A stretch of DNA of 64,000 bases from Salminus brasiliensis. Lineage: Eukaryota > Chordata > Actinopteri > Characiformes > Bryconidae. This document shows, in pieces, positions 1 to 64,000 of the stretch. The stretch spans positions 26,936,987 to 27,000,986 of the forward strand of contig NC_132880.1 of assembly GCF_030463535.1 (NCBI RefSeq). The letters are read 5' to 3'. Position 1 is the first letter of the stretch. Each line of letters starts with the position of its first letter. The position numbers and the translations under genes are program-made. The notes under the pieces are model-generated. The model did no database searches. It saw only the letters and a list, made by a program, of their open reading frames with translations, and was not told the origin of the DNA.

Positions 1-97
1 TGGCGGGTCAAGCCGAGCCGTACTTGAAGCTTAAAGAGCTCTTGGTACAGATCAGCTTTTGAATGGAGGGGCTGGTCAATTCTTAGCTTTGTTGGCA
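1..97 (-). repeat. L2-type LINE fragment (RT C-terminal end)
   Basis: The reverse complement matches, by eye and with small gaps, the stretch around 41,395-41,505 that encodes the end of an L2-like reverse-transcriptase ORF (the segments reading GPAPPY and STARLDPLS). It is a short 5'- and 3'-truncated relic that runs off the left edge of the window. Confidence 0.6.
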
Positions 98-499
98 AAA
101 GTCAGGGATTTGAATCTTTTCTTAAAACATGCACTGGCTCATGGCAGGCACATCTTATGCTTCAGTTAAAGCCCACAACTGACTGAAATTAAAAAGCTGA
201 CAGCTGAGACAGCAACTAATACAACACATATCCCACCCTGCAGAAACTCATAGCTATACATCCTGCCGCCGCCCCTTTCACCCCCAATGGTTGACCTCAT
301 GGTCTGACAAACCAATGACTGCTTCTTTAATTTTGACATTGGTGTGGACATTGGTGGGGACTTTATGTAGAGTAGCATAATGTCCACCTTGTCGTTTGTT
401 TAATAACAAAATTGACTAATAACACTGGTGGACTGATCTGTTTTAATTTTTGATCAAATTCATTCTTAGGGACAATTCAGTAGTCACTGGATATTGGTA
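98..499. other. No recognised feature
   Basis: AT-rich unique-looking DNA. The open frames are short, lack splice context and resemble no protein I recognise. Confidence 0.5.
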
Positions 500-812
500 G
501 TGTCACAAGTACCTTGACAGTTCTGGACTCCATGTCCCAGAATCTCTCAGGTGATCACAGAAGTGATCACATGACTCAGAAGGCTATTTGACTAGACTAG
601 GCTATTTGCAAAGTATTGTATCTTTTTTCTTTTTTGGCAAATTACTGAGCGCTTATTACTTTTGCCTTTTGCCTAGACATTTTTTAACTTGCTCTTTGCC
701 TTGTCCCTTGGACTTTTTGCCTGTGTGTATTGTTTTGGATTTCTGTGAGTTTTCCCTGACCCTTTGGATGTATTATTTTTCTATGTTTATTCTCTTACGT
801 TACATGTAGAGA
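500..812 (+). repeat. Diverged LTR-like segment, same family as 57,117-57,640
   Basis: It begins with a TGTCACA-like end and shares a series of blocks, in the same order, with the segment upstream of the gypsy element at 57.6 kb: a start block, a block with CACATGACTC, a block reading TAGACTAGGC followed by TTTGCAAAGTATTGT, and a T-rich run containing TTTGCCT. No internal gypsy domain follows, so I read it as a degenerate solo LTR. The ends are approximate. Confidence 0.4.
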
Positions 813-2160
813 CATGTCTTTACCGTCCCTACCCAATTTTACACTCTTGCTCATTGGCAGCTTTTTAAAAAGATTAAAAGCTTGTGAAATAGAATGCCCT
901 GGCATCTTTAAATAACTGTGTTGTCTGCCTCCTTGTCAGGTACCCAAAAAACTTATTCATCTAGTTGTTGAATTTCAGAGTTGCTCACATCTCTCTGTTG
1001 AATGTTCTGTTCTTTAATGCCTTGGGTTCAATAAGTTTGCTTGCTTTGTTATGTAAGAGCTCTTCTACACTCTATTTCGATTTGTAGAGGATAGATGTAT
1101 TGGTTAAACCAATCTAATTCATGTTGTTCATTGTTTTGGCAAAACATTTTGGAGCATTTTGGAGTGTAGAAGCAAACTCTGATGTGAAATCAATACAAAA
1201 TCCGAAAATTGAAAGACTCCAAAAGGCCAGAAAAGCACTTACTAGCTGTTATTAAGAACTGACCATGCGTGGTGCGCAACATGTTTATTTTCCTTCATTG
1301 TTATTTAGAAACTCTAAAAGATGAAAAAAAGAATGTGTCATCTTTAACTTTATAACATCTAAAAAACTAGGTAATTTTTACTAACAATACATTAACCTAA
1401 ACTAGTTAAACTGCAGTTCACACTACGAAATGATTAAAGTAAAATGCAACCCTAAACAAGCTAGCTAATTATTAAACTAGACTAGTAATTTTAGTACAAA
1501 CAGAGCTACAGTCTGCAATAGGCTTTTTTTTATATCATCATTTATATCATTTATAAGGTTCTATATCATCACAAATAGCCTGATTAGGTAGCTCCTTGTC
1601 AGTCATCTCTCAAAATACAATGAAACACAAATGTTGTCAAGATATGAAAAACACTTCTATAACCTCTTCTATATTTTATATTATATTTGTATTTTTAGTT
1701 TGTTTCAGCCAATGCGACAGTGTCTGTTACAGCAATTTGTACACTGATTGGGCTCATTTTTGGGTCATTGTGGCATCATTGGTGTCTGTTTGAGTAGTTT
1801 ACCCATTGGGTTCTGAGTCAATTTAGTAATTCAGGAATTTTTTAAATATGTTTTTAGTGTCTGTTGTTATTTACAAAGTGTTGAAGGGTGGTTTAGTTGC
1901 TGTTAGTGTCTGTTGTTGAGCCATTTCCATGTTTGCCTCAAAAAGCTTGAGGAAAATGAAAACTAAAGACAAAAGGATCTCCCAAAAGAAGCAAAAGAAC
2001 TGAGAAGTTACAGGGAAGGCAGACACTCTTGCCTTCCTCTGCTAAACAAGTGTATGTGTGCTAACACACACACACACAAATACACTGCACAGACACTGGG
2101 AACTTGAGGGGGAAACTTGGGGTTCAGACAGAAGGAAACAAACATGGGAGGAACACACGA
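813..2160. other. Intergenic, no gene recognised
   Basis: AT-rich DNA with a short CA tract near 2,067-2,078. The ORF of 65 codons at 1,596-1,793 has no family resemblance and no splice context, and is taken as chance. Confidence 0.5.
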
Positions 2161-2229
2161 AGGAGAGTGACACCCACTTCAGCTAGTGGCTGATACAAGC
2201 ACTCAACCAGAGTCAAAGATCCAGCAGTC

Positions 2230-3835
2230 GGGTTTAATTACTGGCTGGCGTGACTCTGGGCCTCCCCCGAAGGGCAGCACCCGACATCCAGCCCAGCTCC
2301 ACGGTCCCGACAAAACTCTCGGAGTCCAGAATGTGGCGGGAGGGCACCCAGGATTGTCCCTCTGGGCCATAACCCTCCCAGTCCACTAGATACTGGAGCC
2401 TGCCCCGGACCTGACGAACATCCAGAAGGCGTCTGACGGTAAAGGCCGGTGCACCGCCAACTGTACGCAGGCCCAGTGGATCGGTGGGACCCACGGAACC
2501 CAAGACGAGAAGGTGGGATTAATACATCGAACATCGAAGGGGGAAGGGCAAGGCGGTAGGCAACAGGATTGACCAGGCGAAGGATCTAGAGTGCTCCGAT
2601 ATATAACGAGAAGCCAACTTGCGGGGAGCACCACACCAGGGTAGATCCTTAGCCGAAAGCCAAACCCGTTGCCCAGGACAATAGTTTGGAGTTGGCCTTC
2701 GCCTCCTTCGGGACCTGCGGGCTTTCTGCAAGGTTTTCTGACAGTGCCTGACCATTTGTTTAGCCGACTGGACCCCCGTTCCTGTCTCCTGTACTGGGAA
2801 CATGAACGGAGCATACCCGTACTGGCACTCAAAGGGTGACATTCCCAGGGACGAGTACCAGAGGGTGATATGTGCGTACTCTGCCCAAATCAGTTGGTCA
2901 GACCAGGTGGATGGTGAGGAGGAAGCCAGACAGCGGAGGGTACGCTCCAGGTCTTGATTGATCCTCTCTGTCTGGCCATTGTGAGGCTGGTCGGAACAAT
3001 AATCGAAATTGAACTGAGTGAAGAACAATCCCCACCTGGCCTGACGTGGATTAAGGTGTTTGGCCTGCTGGATGTAGGCCAAATTCTTGTGATCCATCCA
3101 GACCCGGAAGAGATGTTTTGCTCCCTCAAGCCAGTGTCTCCACTCCTGTAGCACGAGCTTGACCGCCAGTAATTTGTGGTCACCCACATCGTAAGTAAGT
3201 TCTGGGTCAGAATGGACAACTGGGGCCGTAGTCAACAGGCCCCTTAGGGTGTTGAACGCTTCCTAGACTTCTGTGGACCAGACAAACTTTCCCAATGTCT
3301 TCCTCATCAAAGCGGTCAAAGTAACTGCCACGGAGCCAAAATTCCTCACAAAGAAGTTGGCAAAACCCAGGAAGCACTGGACTAGGTGTACAGAGGTTGG
3401 CCTGGGCCAGTTTTCCACGGCTTTGATCTTGGCTGAGTCCATGGGCAGGGTGTTGTGGGACACGACAAAGCCCAAAAAGGAGAGTGTCATAGATGAGAAT
3501 GTCATCCAAATAGACAAAAACATACCTTTCCAAAGCCTCCCTAAATAAAGGACCTCGTTGATGTACCATTGGAAGACGGTGGGCGCAATCATCAAACCGA
3601 ATGGCATGAAATGCCCAGACGGGGTGATGAATGCCGTCTTCTACTCATCACCCTCTTTGACCCTGACCAAGTTGTAGGCACTGCGCAGATCCAGCTTGGT
3701 GAGGTCATGAGGAGTAATGGTTAGCAGTCCTTAATTGTTTTTATTGAGGCCTCTGTAGTCAATACAGGGTCTCAACACTCCATCCTTCTTCCCCACGAAG
3801 TAGAAGCCGTCCCCAGCCTGTGCCTTACATATTTC
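2230..3835 (-). pseudogene. Ty3/gypsy retrotransposon pol relic with chromodomain
   Basis: Read on the minus strand from 3,835 downward, the order is reverse transcriptase (GKKDG, DYRGLN, LDLRSAYNLV, then MPFGL and FLGFANFF motifs), RNase H ([20 protein letters not shown]), the C-terminal half of the integrase ([12 protein letters not shown]) and a chromodomain ([17 protein letters not shown]) near 2,340-2,420. This order is that of chromodomain-bearing Ty3/gypsy elements. The reading frame is broken by stop codons in the RT and by several frameshifts. An internal deletion near 2,990 joins the RNase H end directly to the late integrase, removing the integrase zinc finger and most of its catalytic core. 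No intact LTR pair is evident. The element is dead. Confidence 0.9.
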
Positions 3836-3842
3836 CCATTTT

Positions 3843-4073
3843 ACATTTACATTTACATTTACGACATTTAGCAGACGCTCTTATCCAGAGCGACTTACAA
3901 GGTTACCTGTATTACAGAGGTGGGTCAGTGTAGTGTTAAGAGTCTTGCCCAAGGACTCTTATTGGTGTAGCGCAACATAGTCACCCAGACCGGGAATCGA
4001 ACCCCAGTCTCCCACATGGTGTGGTAGCTCAGTGGCAGGTAGTGGTGTTATCTGTTGCGCCACACCAACCACA
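3843..4073 (-). mobile_element. tRNA-derived SINE with L2-type 3' tail
   Basis: Read on the minus strand, the head carries a tRNA-like region with a clear B-box (GGTTCGATTCC) and an A-box-like stretch around GTAGCTCAGTGG (seen on the plus strand as its partner region). The tail is the block GTAAGTCGCTCTGGATAA followed by a TAAATG-type repeat, which also ends the L2 LINEs at 11.0 and 41.8 kb. A 7-bp target duplication CCATTTT flanks it (3,836-3,842 and 4,074-4,080). The empty site, with one CCATTTT, is preserved in the duplicate near 5,718-5,724. Confidence 0.85.
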
Positions 4074-4384
4074 CCATTTTGAATAGATTTGAGTTTGTAT
4101 AGCAACTGGGATAGTGTCTGTGTTTTTGGGTTATGCTGTTGTTGTAGTTCTAGGTCATTTGTTTGGTTGTTTTAGTTGCTGTGTTAGTTAATTTCTGTGT
4201 TGGGGTTATTTCCTTTGTTCTGGATCATTTCTGTGCATTTCTGTGCATTATATTAAATTATCTTTTATTTCTAGACATGTTTTTAGTCATTTGGATTGTG
4301 CTGATATATCTGTAGAAAATTCAGCATTGTCTTCTTTTGATGTAATTCAACAGTATGTCACAAAGACAGTGAAAATATACTAAA

Positions 4385-4660
4385 TGGACAAAAGTATAGG
4401 GACACCTGCTCATTTATTGTTTTTTTAAATCAAGGGTATTAAAAAAGAGTTTGTCCTTTTGTGGTTGGGGTAACTGGCTCTATTGTCCAGGAAAGGCTTT
4501 CAACTACATTTTGGAGCATTGGTGTTAAGATTTGTTTGCATTCAGCTACAAGAGTGCTAGTAAGGTCAGGAAGAAATTCAAAAGGTTTACTTAATATTAA
4601 GTTAAGATGAATTGTCTTGCAGCAAATTGTCCTTAAATTATGCATTCTGCTCTGGAAGGG
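4385..4660. repeat. DNA-transposon relic (in duplication copy A)
   Basis: It starts with a terminal-type motif reading TGGACAAAAGTATAGGGACA, a wording I know from a common fish DNA-transposon end, and continues into a body typical of that repeat. Only one end is recognisable. The 68-codon ORF on the minus strand is a remnant at best. Confidence 0.5.
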
Positions 4661-4920
4661 TAAAACCTAATGTTATTGAAGTATCCTTTTTCTCTGGTAT
4701 TGTTTTTTGTTCCACCCCTTCTTTGGAACTTCTTAGGGAGGTTTTGGCAGGTTTTCATACTTCTTAGGAAGTCTCAGTCTTCAGCCAAAAACGTACTTGT
4801 AGGATCATACACACCCACAAATGCACTTACAATAAATTTACAGTGACTTTAAAGCCCCCACAAAGTTTGCTTGTAGACTTCAACATAAAAAGGGAAGGTA
4901 TGTACTTTTCATCCGTACAG

Positions 4921-5713
4921 GCCAAATTCTTGTGATCCATCCAGACCCGGAAGAGATGTTTTGCTCCCTCAAGCCAGTGTCTCCACTCCTGTAGCACGAG
5001 CTTGACCGCCAGTAATTTGTGGTCACCCACATCGTAAGTAAGTTCTGGGTCAGAATGGACAACTGGGGCCGTAGTCAACAGGCCCCTTAGGGTGTTGAAC
5101 GCTTCCTAGACTTCTGTGGACCAGACAAACTTTCCCAATGTCTTCCTCATCAAAGCGGTCAAAGTAACTGCCACGGAGCCAAAATTCCTCACAAAGAAGT
5201 TGGCAAAACCCAGGAAGCACTGGACTAGGTGTACAGAGGTTGGCCTGGGCCAGTTTTTCACGGCTTTGATCTTGGCTGGGTCCATGCGCAGGGTGTTGTG
5301 GGACACGACAAAGCCCAAAAAGGAGAGTGTCATAGATGAGAATGTCATCCAAATAGACAAAAACATACCTTTCCAAAGTCTCCCTAAATAAAGGACCTCG
5401 TTGATGTACCATTGGAAGACGGTGGGCGCAATCATCAAACCGAATGGCATGACGAGGTTCTTGAAATGCCCAGACGGGGTGATGAATGCCGTCTTCTACT
5501 CATCACCCTCTTTGACCCTGACCAAGTTGTAGGCACTGCGCAGATCCAGCTTGGTGAGGTCATGAGGAGTAATGGTTAGCAGTCCTTAATTGTTTTTATT
5601 GAGGCCTCTGTAGTCAATACAGGGTCTCAACACTCCATCCTTCTTCCCCACGAAGTAGAAGCCGTCCCCAGCCGGGGAAGTGGATGGCCGGATAAACCAT
5701 AAGGCCTTACATA
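4921..5713 (-). pseudogene. Ty3/gypsy RT-RNase H fragment (duplicate)
   Basis: Duplicate of the RT and RNase H part of the relic at 3,077-3,835. It has the same stop codons, the same frameshift between the RT and RNase H frames, and the motifs MPFGL, FLGFANFF and DHKLLAVK. The integrase and chromodomain are absent because the duplication breakpoint lies inside RNase H. Confidence 0.9.
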
Positions 5714-6027
5714 TTTCCCATTTTGAATAGATTTGAGTTTGTATAGCAACTGGGATAGTATCTGTGTTTTTGGGTTATGCTGTTGTTGTAGTTCTAGGTC
5801 ATTTGTTTGGTTGTTTTAGTTGCTGTGTTAGTTAATTTCTGTGTTGGGGTTATTTCCTTTGTTCTGGATCATTTCTGTGCATTTCTGTGCATTATATTAA
5901 ATTATCTTTTATTTCTAGGCATGTTTTTAGTCATTTGGATTGTGCTGATATATCTGTAGAAAATTCAGCATTGTCTTCTTTTGATGTAATTCAACAGTAT
6001 GTCACAAAGACAGTGAAAATATACTAA

Positions 6028-6304
6028 ATGGACAAAAGTATAGGGACACCTGCTCATTTATTGTTTTTTTAAATCAAGGGTATTAAAAAAGAGTTTGTCC
6101 TTTTGTGGTTGGGGTAACTGGCTCTATTGTCCAGGAAAGGCTTTCAACTACATTTTGGAGCATTGGTGTTAAGATTTGTTTGCATTCAGCTACAAGAGTG
6201 CTAGTAAGGTCAGGAAGAAATTCAAAAGGTTTACTTAATATTAAGTTAAGATGAATTGTCTTGCAGCAAATTGTCCTTAAATTATGCATTCTGCTCTGGA
6301 AGGG
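6028..6304. repeat. DNA-transposon relic (in duplication copy B)
   Basis: Near-identical second copy of the fragment at 4,385-4,660, present only because the surrounding segment was duplicated. Confidence 0.5.
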
Positions 6305-6557
6305 TAAAACCTAATGTTATTGAAGTATCCTTTTTCTCTGGTATTGTTTTTTGTTCCACCCCTTCTTTGGAACTTCTTAGGGAGGTTTTGGCAGGTTTTC
6401 ATACTTCTTAGGAAGTCTCAGTCTTCAGCCAAAAACGTACTTGTAGGATCATACACACCCACAAATGCACTTACTATAAATTTACAGTGACTTTAAAGCC
6501 CCCACAAAGTCTGCTTGTAGACTTCAACATAAAAAGGGAAGGTATGTACTTTTCATT

Positions 6558-7180
6558 AAGCTCTTTTGGTAACACATGTTATTTTTGGAATAGCCTAAAT
6601 TAATTAGATGTACTGTTAATATGTAACATGTAGATATGTTGGTTTTACTTACATTAAGTAAATATATTTTTACTTACATGATGTAAATGTGTTGATAATA
6701 TATTATTCACATAGCATAGATATACTGTAAAATGTGTGGGTGTATGTGTGTATGCAAGTTACATTTGGTAGAAATATTAGGAAGTAGTAAGTACTTTAAT
6801 TTAGGAAGTATATTAAATTAAAATGAACTAAATTATTGTTTATAAGTAATATAAATAATTACTAATAAATAATAATATAACCTAGAGTGCTCACAGCACA
6901 GGGGTGTAATATAAATGTACTTTTCAGTTAGTAGATTGTTTGTCAAAGAGTATTTTTTTATCTTTATACCTCCCAATAACACTTATTTACACTGTTATTT
7001 AATCAGTTTGATGATCTTGTAATTGCCCATTTAGACATGACTTTTCCTGTGTGTTGGTCAATCTAATTATTGCTGTCAAACAAATCCTTTTAATATGGGC
7101 ACAGTGAAGCTACCAGCTGTAGTCACTTACAATCCCTAACAGCACATAGAATGATAGAATGATGCTAAACATTGTGGAAC
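6558..7180. other. AT-rich DNA, no gene recognised
   Basis: Low-complexity AT-rich sequence just outside the duplication. It may contain the promoter of the PLA2-like gene, but I see no convincing core element except a weak CTTTAAGC near 7,180. Confidence 0.4.
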
Positions 7181-7189
7181 TTTAAGCAT

Positions 7190-7220
7190 CACTGAATCAA
7201 TAATCAGAAGATGTATGAAG
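7190..7220 (+). other. Candidate 5' untranslated exon of the PLA2-like gene
   Basis: A good splice donor (GAAG followed by GTACGT) ends at 7,220. The next convincing acceptor downstream is the one before the predicted start codon at 8,057. If spliced together, the ATG at 7,211 would be out of frame with the main start and would read 12 codons before a stop, overlapping the main start. The left end is unknown. Confidence 0.3.
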
Positions 7221-7559
7221 GTACGTCGTTTGTTTTTCACTTTTTTTTCTTTCTTTGGAGACACTTTTTTAAGTCTCCACATTCACATTTGTAGATGTTA
7301 ACCTTTAAAGTTGTTGTTACAATATATAAAATATATGAACCTATTGATTATTTTAACATAATATTTAAAAACAGGATCCTGAATAATGTCCACAAAACAA
7401 CTTTACATCCAGTTACAAAGTTATGGTATTTGGAATCACCATGTCTAGAGAGATAATTTGGGAATGGGCAAAAGCAAATCGTTCTCATGTCAAAACCTTC
7501 TTGAGGAATAATAAGCCTCTAGTTTCTATTATGTTTTTGAAAAGAAGAAACGCCACACA

Positions 7560-7640
7560 TACACTATATTGCCTGTATTGTACTATATTGTAAGTATTTA
7601 CTTACCCATCCAAATGATTGAATTCAGGTGTTCCAATCAA
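7560..7640 (-). repeat. Tc1-type element terminus
   Basis: Contains ACACTATATTGCC and, reversed, the stretch GGAACACCTGAATTCAAT followed by GGATGGGTAAGTAAAT. The same words end the Tc1-like elements at 11.5 and 17.4 kb. Only an end fragment is present. Confidence 0.55.
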
Positions 7641-7740
7641 TTTTTATATTCTTAGTTTTATATTTGAATTTACAAATAGTTTAACATTATGGCAGTTAAA
7701 ATGAGGGATTGGAAAGCGGGCAACAATGTAACCCAACCCA

Positions 7741-7741
7741 A

Positions 7742-7772
<31 letters not shown>

Positions 7773-7773
7773 A
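7741..7773 (+). repeat. Poly-C then CA microsatellite
   Basis: About 17 C residues run directly into eight CA units. Confidence 0.95.
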
Positions 7774-8056
7774 GTTATTGATACTCTTGAATCATCATTT
7801 AAGAGACTACAAGATAAAATAATTCTGCTCTGCCAAGTACTTGATATGTTGATTCTGTTGTTGTCTTTGCTCTGAGTAGATGTCAGTCACTATTTGAACA
7901 CAGAATACACATTTTCTGTGTGACAACATTGCTCCCCTATATGGTAGCGCTAATTTAATATGTTGTAGCAAATAAAATGTCAACAATATTGAATAACAAC
8001 TATTCAACAGAACAGAATGCTTCTCAAATTTGCCCTTTTCACCCCATTTTTCCTAG

Positions 8057-9501
8057 ATGGACCAGTTCAGTGCATCTGGAAGGTATTTCTAGCATTTTCT
8101 TTAAGTTTGTAATGCATTTGTGCATCTCTCTACTTATGCATATTGATTATAGCAATGTTCAACCTCATTACCATTTGGCTTACTTACTTCAGTATACACA
8201 AATGAGTGAGTCAGAAAAACTACCAGTGAAATGTATGAGTGTCATTTTATGCAGATACTATAAATGAATTTATTACATGGTCAAAACCTTCTTGTGCAAT
8301 GTGTGTAACAGTGAGGTGAGAGTTGGCCATACTCTGAATGACGCTGAGAGGCAGCATGTGACCAAAAGGAAAGAGAAGGTTCTACAATGCCTGAAGCAGC
8401 ATGGTATATCCTGCAGTGAGGTATTCACCAATTATTTTTAAATATAAGATAAGATAGGTTAATCATTTGGTGGTTAAGGACCAGCCTCTCCAGTAAAGTC
8501 ATTAGATGATAAGTCAGTGCCACTGGTCTGTAGCTATTTTCAGCACAGGTACCACACAAGATGTTTTCCACAGCTGTGGTACTCCTCCCAGTTTTAGGCT
8601 AACGTTGAACTACTCTTCACAACTGATCTACACAGGACTTGAGGAGCCTGGCACTGATGCCATCTGGACCTGTAACTTTATTTGTTTATTTGTCTTTATT
8701 TTTCTTAGTTCAGTTATTACCTGGGCTTTTGTAAAGGACAGACTGGAGCAGGGGGATGGGTGCTGTAGTGGGCCCTGTGTGAGTAGGAGGTTAGAGCTGC
8801 CAGCAGATGAGCCAGTGGGGGTGGCTGTGAGCTTAAAGCTGTAAGAGAGGGGGGGGGGCAGTATGGTGGTAGTGTCACTGAGTGGGGATTCAGTAGGGGT
8901 GTCTGTGTAGGGGGAGATGGGGAAATTTATTGAAAAATAGATTAATTTCATTTACCCACTTTTGGTCCCCCATCACCTGGGAGTTTGGAGGTCAGATATG
9001 GTTTTGAGGCCTTTCCAAACTTCACTGGCATTGTTCCACTGTAACTGTTCTTCCAGCTTTCCCCTCCCTAATCTTCCTTCTCAGTTCCCTCTGCCAAGCT
9101 TTCAGCTCATGCTTATCACAAATACGTTTTTTATTATATTGTACTTCACTACACTGTGTTGTGGTATACTATTTTAGTTCACTACATATTATATAGTATT
9201 ATGATATGTATTTAAGACAGCAGAAAAAATGTTTGGTATGGATGTTTAAGATTTATGTTTTAATGACAGGACACGGTGCCTAAAATTGCAGTGTTGGGCT
9301 CTGGTGGTGGTCTGAGAGCTATGGTGGCACTGTTGGGATCACTGAGTCAACTGAAAAAAGAGGGACTGCTGGACTGCATCACATACCTGAGTGGAGTTTC
9401 AGGATCCACATGGTACTGCTAAGAATATTTAAATAATATATTTTGGACTAATTAAACTAAATCTGTTTTGTTACTCACACATACACACATACTGCTACTG
9501 C

Positions 9502-9542
<41 letters not shown>

Positions 9543-11657
9543 GTAAGAAGAAGAAGAAGATGAAGAAGAAGTAAAAGTGATGTATGGACCAATTTATTTT
9601 GTTTGCTATGTATAATACAGTAGCACATCAAGAAGCTTCACTTCATTTGTTGCAGCAATGTAAACCCGAACATCCAGTGTTTTGTCATTTGGGTTAGAAT
9701 TTAATTAGTGATAATTAGTGATAGTGATAGTAATGGTACTAAAGGAGATCCTTAAGCAGTTATGCAGATAGCAAGCTGAACCACTGTTGCATTTAATCCC
9801 TGATTTTAAGCATATATTTTACCTTCATACTGATACATGTGACACGGAACAAGGGTGGCACTTATGCAGCAGGATGAGACTGGAAGGGAAGTGATTGTGG
9901 CATATACTATTATGTCTCAGCCGAAACCCACTAGATGACTAGCAATATTGTGCCATGGACTTCAAGATTTTGAAATCAGAATCATTCATAATCATTCATG
10001 GTCCCCAACTGACCTGCTTTCAGAGCATGCCATCATAGCAGGCCTGGATCTCGAAGCCTAGCCCGTTGGTATAGGTGACCAACAAGGAACATGTATATGG
10101 AGACTTCAGTGGAATGACCTGAATTTGGCAGTTATTCTGCAATAGCTAATTTCTCAGGGTACTTTCCAAACTGGACTTCAAAACGATCTTGCCCTTTCCT
10201 TTGAGAACTCACTGGTCACTCCTTCTACAGAAGCTTGAAGCCTTGGTGTAGTCATGGATGATCAGTTATCGTTCTCAGGTCATGTTGCAAATCTGACTCG
10301 GTCCTGCAGATTTTTCCTGTGCAACATCCAGATAATTCAACCCTTCCTTTCTAGAGAGGCCGCCAAGGTGCTCGTTCAGTCTCTCGTCACTTCAAGACTT
10401 GACTACTACAACTCTCTTCTGGCTGGTCCCTTTGCACATCATTAAGTCCCTTATCAAGAATGCAGCGGCACGGGCCATCTTCAACGTTTCTACGTTCTGT
10501 CATGTCACTCCACTGCTGCGTTCTCTTCACTGGCTTCCTGTAGCTGCCTGTAGATTCCAAACCTTGATGCTGGTCTACAAAGCCAAGAACAGACCAGCCC
10601 CTCAGTACTTGATGGCAATGGCCAAAAGCCAATCAGCACCAAGAGCCCTTCGAGCCCTTCAAGTACAGCTCGGCTTCACTCGCCATCCCTCGGCTTCACT
10701 CGCAAGACAGGCTTTTCCAGGCTTTTTTCTGTCCCGGCACCAAAGTGGTGGAACGAACTTCCCCTGGGTGTCTTAATGGCAGAGTCGCTCGCTGTCTTTA
10801 AATGCAGACTGTCTTTAAATGCCACCTCTTCCGAGAATACATGGGCGAATAGTAGAGTACTATGGTCTCCATATTGACTTGTGTTTATTAGTGTTACTTA
10901 GAGGTATCTTTGAATTTTAAACCTATTCAAACTAGATGAGGTTATTTTTGGGTAAATAGCAAAACACTTTTGTAAGTCGCTCTGGATAAGACCATCTGCT
11001 AAAAGACTTAAATGTGAATGTAAATGATTCTGAGGATGACTGGGAAACCTTGTTTGTTGTTCATGAGGAAATCCTGTATTATTGAGATAGTAGTTTTAGC
11101 TGCAGTCTGCATCCATTGAGAGAGCTGAAGCTTTACGTAACAGAATCTATTAGAGGCTTCCTACTGAAAAATCATGTTCAACCACTGGTCACTTGGGAAT
11201 CACATAGATCTAAGCCAGACTGCATCTACATTTCTTTTGGCCTACCTCTTTGCGGATAGTTGCTGTTGTTCCCAATCACTTCCACTTTGTTATAATACCA
11301 CTGACAGTTGACTGTGGAATATTTAGTAGCGAGGAAATTTCATGACTGGACTTGTTGCACAGGTGGCATCCTATCATGGTACCACACTGGTATTCACTGA
11401 GCCACTGAGAGCGGCCCATTCTTTCACAAATGTTTGTAAAAGCAGTCTGCATGCATAGATGCTTTTTTTATACACCTGTGGCCATGGAATTGATTGGAAC
11501 ACCTGAATTCAAGTATTTCGATGGGTGACATTACTTTTGGAAATATAGTGTATGTGCTCTCTTGCCCTGTGTGCCAACTTACCAGGCCCAGTCAAAAGAA
11601 AACTGCAGGCCTATTAGTACCAGTCCATGCCAGTGAGCCATGGAAAACTGCTGTTGT

Positions 11658-11711
<54 letters not shown>

Positions 11712-14700
11712 TCTTTAACAGTGTGTATTGTGAGCATGTAAGTGTGTAAAGAGTGACCATGTTTTTATCAAAGTGTTTTGAAAGACTTCACTTTTCTATG
11801 CATGTTTTTTGTCTTTTCATCTGTTCTCTGAAGGTGCATGTCATCCCTATATAAAGAGTCAGACTGGTCCACCAAACTGAAGGCTATACAAGATGACATT
11901 GAACAAAGGCTTACTTATAGCAAAGTCTCTTGGCAAGAGATGGCTCAGAAACTGGTGAAATACTTCTTTGCTAAAGACAACTTCTCTGTGACAGATTTAT
12001 GGGCAGTAATGATTGTAGCCAACATGGTAAAAGAGGTAAATATTTGCATCAAATGTTTGCTTCCAGTCATACAAATCACAGAAAAATCACAGTTTAAAAA
12101 AATGAATCATGACTAAATTGTCACTTATACATAACCTAAACCTGTGTTTCATATTTATCACATACATTCACCCAGGTGCATCCACTTTTGATTGGTATTA
12201 TAGCTATCCAATATTCCCCTATTTGTTTCCATTTTTGCTCTGGTGTCCCATGATGTCTCATGTTGTCGCTTGGTTTGTTGTTGTTTTTTCCTTCAACAAA
12301 AAATACCAGTTTGGCACTGGCTTTCAAAACCTGGAGATTAGGAGTTTGGATCCACTTCTGGGCAATCAGTCTGTTTTTGAGAGTGCTTATTACAAGGACC
12401 ATGTTGTACCTAATATTACTATCTATCTATACTATTCCAGGTGGTTGCTTGATGATTGCTTTGGCACTGTTTAGTGGTTGATTTGGTGTTGCTCAGGGTT
12501 CTATAGTATCCCAGGTTGTTGTAGTTGCTAAAACACCATCCGATTGTAATACTCCATATCCCATGTTGTTTTGTGTGGTTTGCTTAGTGTGTGTCTGTGT
12601 GGAGTGACGTGCTTAAGAGTGTGAGTATTGTGAGGGGAGTTCAAGAGTCTGTAAGGTGCCTATGGCTATGTTCAGACTGCTAGCCCAACTTTTTGGCATA
12701 TTTAGATTGTTTTTAGATTGAGTTTTGAAAGACAATCAAAAACCATATGCAATCTGATTTTTGCTAATCAGATCTAAACCACGTTTGTAGGAGGTTTGAA
12801 ATGCAATCACAAAATACAAAAAGATCTGAGTGTTGTGGAGCACCACATAGCACTACAACTGGCAAATAAGGTGAATAAGGCACATACTGTGTAAGACACA
12901 GCAAAACAGGGAGTTGAAAACCAAAGAGAAGGCAGACATCAGTCTGCAGTAAGGCAGACAATTGTAGCTCTTTGTGTGGGACGGTGAATCAGAGTTATAG
13001 CCGCTGTACTATTATTCTTATTTTAAGTTATCTGAACAGTTATAGTGAAGGCTAAAAATTTAGCTATGCCTTTAAAGCATCTCTTCTACTCCGCTTAGAG
13101 AGTCTCTATGTATGTGTTGCTGCAGAAGTCTCCTTCTCCTCATCCCTTCCACCACACACTTCACCATTACAAATATGATACGTGCTTTTAAAATTATATT
13201 TGCAATATGTTTGTCCACGCAATCCACATTTAGTCATTCACAGATTTGTGCATTTCTGTATTTCACAGATTGATGAACACAGCCTGACAGAGCAGAGGAA
13301 CAAGTATGCCAATGATCCGTATCCTATTTACACGGTCATTGACAAGTCCAGTAAATATGACAGACTGAATGCAGGTACTTTTCATACATGTGTATTTGTT
13401 TGAAGTGGGTATGCATTTGTGTTTATGCATGATAAAGCCAATACAATGTTTGTAGATCTGTGGTTTGAGATAACTCCAGATGAGGCGGGTTATTCTCTCT
13501 CTGGAACCTTTGTGGATTCTTCTTGTTGGGGAAGTCAATTTGAAAATGGAAAGAAGACTAAAGACCAGCCTGAGATTGACATTCTGTACTTACAAGGTAA
13601 CATCACTAATGCACTGCTTAATGTAAAAGTAATAATACTGTCCTAATTTGTGTGCTATCTTGAGGAGGCCAAATGTATCTGGATATTTATAAACATTTTC
13701 TTCTGCATTTTGGCCACACAGTTATTACTGGGTTTACTTTTCATTACACTGTGACATAATGTACAGCATTCTTATTTGCAAAAAACTACAAAAACTATTC
13801 TCTGCCTGCTCAGAGGTAAATAGCAATGAGTGAATGACAATGTAAACAAAAACCTCACGGTAGACTTATCTTTACTTTGTATTTAAGTCTATTTAGGCCA
13901 TTATGCTACTTGAGGAATTTGAATCACTTTGAGGTATTTGCACCCCCTGCTGGGCTGGCATGATCAAAAATGTCTGTATTCTGTGTGCACTGTCTGTAAA
14001 AACAAAAATGTCTGTGTTCTGTGTGCACTGTGTTTCATAAACACTGCTGGAGAATAATTACAATTGCAAAAACACCTAGATACCTGTGGACAGGCCTCAG
14101 GGGGCTTTCACACCCACCTTGTTTGGTCAGAAGCACCTAAAGGGTGCCGCAAACCACGATTCGAACCAATTTGTTATTTTCACAAACCCAGAGACCAAGA
14201 GAATATAATTCTTCAAAAAACACATAACATGGACAGGATGAAATGAGTCAGCCTACTGAGGCTGTATTCACAGTGGCCCAAGGAAGCTACAACCAAGAGA
14301 TAAGTCAGTATGCTACTAACAAAGAGCAGAAGCTGTAAATGACCCACGCTATGAGTTTGCAATTTAACAACAATAACCATGCAACAACCTTGTAGTCGTT
14401 TAAAAAACATATCACAAAAGTGTGTTAACCAGCCACACCAAACTGTGACAAACTGTGTGTGTCTTAGCATGAGAGCAATTAAATGAATAGGGATGAAAGC
14501 ACAAAACCGCCTCTGCTACAATGGCACCATCTATGACTGTTACTGTGCTGGTATGCACACCATAGTGATTCCATGGAATCAGGAAGTGAAGAGGTGATGT
14601 AGGTGTTTTAATGTGTGCTAAGATGTGGAGATGTGTTAACAAACTCGGGATTAATCTTTCCAGAACATTGTAGATGTTGGTCTCCCCTTATACTGAAATT

Positions 14701-17700
14701 CTAGATCAGATCATCAAATAAAAAAGGAGCAGTCCTTGAAAACATGGTGAAATTGTGGTATCCCCTCCTGTTTCCATGTAGTGAAGTTTAGTCATGAATT
14801 GTTGAGTAGAGAGTTGGGATTGTGTAAGACTGGGGTAAATTTGCAAGGTGCAATTGATGATGTTGGTCATGTTCCACCAAGCCAGCAGAGATGTGGAATG
14901 GTTGAGGCAGGCTGCATGTGCATAAGGACTTTATTAGGGCTAAGATAATACTCATAGTCAGGACATGCAGGGGTCAAAACACAGGCAGGCAGGTACATCA
15001 AAGGCAAATCCATACTCCAGTAGCAAAAACAAGCAGAGTGTCAAAAACCAAGTAAGCCAAAAAGTATCACAAGTGCAAGATTGGGTAGTGTCACAGCCAC
15101 TTAAAGCAATGGTAGAGTCATGGAGACTCCACACCAGCACACAGAATAGGGGAGCTTAAGTGGAGTCCTAAAATGTCCAGTGATCAACTGCACCTGTGTG
15201 CTTAGAGTTGAACCTCAGGTAAGAGGTGGAGCCCAGCCCTTGTGCATGGACTCCCTTCTGAGGGAGACATTTCAATATGACTGAATTGACGAAACGCGTG
15301 TCTGCTCGAAGGTGTGGGCTAATTAGGCATGAATGGTCAAAACACACTTAAATCCATTTTCATCTAGTTCTCACTCTTGTTATCTTACTGTTTGTTTCTT
15401 TTTATTTCTTTGGAATTCATTCAGGCCTATGTGGCAGTGCATTAGCAGATATGGAAGAGATCTTGAAGTACATCTTTGATGCACTTCTACACCTGAGCAA
15501 AGGTAGGAGCATTTCTAACAAGTTCCTTATGTTTTGTCCTCCTCAACTGATTACAAATATTTAATTACTGAATAAAAAAACAGCTAATCAAACTGATTTA
15601 ATGACAATAACCACTCGTATCTTTTACAACAGCAGACAATAAAAGAGTTGTTCTCGTATATAGTTAGGTTTGTAGTAAATGGTTTGAGCTTTGATTTTAT
15701 GATTGATTTTATTTTTTATATGTCTTTATGTCTCTTTAATGGTTTTTAATTAGAACAAAGAAAAGAAAGCATTGAAGAAGGTCATCAATCACAATCGTCT
15801 GATGTAAAGAATGGTTGTGAGGTGATCATTACACTGCTGGAACTGAATCTTAGTGTCCTCAGTGGGGAGGATCCTTCAAAATACTGTGACATCTTAAAAG
15901 ACTTACTGAAAGGTTGTGTCCGCCACATAAATCGCAATCACTTAGATACGTGTGTTTTAACTTTAACTAACACTGCCTGCTTTTCTATAATAGTTGTGAT
16001 TGATGAGCTTTTAAAAAGACACATATGCATTTTTTCTAAAATCTCTTTTTTTAGATGATGAAAGAAAACACCTGATAAATCCTACTCTACACCTGATGAC
16101 CAAAGAGGTATTGTCCAAGAAAGACGTACAAGAGGACACTCTGCAAATATGCAAATCTTTCTTTGACCGATTTGGAGAGCAGGATATTTGGGACAGTAAG
16201 TAGAATTCCCTTCACAAAAAATGCACCTTTAACTTTAATGCTTAATTAATTATAAAAAAAATTACTTAGTCTTAGCTGTACACTTTTCTTAAATTAGATT
16301 CATTTTGTTGAAGTGGCTTAAGGACAAACTGTGTGAAAACAGAGAGAACATCCAATTAAATTAAACTAAAATTAACTACAAATAAAATAAACTACAATAT
16401 ATGAAAGCATTTTGCATGGTTTGTGTTTTATGATGTTGGTTTGTGTTTGTTTGCTTGTTCACCTTGCAATGGTACAAAAAGAAAGCCTTTTGGTTACTAT
16501 CAGCTCTGTACTCTGAAACAAGTACATGTAACTGTGATGTTATGTTTGGTAAAACAGTTGTGAGCATTTATAGTATTTACATTACAGTAACAGTGCTGCT
16601 TACCTTAAAAAGTTCTTTAATGATTTGATATGACTTAAGAATATAATAGGGACTACTGGGTTACATATTAGCCATATTTTTGCTTTATTTTCATGTAAAC
16701 TTATTTTGTCAGAAATTTGGATTGGCATTGTTAGATCCATAGAGATAGCCTGTAACTGGATCTGGGGAACGACTTACAACCATGTCTACAGAATGAAAGG
16801 TGAGAAATTGCTGTACGTCTCTTTTAGAACTTGATAAAAATGGTAAATGTTTCAGTACACAGATGTACCTTGGATTAAGCGGAGCTGGACTGAACAACCA
16901 GAAGTAGAAGAACAACATACACTATATTGCCAAAAGTATTTGCCTGCCTGCCTTTGCACTCATATGAACTTTAGTGTCATCACATTCTTAATCCATTGGG
17001 TTAAATTTGATGTTGGGCCAGCCAGAACAGCTTCAACTCTTTTGGGAAGGCCTTCCACAAGGTTTAGGTGTGTGTTTATGGAAACTGTTCACCATTTTTT
17101 CAGAAGCACATTTGTGAGGTCAGACACTGATGTTGCACTAAAAGGCCTGGCATGCAGTCTCCGCTCTAATGTATCCCAAAGGTGTTCTATCAGGTTAAGG
17201 TCAGGACTCTGTGCAGGCCTGTCAAGTTCTTCTATACCAAATTCGCTCATCCATGTCTTTATGGACCTTGCTTTGTGCACTGGTGCGCAGTCATGTTGTA
17301 ACACAGTACCTTTCTGGAATTCACTGAGCTCCTGAAAGCGACCTATTCTTTCACAGTTGTTTGTAGAAGCAATCTGCATGCTAGGTGCTTGGTTTTATAC
17401 ATCTGCTGCCTGAACACCTGAATTCAATGATTTGGATGGTTGAGTGAATACATTTGAAAATGCCTCCTTTTTCCTAAGCTCCTCTTGTGAAAGATGTGAT
17501 GTCAATATTAAAACACCACCTCTGTTCTAACTCTGATGAACTCAAGTTCTGTCTGCTTAATGTCTAGACCAGTTAGTTTTGTCTATGATGGCTGTTAATG
17601 AAAACCCCTTTAAGTTGGTTACGTCTTTTGTCAAACAGTAGGAGCTGTTGCAGCTCTTGTTGCTTTGCTTGGTCGTATGCTAAATAAGCCAAATGGTCTA

Positions 17701-19380
17701 ACAATTTTGGAGGGAGACACCATGGTTTGGAGCTTTTATTATAATAATGATATGATAACTTTCATGAAAACTGATCATTTTTGCATGTCAGTTCAGAAGT
17801 AGAAAAATATGAATTGAGTAGTGTGATAGACTGATTTATAAAGTATTACTGTTTGATTGTTTCATCAGTGGAAGGCGTTGACCCCAGTGTCCTCAACGCA
17901 GCTAAGAGAGAGTACGAGGATGCTGGACTGTTAAACAATTCACCTTATGTCTCAGTGCTGAGAAAAGAACGAGACATTGACCTCATCATTTCCTTTGACT
18001 TCAGTGCAGGGAATCCCTTTGAGGTAACACACACACACACAGTCTCTTATGTAACATGTATGATTCCTTCAAGTTTATATCAATGTCCAAAGTATGATCT
18101 GTTATAGCAAGTTCAAGTTTATATCAATGTCCAAAGTATGATCTGTTATAGCACTCTTAATTATGTGCAACTCCCTTACAGTACACACTACAGTAGTGGT
18201 CTCTTTTAAAACAATAGTTTTACCCTTACACTAACACTAAACAATGTTGATATTCAAAGGGCATCAATATTAAGCACATTATTTCTGGCTCTAATACTCT
18301 ATGTTTAATCCAAGTGTGAATTATACACTTTTGGGAGAAGGTGGCCAGTTTGCTTCTGTTGTTACTTCGCAGTCCTCAATAAGTAAGTCAGGACTGAAAC
18401 AGGTATGGCAAACTGTATGGGGTGTTTAAAACTGTATTACATGTCCATTTTTGACTTTGGTGGACATATGTAACCCAGTGGTTATTAAGACATAGGAAAG
18501 AAAACGAGTTACTGTTCCTTGAAAAAAAAGAGACAACAGGTGATATGATACGTATCACATTAGCATAGTCCCATCTTCATCACAGAGACAAAGAAAAGGT
18601 GGTGGAAAGCAGGTGTTTGTTAGCTGGTGTGGTGGAGCTGGAAACCCATTGCTTACCTCTGAGGCTGTTGAATGCCCTGCTTCACATGTATTTGAGGAGA
18701 CATGTTAAGGGGAATTTGACAGTGCTTTGAGGAGTTATTACCAGGTGGGTTACTTCTTATGAAGATGTTTGTTTTTTATGGTTTCATATGTTTTCTAATT
18801 GGTAAAATGTAATTACATAGCAGTATACTTTACAAAAATCACATATGGTTTTACATGGGTTTATCAGGAAAGTCAACATGTTCTTAAGTATACAGACACA
18901 TGCACACAAATATATTTATAGGAGCTTTTTAAAATAAATAATTGTTTTTTTTTACAGACGGTGGTTAAAACTGCTGAAAGGTGTAAAACGCTACAGATTC
19001 CTTTCCCTAAAGTTGTTCAACCCCCTGAAGATATGAAACCACAGGACATCTATGTGTTTAAAGACAACCCCAAAGCTCCAACTGTGATTCATATTCCTCT
19101 TTTCAACTGTGTTAACTGCAAAGGTAACTCCAACATACTGAATACAAATATTCCTGAATGTAATTTTTAACCATGATTATTTTGTAGTAAAAATACTAAC
19201 TGTTTGTTTTTCTCAGGTGAAGTTCAAAAGTGGAAGGCCAGATATGGCACTTTTCAACTGAACTACAGTGCCAGTATGATCAAAGATCTCCTGGAGAAAG
19301 CTGGTATGAACGTCAGAAACACCAAAGAGAAACTTCTGGAGGAGATTAAATACATCACTGAACACAAAAGGTTGAAATAA
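8057..19380 (+). CDS. pla2g4c-like: Cytosolic phospholipase A2 gamma-like, complete 13-exon gene
   Basis: Exons: 8057-8082, 8312-8420, 9270-9412, 11834-12035, 13269-13374, 13456-13596, 15425-15502, 15754-15912, 16055-16195, 16713-16799, 17869-18023, 18958-19123, 19217-19380. All have GT-AG borders and join to an unbroken 558-codon frame. The start was chosen because the first exon (MDQFSASG) follows a good acceptor and its phase matches exon 2. The family hydrolyses membrane glycerophospholipids, freeing fatty acids such as arachidonate. Seen here: the glycine-rich oxyanion loop GSGGGLRAM with Arg61; the nucleophile elbow GVSGSTW with Ser89, 28 residues after the Arg as in human cPLA2 gamma; and the Asp415 motif [10 protein letters not shown] followed by [16 protein letters not shown]. 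There is no C2 domain, as in the gamma type, and no C-terminal CaaX box (it ends HKRLK), unlike the human protein. The length is close to the family norm. A hydrophilic insert (15,754-15,912) interrupts the lipase fold. Introns carry L2, Tc1 and other repeats. Confidence 0.93.
8470..9130 (-). repeat. Decayed non-LTR retrotransposon fragment in PLA2 intron
   Basis: Wording such as GAGGCCTTTCCAAAC, the CCAGCTTTCCCCTCC stretch and CTTTCAGCTCATGCTTATC is familiar from the endonuclease-RT linker of fish non-LTR elements (Rex1-like) read in reverse. Reading frames are broken. The assignment is from memory of wording, without an alignment. Confidence 0.35.
9501..9571 (+). repeat. TAA and GAA microsatellites
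   Basis: About 13 TAA units, then a run of AAG/GAA units, inside intron 3 of the PLA2-like gene. Confidence 0.95.
10180..11025 (+). repeat. L2-type LINE, 3' part (RT end and tail)
   Basis: Frames in succession read [46 protein letters not shown] and APRALRALQ. These are the order and wording of the L2-clade reverse transcriptase C-terminus. Stops and frameshifts break it. The 3' end carries the GTAAGTCGCTCTGGATAA block and an AATGTAAATG tail. It sits in intron 3 of the PLA2-like gene in the same orientation. Confidence 0.85.
11225..11552. mobile_element. Tc1-type non-autonomous element
   Basis: Its end reads ATTGGAACACCTGAATTC, then GATGGGTGACATTACTTTTG and ATATAGTG. The body shares GCGGCCCATTCTTTCAC and GCAGTCTGCATGC words with the Tc1 relic at 16.9-17.5 kb. 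No transposase frame survives. Confidence 0.6.
11660..11706 (+). repeat. TA microsatellite
   Basis: About 23 TA units in intron 3 of the PLA2-like gene. Confidence 0.97.
12425..12560 (+). repeat. Degenerate GTTGCT/GGTTG-type tandem repeat
   Basis: Imperfect reiterations of a word like CCAGGTGGTTGCTTGATG, of the same style as the longer array at 22,170-22,345. Confidence 0.4.
16918..17460 (-). pseudogene. Tc1-like transposon with transposase C-terminal remnant
   Basis: The left end starts CACTATATTGCCAAAAGTAT. The right end reads GAACACCTGAATTCAATG, then GGATGGTTGAGTGAATAC. On the minus strand a frame of about 96 codons keeps the end of a Tc1/mariner DDE transposase, with HDCAPVHKA and [17 protein letters not shown]. 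The N-terminal DNA-binding part and the first catalytic Asp region are missing, so it is an internally deleted element. It lies in the intron between PLA2 exons 10 and 11, opposite to the gene. Confidence 0.85.
18068..18155 (+). repeat. 44-bp perfect tandem duplication
   Basis: A 44-bp unit beginning TTCAAGTTTATATCAATG occurs twice in direct succession in intron 11 of the PLA2-like gene. Only the last bases differ. Confidence 0.9.
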
Positions 19381-21160
19381 ACCTGATATGTGGAGTACAA
19401 CTAAAGCACTTGTGTACAAATGTGCTGAAAATCACAATCACACAAGACTGTGTGAAAGTGAAATAATATCTGTCTGCATAGTTGTTAACTTCAGAGTCAG
19501 AACAATAATCAATGCTTTAAGGATCAAGTGAAACTTATTTTTCTTTGCAATTAAAAACCACAATAAGATGTGTGATGTTACATGTTCTATAAGCTCAGTA
19601 TAATCGTGGGTTTGTGTTTAAATTGTTTGTCTTTTATCCCAGAAAAGCTGTTTAATGTTGTTGTATATTTTAGGTTCTATATTGATCCATGTTTTTCTGC
19701 TGTGTAATGTAATTCTTATTAGAAATCAGTAATAATTAACAAGCAGAAGTAAACTCAAGATGTCTGTATGAACCTTTTGTAATGTAATCTAATGTAATGT
19801 TTATATGTATGTGTTTATATTATGAAGTATTGTGACATGGTTCAGTTCACATCAAAATATTATTCTTTGTTATTCTTTAATTTCATTAACATAAATGCAA
19901 ATGGTGTCATTGATATAAACAAGATCCATTGGAATTGTAACAATGCACAGTGGCGTATTAATACTGAGTTATCATTTATTTTTGTCAGTTAAAATGTAAT
20001 CTTACAAAATAATGATTTCCAACTAAATTTTCAACTTACTTTTTTTGCATTGCTCATATTATTAAAATTGTTTCAATTACTGCACCATTTGTTGCAGTTG
20101 CTTTTTCCAATAAACATTGTGCATGTTTGTCTTTATTGGTCATTGAACATGATTATTACAACATGGAAAATGGAATATGATTACAATTCTGAACAGCATG
20201 AGAAAATCAAAAGAGCTCTCTCAGACAGAAGGATGTAGATGCAGATGAGTCTGAGATAGGTGTTTAAAAAGATCTTAGAGCAATACGAAATCAGCTGTTC
20301 CACAATAATTTACAGTGAAACAACTGCTAACATGACCATCCTAGCAAGTTCAACCCAAGAGCAGAGCAGAAGATACATAAAGAAGTCTCCAACAAGCCTA
20401 AATGACAGGACCTACATTTAGCTCCTACCATAGTTACATGTAGTGAGTACAGTATCTACCTTTAGATAGTATTACAGGATGAGGGGTGGCAGATCTAAGC
20501 GCATGGCTCTTGGTTTATTTTATTTATTCATGATTTATGTATTAGACAATTAATTTGTATTACAAATGAGAAATCAGCTACGTAAAAGCATAATAATGAA
20601 AAGAGGAATGCTTTGTGTTTAACTGTTAGAAAGCTGCATGAACAGGACTGTGCTTTACAACTGCACTACCGTGAAAGTGGGAAAAGAGGTGGAAAAACCA
20701 TCACAAGAGATGGTTGAAAAAAGACAAAGGAGGATAGTAGTTCAAACAAATAATATCAAATACAAAACCTCCTTCACCCTTAAAAGGGAAAACACTTGTT
20801 GTACTGAAATGCTTGTGAAAGCAAAGATGTAAAGATTGTGAACTTTTATTCTTGCTCACACTTGTCAATAATATTGGCTTTCAGTTTTAGTAACAACTTT
20901 AACTTTTTGCTAAACATCAGACATCATGTTTGTCAGTCTCAGTATCTATTTTATGTTTAACTTCTCTTCACACCAAGCTTGACCAACTCACCATACACAA
21001 TGCCCCTCCACATAAGGTGCAACATCAGGTGGCTATTTGGAGCTATTTGGAGGCTATTACTCCTGAAAGAGTGAGGCTTTTGTCTCTACACTGCTTCTGT
21101 TTATTATTGCAGGGGATTTAGTTCATTCAGTCATTTACACTGGAAGGTCATTGTTATTCC
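19381..21160. other. PLA2 3' flank and gene-free AT-rich DNA
   Basis: The first several hundred bases are probably the 3' untranslated region of the PLA2-like gene, with an ATTAAA near 19,550 as a possible poly(A) signal. The rest shows no recognisable gene. The ORFs of 60-65 codons here have no splice context or family resemblance. Confidence 0.45.
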
Positions 21161-21162
21161 AG

Positions 21163-21251
21163 TAAATATGGACTACATGTTTTTTGGAGCTGGAAAAATA
21201 GCCGGGGTGATATCCAGATTGCTCAGTGGTTCTCAAGATTTTCCTGACAAG
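21163..21251 (+). other. Unassigned exon-like ORF with ATG, acceptor and donor
   Basis: The segment is preceded by an acceptor (TTGTTATTCCAG), begins TAAAT then ATG at 21,168, runs 28 codons (MDYMFFGAGKIAGVIS, then RLLSGSQDFPDK) and meets a strong donor AAG/GTAAGC at 21,251, exactly in phase 0. I do not recognise the protein. It could be a real first coding exon whose partners I cannot place, an exon of a decayed gene, or chance. Confidence 0.3.
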
Positions 21252-22169
21252 GTAAGCATTTACATATATGTGTTCATATACACTGTTGTTGTCAGAATTC
21301 GGGAAGAGAGAGAGGGGGGAAAAAGAAAAAAACACCCCACAACAAAGAAATATTCACAGCAATCCAACACATAAATACTCCCACACTACAGTTTAAAACT
21401 ATTTTTTACCCGTCTAAAATATGGCTTTAAAGAGCTGTGTAGGAGACATTAGGGGTCAGCTTATATAGAGTAAGCTGAAGCAATGGTGGATGTCTGTGAG
21501 GCTTTGCAGCCCTCAGATGAAGGCCACTGAGGCCTTTTGCAAAGAGTGTGCAACCTAGCTCTTGTGTTTTGTTTTCACTTTGTGTAGATTTTTTTGATTT
21601 TGCACATTTAACAGATTAAATATCACTGGAACTTGCCTGGAAGTGTTTGGCTGTGTCCTTGTGGTGAATCGTCCTTCACGTCCACTTGAAGCCACACTAT
21701 CACCATCACACACTGAAATACAAAAATGTAAGAACACAAAACATAAATCCTATATCTTGCAGCAACCAACACCCATCCTCTCCGGCACGTACTTGAAGTA
21801 TTTTTGCCATGGTGTCCATGACCTCCAGTTGTGTGGTTTTGTGTGAGCAGAGGACAGTGTCTAAAGAAAAAGGCAAACCACAGGTTAGATTATAATCAGA
21901 AATGCAGCACATTCTGTGTACAGTGCCAACCAGTTTTCTCAAAACTTTACAGTTGTTCAATTAGGAACACATTTAAATCACAATTTGCATGTCAAGTGTG
22001 CAAAATGTTAATGCTGCATAACCACACACTACTCATACAACTATGTCCAGCATCTTTTTCAGCCAACACACACAAACAATCTATTGTTGGTACAACACTT
22101 ACATGGACGCAAAGCACACTTGCTCTCTTGTACTTGCAGGATTCAGTGTTATGGCACTGTTAGGTTATT

Positions 22170-22345
22170 TGCCAAGTTATTTCAGGTGAATGCTATGGAG
22201 ATGCTACATGGTTGCTATAATATTGCCACGGTATATTAGGTGATTCATATGGATTGCTAAAATTTGCAATGGCATCTCAAGTGGCTGCTAGGTCACTGCT
22301 GGGCGGTTGCTATGGTATCACTAATGGTTGCTAGGGGGTTAAAAA
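22170..22345 (+). repeat. Degenerate GGTTGCTATGG-type array
   Basis: Repeated variants of the words GGTTGCTATGGTATCAC, GTGGCTGCTAGGTCAC and GGTTGCTAGGGGGTT at roughly 20-25 bp spacing. It looks like an old minisatellite. Confidence 0.6.
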
Positions 22346-23440
22346 GTGGATGTTGACAGTTGCTTCTAGGACATTATTAGTTTACTTCTATTCCTTGTCA
22401 AAGACATAAAAGTCAGTTAAGACAGACATCAACTTACTTAACAAAAAAAAACAAGATATTTAAATATCTTGTGGTTCCACTGCTTTTCATCTTAATGCCG
22501 GGTGCTTTTTTTTTTTCCCTTAGGACCTCAAAAATGCCTAAAATGTCCACAGACAAGGGTACTGTAAAATAAACACTTTACTGGTGGTTCTAAACATTAA
22601 ATCACAAAAAAACTAATGTTATCATTAATAAATTGTCATGGTCAGATTAAAACATGCCACATGACAACCAGAATGTAAAGAACTCCTAAAGAATGCCTTA
22701 TCTTTAATACTGTCATGACAGATAGTACAGACAAAGCAATCAAGGATAATACTGTTGTAAGAAGTACTAATATAATGAAGAAACTCACAAAAATAAAGAT
22801 ACCCTATGAAAACCTTATATTTTAACATTAATGAGAGATATAGAGAATATACATAAACTGAAACCTCAGACATTTAGCTTGATTTGGTCTTGATTGTGGA
22901 AGTGAGTGGTATCATCATGGCAAGATCCAAACATCCAAAAACCTGCAAACCCCTGCTGTCAAAAGCACATTGTTTCAAAAGTGCTGCTCTTTCCATGGTG
23001 TTTTTTTACAGCAAAGGGTGCTTGTCTTTTTCTGATGATAGATGCTGTACTTTGACATTAGCTGTAGCAAGCGCTACCTGTAGGCAAGGGATTTTGGGCC
23101 CCATAAAAACATATTACACAGGGTTTCACCTCCCCAAGCCACACCAAGCCTGAAAATGCCTGAAAATGCCAATGTGTGTAAAAAACAACAACCTGCAACC
23201 AGTCAAAATCTATTGAGCAGTCGTCAGTGTCATATTATTTGTTTATTGTACAGTATACAGCCTACAACAGTACAATACATGTATACAAAGGGACTAAACA
23301 GGTGATCAAGGTGTTTCCTCTTGTCTGTTGTCTTGGCACTACATCAACATCACAAGCAATATTTTCTGAGGCAACTGGGGAAGAAACCTCTTGTGTGTCG
23401 AATCCAGCCCTAACATGATTCCTCACCAACATCAACACAG
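22346..23440. other. No gene recognised
   Basis: AT-rich DNA with scattered short ORFs, none with splice context that I trust. Confidence 0.4.
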
Positions 23441-23448
23441 GCTAAAGC

Positions 23449-23486
23449 ATTACATACCTGAGTGGAGTTTCGGAATCTACGTGGTA
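23449..23486 (+). pseudogene. Relic of a PLA2-like exon (nucleophile-elbow exon)
   Basis: A stretch of about 38 bp matches the end of PLA2 exon 3 (9,378-9,415) with about five differences: it reads [12 protein letters not shown] against [12 protein letters not shown]. The splice-donor position (TG/GTAC) is kept. Four of the differences fall at third codon positions. The fifth changes the Gly after the catalytic Ser to Glu. No other PLA2 exons were found nearby. Confidence 0.7.
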
Positions 23487-24189
23487 CAGAATGAAGCTCT
23501 GTTCAATAAGCTTAGAGGCAATGTTTTGAACTTGAGCTGACATGCTATGCACCTCAAAATTAATTTTGCTATTGCAGTTACCCTGTCAGTGGATATGTAT
23601 CTGTGTATCTGTTCCAGCCATACAGGCCCAGGCCACAATATCCCCACCCTCATGTTTTACAGATGAGTTTACAGATGAGTGTACTTCAGATCTCGTACAG
23701 TAGCTCCACGCTTTGCTCAAGTTAAACTTGGCTTTATTTGTCCAGAAGACCTTTTTTACAGAGCTTTTTTGCAGACTTATTAACGTTCCTTTTTTTTATC
23801 AAAGTGTAACCTTAAATCTATGGTCATCAGCTATGGCTATATGGGTGTTTAGTAAGTTTAGTAAGAATGTGTGTATACAGAACTAGGGGCACTTTTTAAC
23901 CACTACACATTTGAAACACTGTACAAATTGGGAAAGGTGAAAAAATCTATATTAGAAATCATTTACAATCTATATGAGAAACAAAACACAAGTAGACTTC
24001 ATCCCCTTAAATACTTTTAAAGAAAAAAAACACAACCACACAGATTACAAGACCTTAATGTGGTGACTTTAAATACAGCAAACGGAAAGAAAACTTTTAA
24101 CACATGTTTAAAATATCCAAACAGAAATAGCCTTTCTGAAGTGCATGCCTTATTTTTTATAGGAAGTGAAATCTTCCGCCCCTGTAAAA

Positions 24190-24432
24190 ATGTATACGTA
24201 TGTATATGTTTATCAGTGGTTAATAGTGGATAGTATAGTGTATAGTACAGTATAGTATAAGAATGGCTTCAGGAATGAAACTCATGTGCCCTACTCATAG
24301 AGATGTGTTCCGCAGCTGTAGTGTTCACATAGCACTGAAACGTAAATATATTGACATAAAAAATGACTACACTGAATGTTTTTAATAAACTTTCAGAAAA
24401 TGAAATTTGAAATTTCAGAAAATACTCACTTG
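24190..24432 (-). pseudogene. 3'-end relic of a third FCGBP-like gene
   Basis: This aligns with 27,855-28,048 of copy 1: the 3' UTR, the tiny last exon (TGCTATGTGA after an acceptor, 24,334 downward) and the preceding intron up to and including the donor GTGAGTATTTTCTG near 24,412-24,430. Homology stops at the donor, and the upstream exon is absent. It is therefore a truncated copy with a breakpoint at the exon border. The strand matches the two intact genes. Confidence 0.85.
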
Positions 24433-25059
24433 TATTAAACATGAATAATATATATTTTACATATAATACAGATACATATTGAAACAGAAATACCACTTAT
24501 TAGAATCAGTTAAGATGTGATGAAAGTGTTGAACTTAAAACATTTGGTCTATTATGTGTGAATGTTGGGAGCAACCGTTTCACAGCAGTTTTGCATGATA
24601 AAGCATGTTACAAAAAAATTGCTTTGGATATTGCGTGGGAGTTTTTTTTTCACACATCAATGTTCATTGCATTCATTTTAAAATATATCTTTTGTGCACT
24701 GATGTATTTTCACTGTGTCTATGTGTAATTGCATGTAAATATTAAAAGTATATGATGTTGACTGTTCTATTGCTACTATTTTATTTGAATTACTTGAGTT
24801 ATTTAATAAATTAAGCTGGGAGGACTGGGGTATGCATATGAGCAAACATAAAGAGGCCATACCTCCCATTGTACACCTCCCTAACCCACATCACTAACAA
24901 GATTGACTTTGCCATTTTTCTTAACCTGTCATTGTAAGAAGTGCAAAAGCTCTGCCAACTGGATGTGGTAACCCTAAACATTAGTGTGTGTGTGTGTGTT
25001 CAAAAAACATTAATTTGTCAAGGTTTTTAGTCACTGGAACAATGAAAGAAACTAACTCT

Positions 25060-25260
25060 AGCTCCAGTATTCACAGAAACATTAAAGAATCGTTTAACAA
25101 GGGGAGCCTGCTACTATATTGGTGATGTGCTGTGCTGTGCAGGTGGACCTAAGGCAGATAGGTTTCTCGGACTGAGTCTTGGTTTCTTCCAAGGTTTCTT
25201 CCTCTTAGTATGAGGGAGTTTTTCCTTGCCATTGTCGCTACCACCACCCCCCTTCATTTA
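25060..25260. repeat. Dispersed fish repeat
   Basis: Contains the words GGTTTCTTCCTCTTAGTATG and GGGAGTTTTTCCTTGCCA, which recur widely in fish genomes from my memory. I do not assign a family. Confidence 0.45.
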
Positions 25261-25580
25261 TGGCTGTTTTTTGAAGATAGCTACGATAATGCAGATTTTG
25301 TTTAGTTAATACAGTATTGGCTCTGTTTTGTTAAAGCTTTCACTGTGATTTGTGTTTGGTCTTTAGTTATCTGTTAATGCTGAGACAGGCTGCTAATTTA
25401 ACTGTCTACATTTAGCTCTGTAGTATTGCTCAGATAATGCAGTTTCACTTTATCTGTCAGTTGTACTCAAACTATCGTTGTCCCTATGAAAATATCATTC
25501 ACCCATCTGCTAACTGTACTCTGGTGCCAGCCCTGGGGTAACAAGTAACAAATTAACTTTGAATGACTGATTTCTTTCAG

Positions 25581-25768
25581 CCCACGATTCAAGAGAAAAT
25601 TACAACAAACAGACAAATGTCATTCAAAACCCCATTCAAAGACACCTGGACGAATATCTTGAAAATCAGACTGTAAACGGAATAGAAAATGGATTGGTGG
25701 CAACATTACTGTGGTTGCTGCACACAATACATTTTGTCAACGTGTACAGAGACATCAAAGCAAACTAA
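25581..25768 (+). other. Unassigned terminal-exon-like ORF
   Basis: A clean acceptor (GATTTCTTTCAG) is followed by an open frame of 62 codons to a TAA. It reads HDSRENYNNKQT, then QRHLDEYLENQ, then a hydrophobic stretch GLVATLLWLLHTIHFV and ends YRDIKAN. It contains no ATG in frame. If real it would be the last exon of a protein ending in a possible membrane segment. I do not recognise it, and the open length is only mildly unexpected by chance. Confidence 0.25.
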
Positions 25769-26127
25769 ATTTACCAGTCTTCAGCATAAAGCACTGCGTA
25801 CAAGCCATGCTACTGCAATGCTTCAGCCTTAGATGCTGAAAATTATCCAAAATGTCTGATGAGGGGTATATCACTTTTCAAGAGTTGTTGTGGTTCAGCG
25901 AATGCATGCAATATAAAAGAAATGACCATACCTGACCATGCAGTCATAATTATTGCATGTAGTTCCACTCACTCACAAACAGCAAAAAAACTCTCACCTG
26001 TAAAGTCTCTGAGTGCTGATGAAGGACAGTCCGTTCACAAATCATTCAATCCTTCCTAAACACATTTACTTCCAACACATTCTTACTCTGCCACTCTATG
26101 CCTAGAGTACATCTGATGACATACACT

Positions 26128-26968
26128 TCCTGTCAGAAGTTTTAGAACACCCTCCATTTTTTCAGTAGTCCACTGTCAGTGTTGCATGGCCCACGCAAGC
26201 CTGCTTTGCTTGTTTTGCCATCTTAGCGTTGACTTTCTTACTGCCACTCCACCTGTCAAACCTGCAGCTCCAAGTCTTCCCGTCACAGTTGAAACTGAGA
26301 CTTGGTCCAGTGTTAAGGTGTGCTACCAGGTGTTGTCATGTAAGCTGCCTATCAAACAAGGTATTGACTCTCAGAAACTTGTCTGCTGACGATGTTGTGG
26401 ATGTGAGCCTGTCAGACCTCTTCCTGTATCAAACCTCTTTGATTTTCTCTTGGTTTTAAGGTGTAAGAAGCTGTCCTCACAACATTTTGTCTTAATTTGT
26501 CATTTTTAAAGGACAGAGCAACACTTTAAAGAGGTCAATATGCCTTCCTTTATTAAGTGTCTTCTTCGAGATAATAGATATCCGAATGTGCAATTACCCC
26601 GAAATTCTGTGGTGCAGAGTGCCATAACACAGTTCCTACACTGACTTTATATAGATAAAGGGGTTGTAAATTATAACTTACATTTACGGCATTTAGCAGA
26701 CGCTCTTATCCAGAGCGACTTACAAAGTGCTTTGCTATTTACCCAAGAAAACCTTCGCTAGTTAGAATAGACTAATAATTCAAAAGATACCTCCAAGCAT
26801 CATAACTTGTTTACATTAGCAGTCAACGGATAATATACTTATATTGTAAAATACTAGCTGTAAGTCCTTAGCCAATGACTTCCCAAAAAAGTACTTAAAT
26901 GTCAATAGATGTAAATGTCAATAAAAACAATGGAAAATTGGGAGTGTTTTAAAACTATTGACCAGTAG
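26128..26968. mobile_element. DNA transposon with terminal inverted repeats, carrying a nested L2 tail
   Basis: The left end reads CTGTCAGAAGTTTTAGAACA then CCCTCCATTTTTTCAGTAG. The right end (near 26,930-26,968), reversed, reads CTACTGGTCAATAGTTTTAA then AACACTCCCAATTTTCCATT. The two can be paired as imperfect inverted repeats of about 35 bp. The interior has words familiar from a common fish Tc1/mariner-class repeat. No transposase survives. An L2-type tail is inserted inside it. Confidence 0.6.
26676..26860 (-). repeat. L2-type LINE 3' end fragment
   Basis: On the minus strand it matches the 3' end at 41,690-41,830: a GGTATCTTT word, GGGTAAATAGCAAAGCACTT, GTAAGTCGCTCTGGATAA and GCGTCTGCTAAATGCCGTAA. 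No coding part remains. Confidence 0.75.
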
Positions 26969-26999
26969 AGTATGTAAAAAATATTGAGTGCATTGCTCT

Positions 27000-27780
27000 C
27001 AGTTTCTCATGTCATGCTCACTGTACACAGTTGGACATTATTGTAAAAGAGGGAACTCCTTTGCAGGTATGGACCTGTTCACTGCATTGCAAGTCAAAAT
27101 ACAGAATAGACATGTTATGCTCTGCTGGGGAAGCCAACTGAATGTTGTTGGATGAAGCAAAAAAAGCTTTTATTTTTTTTTTTTTTTTAAAGTTTTTATT
27201 TTGTCTTTTCTGTGTATTACTACTGGTTGACACTGCTGTCCATGCCTGGCAATAGGCATGGTGCCAGGTTGAATAATTCTGAGACTGCAGTAGTCATAAA
27301 AAGTGGGATTTTGTGATTCATTTGGAGAAAGCACTTGTTATATTAGTTTTGTAGAGTTGCAAACAGCTAAAAGTTTGGAAATTTTGCGAATAAATCTATT
27401 TTTCAGTGAGGGTTGAATAATTTCCATTGTAACTCTTAAATGTACATGCAAATACATCATCTTTCTGATTGCATCGACTGAGATTGTACAATAGCCTACT
27501 GTCTATAATCTGTGATTTTGAAAAACCTGTAAACCACCTGAGAGAGAATTGATAGCATTGCTTTACTTCATTACTTTTGGTTGATCAGTACCTGGTTTAA
27601 GTGGATGCTAAGTATTTAAGTAATATTACAATACTAACTACTACTCTTACTCAAATACCAAGCTTGACTGAAGGATAAGAACATCCTAAAACAAAGTGTT
27701 TATGGTCTTGCAATACTCATCAAAACAACAAGCAGTGGTGCTAAATTATTACAACATTAAACATTTACACCAAATATTTA
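27000..27780. other. No gene recognised
   Basis: AT-rich sequence with a T-run near 27,172-27,188. Nothing supported. Confidence 0.4.
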
Positions 27781-27946
27781 GTATTAGATTCTTTTATTAT
27801 CCATCATATAATGCAATCTACATTATCATAACTGATGTTTAACAAGGGTTAATAGTGGATATTACAGTATAGTTTAAGAATGGCTTTAGGAATAAAACAA
27901 GACTCAGGCATTGTGCTCATAGAGATGTGTTCCGGAGCTGTAGTGT

Positions 27947-30900
27947 TTACATGGCACTGAAATAGAGAAACATAAATATTATGTTACAGATAATGCTTTT
28001 AATGAGCTTTTGTGAGTTTTAAGAAAGGAAATTTCAGAAAATACTCACCACTGGGGAAAGTCAGGTGCTCTGAATTCATTTATGTAGGTGTTTGCGTTCT
28101 CATTGTTAACAGTAAAGATCTCTTTAGCATTGAGCTGTCCACAGGCCCCACAAACTTTACCAGCCATCACCTCACTCACAGTCACTATAATCTCCTGTGA
28201 TAAACTGTAGGACACTTTGAGTTCAGAGCCCTTGTTAATGACTACAATTTCATCTTGAACAGTAACTGAGATCCCATTTCTTTCCACACTTCCCTTCTTC
28301 TTACCATTGACCTGCAAGATCAAAACAGTATAATAGTACAATAGACATTTATGAAAAAATGAATTGCTGCTAAGATGTAACATGTTAAAGGCCAAAAACT
28401 AAAATCAGCATGCAAATCATATTTTTACTCACCCAAATCTCATGCTTTGCACTGACAGTGACAAACATATCTTCAAAGAACACGTGCAAAGCAGCAACTT
28501 CATTCAGACCTCTTTTCCCACAGTCTAGCACCTGCACCACCACACGGAACCATTCAAGCACAGGAGCGTCATCACACACTTTGACTAAATCAAAAGCTCC
28601 CATAGATGTGAAAGTCCAAGAGTTCCCACTGAAGAGGGTGAAGGAGCCTCCAGCCTCCAGAAGGCATTGGTTTTGATGACACCCGAGTTCACCGTCCTTT
28701 ATGTTGCAAACTTCACTACTCTTACACTTCATTGTCTCATGCTTTACTTCACCAGAGGGAAGACAAGTCAGACGTTCCTCACAACCATCTGTGATGACAG
28801 TCTGACCGATCTGAAAGAGTCATGAAAGAAGTTCACAGTCATTGAGACACAATCAAGTTTTTTTTTGTTTTGTTTTTGTTTTGTTATTTTGTCACGGCAG
28901 ACAATGTCCTCAGTTAATAGACTGTTTAAGGAGTGAACTCAAAGCTGTAGACTAGGAAAGAACTTGGAATAAACTTAGCTTTGCAATAGAAAGTCACTTT
29001 TTTCTTGATTGTTGAGGCACAGGGATGTCATATAGAAGAGACTGTGTATTTGCTACGGTCAGTAGAAAAGTAAACCAGTTAAATGCAAAGGAAAGGAGGT
29101 AATTTGGAGGGATGTACTAATACAATGTACTGTATCAAGTTCTTGCAACAGGTCACACTGTATCATAATATTGTGACTATTGTGTTTTGGGAATAATGCA
29201 TCAACTATACACTATAAAAAACAAGGGAGCTGCCAGAGATTTTTGGCCCTGTGAAATGTTATGACACTGGGACCCATAACTCTTAACAGTTCTACCAAAA
29301 TACTCAATCATTAAATTTTTAGGAACCCCTTCCAATCACAGGCCCTTAGAATCATTCTAATTTTATGACTCTGTTGTGAACTGTGTATTTGGTCATGAAA
29401 CAGATTAAGATTTAATATTAAAATATGTTTTTTTTTTCTTTTCCTTTTTCTGAAACCTACCTTATAGGTGTGTCCATTCTCAAAGCAGCCACACTGATCT
29501 GCTTGAACGCAGCCCGTCCCATTGTTAAAGAATCCAGAGTCGCACATGCAGCCTTCAGCACAGATCTCAACATCACAGTTGATGATTTTAGTGAGACCAG
29601 GACAGGGTGTGTCACATGACTGGGCACACATTTCATAGTGACTGTTGGCTGGACATTTCAGAGCTAAAAGAAATAAGAACAGAAATATCAGTTAAATAGC
29701 AAAAGCATTACATTTTGCTCTTAAACATTTTCTGCTAGTAGTTGTTTACGTACGACAAAATGTTGATGTTCTCCAGTTTTTAACTGTAACTCCAAAGTTG
29801 TGACAGTCAATCATGTAAGCAGCAATGCTGTGACAGAGCATGTGGGAATCTCCATCCCCCATACAGACGTCATAGACACAATCTCTGAAGTAGGAATCCG
29901 GGTGAATGACACTGTGGCAGGCAGCGAATGGGCCTTGAGGGTTGGTAATAATGCTGCAGTCCTTTTCAAACACACTCTTCTTGTCTGCAGGACACTTCGG
30001 ACAGAGGTCACCACTGCAGCCATCATCACACACAACACCAGGAACAGCCACCTTCCATGCAGCTCCAAATGCTTGCAAATCTTTGGTTTCTTTACCATCT
30101 GGTAAAAAGTAATCATCGTTCTTGTTTCCATTAAAGTTTCCACACAAGCCACAGGTCTTCCCATGGTAGCTGCTGGGGACTGTAATGCTAATATGAAAGA
30201 CCATATCGTAGGCGACTCTCAGGCCAAAATCTGTAGTGATTACATTTTGATAGCCCTCCTGTTGGACCGTCACTTTTCCATTATTTAGATTCACAGGGAT
30301 GTTGGTCAAGATCCCATTGATCTAAAAATAAAATAATAAATATATATATATGGATATATATTTCATAAACATTTCATATGTTTCAAATATTTGTGTTATG
30401 ATAAAAAATATTTCATAATTTGCACTATTATAACTGTACTAACCATTATCTGGTGTAATTGATTCCTCCGCAGCACTAAAGTCATACCATCCACCTCCAC
30501 AGCAACCACCTTAGCTGCAGAAACATTTGGACTGACTTGGATCCCTTCCCATTTCTCATTCTCTACTACAACTTTAAACGGAGTGAGCTGTGTTGTCTCT
30601 AGGTGGCAAGCTTGAGCGGCAGTGTAGGTGCAAGTGCCTTGGAAGGTGAAGTTGGTGCCATCAAAAGTGCTGTAATGAGGGTCACCGTAGACGCTGCAGG
30701 TCCCATGAGAAACTGGATAGCAGTTTCGAATATTCTTGACAACTTTGCACTCCTGTCCAAATGGACAGCTGGCTGCTTTACAGTCTACTTGTTTGGTGGT
30801 TGGGTTACAGGTACACTGCTTTTGACATGCATCATCTGCCCAAAAGGTCTGGTTTGCCTCCAAGTAGCGTCTCTCCCCATCAGTGCTGTACACACAGCCA

Positions 30901-33900
30901 CACTGAGATTTAGGAACACACTTGTTACCACTACGGATATATCCCTCATTACAGACACAGGCTTGCACACAGTAGGCGACCGTGCAAGTTGCAGTCGCTG
31001 TGGGGTTCTCACAGGTGGCAGGACAAGGACTTCCACAATATTCAAAGTGACTGTTTTCAGTACACTGTGGGTTAGCTGTGTGGACATAAAACAAATATAA
31101 GAAGAAAGCCACAACTGAGCATTGTTGCTTGTAGTTCATTTCACTACAAGTAACACAGATTTCCATTTAAAAAATGAATTGAAAAATGATAAAAAAAAAA
31201 AAAAACATATGAAAAACCCTACAAAACTCTCAGACTGTAGTGTGTAGGTTATGTATTTTAGATGTCCCTATTGGTTCTAAACATAAACTTTAAGTGCTAA
31301 GTTAAACTGCTTATAGAAGTCAAATTATTTATTCACTAAAACTGAATACAGAATAGCAGTAAATACAAAGTGCCCAATATTTGTATTTTTTACCCAAAAG
31401 TGCCAATAAATACAAATACTTACAACAGTTACATTTTTTGAAAGATGCACATTTTGGGCCAGATGAAAATGTTCATTTGAAATCTTAGTCATTCAGTCAG
31501 TTTTTAAACTAACATTTTACTGTTTTTGTAGTATTCATACAGTTATACCAGTTATTTGCTTCTCAGTGCAATAATGATTTTTTAAAATAAAAGACTAAGT
31601 ATTTTCTGCTAGCCAACCAGCCTTCTTTTAATATTCATGAGACATTTTCATGAAAAAGGAAAAAGGTAAAAGTTATTTGTTTTGAAAGTAAGGGACGTAA
31701 TGAGTCACTGCATAAGGAAACAGTAAATCTGTATATAGACATAAATAATTTCCATAAACCTAGAAAGTGCCCCAAGATGCTGAATGCTGTTTTGAGGACA
31801 TATATTATATTATATATCTTTTTTTCTTATTATCTATTTTGTTGTTGTTGTGGCAGATTTTATGCATGAAATGTTCTGCACAAGCACTCCACAAATGTTT
31901 TCTCTTATAATACTTAAACTTTAGTGGAAACTGAAAATGAGTATGTTTTGGCTTGGTTTTTACCTTACAAATCTGTGACGAGACCTTATACACTTGCAAT
32001 CTACATTATTCAATCCCCATTGAACAATAGACTAATTGTTTGATTGCATGTTAGAAATATAAGTCAAGAGAGTTGTTCAAAAATTTCAGATAAGTGAATA
32101 CTGCCTAGTAGAAACAAGGAACAGGATACAAAAGGAGAGTATGGGCAATTGAGATGCCACTAGAGATACTAGAGATACAGCTGGAGGCAGGTGAAGGAAC
32201 ACTAGCTATACTACTTGCAGACTACTAATATAGACAAACGCTACAGGGTTTTCAGTCTTACCAGAGTTTTTAAGCAGTGCTCCCACATGCAAGTCCTTAA
32301 ACTTTCTCATTGATTCCTGGCATTATCTATGTGCATGTTGGGTATGTCTCTGCACCCCTTCACACTATCAGTGTGTTGTCGTTCCCCATAGGCTACCTTC
32401 TCTTAGGTATTTTGTGTAATGGTTGACTGCCTGGCCTGTGTTAAAGGCTGTAAGAACAAGTTACTATTTTCTGACTGACTTGCAGACAGAGTTACTGCTG
32501 TGTTTACTCTTGCAACTGCAACTTTACAACACAAACAATACCTTGCTAAACAAGAATTTTGTATTTAAACGTAAAGGTTTTAACAGCCACAAAGTAATCA
32601 AGTATTTTGAGTCAGTTTAAATCAAGAAATTATAATCAAGAAATTATAATTATGATAAATAAATCTTTTTAAGAATGACTACAAATGCAGTTGTTCAGAT
32701 AACTAAAAATTTGTGCATCAGGTTGCCTTAAAATTTAGAGTTTTCTTGTTATATTAGTTGTTTTTGGCTATTTCAATTGTTCTAATTTGATTGATTTATT
32801 GCAAACAGCTGAAAGTTTGTAAATGTTGCTAATAAACCTAATTTGCTATTGGGATTGAATCGTTTTGATTGCAACTGTATATTCTAGGTGAGTTGCTGTG
32901 GAATCCTTTATGAGCTTCTATAAATTATGTGTCTTCTTCTATAAATATCATACATTATTAACTAAGCAAAATGTTTAAGTAATTAAATAAATAAATAAAT
33001 AAATAAGAAAGTTACAACTTACGACAGTCTAAGAGGTTTCTCCAATTGTATACTTGAATCCCTGCACGCTGGCAAGCGTCTGTATACGTCTGTGCTGTTC
33101 TGCACAGAAAATTCTTGTATCCTTTTCCCATACAGTAGTCCAGCAGGCAGTTCTTATAAAATACATCAGTATCAATAAGGGTATTGCATTCACGGAGTGG
33201 ACCGTGAGAGAGAATCGCAACAAAGCCACAGAAAGCCTTTGCTGCTAGGAGGTCAAACCATGATTCTGATTTACAGCTCTCACACTGCCCTGTACAATCA
33301 TCAGTGCAATGGGAATCCCCAGGTAAGCCTGGAACCCTCCAGCTTTTTCCCAGGGCTGGAATATTGTCTGCCACAGAACCACTAGGAGTAGTGAGGTCAT
33401 CATTCTTCTTCCCATTGAAGTTTCCACACATCCCACACATCCTTCCCATAAAGCTTTCTGGTATCTTCACCACCAGATATTGCTCCCAGTCGTATTGCAC
33501 AGACAGACCAAAGTCTGTTTCCAAAACAACTGAAAGGCCACTTTGCCAGAGTTTCACTCTGCTATTGTCCAAAGTAACTGGAAGATTCCAAAGTGAATTG
33601 TTAATCTGAAACAAATAAAAAGCAATTTTTGATTTCAGGTTGTTTAGGAGTTTTTGTGAATGCATTTGACATTTTTAATCATTAGAATCATATTCAGATA
33701 AATTTCTTCACTAAATGCAAAAACACAAAAAGAAACCCTTACTATAACAAGTCCAGTTTGGTGCCGGACAATGGTGATAGTGGTATTATAGACCGTAATC
33801 ATAACCATCTGTACAGAAGTGGATTTTGAGCTGCCAGTGCGTTCATTCTTGGCCTGTACTTCAAAGATTGGGTGTGCTTTGTCCGGGCGGCAGTTCTTTG

Positions 33901-36038
33901 CCATGATGTAGGCGCAGTTACCCATGAAGTTGTAATAAGTGCCATCAAATGTGCGGTAATGTGGGTCACCCATGACCCAGCAAGTTCCTACTGGTCCAGA
34001 AGGGGGAGTGATAGGAGGGACAGTAGTTGTGGTAGTGGATGTTGTAGTTGTAGTAGTGGTGGTGGTAGTTGTAGTTTCTGAAGTTATGGGATTAACAGGA
34101 GCAAATGTTTCTGGAGCAAAAGGGTCTGGTGGAAAAAAAGGTTCAGGGGAAAGAAAATCTGGAAAGGGAGGTAAAATAGAATCCATTTTCAAACATGTGG
34201 CCTGACTGTCCACCATCTGACACCGTTCACCTTCCAAGCATGTAACACTGTTGCAGTCTTGGAGTTCTGCAAGGAGAAGAAAATATAGCTTACATTTAAA
34301 TGTCTTTTTCTGCTTTTCCACATAATACTTGTAAAATCCACTAGTGAACAAGATGTGAATTTTTTGATTTTAGTACTAGCTTTGTAGTCAAGGTTGTATA
34401 GGCCAAGGACGGGAGAGACAAGACCAAGGGACTCATCGAGTCTGAGATTAAGATTTCAACAAACAAACTCTCTATCATATATTATATATAATATCATATT
34501 ATATTTTTATAATTATAATATAAATAATATATTTTTTTAATTTTTGTGAGCAATAGTGTTACAAGCTAACACAGCATTTTACAATGAGACCATCAGGTGG
34601 TTGTGTGATATTGTAGGAAAGATTTGCTGCTGACAACCATGAATTCTGTTCTCTACCAGAAGTGAAAGTGGATCAATCCCTTAAAAAGCCTATAGCCTGC
34701 CGTTATTATAAACTTCTATTAACAAAGAATAAACTCACCAGTTTGTACAGACATAATTACTGAAAAATATGCCTTAATTTGTATTAAGTCCTGCTGCGGC
34801 AAGGGGTTAAAGGTGCAAGACAACTGTCCAGTGCACAAGAGCAAGTCCACATTTGAATGACTCAAAAGAAACAAAATTTTTTGCAGTGGCCTATTCTATG
34901 CCCTGATGTGAACGCATGTTTTGTATTTCCCTATGTTCCTCCTGTCTATTTAGAATGACAAACATGCTAAAATGTAAGTCTCTGTTATTTTATGTTGCCT
35001 GCACCCCTTGGATCCTTTCTCAATAGTAAGAGAAGCTAACTGAACAGCCGTGCCAGCCAGAAAAAGATTCTGAGGCTTGTTTCTTCTACATCTTTTAGCA
35101 TTTCATTTTACCTTGCAGCTGTTACCCATAGTGTACTCATTATGGTCTATTTTTTCACAATATCAAGAGAAATATTTTTAAAATATTATTAGATTATACA
35201 TTTTAAATGTAAAATACATTTTAAGTACATTGTATTTGTAAAACTTTCAACTATTAAAATTCACCATTAGAAGTTTTAAGTTAAATTTTCTCTTACCTTG
35301 TATGTTAGCAAACTGTTTCCCAGCAGGCCCAGCAAAGGAGAGCCCTGAAAAACAATAGTTGTAAATGAATGTTACCAAAAACGACTAACATTCATTCATT
35401 CTACTTATTAGGTCATAAGAGAATTTTCCTTTTACACAAACTCAATGTTGTTTTCATTGCAATGCTCATTAAAGACAGTGGCCTGTTTGTCTGCTTTATA
35501 GTAAAATATTCATGATGGACAACACTTTAAACATTCTTTAAAGAACTACTATTAAAATAGTTCTATTGTAAGGTATGTTATTGAAATGAATCACGTGTCT
35601 ATGTATGACATATTGTAACAGCTCTATGAAGTATAATGTAACCATAAAGTAAGTCAAATGTTATTCTTTATAAAACAAAAGCTGAAAAGTGCCGCAAACT
35701 GTTGCATCTGCAGTTTCTGAGCAGTTTCTGAAAAATCTAATCACAATTGTTTTGCTAATAAATCAAGTTGGACCAACTATCTAAAATCACAACAGTAGTA
35801 TGAGGAAGGAAAGGAAGAAAAGAACATGAAAGCGTGTGGTGCCAAATCAGTAGGACATGGACCTTAATGCAACACTCACTGTCTTAAAACAACAGCCATG
35901 CCTACTATTTAACGTTTTGAAAAAAGTTATTGATACATGGGTTAAATTGATGTGAATTATGTATATGTCAGCAGAGACAAGGGGCTTACCACAGAGCAGC
36001 AGGGCTGTGAAGCTAAGTAGTGTTCCTTTCATGTTCAT
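27947..36038 (-). CDS. FCGBP-like secreted VWD-domain protein, copy 1 (lacks the IgGFc-binding domain)
   Basis: Coding exons in transcript order: 36038-35990, 35344-35297, 34266-33743, 33605-33023, 31075-30444, 30321-29754, 29663-29461, 28810-28433, 28311-28049, 27956-27947. They join to 1,085 codons plus stop without a break. Order: signal peptide (MNMKGTLLSFTALLLCG); a 48-nt remnant exon; a Cys-rich start and Pro/Thr linker (about residues 33-120); VWD 1 with GDPHYRTFDG and CGMCGNFNG; C8; TIL; a VWC-like segment; VWD 2 with GDPHYSTFDG and CGLCGNFNG; C8; TIL; and a degenerate third VWD that lacks GDPH but keeps CGACGQ. GDPH is the autocleavage site and CxxC the oligomerisation motif known in VWD proteins. 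The family is secreted in mucus or on eggs, but the target of this one is unknown. The last coding exon holds just ten bases. It differs from copy 2 by a 1,254-nt in-frame loss in exon 3. Confidence 0.92.
31130..32940. other. Extra intron DNA found only in copy 1
   Basis: The intron between the first C8 and the TIL exon is about 1.95 kb here but 142 bp in copy 2. Homology between copies breaks near 31,128 and resumes near 32,945 (ATTATTAACTAAGC). The extra sequence is AT-rich with no clear terminal repeats, and I recognise no family in it. It is an insertion in copy 1 or a deletion in copy 2. Confidence 0.6.
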
Positions 36039-36044
36039 GTCTGC

Positions 36045-36150
<106 letters not shown>

Positions 36151-36268
36151 TTTTTACACTTTACACTTAGAAAATTATAAAGTACAACATTCAGGGAAAT
36201 AGATTCAATAACCCAGACTCAGTACATTAGTTCTAAGCACACATTGTCATTTTTCCAAAAGTACTTAC

Positions 36269-36370
36269 CTTGACTTGAAACAAGGCAACAAGTGCAGTGT
36301 TTCTGGATTTTCCTGCTTAAATTCTCTTGGGCATCTTTACAATACCCAATCAGTGCTGTGCAGAGCCTCC
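36269..36370 (-). promoter_or_regulatory. First (untranslated) exon and core promoter of copy 1
   Basis: A donor GTAAGT after TTTCAAGTCAAG ends the first exon at 36,269. Upstream on the minus strand lie a TATA-like AATTTAAG (36,316-36,323) and an inverted CCAAT box (36,346-36,350) at about 23 bp from each other. The same block, with the same spacing, precedes copy 2 at 52,587-52,621. The start site would be near 36,290. Confidence 0.6.
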
Positions 36371-36599
36371 TCAGTCATGTGTTGTGCCACTGGACATTCA
36401 AACACGTGGAAGGTTCAATCTTCTGAAAGTTTACTAAACTCATAATACTTGGGTGGCACTCAGGGTAGCAGTCAGAAATCTTATCTCACACGTCCTAATG
36501 TTCTGAAGGGAAAATCAATCTCAGTTTAATGAAGTGTCAAATCATTCCATTCTTGGGTGTAGAATGGTAAAATAAATTGCAACAGAACTAGCATACAAA

Positions 36600-38870
36600 T
36601 AATGAATAGCAATGGATTCACCAGCTGATACCACAAAATAAATTGGGATACAATAAGGACTCTCAATTTCTACTTCAAGCTGTAGCATAAGCTACAAAGC
36701 ATCTGGAGTTAATATTTTGTAAGGCTGCCTGGGATCAAATAAAAACTAAGGTGAAAATGAGCACTCACTAACCCTTAATATTAACTATAGACATAAATTA
36801 AAAATGCATGGCAATTGCCTGCACACAGACAAGAGTGTGGTAAAAGTAGTAAGACTACTATAACTATATAATGCTATGAAACATTACTTTTGCCCAAATA
36901 TGAACAAAATAGACTATGGAAGTAATTGAATTATTAAAATGCATTTAAATTATTAGTACAATTATTGCAAATTTTAAAGGGGCTCTGTCTACTTATCTTG
37001 GCATAGTTGACATGACATTATGTCAACAGACAGACATTCTATGAACCACTACCACTGTTTTGCCTGCTTCCATTGAAAATCTGGCATATATCCAAATAGG
37101 GAAAAAACCTAAAAGCTAACACTAGCTACCACTAACCTTCTCATCCTTCCAGTGTCTACACTGTCAATCATAGTGGCTACCAAACTGTACTTAAACACAT
37201 CAGAAGGAAAATGATTGTCTTATTTTTTACTTGCAAAAAATAGTGCTGAGAGGACGCAGTGAGAGAAAAGCAGGACACTTTCACCTTACGAATTACGAAC
37301 AAGAATTGTTTTGTTGTTGCAGTGATGAACCATTCTACAATCTGCAGCTTCTCTGAGCTGCCTTTGGTGTAAACCAGCCAATGTATGTTTTATTCTCAAA
37401 GCAAAACAACAGCTTGTGACATTGTGTCTGTGCATTTTTCGTCCTAACCAGAGTTACATATTTATTGTTCACATAAAACAAATGCATTCTCGGTGCATTT
37501 GAGGCCCTATATACAATAAAGTAAATAAAACAGAGTGAATTGTGCTTTTCTAATAAATCAATCTATTGATTTGTATTGATGTATCAATGTATCTAAATTT
37601 AGTTCAGTATGCTGCCACTGGGGAATGGAGGGACTAGATCTGGAGATAAGATTTTACTGGTTAGTTTTAAAACTGCCACAATAAAAAGTTACACTACTTT
37701 TCTATACAATGCTGTATTTAGTCTATTCTGTTATTAATTGTTTGTGGTGTTAGGATGCAGGGGGTGGGATAAAGCACTCCGGTTGTCAATTGGTGTCAGG
37801 AAAAGTAACTGCATCAGTGGAATATACATCCAGCTTTGTTTGGGTTTTTACATAGGGTTGGTTTCCCTGGAATTAAGCCTGGAATACACAGCATGCTCAG
37901 TGATTCCCATTTGAAAGGTAAGGAAGTCCAAGACTAGGCTTAGTCCCTGTCTGGGTAACTGACCCTCAGTGTTCAGCGACGTGAGATCAGAAAAAGTACT
38001 CCCAATACATTGGAAGAATGCAGGTGTGTGATTTTAGCATGTCAAGGCAGTCACAATTACTAATTGTAACTAATTTATTTTGATACAAAAACTGAGGTGC
38101 ATAGAAATCTCAAATGAGAAATAATGTGAACTCGCTTTTTAATAAGTGACACCCAGCTGTGTTGTTTTAGTGAAAAGCAATGAGTTGGCAGATTTAATTG
38201 ATTACTGCTTGTTTGGTCAAAGCAATCTTGTTAAGTAAAATACACATCTTTCCCATTCAATTTGTTTGATTGATCACCTAGCATTGTCTGCATTGTGCAT
38301 TGTCCATTGAAACTCAGGAGTAAGCCACACGCATTTGGCAAGATTATACTAAGTGTCAACCTTCCAACTCTGGTTCCTAGACCTAGTTCTGGTTTCTTAA
38401 AAACGCAGCTTACCTATTCAGAAACCAAGTGTAATGGAATCACTATGGATTACTATATTAAATAAACATAAGTTAATTACTTTTTTAAGCTGCATAATCA
38501 AATAAACTAAGAAAAAAAGGTGTTCATTGAGTGATGCCATAGAAGAACCATTTAAAGTTCAATAAACCTTTTGTTTGTAAAACATGTATGTCTCTGCCTT
38601 AGCTGTCCTATAATAACATGTCCAATTATATAATTATAACATTCTCGCAGTGAAAACGTTTACTGGTTTTATAGGCTTATGCTGGTTTCAGTGTTTGGGA
38701 GAAGTCCTGCCCCACCCAACCCGAAATGGAAAAGTTAAAGATTGAACTTTTTTTTTTTTTCTAAGCAAGATTACTTTTAAAATGTTTTATTTTATTGTTA
38801 TTGTTAAAGTTATGTAAGTTTGCATGGCCAGTACTTCATAATGCCCCTTTGGCAAGTATTATAGCTTTTC
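36600..38870. other. Gene-free spacer
   Basis: No supported gene or recognisable mobile element. Similarity with the sequence upstream of copy 2 fades at about 36,600. Confidence 0.4.
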
Positions 38871-38875
38871 ATTCT

Positions 38876-39480
38876 TGTTTGGGAAATTTTTTTCTATTGT
38901 GGCTTTTTAGATGTGTTTAGAATCATTATCCTGCTCAAGCCGTGCTGTTTTCATCTTATTACGGATAGTGTGATGTTTGTTCTATAATTTGCTGCTTTTT
39001 AATTGAAGTCATTCTTTCCACTACCTGTTTGATTTAATTCAATTCTGATTTCTTTATATAGCGTTTTAATACCGGACGCTGCCATAAAACAGATAGAGAT
39101 CCCGGTTCAAGCCTCTTTTGAGCAAGCCAGTAAAATGTTCCCCTGACCACTGGCTACAAAGCATTGATGCTCCTCCAAAACTTAGAAAGGTGTATTGTTC
39201 ATAAAATGTTTTAACCCTTTATTTTAATTAGATTACATAACAGAGGAACAGGCTACCTGCTTTGCTGTTTTCTTCTTTTTATATAGCCTTCTCCTGCTTT
39301 CTGGACATCAGTTTATTTAATTCTGAATGCTATGCATCTGCTTTGAGGAGCCCATGGCTTCTGATTGTTGGGACAAGGTTTCATTGGCACCAGGCATATT
39401 CTAATGATGACTGTCATTAAGCTATAGCCCTAATAAGCTAATTAAGGTCTGTGCTCTAGGTGGTATCTCTTGGGGTGACC
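38876..39480. repeat. Dispersed repeat, also at 55.7 and 56.7-57.0 kb
   Basis: Contains ATCATTATCCTGCT and CTGCTTTGAGGAGCCCATGG followed by CTGATTGTTGGGA. These words recur at 55,800 and 56,958-57,000. It is probably a decayed DNA-transposon family. No frame survives. Confidence 0.5.
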
Positions 39481-40789
39481 AAACGTTTGCATAGTGCAAC
39501 TTTCCTTTTTTTATTATTTTAAAATGGTACAAAACATAAAATAATACACTAATATTACATAAATTGGTTGAGAATGTTTCACCTTAAATTTTCTACCTTT
39601 TGGAGATCAGTTCAAGTACTTTGTACTAAACTATTCACAATAATATGAAAAATTGATTAGGGGTTTTGCATGCCACTGTAATGGCAGCATTTTGTTTTTA
39701 TAGTGCTTCTGGCATCATTTGTTGTGAGCTCACTCTTATTACTTTTTTGTTAGCTCCTTTTGACAGCCTATTATTTTCATTTTACCTGAATGTTTTTAAG
39801 TTACAGCCACAACCAGATGCAGTCAGAGTGCTGTTATTGTGAGATATTGGCACTCATAGAAAGTCAGAACTGTGGTATAATATATACCACATAGTTTAAG
39901 CAGTGTTTAACTAAATGTATCTTTTGGCAGTAAATCAGGGCGTAGTAGACACCACCCTCCAATTAAAGATGTCACAAACAGTGGATGCTGGAAAAATGCC
40001 ATTCCTTTCCTTCTCTCTTTCTTTTCTTCTTTCTTTAAAGGCTATTATTTACAGTAACCATTTAACTGACTGAAGCAAACATATGTTTTTATCTTGATTT
40101 GTGAATCACAATGTAAATATTAACATTATGGGCAAAACACACGCACTCATGTATTGCACACCATGGCCTCAGTTACTCTTTTTGGAAGTAAAAACTCAAA
40201 CGTTTAAGCAGTGATGTAGCCAGAGGAGGCTAACCATGAAATCTGGTTGGCCACCCTGGGTGCCAAGCCAATCTCTTGTTTTAAGTATTTTTTTTTTGTT
40301 GTTGTTGGAGAAAGTAGTGCCTGACATTGCATTACAATCAGACACTAGCAGAGCAGACCAAACGTTCAACAAAACTGCACCACATCTACCAGAAGTATTT
40401 TAAGGTGGAGTGAGACATTTGAATAAGAAGCTGGAGAATAGAAGGTAGCTTCATATTGTAAAGCCTTCCAATGTTCTCCATACAAATCACCTATTCATCT
40501 GAGGTCAGTGTTACTTTTTTGGTTCACAGAACTAAAAATCCCCTAAATGCATTGGACATTCAATGGGCCAAAGAAATCCTCTTGATTTTCTTTCTGTGTC
40601 GTCTCAGCATGGTGTGTGTTAGCTAGCTTAAGAGAATGTATCACAGGGCTCTTTTGCCTAGCACTCGCTTGCATTACTGGACTCCTTCTGTGGTTGACCT
40701 AGCATTATAGGCTTAGGCAGTAGATTGAAATTCTTTTTGTTGTATATCTCAGCTTAGAAGACTGCATTCCTGGACCAGAGAGACAGGGC

Positions 40790-40905
40790 CTTGGTTAAGG
40801 AATCCAACAGTGGCATACTAGTGGACCCGAGAAGCAGACCCACAACCCTATGATCAATAACCCAACACTCTAGACAGTGAGCCTCCACTGGCCCCACATG
40901 TACCG
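40790..40905 (-). repeat. tRNA-derived SINE head
   Basis: On the minus strand, GTGGAGGCTCACTGTCTAGA resembles an A-box region, and about 35 bp on, GGTTGTGGGTC resembles a decayed B-box. The layout is that of a tRNA-like SINE head with no tail visible. It does not fold well enough to be a tRNA gene. Confidence 0.45.
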
Positions 40906-41176
40906 ACCACTTTTTCAACTATGCCAAGGTAAATACACTTTTCCATTCAATGGCATCTTTAATAGTTTATGGTTTATTGTACACTTGATATATTCATCCC
41001 TCTTTGTATTGTTGTGAGCATGTTGAAATTAGAACACTTTTCTATGCAGATCGGGACATTTGGCCTCACAGGTGTTTATTATTACTCAGGTATGCCAGGT
41101 ATTACTTCATTAGTGCAGGCATAAGATACCTAGGCTTGCTTCTAAGCTTTCAAACACATTTAATGTCTGTAGTCTG

Positions 41177-41840
41177 TTGTTCAACATGAGAACAAGAGCT
41201 CTGTCTATGAAACTCAAAGAAGCTAATATGAGGCTGAAAAACAAGAATATCAGGCCCCTGCAACTCATCCAGAATGCAGCGGCACGAGTCGTCTTCAACG
41301 TTCATAAATTCAGCCATGTCTCTCCACTGCTGGGTTCCCTTCACTGGCTTCCTGTAGCTGCTGGCTGCATCAGATTCAAAACCCTGATGCTGGCCTACAA
41401 AGCTCAGAAAGGACCAGCCCCTCCATACTTGATGGCAATGGTCAAAAACCGATCCGCACCTAGAGCACTTCGAGCTTCAAGTACGGCTCGGCTCGACCCG
41501 CTATCCCTCAAAATCCGCGGAAGACAAGCGTCCAGGCTTTTTTCTGTCCTGGCAACGAAATGGTGGAACGAGCTTCCCCTGGGTGTCCGAACGGCAGAGT
41601 CGATCGCTGTCTTCAAACGCAGACTGAAGACCCACCTCTTCTGAGAATACTTGGGCGAGTACTATGGTCACCTTATTGACTTGTGCTTAGAAATGTCTAA
41701 AGCTTAAAGGTATCTTTGAACTATTAGTCTATTCTAACTAGCTATGGTCTTTCTTGGGTAAATAGCAAAGCACTTTTGTAAGTCGCTCTGGATAAGAGCG
41801 TCTGCTAAATGCCGTAAATGTAATGTAATGTAAATGAATA
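41177..41840 (+). repeat. L2-type LINE, 3' part with long RT C-terminal frame
   Basis: An open frame from about 41,230 to 41,644 reads [51 protein letters not shown] and ends [14 protein letters not shown] followed by RRLKTHLF, the C-terminus of an L2-clade reverse transcriptase. The 3' UTR ends with GTAAGTCGCTCTGGATAAGA and an AATGTAATGTAATG tail. The copy is 5'-truncated but its frame is still open, so it is young. Confidence 0.9.
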
Positions 41841-42094
41841 TACCCATTAGAGAAATTGGTCAAATCTTGGGATCACAACAATCAACAGTGTGAAATGGCG
41901 TTAAGAAGAAAGGTGAGCACAAGAGAGCTTATTAGACCTCCAGGACCTCAGGAAGACCTCCAGTGCTGATGGTAAAAGAATTTTTACTAATCCAGAAATT
42001 AGAAACAGCCTTCAGGAGGTGCATGTGTATTTGTCTGTACTATCCACAGAAGAAATATAGAAACAATGCTGCAAGATGCAAACCAGTAGCTAGC

Positions 42095-42225
42095 CTCAAA
42101 AGAGTGGTTAGATTACACCCAGGGAGCAGAGAAAATTTAGTAGCTGCTTGCCAAGCCTGGTTATCGAACCAACGACCCTCTCATCAATAGCCTGGTGCTC
42201 TAACCACAAAGCCACCATACCCTGT
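42095..42225 (-). repeat. tRNA-derived SINE head
   Basis: On the minus strand: TGGCTTTGTGGTTAGAGCAC (A-box type), then about 30 bp later GTTGGTTCGATAACC (B-box type), then unrelated sequence. It resembles a tRNA promoter head rather than a functional tRNA, since the acceptor arms do not pair. Confidence 0.6.
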
Positions 42226-42229
42226 AGGC

Positions 42230-43980
42230 AGTCATTGCTTGCAAGAGATATCTAACAAAGTCCTAAACAGGACAGCTTTCTGGTACCCATCATTGCTATG
42301 TCCCAAACATCATGGTGCCAAAAATATGCCATTTCAACATGGTGAACCCGAAATGTATACAAATACCCTTAAATTAAGGCATGGCTTGTGTACTTTAATC
42401 ACATCTGATTGGTTTGTTTAAAATGTTAAATTGTGGAAAAGAGGGAGTGGCATTTAAAGTAAAAAATTTTATTTGTTCTAAACATTGTGGAGGACATTGT
42501 ATATTTTGTTCGTTATTTCTATATTTTATATCTCATACTGTATGGTTGACTGGGATGTTTAAAAACTAAATTTGCAACTTATGGGGGAAAAAAGTGGCTT
42601 TGCCCCTTGCATCATTATCATAATAAAAGGTCCAAACCATGGTCTCTTCCTCCAAAAACATACGACAAAGCAAAGCAGGAAGAGCCACAACAGGTCTCAT
42701 TGTTTGACCAAAAGGCTTAACCAACTTAAGGAGGTTTTGATCAACAACCATCATAGGAAAAAGGAACTGGTCTAGACATGAGGGAGACATAATTCTTCTA
42801 CTACTGGTTGTTCACTCCAGCTTAGCTGAACCCGAGGTATATCCATGTATCTATACTGCTTACTGTAATAAAGATTTATCATTTTCATTAAGTTCGAAGA
42901 GACATTATTTTTTCCAAGCTTTGCATTGCTATGTACAGAAAGATATCATCTGTTATCTTATGTAGTCTGCAACATGCACTCTACATCTGCAGTGGACCAC
43001 AGAAGGAGTATGAATTTGAATGATACATGCACAATTGGCACATGAATGCACTTGTCCCATTACACTTTAAAGACCTTCTTTGGGTTTGCATTATGATTAT
43101 GAGTTCTGATACAGTTTTCCTTAGAGCTTACTGGAAACATGCCAACCTCATAATTTTCTCTCTGTGGTGTCGGAGCAAAGACTTTTAGAGGCCTTCTCAC
43201 AAAAAGCAATTAAAGCAGCATTATGTGTATAGTATAATTAGTATAATTTTTGCTAGATTGGATAATGCTTTCAGCTTATGATGATATGGGAGAAGACCGG
43301 GAGAGAGAGACAGAGGGAAAAATGCTGAGGAATATTTTAGAGAGTTCGGAAGGCTTTTGCTTTGTGGTCGGAAGCCAAGCCCCACCTTCTGAAGTGTGGA
43401 GCCAGGAATGATGGATGATGGGGTTAAAGGGGAGGTGACAGGGTGGTGGAAGTTTGTGTAGAGTTGTCATAGACATGTGGACAACGTGGAATTTTATAGG
43501 ACGTTAGATTAGGGGGGAGTGGCTTCAGGCATGTTTCTCCTCCCAAAATTCAGTTATTTCATAATTTCACTTCTTGGCTCCCTCTATAGTCTGTAAGTGT
43601 AATCCAGGCTTTGAACCACCCGTAAAAAAAAAACACTCTTTTCGTGTGCACTTTACAAGCTGAGAGATACAGAAATGGTATTTAGAAGTGAAATTAGTAT
43701 GTGGACTGAGGCGGTACAGTAAAGTTGCAGGAATTTACACAAATATGCCACTGCTTATGCAGTGTTATGCTGTTCTTGCAAGCATTGTCCTGTCTGCTTC
43801 ATCAGCTAAGCCTGTAGTATGACAGTGACACTATTCTCCTTTATGGAACAATGGAGCATCAGCATGATTTGTTAGTTTAAGGTAACAATGCTGTATACTG
43901 TTGCTTTAAATAATTAACTTTTTTTGTTTTATCTGTTTAAAAAGTAAACAATTCTGGTAACAAACATTTGTTAGCTTGGC
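42230..43980. other. Gene-free spacer between the FCGBP-like copies
   Basis: No supported gene. Short ORFs have no splice context or recognisable domains. Confidence 0.4.
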
Positions 43981-44167
43981 TAATACAACAATTCACACAA
44001 GTGCTGGGTATTAAGCTATTTTATTATTCATTATGTAATGCAGTATATACAGGGATAATGGTTAAAAATATTATTCTAAGCATTACAAAGCACAGTTAAA
44101 AGCATCAGGAAGCAACCAAGCCTATGCAGTGAGAACTTTTGTCTGTATCATTGCTGTTCAGTGGTGG

Positions 44168-47100
44168 TCACATGACACTAAAAAAGAAGAAAACAATTCT
44201 TACACACACAAAATTAAGAAATGGAGAATACTAAAACTACAGTAAAACAGTTTAAAACATCAACATTCAGGGTTGACATGAAAATGATAACTTGAAGTCT
44301 TAACTTGATTTTGTTTGATATGGAAATTATGCTAGTTATTAGCACAAAATCCTCTAAAATATATGGTATATAGTTCACAATGTTATTCAAGTGTTTAGAA
44401 TCACCAATTTCAATAATCTAAAATCTGTTTATGTGTATGCAATGATTCTCATATCATATCTAATATTTTAAACAATTTGTGAGAAGCTGTAAATAAAAAA
44501 GAATTCTTCAATGATGGACAAAGCTGCAGTTGACAATAATTGAGAAAAATTTAGAGCTGTATAGAAAACTATAGTTTTAACTTATTTAAAAAAAAGGAAT
44601 GTACAAAATGCCAAATCAGCAACCAAATTTTGCTGATCAATAGCAATAGCATTTCAAAGTAGTTTTGTGACAAAAATGACTGTAAATAGATAATAGCTTG
44701 TTGTTTAACAAAATGTTATTTTTTAGCATGTGATAAATTTCTGTTCTTCCCAAAACTGTGAAGAAACGTTCAGCTCATAATCAATGACATTTTATTCCAA
44801 ACATTTGAATGCTATTATTTACAATAATACACATTATATTTACACAAATATTGTTCTGTTAACATGATATTTAAAAACACTTACCATTGTGGGAAGTCCA
44901 GAGCACTGTGCTTGTTCATGTAGGTGTTTATGTCATTATAAGAACTGATAACAGAGATGGGTTGGTTAACATTGAGCTGTCCACAGGCACCACAAATGTT
45001 ACCAGCCATCACCTCACTCACAGTCACTATAATCTCCTGTGATAAACTGTAGGACACTTTGAGTTCAGAGCCCTTATTAATGACAACAATTCCATCTTGA
45101 ACAGTAACTGAGATCCCATTTCTTTCCACAGCTCCTTTCTTCTTACCGTTGACCTGCAAGATGTAACAATATACATTTTCAAAAGAAATGCAAAATCCTT
45201 AAAAATAGTTATTATCTAGGTTTAAAAACAGTATATTCAAATTGTAAAGCTTTGTAAATGTACATGTTATGGGACAAAAGCTAAAATCAGCATGCAAATC
45301 ATATTTGTACTCACCCAAATCTCCTGCTTTTCACTGACAGTGACAAAAATATCTTCAAAGAACACATGCAGAGCAGCAACTTCATTTAGACCTGTTTGCT
45401 CGCAGTCTTGCACCTGCACCACCACACGGAACCACTCGAGCACAAGAGTGTCATCACACACTTTGACTAAATCAAAAGCTCCCGTAGATGTGAAAGTCCA
45501 AGAGTCCCCGCTGAAGAGGGTGAAGGAGCCTCCAGCCTCCAACATGCATTGCTTTTGATGACACCCGAGTTCACCGTCCCTTATGTTGCAAACTTCGTCA
45601 CTCTTACACTTCATTGTCTCATGCTTTACTTCACCAGAGGGAAGACAAGTCAGACGTTTCTGACAACCATCTGTGATGACAGTCTGACCAATCTGAAAGT
45701 GGACAGTCATTAAAACACAAATTTCAATATCCCATGAAACACAACATATCTTCTATTGATCAAGTGTGGTTTGAGGGTGAACCAGAACTGTAGACTGGAA
45801 ATGATTTTAGAGAACTTGCATGATTTTCTACTTTGCAACTGTGTTTTTATTTTTTGTTTTTGTTTTTTTTTATCAAATGAGAGCTTAGTATTCAAGTCAT
45901 ATGGGAACAGTGACAAGCCTGGGAGGTGGAAGATCAATGATGTAGGAGATTATCAAGGAGAGAAATTTCTTTTACCTCATGGCGACATTGTGTACAACAT
46001 TTTTTTCATATAAAACAGCAGCATTAGGCAAAAATTTGTATTTCGCTACTGGGATCCCCCTACAGGTACATAGTGGAATTGCCTTTTACACTGCAGATCA
46101 GGCTCTGACATCAACATGCATGTATTGACAAGTTGGAATGGAAGAAGCATGTGGACTGACAGCAATATTACAACACTAAAAAAGACAAAAAAGACTCGCA
46201 GCGTTACTCTGTTCTTGCGAGAGGTCAACTAAAGTTGCATAGCGCAGTAGCAGACATTTCAGGCCAAAGTGTCAGTGATTGCCATTCTCCCTATTACATT
46301 CAGTGGAGCATGAAAATGAGCGACAAAATCACTTTAGGTCACAAATAATAAATAATAGCTTCCAATTGCTTTTAAAACTAGTCCAATGTGGCCTTGGGGC
46401 AGTACATTTTACAATGAAAAATGGCTAATGTGCAGGTATCTTTTTTCTGCAAAATAAAAACATAAGATACATTACATTCATTACATGCATTTAAAAGTAC
46501 TGAAGCCATAATCTGAGGTCACTGCCCCAACGTTTTACCCTAAAAGTTACACCTAAGTTGCTTTTTTTCTGAGGGTGTGTGTCTGTAATTCAACTGATGT
46601 TGCATAGATTACTTTTAATCACCTTTTTTTGTAACCTACCTCATAAGTGTGTCCATTCTCAAAGCAGCTGCACTGATCTGCTTGAACGCAGCCCGTCCCA
46701 TTGTTAAAAAATCCAGAGTCGCACATGCAGCCTTCAGCACAGATCTCAACATCACAGTTGATGATTTCAGTGAGGCCAGGACAGGGTGTGTCACATGACT
46801 GGGCACACATTTCATAGTGACTGTTGGCTGGACATTTCAGAGCTAAAAGAAATAAGAACAGAAATATCAGTTAAATAGCAAAAGCATTACATTTTGCTCT
46901 TAAACATTTTCTGCTAGTAGTTGTTTACATACGACAAAATGTTGATGTTCTCCAGTTTTTAACTGTAACTCCAAAGTTGTGACAGTCAATCATGTAAGCA
47001 GCAATGCTGTGACAGAGCATGTGGGAATCTCCATTCCCCATACAGACGTCATAGACACAATCTCTGAAGTAGGAATCCGGCTGAATGACACTGTGGCAGG

Positions 47101-50100
47101 CAGCGAATGGGCCTTGAGGGTTGGTAATAATGCTGCAGTCCTTTTCAAATACACTCTTCTTGTCTGCAGGACACTTCGGACAGAGGTCACCGCTGCAGCC
47201 ATCATCACACACAACACCAGGAACAGCCACCTTCCATGCAGCTCCAAATGCTTGCACATCTTTGGTTTCTTTACCATCTGGTAAAAAGTAGTCATCGTTC
47301 TTGTTTCCATTAAAGTTTCCACACAACCCACAGGTTTTCCCATGGTAGCTGCTGGGGACTGTAATAATAATATGGTAGACCATATCATAGGCAACTCTCA
47401 GGCCAAAATCTGTAGTGATTACATTTTGATAGCCCTCCTGTTGGACTGTCACTTGTCCATTATTCAGATTTACAGGGATGTTGGTCAAGATCCCATTGAT
47501 CTAAAAAAATGGGAGTAAATATATCTCATAAACATTTCATATGTTTCAAATATTTGTGTTATGATAAAAAATATTTCATAATTTGCACTATTAGAACTGT
47601 ACTAACCATTATCTGGTGTAATTGATTCCTCCGCAGCACTAAAGTCATACCGTCCACCTCCACAGCAACCACCTTAGCTGCAGAAACATTTGGACTGACT
47701 TGGATCCCTTCCCATTTCTCATTCTCTACTACAACTTTAAACGGAGTGAGCTGTGTTGTCTCTAGGTGGCAAGCTTGAGCGGCAGTGTAGGTGCAAGTGC
47801 CTTGGAAGGTGAAGTTGGTGCCATCAAAAGTCTTGTAATGAGGGTCACCGTAGACGCTGCAGGTCCCATGAGAAACTGGGTAGCAGTTTCGAATATTCTT
47901 GACAACTTTGCACTCCTGTCCAAATGGACAGCTGGCTGCTTTACAGTCTACTTGTTTGGTGGTTGGGTTACAGGTACACTGCTTTTGACATGTATCATCT
48001 GCCCAAAAGGTCTGGTTTGCCTCCAAGTAGCGTCTCTCCCCATCAGTGCTGTACACACAGCCACACTGAGATTTAGGAACACACTTGTTACCACTACGGA
48101 TATATCCCTCATTACAGACACAGGCTTGCACACAGTAGGCGACTGTGCAAGTTGCAGTCGCTGTAGGGTTCTCACAGGTGGCAGGACAAGGACTTCCACA
48201 GTATTCAAAGTGACTGTTTTCAGTACACTGTGGGTTAGCTGTGTGGACATAAAACAAATGTAAGAAGAAAGCCACAACTGAGCATTGTTGCACCTGTTTT
48301 CTGTAAATATCATGAATTATTAACTAAGCAAAGTGTACAAGTAATTAATTATTTAAATAAATAAATAAATTACAACTTACGACAGTCTAAGAGGTTTCTC
48401 CAGTTGTGTACTTGAATCCCTGCACGTTGGCAAGTGTCTGTATACGTCTGTGCTGTTTTGCACAGAAAATTCTTGTATCCTTTTCCCATACAGTAGTCCA
48501 GCAAGCAGTTCTTATAAAATACATCAGTATCAATAAGGGTATTGCATTCACGGAGTGGACCGTGAGAGAGAATCGCAACAAAGCCACAGAAAGCCTTTGC
48601 TGCTAGTAGGTCAAACCATGATTCTGATTTACAGCTCTCACACTGCCCTGTACAATCATCAGTGCAATGGGAATCCCCAGGTAAGCCTGGAACCCTCCAG
48701 CTTTTTCCCAGGGCTGGAATATTGTCTGCCACAGAACCACTAGGAGTAGTGAGGTCATCATTCTTCTTCCCATTGAAGTTTCCACACATCCCACACATCC
48801 TTCCCATAAAGCTTTCTGGTATCTTCACCACCAGATATTGCTCCCAGTCGTATTGCACAGACAGACCAAAGTCTGTTTCCAAAACAACTGAAAGGCCACT
48901 TTGCCAGAGTTTCACTCTGCTATTGTCCAAAGTAACTGGAAGATTCCAAAGTGAATTGTTAATCTGAAACAAATAAGAAGCAATTTTTGATTTCAGGTTG
49001 TTTAGGAGTTTTCATGAATGCATTTGACATTTTTAATCATTAGAATCATATTCAGATAAATTGCTTCACTAAATGCAAAAACACAAAAAGAAACCCTTAC
49101 TATAACAAGTCCAGTTTGGTGCCGGACAATGGTGATAGTGGTATTATAGACCGTAATCATAACCATCTGTACAGAAGTGGATTTTGAGCTGCCAGTGCGT
49201 TCATTCTTGGCCTGTACTTCAAAGATTGGGTGTGCTTTGTCCGGGCGGCAGTTCTTTGCCATGATGTAGGCGCAGTTACCCATGAAGTTGTAATAAGTGC
49301 CATCAAATGTGCGGTAATGTGGGTCACCCATGACCCAACAAGTGCCTACTGGTCCAGAAGGAGGCGCGATAGGAGGGACAGTAGTGGTGGTAGTGGATGT
49401 TGTAGTTGTAGGGGTACTGGAATGTGTAGATGTAGGTGTAGTAGTAGGGGTAGTTGTAGTAGTAGTGGTAGGTGTAGAAGTAGTGGTAGGTGTAGTGGTT
49501 GTAGTAGGGGTAGTTGTACTAGTAGTGGTAGGTGTAGTGGTAGTAGTAGGGGTAGTTGTAGTAGTAGTGGTAGGTGTAGTAGTAGTAGTGGTAGGGGTAG
49601 TTGTAGTAGTAGTGGTAGGTGTAGTAGTAGTAGTGGTAGGGGTAGTTGTAGTAGTAGTGGTAGGTGTAGTAGTAGTGGTAGGTGTAGTAGTGGTAGGTGC
49701 AGTTGTAGTGGCAGTAGGAGGCAGAAGTGTAGGAAAAGTTTCAAATGGAGGAAATGGTATATTTGTGAAGAAAGAATCCATCTTGGAACATGAGGCTTTA
49801 TTGCCAACCATTTGACACCTTTCACCTTCTGAACATATGATGGTGCTGCAGTCTTGGAGTTCAGCTAGAGAAAAATAATGTAATTGGTCAACATACATGT
49901 AAAATGTCTTGTAAAAGCTCTTTAATAGTTACTTTCGTCAACTATAAAATGTTGGTCTCCTGCCTGCTAACTAGCTAACAGCTTATAATGGCAATATGTA
50001 TGCCATTCTGTAAGGGATATTCTTTCAAAGAAAATCAACTGAACCTATCATATTTGCAATTTTTAGCTTCTTAAGGAGTCTTAAAGAGTGATTTACACAA

Positions 50101-51927
50101 TTATCAATCATTGAATTGGAAGTGACAACACCGATATAGAATGGATATTTTTAAATAGTAGTTTTACAATTCCAAACAGCTGTCCTTAGTGCTTTTTATT
50201 TGACTAAACTACACTAAACAGCAAAGATAATAAATAGATTTTGCTTTACCTTGTATATTGCTGAAGGCTGAGGTTCCATAACCATTAACACGAGCCACAC
50301 CAAAGCTATAGAGGCCAAATGGCGAGTGTGGATGGGCTAGCTGATAGAAGTCTGAATCTTCACCGTAACTGAACTGTGTCCATGAATATTCACTTCTGCC
50401 AATTTTGTTCCATGTAAGACCTTCCGGTGTCAGGGGTTTGCCCAATTTCAGCCCACCAAGGTCCTCACTGCGCCCTATTACAATCGCTTCATTTGTAAAA
50501 CCAGTTTGTGTGACCAGCGTGTAGGAGGTGCTAAAGTGGTCCGTTGGCAGGATGTTCATCAAGAAAGGGTCATTCAGCTTTCCTTCTTTGTTGATTCCTC
50601 CATTAAACTCATACAGCACTTGAATCCCTTGATCAGCAGTGATGTAGAGAGATTCTGGCCATTTTATATGTATGTCATAAAACTCTCCAGCCTTTATTTC
50701 TTTTTCTGAGACTGTCCCCTCCTGACCACTGACTTTCACTAAAGTGTTTTGTGAGGCTTGAATGTAGACAGTGTCATATTTGCTCTCAGGTTTATGGTAG
50801 TCAATTGGTACAACAATGAATTCATTCCCCCAGCTACTGACAGGAAGTAGTTGTTCATACACATGGTCACATCCAGTGAAAAACCAAGTGCAGCTGTGGC
50901 CTGTGAAGACTGCCACTGGTTGCTTAGCAATTACTCTGGAGCCTGACAGGTCTCCTACTTTGGGATTATATTGCCTTTGTTCATTGTCCTCTACCGTTTG
51001 GATCTGTATGCTCTCAAATGGCTCTAAGTCAATTGTGAGTTTGCTTCCTTGAGGGTAATCTTTTCCCTGGAATTTCACTCCGCTAGTCAAGTGGACCTCA
51101 ACAGAATTTTTGTCCTTATAGTTGGTGATGGAGAACTCTTTGTAGGCATTAGGTATTATCTTACGGGACTTCGGAGTCTTTGGAGTAAAAACATAGTACT
51201 CTGTTCCCCATTCTTTGACAGGGTAGATTACTGAAGCACCTGTTGAGAAGATCTTATAGTTGACAGATGACACTAAAATGTCTTGGTCAGATTCCACCCG
51301 GACTGTCTGTTGGTTTTTTGCACTTCCAAACATCTCCACCTCTTTGGGCATCTCGAAGATTTCTCCTTGTCCTGGTTGAACAGTTTTCTCATAGACGTTT
51401 CCCAATGCAGTTACTCTCACACTGGCACTCAGTTTGACAGATGGATTAAAAACCTCAACCAGAAGTCGTTTAGGCTCATGTCTTTTTTCGAGGTAATTCT
51501 GCATAAAGGATATAGCAAACTGTTTTCCAGTGGGCCCAGCGAAGGACAACCCTAAAAAGGTAGAGCTTTAAATGACATACCATCTTCAGCAATGTAAATA
51601 TTGTAAATAATGTAAATTTCTTTTGGGATAAGTTAATGAATCAAATTCAATTCAATCAGTTTCTGAAGTTTGAGGAACTTGATAAAAGACAAAACTGTAG
51701 TTTAAGAGCAGAAGGAATCATGACATAGACATATGGACCAAATCAACAGACCTGATTACTTACAATCATTCACTCACCAACCACTGTAATAAACTACTCT
51801 TTGCCTACTTAAAAGAGATATATGGGTTAAATTGGAGAAATGTCAGTAAGCATAAGTAGCATCAAAAAAGGAGCTTACCGCAGAGCAGCAGGGCTGCAAA
51901 GCAAATCAATGTCCCTCTGATCTCCAT
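44168..51927 (-). CDS. FCGBP-like secreted VWD-domain protein, copy 2 (with IgGFc-binding domain)
   Basis: Coding exons in transcript order: 51927-51879, 51551-50250, 49864-49101, 48963-48381, 48238-47607, 47500-46933, 46842-46640, 45692-45315, 45153-44885, 44177-44168. They join to 1,585 codons plus stop without a break. Order: signal peptide (MEIRGTLICFAALLLCG); a 434-residue single-exon domain that I recognise as the IgGFc_binding domain heading FCGBP-type proteins (about residues 17-450); a Cys-rich start; a Thr/Pro mucin linker (about 475-590); VWD 1 (GDPHYRTFDG, CGMCGNFNG); C8; TIL; VWC-like; VWD 2 (GDPHYKTFDG, CGLCGNFNG); C8; TIL; and a degenerate third VWD (CGACGQ, no GDPH). Human FCGBP has many more VWD units, so this is a short relative. 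Fish have no IgG, so Fc binding should not be assumed from the domain name. The protein is probably secreted into mucus. Confidence 0.94.
49380..49712 (-). repeat. Coding minisatellite: Thr/Pro mucin linker of copy 2
   Basis: Units of PTTTTT, PTTTTTT and PTTTTTTT repeat across about 110 codons, including PTTTST variants. Copy 1 has only a short Thr run here (34,030-34,080), about 80 residues less in total exon length. The Thr density predicts dense O-glycosylation. Confidence 0.95.
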
Positions 51928-52345
51928 GTCTGCAGGAGAAAAGGATTTTCACATTTTTTATGAAATATAATTCAATCATTATGCACTATATAAATGCAGG
52001 TGATGGTAATTGTTTTAATTACCCATGCCTACTTGATTTAATACAACTTATGTCATCTAATGACAACACGCCACTGTCTAAGAAATACATTTGAGAAGAA
52101 TACATGGCTCGGTAAACTAGAGTTTGAATCTTTTGTAGTTGTCACCGCACTGCAAAAGAGAAAAAATAAAATAAAAAAATATATACAACTTCTAGCCAAG
52201 GATCCATGCCTTTCCTTAGCCCTATAGCACCCTCTTTTCTCTGTAACCAGAACCAGAGTTTCAATTGCTCATTGTAGAGCTCTACAATATTTATTTCTGA
52301 AAATGTCTGACATTTAAAAAAAATATAATAAAAAGATTTTTTTTT

Positions 52346-52350
52346 ATTAA

Positions 52351-52399
<49 letters not shown>
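52346..52399 (+). repeat. ATT microsatellite
   Basis: About 17 TTA units lie in the first intron of copy 2. Confidence 0.97.
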
Positions 52400-52535
52400 G
52401 AAAAATCCCCATACTGAGAAAATTACACTGCTTAACCATTCATAATATCCTCTTCAAAATGTGGGGCTGCCTAACAATCTCAAAAAAGTCTCCAGATCTT
52501 ACCAAGAGGTTATTACCATTTCAAAAGTTTCTTAC

Positions 52536-52640
52536 CTGGACTTGAAACAAGGCAACAAGTGCAAACCGTTTCTCCTTTTCATCCTGCTTAAATTCTCTTG
52601 GGCATCTTCACAGTAGCCAATCAGTGCTTTGCTGGCACTG
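52536..52640 (-). promoter_or_regulatory. First (untranslated) exon and core promoter of copy 2
   Basis: A donor GTAAGA after TTTCAAGTCCAG ends the first exon at 52,536. Upstream on the minus strand are the same TATA-like AATTTAAG (52,587-52,594) and inverted CCAAT box (52,617-52,621) as in copy 1. Similarity to copy 1 continues for about 250 bp further upstream. Confidence 0.6.
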
Positions 52641-52859
52641 GACATTCAAATATGTGGAAAGTCCAGTCATGCTAATGTTTACTCTCCTCTTAATAATTGG
52701 GTGCTAATCAAGGCTGTCACATCTTATCTTATACTCCTTAATGTCCTGGTGTGAAAATCAACCTCAGTTTCAAATCGCTGTATCAAATCACTAAAGTCTT
52801 TGGTGCAGAACCGTCAAGAAATTAAGAATTGCACAAAAAGTAGCATACAGTCCAGATGC

Positions 52860-55735
52860 CAACCACAGTGGCTGTGCAGTGTAGGTCTAGCCTCTTTTGT
52901 GGTATCAGATAAAAAAATGTTAATGTTAAAAATAAAATAATTATTATATTCTATTGAAGACAAAACATTATGATACAAATAACTGTAATAGTCATGTTAC
53001 TAAACAAATTTTTGTAAAGTTGAATTGGGTATGAAAAAAGCATATGAATGTATTGTATATGTTGATCCAGTGCTTAATAATCAAATAATTGAAACCCATA
53101 AAGATTGATTTGTCCACTTGGGTTGTCACAGCTGGTAGGCCTTGGCTATTTCAGCTTGCCTTTCATTGCCATGCCCCTTTATTACCACTAGTCATTTTGC
53201 TTTGCAACTTCATTAAGTATCTGCTTTGTCTGTGGAATTAAGCTTGGTACTGTGAGCAGGTGGGGTAATAACAGATTTCATGTAGCAGTGTTATGCAATT
53301 AAATACAAAAAACTGTCACTAATTAATTAAAAAAGTGAGTAATTAGTTACATTACATCAATTAAAAGGGGTCAAATACATGGATATGAATCAATGTTCTT
53401 AAGGGTGACTATTTCATTGAGGCTTATTTCACTCCAAGGCTTATTACGCACTAATGTGTATTATTCAGTAACCACAGAGACTTCTGTACAAACTGGTGGG
53501 GCTGTTCTTTGGTAATAGAAGTTTGCAATAACACTTGCGACCTACCAGCAGCTGTTCAAGGCTTTAAAAGAACTTCATTCTCCCTAAACCGCACTAACAC
53601 TGACCCATAGGCATGAACAAGTAGACGTTCCAAACTCACAGCACAACCAATCAGAATCTCTATTTCAGCTAGGGGTGGGAACAAAAGAGAACCAAACTCA
53701 GAGACAGCACCAAAAATCATCAAAATCTTAATTTCAGGAGGAAGCAGGATTTCTCCTAAACACTAAAACCACTCTGATTCAATGAGAGAACTGCTCCAGG
53801 TCATCACATACTTTTTAATATGGTGTTTAACTTTTTCACTATTATAGGACATCATTCTTCTATGGTAAAATTGTTCTTTTATGGCATCACTTAAAGAACC
53901 CCTTCTAACACATTATTTTTAAGAGTGTGTATTAGACAGGAGTCTTGTTTCACAGATTGAACACAGATTGGTTTCATGTGGATTGTTGTAGACACACGTG
54001 ATGTGGCGTTATATGTTACGCTTTCATTTGAATGTATGGCTTTAAAACTCCAGAAGTAAAGGAACCAGTAATCAGACTATGGGACTTTAATACAGTAATC
54101 TTTGCATTACAATTGCATTTTTAACAGGTAGTCAATCATCTGTCACAGAGTAAATCTTTAAAGTAACCCTCCCAATCCTGAGTTATTTGCACTGAATTAT
54201 TTTTTGTTGTACTTTAAGTCAAAAGATTTCACAAAACTTTTTAGTTTCACCTTTGAACCAGCATAAGACCCAGATTGAAACTATCTCTACATCATCCATC
54301 TCCTTCTCTTACAAAGAAAGAGTTGAACCCTTCTGGAAATCTCTCCACATCTTCAGTGACTGGTCATTGCTCATTGTTTAACTTATTGGTCATCTCAGCC
54401 TGGCTCTAAATCCACCCTGCATTCAGCAGCATACTCATGGTGCTCCTCCTTACCTGAGTGCTGACACCTGTTGCTTGTTTCCCATAAAGCCTTCCTAAGG
54501 CCTCAATCTCTGTTTCTCCTTAGATGTAGTTGTTGTAGTTGTCACCTTTTGGCAGCTCCATAAATCCCAAAATCCATGGGACTGTTAAGGGACTGGAGAA
54601 TGTGCCCCAAAAATATAATTAGTTTGCAGAAGTTTTTAGTAAACAAGAAGCCACCAAACATTCACCTCGATTTTAAAACTGTTGTATCGAGTTCTTATCA
54701 GGGGTTGTTCCTCCAAATTCTTCTGTCCAACCTAGAGTCTGCTTACTAGAGATGTGTACATCCAAGAGGCCCTATGAACTTCTTTCTTCTGCACTATGAG
54801 CTTCCAGCACCCAAGCAATGAGTAAGAGAGGACTCTGAGGCTCGAGAGCAGTATGAGAATTAAAACTAGTTTAAAATTAGATGCATTTAAACTTGAACTG
54901 TTCACTCCACTAGGCAGCTCATTTCTGTGTCATGGTTTAGTTGGCTATGAAATTGTCAGCCTACTAATCACCTTTATTTTGTTATTTATATATTTTTAAA
55001 CCTGTAGATATTTTTGTAAACAGAAGTTTGAACCGTGTAGCTAGTGAAAGTGAGTCTCTGTTTAAATTCTAAATGTTCTAATTTAATAACTGTATTATTA
55101 ATTTGCATCAAACTGCCAATTGTGCTTCACTGAGAGTACAATTTCAAATTTAGACCTACCACTTTAAAGAATGTGTGTAAGGTGTTGATAACACACACAT
55201 AATATATATATTTTGTTTGTTTGTTTGTTTGTTTAGTTTTTTTTTGTTTAGTTTTTTTACCTGCTGCAAGATGGAACTGCGTGCATATCCACATTATCCA
55301 TTATCGAACGAGTTTAGTACCATGAGGCCTTCCGTGCCAAAGGGTCTTTGGCATATACAAAATGAAATATCTAATCAAGGTAAGTAATTCTCTTTACTGA
55401 CAAGCAGCATGAAGGATCTTGTTCTGAAATACCTGAACAGACTGTCAAAATCAATGCAAAAGTCTGCCAAAGATAAAATAAAGATTCTTGAACATTTTTT
55501 TGCCTACTGTGGAAATATGCCTTAGCCTAGCATGATTAAAAGTTTCGGGTTTTGTGCTCGCTAGTTGTTTTTTGTCTTTCTTTACTTTACTTGTGTATGT
55601 TTGTGTATTTCTCCAATTTCTTGTGTATATTCAGTTACAATGTATGTAATTACATAAGGATCAGGTGGGAGGGTGATAATCCAACATCCTGACCTTAGTA
55701 ACTCTCTTGTAGCCCAATGCATCCTCACATTGAAA
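52860..55735. other. Gene-free region
   Basis: No exon with splice context or recognisable repeat that I can support. Confidence 0.4.
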
Positions 55736-55739
55736 GACC

Positions 55740-56030
55740 AACCTTCAACTTGTGCCTCCTAAGGTTGTCCATTGTAAATTTTGGGTTGTGTTTTTGACCA
55801 TTATCCTGCTTTTCCTCGTCCGCATTTTACAGCAGGAAAGTTCCCATGCGACTGGTTGCAACACAAATAAAAATATAAAAAAAAAAGTTGAAGAGGTGTT
55901 TTGGCCTTTTGCATTTTTCTTCTGATTACCCATCCATGAAGGTTATATTTGTGCAGGTCTTTAGGCATGGTTCTCCTCTCCAGTTTGTCCACTCAATAAT
56001 TGTACAATGCAAAATTAATACAGTAATCTT
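55740..56030. repeat. Dispersed repeat fragment
   Basis: Shares ACCATTATCCTGCTTTTCCT with 38.9 kb and CATGAAGGTTATATTTGTGC with 56.7 kb (there GTGAAGATAATATTTGTACA). One decayed family. Confidence 0.45.
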
Positions 56031-56379
56031 GCTTAAATGTTTAACTTTCCATTCACAGTAACAGAAGTTTTATGAAAGTACCATGAGTAACAGTCATTTA
56101 AAATCATGTGTGTGAAGGTTTGTAAAATGTGCTCTTCTGGCTATTGAATTTAAATTAAAAGGTTTGTATTTTATTTATTTTTTCCACAAAAATTTAATTT
56201 CACAATAAAACAAAAACACAGAATAAATAGTTCCCTTCTAAACTTTTTTAGACAAAGACATTAATTGGCCTAGTGTCCAAAGCCTTTGTGTACTTTTAGG
56301 GCTACTACAGAGCTTATCATAATACACACAGTGTCAGAGGAAGCCATTCCTGCCAAATCAAATTTATACATACATACAT

Positions 56380-56665
56380 TCATACACTCCTGTAGCACTG
56401 CTGATTAATCCACTTGAACAAGTGCAACACTAACACACCACCACCATGTCAGTGTGACTTCAGTGCTTATAAGGACCACCCAAAAATGACCTGTTCTGTG
56501 TTGGTCCTGTGGGGTCCTGAGCATTGAAGAACAGGGTAAAAGGAAGCTAACAAAGTATACAGAGAAACAGATGGACTGCAGTCTGCCATTAAATAGAATT
56601 ACAAAATGCCCCTATGGTAAGTGGAGCTGATATAATTGGCCGAGTTCTGATCAGATCAGGGATGG
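56380..56665. repeat. Dispersed fish repeat
   Basis: Words such as TGGTCCTGTGGGGTCCTGAG, CATTGAAGAACAGGGTAAAA and CAGAGAAACAGATGGACTGC are familiar from an abundant fish interspersed repeat. The family is not assigned. Confidence 0.5.
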
Positions 56666-56689
56666 TCATAATATTTGAAGTGTGTGTTA

Positions 56690-57060
56690 AAGATGCAAGA
56701 AGGGTCTTCTTCTGAAGACTCTTCCGTGAAGATAATATTTGTACAGGTGCAGAACAGTGGAGCACCACCAGTCTGCTAAATCTTCCTGAAGGTCTTTTTC
56801 AGTCAAACAGGGATTTTGACTTGCCTTTCTAGCAATCTTACTTTTCTCACAAAAAAATATGTAAACTGACATTTTCTAATTACATTTTGATAGAAGTGGT
56901 TAGCTGAAATTGCTTAACTTCTTATTGCCTTCCCCTGATTTTTCAGAATGCTAGGCAGCTGCTTTGAGGAGCCAATGGCTGCTGATTGTTGGGATAAGGT
57001 TTGAGGGGTCAGAGTATTCATAAAGCTGATTGTGTTCAGAAGGATTATGACCAAGCCATT
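56690..57060. repeat. Dispersed repeat fragment (family of 38.9 and 55.7 kb)
   Basis: Contains CTGCTTTGAGGAGCCAATGG followed by CTGATTGTTGGGATAAGG, nearly as at 39.35 kb, and CTGCTAAATCTTCCTGAAGG upstream. Confidence 0.55.
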
Positions 57061-57116
57061 GCCTAAGGTATACATGTATAGTACAAAAAACCTTTACAGT
57101 GACAGTATTAGAAGCT

Positions 57117-57630
57117 TGTCACACATCTGCCGACTTCACATCCGGGCTTGATCTCCCAGGAGATCATATGACTCCTCATGTCACTTCAAGCTCCTATCCA
57201 CATTCTCTCTCTCTGGAATTCTATGGACTAGCACCTGTGTATTTTATCGTATGATTATCTTAGATTAGTAATTAAGCCCAGGCTTTAGACTAGGCATTTC
57301 GCAAGGTATTGTGTCACATTCTGGAGATCTACTGAGCCTTTACTGATCTATATGTGTTTTCCGTGTATTGACCTTTTATTGTTTTACAACATTGCCAATT
57401 GTCTTTGCTCTGTGAATCTATGCCTGTGTTTTGGTTTCCTGATTACGGCCCTTTATCTGTATTTTTAGATTCATTGCTCTGTGTGATGTTTGTGCTTTTG
57501 TCTTTCATCTGTCTTTTGGCCTTGACCTTGGACTGTTTATCGATTACAAACTTGGACTGTGATTCTCCCAGTACAGCCTCTTTAACATTTTACCCCTGCG
57601 AGTGTCTGACCCATGTTTGGCACCTTACAA
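57117..57630 (+). repeat. Probable 5' LTR of a Ty3/gypsy element
   Basis: It runs from TGTCACAC to CTTACA directly before the gag-like start of the element at 57.6 kb, and resembles the LTR-like segment at 500-812. The matching 3' LTR was not seen. Confidence 0.5.
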
Positions 57631-57645
57631 AATACCTCACCTAAC

Positions 57646-59680
57646 ATGCAGACGGCAGACCAGGAGGCTGTTCAGAGAGCTTTAACGGAGCAAGGACAGT
57701 TACTGGGACAACATCAGCAGGTACTGTCCCAAGTTACACACTCATTAGAGAGAACAGTCTGAGAACTCAGAACCCCATTGAAGGAGGCAGCACTAAATGG
57801 AGGCCCAGTCGGGTTAGGGACCATCTCAAAAGTGACACAACCCTTAGATCTAGAGTTAATGTATTACATTAAGAGACCTTGACCTTTCTAATACTAGAAC
57901 AGTCAGACACAATCCAACAATATCTTGGTCAGATCACACCATTCTCAGATGAGTATTGCCATCAGAATTGTATCACTCCAAACTGCCTTCTCATTGAGAC
58001 TGTGATTGTGATATTGATTTCAGAGATCAACCCTCATTTCCCAAAGCTATTTATCCATTAACACAAGAAGAAGAAAAAGCTATGGACCATCCACGTCCCC
58101 TATATCCTCTAGTTTCTTTTTCATCAAGAAAAAAGATGGTGGTCTTCGTCCATGTATTGATTACCAAGCCCTCAGTCAGATCACAAAGAACTACCCTATC
58201 TTCTTCTGTTAGTTCCAGTAGCTTTAGAACAGCTAAAGGGTGCCAGGCTTTTCACTAAGTTAGATATACGGAGTGCATATAACCTAATTAGAATTAAGGA
58301 AAGGGATGAATGAAAGCTTTCGTGAGCACTAGGGGGCATTATGAATATTTAGTAATGCCTTTCAGATTATCAATAGCCCCCTCTGTTTTTCAAGCATTAA
58401 TTAATTAAGTCCTCTGAGACATGGTGGGTAAATTTGTTATAGCATATTTGGATGATATTCTAGTTTATTCATCGGATAGTGATATGCATGTCAGACATGT
58501 GTGTGCTGTGTTACAACGTCTTCTGGATAACAGCTTGTTTGTGAAGGGAGAAAAATGTGAATTTCCTGTCTGTGTCTTTTCTAGGATATGTTATTAGTTC
58601 CCAAGTGATCATCATGGACGATCAAAAGGTAAATGCAGTTCTTAAGTGGCCCACTCCTTCCTCAATTAAAGAGTTGCAGAAATTTCTAGGTTTCGCTAAT
58701 TTCTATCTGAGGTTTATTCACAATTTCAGTGCTGTAGCTGCACCACTTACATCCCTCCTCAAAGGAGTGCCAAAGAAACTTAAATGGACTGAACAGGCTG
58801 AGAAGGCATTTCAGGCCTTAAAGGCTGCCCTCACAGCAGCCCCAATCTTAAAACACCCTGATCCTTCCCAGCCCTTTACGGTAGAGGTGGATACCTCTGA
58901 GACAGGTGTTATAGGGGGCAATATTGTCACAGCGTACAGGAGAACCTCCTAGATTGTATCCTTTTACATAAACTGCAGAAATGATGGCATAGCAGATACA
59001 AAAAAGCCATAGAAGAGTGGTGACACTGGCTAGAAAGAGCTAATCACTCTTCTGTCATTTTGACTGACCATAAAAATCTAGAATATCTCTGTAACTCCGG
59101 AAGTGTCTGTATCTCTATTAGATGGGAAAGAGATGAGGCTATTAACAGGGAATTGGATAACCTTGTCATCCCCACTCAAAGCCAAGTAGATAGGGCTCAT
59201 TGACCACTTACATTTGGCCACCAAGGAAAGACTCGTACACACCAATTATTGGCACATAAATATTGGTGGGAGTCAATACAAAGGGACATTTATACATTTA
59301 TAGCTTTCTAATCGGTCCATTCTCAGTGTGAGACACCCAAAATTTCACCTGCAGGAAAGTTAATGCATTTACCTATCCTCAATCGCCCTTATTCAAATTT
59401 AGCCATAGATTGCGTAACTGACTTGCCAGACTCACCATGATCCTTACTGTAATCGATCATTTTTCTCCAGGCGTTTCTCGATTTATTCCATTTACATCTA
59501 TTCCCACTGTATTCCAGACAGCAGAAGATATATTTAATCATTTCTTTCGTGTTTTGGCATACCAGAAGACATTATGTCTGATCGGGTAAAGCAATTTATC
59601 TCTCAAGTGTGGTCATCGTTCTTTAAAAGTATAAGGATGTCCTTGAGTCTGACCTCAGGGTATCATTCACAAAGGTGACT
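57646..59680 (+). pseudogene. Decayed Ty3/gypsy element (gag start, RT, RNase H, integrase)
   Basis: A gag-like start (MQTADQEAVQRALTEQ) is followed by RT pieces in shifting frames ([12 protein letters not shown], the catalytic YxDD type; then [19 protein letters not shown]), an RNase H start ([15 protein letters not shown]), the integrase zinc region (THQLLAHKYWWESI) and part of the integrase core, ending near SGYHS. Gag is largely deleted, and many stops and frameshifts are present. It belongs to a different lineage from the element at 2.2-3.8 kb, and no chromodomain is visible. Confidence 0.88.
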
Positions 59681-59689
59681 TGACTAACT

Positions 59690-62440
59690 TTTTTTAACAC
59701 TTTAAATGAACACTGAAATTGATCAAATATATCCACAGACATGTCTTTGTTCTCACGTGGTTACAAAATGTTTGGTTACTTAGAAACATTGTTTTAATAA
59801 CAACAAACAAACAAAGTCTACTAGTGAGTCAGCATTTTTTCTGTAAAGGCATGTGAAGTGAGAAATTAATGACCATTAAAATATACTCAATACATTTCAG
59901 AAACTACAAAATCAGACTAAATGACGATATAATATTGTCAAACTCAAATGGAGGTTGTGTGTTAAAAGATAATGCATGAAAACTGAAGCTGGTAGTGCAT
60001 GGCAGCATATTTCTCATTTATTTTCTAATGGAAATGCAGAATTGAAAATGCTAATGAAATACTGTGCTTACAAGTGCATTTCCCATGTAGGAGCACATAA
60101 TTTAAAAAATAATAAAAAAATAATAATAAAATGTGTATTTCCATTTTCATTTCTGTTTATCATGGTTGCCAAATCCAGTATGTAAAAGCAAAGTATAATG
60201 ATTTCAGGAAACTAAATGCTTGTGATATGTTGTAGTTTTTAGAACCATGAAGTGTGTTGTATTAAAACTCTAAGTATTTTATTATCATTGTTATTCCATT
60301 GTTAAGATTTGGTTGGAAAAAAGGGTTAAAACCTTGAAAAGGGCAAATAGCTCACCTTCATTAGCTGGACAAAAGGCATAATCCATTTAGTCAAATCAAT
60401 TAGTCAAATCAGTCCAATCAATGGATGTCTTGCCATAGCTTACCAATTTTGTGAAAACAAATACACTTTAGACCTTCTGTAAGTTCTAGATAAGTCAAAC
60501 ATGTTTTTACTGGAAATTAAATGCTTATGTTTGTTTCAAGGTTAAATAAAACATATCAAATATATCAAAAGTTTCAAATTTGTACAGCTTTAACAGGAAA
60601 CAGGCAAATTCAAACAAACTGAAACAGACACAAAGAGACACCACATCATCCTCATTTTGTAACAACTGCAGTTTTTACCTTTGTCTTCAGAATAGATTTT
60701 ACTTGTTCTTTTACTTGTCTTTAAACTTCTAAATGACCTAGCACCTGGATGCCTGCCCTTTAAACACTGATGCTGTTCCCAAGCAATCAGTCTCACAGGA
60801 TCTTTACTGTTTGGTCAGCCTATCTAAAAGAAGGTGTGGTGCGGATGTTAGGCCACAAATCATTACTTATTAAAGCAACACTGGATAGCTTGTTTTGGAT
60901 TATAGCCAAGCTTAATCATTATATTCTCCTTCAATACTTTTTTTTTACATTACTTTTAGAGCTCTAGGTTTTCCCAGGTGTGGCACTTTAAGAGTATTTT
61001 ATTATTTCTCTTATGAACTACTAATGTATTATTTATGAAGATCATAAATTCAAAGGTGCGTTTACCCTTTTTACTTTTTTACTTTTTGCATTTTTAGATC
61101 ATATATTCTTATATAGACATATAGACATTATTCTCTATTATTCTCTAATATTAAACTCTAAAAACACACATAATGCAAAAAAAAAAAAAAAAAAAATATT
61201 AGATTCATAAAAATGCACAGAAAACATGAAGGTGCACAAAAACTCCAAATAGTGCACAAAAAGTCTAAAGGGGAAAAAAAGGGTTCAAATACACAAAAAG
61301 CATAGAAAGCACACCAGATTCATAAAACATGTACCAAAAACATAAAAGAGCACAAAAACTCCATAAAAGTTGAAAAAGTACACAGAAAAGTCACCGGCAA
61401 TTCACATCATGGATTTATGTGCAAACAGAAATTTACAAAATCGGCAGAAATGTCACTTTAATACATGCACATTTTTAAATTTCAACATTTCAGCTACACA
61501 TATTTTTGTATGTCGGCATGTGGTATTTTTTACTCACAATCAAAAATGTCCAGAATATTGTAGATAAATAAGTCTATAAAATCAAAATCCTTTAGTTATT
61601 CTGTAAACAAATTGCTATCAACCCCTAACAAGCATTTTTCATATGTTTTGTAAAGATGAAAGAAACGTTGACATTGAGGGATGATATACTTGTTAACATA
61701 TCGTCACTGTTGAATTAAAAACATGTGTCTCCAAAATGATGACTTTACAGAAGAAGGCAAAAATGCTCTTCACTTTAAATTGAATTCAATGTAAAATGAG
61801 AGTTTATTCAAGGATATTTCTATTGGTCTATTCATCTAGATTTATTTACACAGTGTACAGAGCAGAGGCAGGGTTGAAATGATGCAGAAAACTAATAACG
61901 GACAAAAGTGGAGATGCATGTTTTTTATTGCACAGCAGCGATATTTAAAAGATGATGATGATATGTATACTAAAAAGTAAAACATACAAAATACCACTGT
62001 AAACACCAATGGGTCAAAAAAATGACTGCTCGTAGATTAAGCGAACAATATTAATTATCTGTCAACAACAAGTCAAGGTTTGGCATTTATTATTTGGTTG
62101 GCAAAAAGGCACTACATTGTAGATGAAGTTAGCTGCAGGAGAATAAGGTGAAATGGCAAGGCTTGTGGGGTGCTCCCAGTCAGTAGTGGGGAGTACCTAC
62201 CAACAACATATAGAGAAGGGACAAACCATGTTTACAGGGTGTTGGGCATCTAAGCCTCTTCAATGCACAGGGTACACTGTGCAGTCCAAAATGACAGAAG
62301 GGCAATTTTACCTTTATATCACCTACAATAGGTACACATTGGTTACCCAAATCTTAATCTAATCAAGCATGTGAGGGGTGTGCAGGAATACCATATCTAA
62401 TTAATGGCAGCTTCACCTCACAAATTACATGACTTGGAAA
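59690..62440. other. Gene-free AT-rich region
   Basis: An A-run lies at about 61,178-61,196, followed by many short repeats of a CACAAAAA/CATAAAA word to about 61,390. No gene supported. Confidence 0.45.
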
Positions 62441-62449
62441 ATGTGAAAC

Positions 62450-62645
62450 TCTGGCCCTGGACAGCCAGACTCCTGCTCAGTTTTGTAATTTTCCTGTTCA
62501 GGCACACCTGATTTAACCCACCTTTTAATGAACAGGTCTTATAAGTTTCTTAGAGCAGGGAAACCACCTGGACTTCAGACCTCAGTTTCTTACTCCAGAT
62601 CTGGATCTGAGTCTAATGTCAGAGGTCTTGCAGAGTTCATGTCTT
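62450..62645. repeat. Dispersed repeat, MITE-like
   Basis: It starts CTGGCCCTGGACAGCCAGAC and contains CACACCTGATTTAACCCACC and TTAGAGCAGGGAAACCACCT. These words are characteristic, from memory, of an abundant non-autonomous DNA element in fish. Confidence 0.5.
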
Positions 62646-63226
62646 GGTGATTAAAGGATATTTTGGTGGCACACAGAGGACCAACAGCAAATGAAGCAGG
62701 TGGGTCAACTGTGTAGAGTTCATGTTCAGTCTATTTCGAATGTACATTGTGAACAGCGAACCCAAGTGTCTGAATTCTTCAGTTGACCTATATTGCAAGC
62801 CTTATTCATACTCTGTTGACAAACACAATAGAAATGGATTAGTGGGCTTATTAGGCTCTGCAGTATTAAGTAGGAATTATATTCTTTTCTAATTATATGT
62901 AATTATACATCAAATAAAAAAATAGAAATCATGTTATAAGTAATCCTGCACATTTGAAAACAATGCAAGACATATTTGCATTTATTTTGACATATTTTAA
63001 TAATGAACCTTTTCTGTAGTTGAATTAGCATCTGTAAGATTTAGACAGTGTAAAATACAAGCATTTAGAACACACCCTCCAGCCTTTACACAATAGTACA
63101 GCGGTTGGAACCAGTGGCAACCTTTTCACAAGCCTTTCTCTCTAACTACTACTCATTTTTAAAATACACAGCAACAATAATTTATATGTTAAATGTGATG
63201 AGTTTTTAAATAGAGTTAGCCCGTTG
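62646..63226. other. No recognised feature
   Basis: Nothing supported. Confidence 0.4.
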
Positions 63227-63560
63227 TCATGCCTGCCCCGTTGTCATGTCTGTCTTTGTTTGGTGTTGCCATGTGCTCCCAAGCACATGGCTCTGTTTGT
63301 GTCTTGTCTGCCCTAGCCACGCCTGTCCACCTGTGTCTCCTCTGTAGCCACACCCCCATGTTAGTCCAAGGTGTTCCTTGTGACTCCCTTGTTAGTGTCT
63401 GTTTAAGTGCCCCTTTAGTCTTGTGCGTGTGCGTGTATCTGGCCTGTTTATGGGATTCTTGTGTTTTTTGGTAAGCTTTGCTTGTTTGGTTTCTGTTTGT
63501 TGTGTTTTATTTTCTTGCATTAAAATATCCTGTGAGTATGTCTGCCTCTGTCTCGTGACA
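63227..63560 (+). repeat. Probable solo LTR
   Basis: A CT/GT-rich block of about 334 bp begins TGTCATGCC and ends CTCGTGACA. It has an ATTAAA-type signal near 63,519 and no adjacent pol sequence. Base composition differs sharply from the AT-rich flanks. No clear target duplication was seen. Confidence 0.5.
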
Positions 63561-64000
63561 AACTCTGACACCCCTCTTAATTTGCTACTATGTTACGTAT
63601 GTTAGCTGCTCATTCAAAGAGGTAATCTCTTCAAACATGAAGTATCAAGTAGCATACTTGACCAGCACTTTCATGATGGTAATTAATTTATTCCAGAATC
63701 TATTTTCCTGTTTTATTAAATAATCTTATTTGCCCCACAGAATTCAGAAATGTGTTTCCAATATGTCTTTCCAAAGCTACCTCATTAAACATTTTTATTA
63801 TGATATGTTTAGGAGAGTACCTCCACATTCAGACAAATCTCAATCAAAAAAAGAATGAATTACTTACTTACAAACTCACAATATCAAAATATTTATGTAT
63901 TTACTTAGAACGTTGTCTGGTGTTTTAATTATTACCATTTCATAAATATTTTATATCTAATGTGTAATTGAGCTTATATGGGATATGGGTGTTTAGGATT
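63561..64000. other. No recognised feature
   Basis: AT-rich end of the window. Confidence 0.4.

Follow-up and report, generated by a model that had tools for sequence, protein, structure and literature searches.

Copy 1 of an FCGBP-like gene pair in the window (the whole 64-kb stretch of Salminus brasiliensis DNA analysed here) is best read as a real, probably old, working headless relative of a known family. Its third exon holds only the two ends of the exon that, in the neighbouring copy 2, encodes the N-terminal IgGFc_binding domain, here called the head. We put at about 0.68 the probability that copy 1 is an intact FCGBP-type gene that lost its head by one in-exon deletion before the split from Astyanax, has undergone gene conversion since, and encodes a headless spacer in shared mucus assemblies.

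Exon 3 in copies 1 and 2

Both genes lie on the minus strand, with the following parts.

36253..36597, minus strand: upstream region of copy 1 with its non-coding exon 1 (72% identity to copy 2 at 52,519-52,849)
35990..36040, minus strand: copy 1 exon 2, with the start codon and the signal peptide's hydrophobic core (MNMKGTLLSFTALLLC), assigned by eye
35297..35344, minus strand: copy 1 exon 3, stump of the IgGFc_binding exon (GLSFAGPAGKQFA + NIQ), 48 nt, phase 1-1
33743..34266, minus strand: copy 1 exon 4, Cys module (QDCNSVTCLEGERCQMV...C), short Thr-rich linker and start of VWD1
27947..33605, minus strand: copy 1 exons 5-11, rest of VWD1, C8, TIL, VWD2, C8, TIL and C-terminal VWD
33605-33023, 31075-30444, 30321-29754 and 29663-29461, minus strand: copy 1 exons 5-8
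28810-28433, 28311-28049 and 27956-27947, minus strand: copy 1 exons 9-11, stop codon at 27,949-27,947
44600..51929, minus strand: copy 2 coding region, 1,595 aa; 44,600 is only the edge of the extracted stretch
51929-51879, 51551-50250, 49864-49101, 48963-48381 and 48238-47607, minus strand: copy 2 exons
47500-46933, 46842-46640, 45692-45315, 45153-44885 and a last, uncertain exon from 44755, minus strand: copy 2 exons, continued
50250..51551, minus strand: copy 2 exon 3, complete IgGFc_binding domain (PF17517) and likely signal-peptide cleavage region, 1,302 nt
49380..49720, minus strand: copy 2 expanded Thr/Pro mucin-like linker, in an exon 240 nt longer than that of copy 1

The copy 1 stump consists of the first 13 and the last 3 codons of the long copy 2 exon, and the difference in length is 1,254 nt, or 418 codons. 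Both exons are entered and left in phase 1. The acceptor and donor are TTTTTCAG and GTAAGA in copy 1 (35,344-35,297), and CTTTTTAG and GTAAAG in copy 2 (51,551-50,250). Over the first 13 codons, the copies differ by five synonymous changes and one replacement (Ala/Thr); three mismatches fall in the last 12 nt and one in the last 10. The ten-exon join of copy 1, with GT-AG junctions, gives an open frame of 1,085 aa, and the exons of copy 2 join into 1,595 aa, the last exon being uncertain. Pfam identifies the long exon of copy 2 as IgGFc_binding (PF17517, E 2.3e-65). In copy 1, it finds three VWD, two C8, two TIL and two TILa domains and no match to PF17517 or to a MAM domain. Since PF17517 is missing, we call copy 1 FCGBP-like rather than FCGBP; its common descent with FCGBP-like proteins is indicated by its top relatives, named IgGFc-binding protein-like or VWFD domain-containing, and the core trees agree. 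By eye, the first two VWD units of both copies carry MGDPH and YGDPH, and the last VWD of either copy has no GDPH. When the domain was compared with the window by tblastn, copy 2 (E 0) and the stump (E 0.003) were found along with three matches at E >1, and no other remnant had E <=1.

The earlier note had described the 48-nt exon as the start plus the end of the 1,302-nt one with 1,254 nt gone, which holds base by base. It had also stated that the splice sites, phase and downstream frame were kept in copy 1, as the GT-AG junctions and the 1,085-aa frame confirm, and that the lost segment was the IgGFc-binding domain, with which the Pfam match to the copy 2 exon agrees. Its broader proposal, that a gene with the domain had turned into a partner without it, frame and splice sites being kept, is supported by the exon structure, the loss of PF17517 and the headed ancestry described below. 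The role that the note suggested, of a competitor or structural variant in the same polymer, would be conjectural.

The lost 418 aa contain exactly two Cys, seven residues apart (CTWFFTGC), and the same two are present in all ten domain-bearing relatives inspected. Further Cys occur in most of these ten, many of them within the signal peptide, Cys module or VWD1, which the compared segment also took in; P0155 and P0054, at least, have Cys beyond the two typical of the head domain. If the two head Cys pair with each other, removal of the head would strand no Cys outside it. The predicted structure of the head domain (pLDDT 87) is made mostly of beta strands. Foldseek found no credible match to it in the PDB (TM-scores of 0.05-0.21 among the matches listed), so the structure gives no functional hint, and the one match among PDB sequences was a chance match (E 0.82).

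The position of the cut may be related to secretion. By eye, the likely signal-peptide cleavage region (GLSFAG) is formed by the first codons of the head exon, and in copy 3, another gene of the cluster, the domain exon shares its 5' boundary with that of copy 2. Because the head exon has phase 1-1, loss of the whole exon would keep the frame and remove the likely cleavage region, which would explain how an in-exon cut survived where whole-exon loss might not. A [G/A]GP[A/T] stretch near the end of the signal peptide, resembling the first residues of the head exon, was seen by eye in 14 of 24 headless teleost models, weak evidence since the motif is short. One 1,254-bp deletion inside the domain exon would have removed the N-terminal IgGFc_binding (H) domain from copy 1 and retained the first 13 codons with the likely signal-peptidase region, the last 3 codons, the splice sites and the 1-1 phase, so that the product should stay secreted and in frame. 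The N-terminus of copy 1 is signal-peptide-like by eye, secretion being a reading of the sequence. With at most a very short shared sequence at the junction, a plain deletion fits. Origin by conversion from a spliced cDNA was considered and rejected, as the removed segment does not begin with GT.

Headless relatives in teleosts

With copy 1 as the protein query, 136 matches were obtained at E <= 1e-10. Among them, the predicted Astyanax mexicanus protein P0003 (1,062 aa) is 83% identical over 100% of copy 1. Its N-terminus reads MKGTLLSFAALLLCGLSFAGPAGKQ followed by E-AQDC, in the order of copy 1 and without the domain. Its signal peptide, stump and Cys module, as well as the Thr-rich linker and the VWD units, are near-identical to those of copy 1, and the head is absent; the differences are a stump five codons shorter and a core that is not homogenised with copy 2 of the present genome. 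The earlier note had pointed to related species as the place to look for the same short exon, and P0003 carries it at the protein level, in the shorter form. The difference in breakpoint could reflect a further small deletion, a different choice of splice site or an independent loss. With residues 1-62 of copy 1 as the query, P0003 was the sole match at E <= 10 (E 4.6e-15, 11 candidates), and the copy 1-type stump is known from one other genus, Astyanax. Metynnis P0004 (80%) begins inside VWD1 and leaves the N-terminal head region uncovered. The loss of the head would most likely predate the lineage split from Astyanax.

The headed state is the older one, as it is carried by FCGBP-like proteins of teleosts, amphibians, reptiles and birds and by copy 3. 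In the electric eel, the partial protein P0054 combines a domain of the copy 2 type (70%) with a Cys module of the same kind after it. For the core tree, 24 headless, 23 headed and 2 unclear proteins were sampled from at least 174, together with copies 1 and 2; copy 3 is in none of the core trees. Headless labels were given by eye on the N-termini, and the set includes P0046 and P0030, both without a clean signal-peptide start; headed labels follow the PF17517 label, a few of these proteins being without a full N-terminus. The first tree was built without six chosen proteins in which the start of VWD1 was not located, and the second located the start by BLAST. Headed and headless labels change seven times on the core tree (6-7 in bootstraps), at least four changes being forced by strongly supported branches, a count that gene-model errors may inflate and that conversion affects at the copy 1/copy 2 pair. 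These changes place the headless genes of catfishes, of clupeiforms, and of salmonids together with spiny-rayed fishes apart from the characiform one. Like copy 1, these other models have a signal-peptide-like start with VWD1 almost directly after it and no PF17517; unlike it, they belong to separate core-tree lineages and, by eye, do not have the Cys module in the same form. Copy 1 looks like one case of a headless variant that arose repeatedly in fishes. Our literature search (titles and abstract openings, with subscription papers mostly outside its coverage) found no account of headless FCGBP genes in fish.

The shared core and competing accounts of the loss

The likeness of the two copies is uneven. 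A near-identical tract covers the VWD1-VWD2 core and begins about 1.2 kb downstream of the stump exon, within the Thr-rich linker.

29443..34074, minus strand: copy 1 part of the presumed gene-conversion tract, which spans the VWD1-VWD2 core in two blastn blocks (96.4-96.6% identity)
46622..49435, minus strand: copy 2 side of the presumed tract, from blastn

Inside the core, introns 4, 5, 6 and 7 are 97, 89, 93 and 99% identical over their aligned parts, whereas introns 1, 2, 3 and 8, outside it, are 46-58% identical and intron 9 is 74% identical (global alignment). Silent differences between the copies number 34 at 493 sites in the tract and 62.5 at 195 sites outside it (Fisher p 1.7e-15, with exons 3 and 11 left out and the sites not truly independent). 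The linker part of exon 4, which aligns poorly, inflates the rate outside; once it is set aside, this rate is 30.5/150, still about three times that in the tract. At sites compared with Astyanax P0003, copy 1 alone agrees with Astyanax 21 times in residues 1-113, copy 2 alone 4 times, and the copies stand together against Astyanax 11 times. The corresponding counts are 8, 1 and 76 in residues 114-820 and 17, 13 and 25 in residues 896-1085, where copy 1 and Astyanax are not singled out; taken alone, such counts look the same under kinship and under fast evolution of copy 2. On the core, an AU test rejected the grouping of copy 1 with Astyanax (p 1e-5).

This uneven identity is best explained if copies 1 and 2 are old duplicates whose core underwent gene conversion once the species had separated. 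As the head exon lies outside the tract, the likeness of the core does not date the loss of the head, which can predate what the similarity suggests. By ending in the Thr-rich linker, conversion would neither have restored the head in copy 1 nor have removed it from copy 2. Copy 2 differs from copy 1 in two places, the head and the linker, which both precede the shared core. The near-identical tract is interrupted in copy 1 by about 1.8 kb within intron 5 (31,076-33,022) that copy 2 does not have, either a later insertion or the joint of two conversion tracts.

Four other accounts have to be weighed against a single, shared and old loss. Near-identical cores provide a setting for mis-assembly, and a 1.25-kb segment of copy 1 could have been collapsed or dropped. 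However, the segment in question falls where the copies have diverged and not in the near-identical tract, the flanking introns of the two copies differ in length and sequence, the stump carries its own substitutions, and the window has zero N. Above all, with the predicted Astyanax P0003 headless at the same place, an assembly collapse, the outcome that the earlier note had set against its own reading, is very unlikely. It is also improbable that copy 1 is a decaying pseudogene. It has lost a domain and its expression is a prediction; nevertheless, its ten exons have GT-AG junctions with no stop in 1,085 codons, a full-length headless relative exists at 83%, and the changes in the first 13 stump codons relative to copy 2 are mostly silent. 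The upstream region and first exon are about 70% alike in the two copies, and dN/dS between them is 0.07-0.45 in nine of the 11 exon parts (exons 3 and 11 gave no estimate), although the low values in the tract could derive from copy 2 through conversion. An ancestral headless state, with a later gain of the domain by copy 2, is hardly credible. Headless relatives are indeed common in teleosts, but the stump matches the domain exon at either end, copy 3 and the proteins of teleosts, amphibians, reptiles and birds all carry the domain in this position, and in electric-eel P0054 a similar Cys module follows the domain.

A stronger case, still an unlikely one in our judgement, can be made for independent losses of the head in copy 1 and in Astyanax P0003. 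The stumps differ by five codons and so do not share breakpoints, repeated head loss in teleosts is suggested by the label changes on the tree, and the core tree pairs copy 1 with copy 2 and not with Astyanax. This pairing is explained by conversion, given that silent and intron divergence is far larger outside the tract; moreover, the head-proximal sequence of copy 1 is nearer to that of Astyanax than copy 2's is, and a 15-nt deletion within the stump would suffice to produce the difference in breakpoint. We therefore favor one loss before the split from Astyanax. Later gene conversion would have kept the VWD1-VWD2 cores near-identical, with heads and linkers staying different, and the pair would supply a common core in two forms, one with a head and a mucin-like stalk (copy 2) and one headless (copy 1). 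Copy 1 would most likely encode a headless subunit of mucus that is secreted and has its core in common with copy 2. If transcribed and secreted, this protein may join the same mucus assemblies as a spacer and lower the density of heads.

Family context and the gene cluster

'IgG-binding' is a mammalian label, and to our knowledge fish lack IgG. For what the IgGFc_binding head does outside mammals, a headed and a headless neighbor with nearly identical cores, together with a headless relative in another genus, offer a ready comparison in fish mucus. The pair also suggests that gene conversion can homogenise one region of a mucus protein and leave another to diverge. We tentatively extend this to a general, and rather doubtful, proposal: the head of fish FCGBP-like proteins may be a dispensable module that is removed repeatedly, the gene layout would channel the losses to in-exon deletions that leave a stump, conversion would keep the core alike, and the ratio of the two genes would set the density of heads in mucus. 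If the head is dispensable in this way, headed and headless neighbors would form a tunable two-part system.

Mammalian FCGBP and the vertebrate cluster share with the present genes the VWD-C8-TIL repeats, the GDPH and CG(L/M)C motifs and the C-terminal VWD. The H domain at the N-terminus of mammalian FCGBP is present in copy 2 and absent from copy 1. Human FCGBP is described as consisting of H (450 aa, N-terminal), R (12 repeats) and T parts, the repeats being followed by a C-terminal VWD (PMC9354016), and copy 1 has fewer VWD units. Long internal tandem duplicons of 96% identity or more are reported in human FCGBP (PMC4079513), and the family may be prone to homogenisation. According to the account in PMC11237159, a cluster of IgGFc-domain genes is common in vertebrates, most members having one IgGFc domain followed by VWD units; the screen targeted IgGFc-domain genes, used VWD queries too and may include headless members. 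The same source describes the PRITs, amphibian skin and glue proteins of this gene family that, like copy 1, underwent modular remodelling after tandem duplication. They are its mirror image, as they keep the IgGFc domain and have lost VWD units. Zonadhesin and fish zonadhesin-like proteins, as outlined in PMC1325057, are similar in their VWD and TIL units, mucin-like stretch and, in fish, gut expression, but these proteins carry MAM domains, which were not found in copy 1. In salmon stomach, IgGFc-binding protein-like is listed among eight top-ranking products at the transcript and protein levels (PMC10761930), which indicates that the FCGBP-like family is expressed in fish mucosa and is not evidence for copy 1.

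Eight PF17517-like exon matches were found in the genome.

Copy 2 exon 3, in the window
C3:27,013,969: copy 3
C11:4,393,853: one exon
Near C1:89.9 Mb: three exons
C1:97.1 Mb: two weak matches

Copy 3 is the third gene of the cluster (C3:27,002,600-27,015,300), just right of the window, and has an IgGFc head and several VWD units. It resembles the long Pygocentrus protein P0122 (2,185 aa), the heads being 81% alike; a candidate 'copy 4' behind it was rejected, as it proved to be the latter half of a single long gene of the Pygocentrus P0122 kind. A second cluster, on the plus strand at C1:89.92-89.98 Mb, has three IgGFc-domain exons about 30 kb apart, about 28% identical to copy 2 (tblastn). 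The first exon of VWD1 has at least 52 matches in the genome. Five were obtained with the 5' block of copy 1, namely copy 1 itself, copy 2 in three pieces and, on the opposite strand, the block's own AT run, in a search that skipped simple repeats and scored two candidates. A long AT dinucleotide and poly-T run (36,046-36,150) stands directly before the start-codon exon of copy 1, and the acceptor of this exon lies where the poly-T run ends. Elsewhere in the window, there is a recent tandem duplication with two pairs of matching segments, 3,076-3,818 with 4,919-5,673 (97.9%) and 4,074-4,912 with 5,718-6,556 (99.5%). The open reading frame at 2,519-3,262 (minus strand) has, by eye, the appearance of a retroelement integrase fragment.
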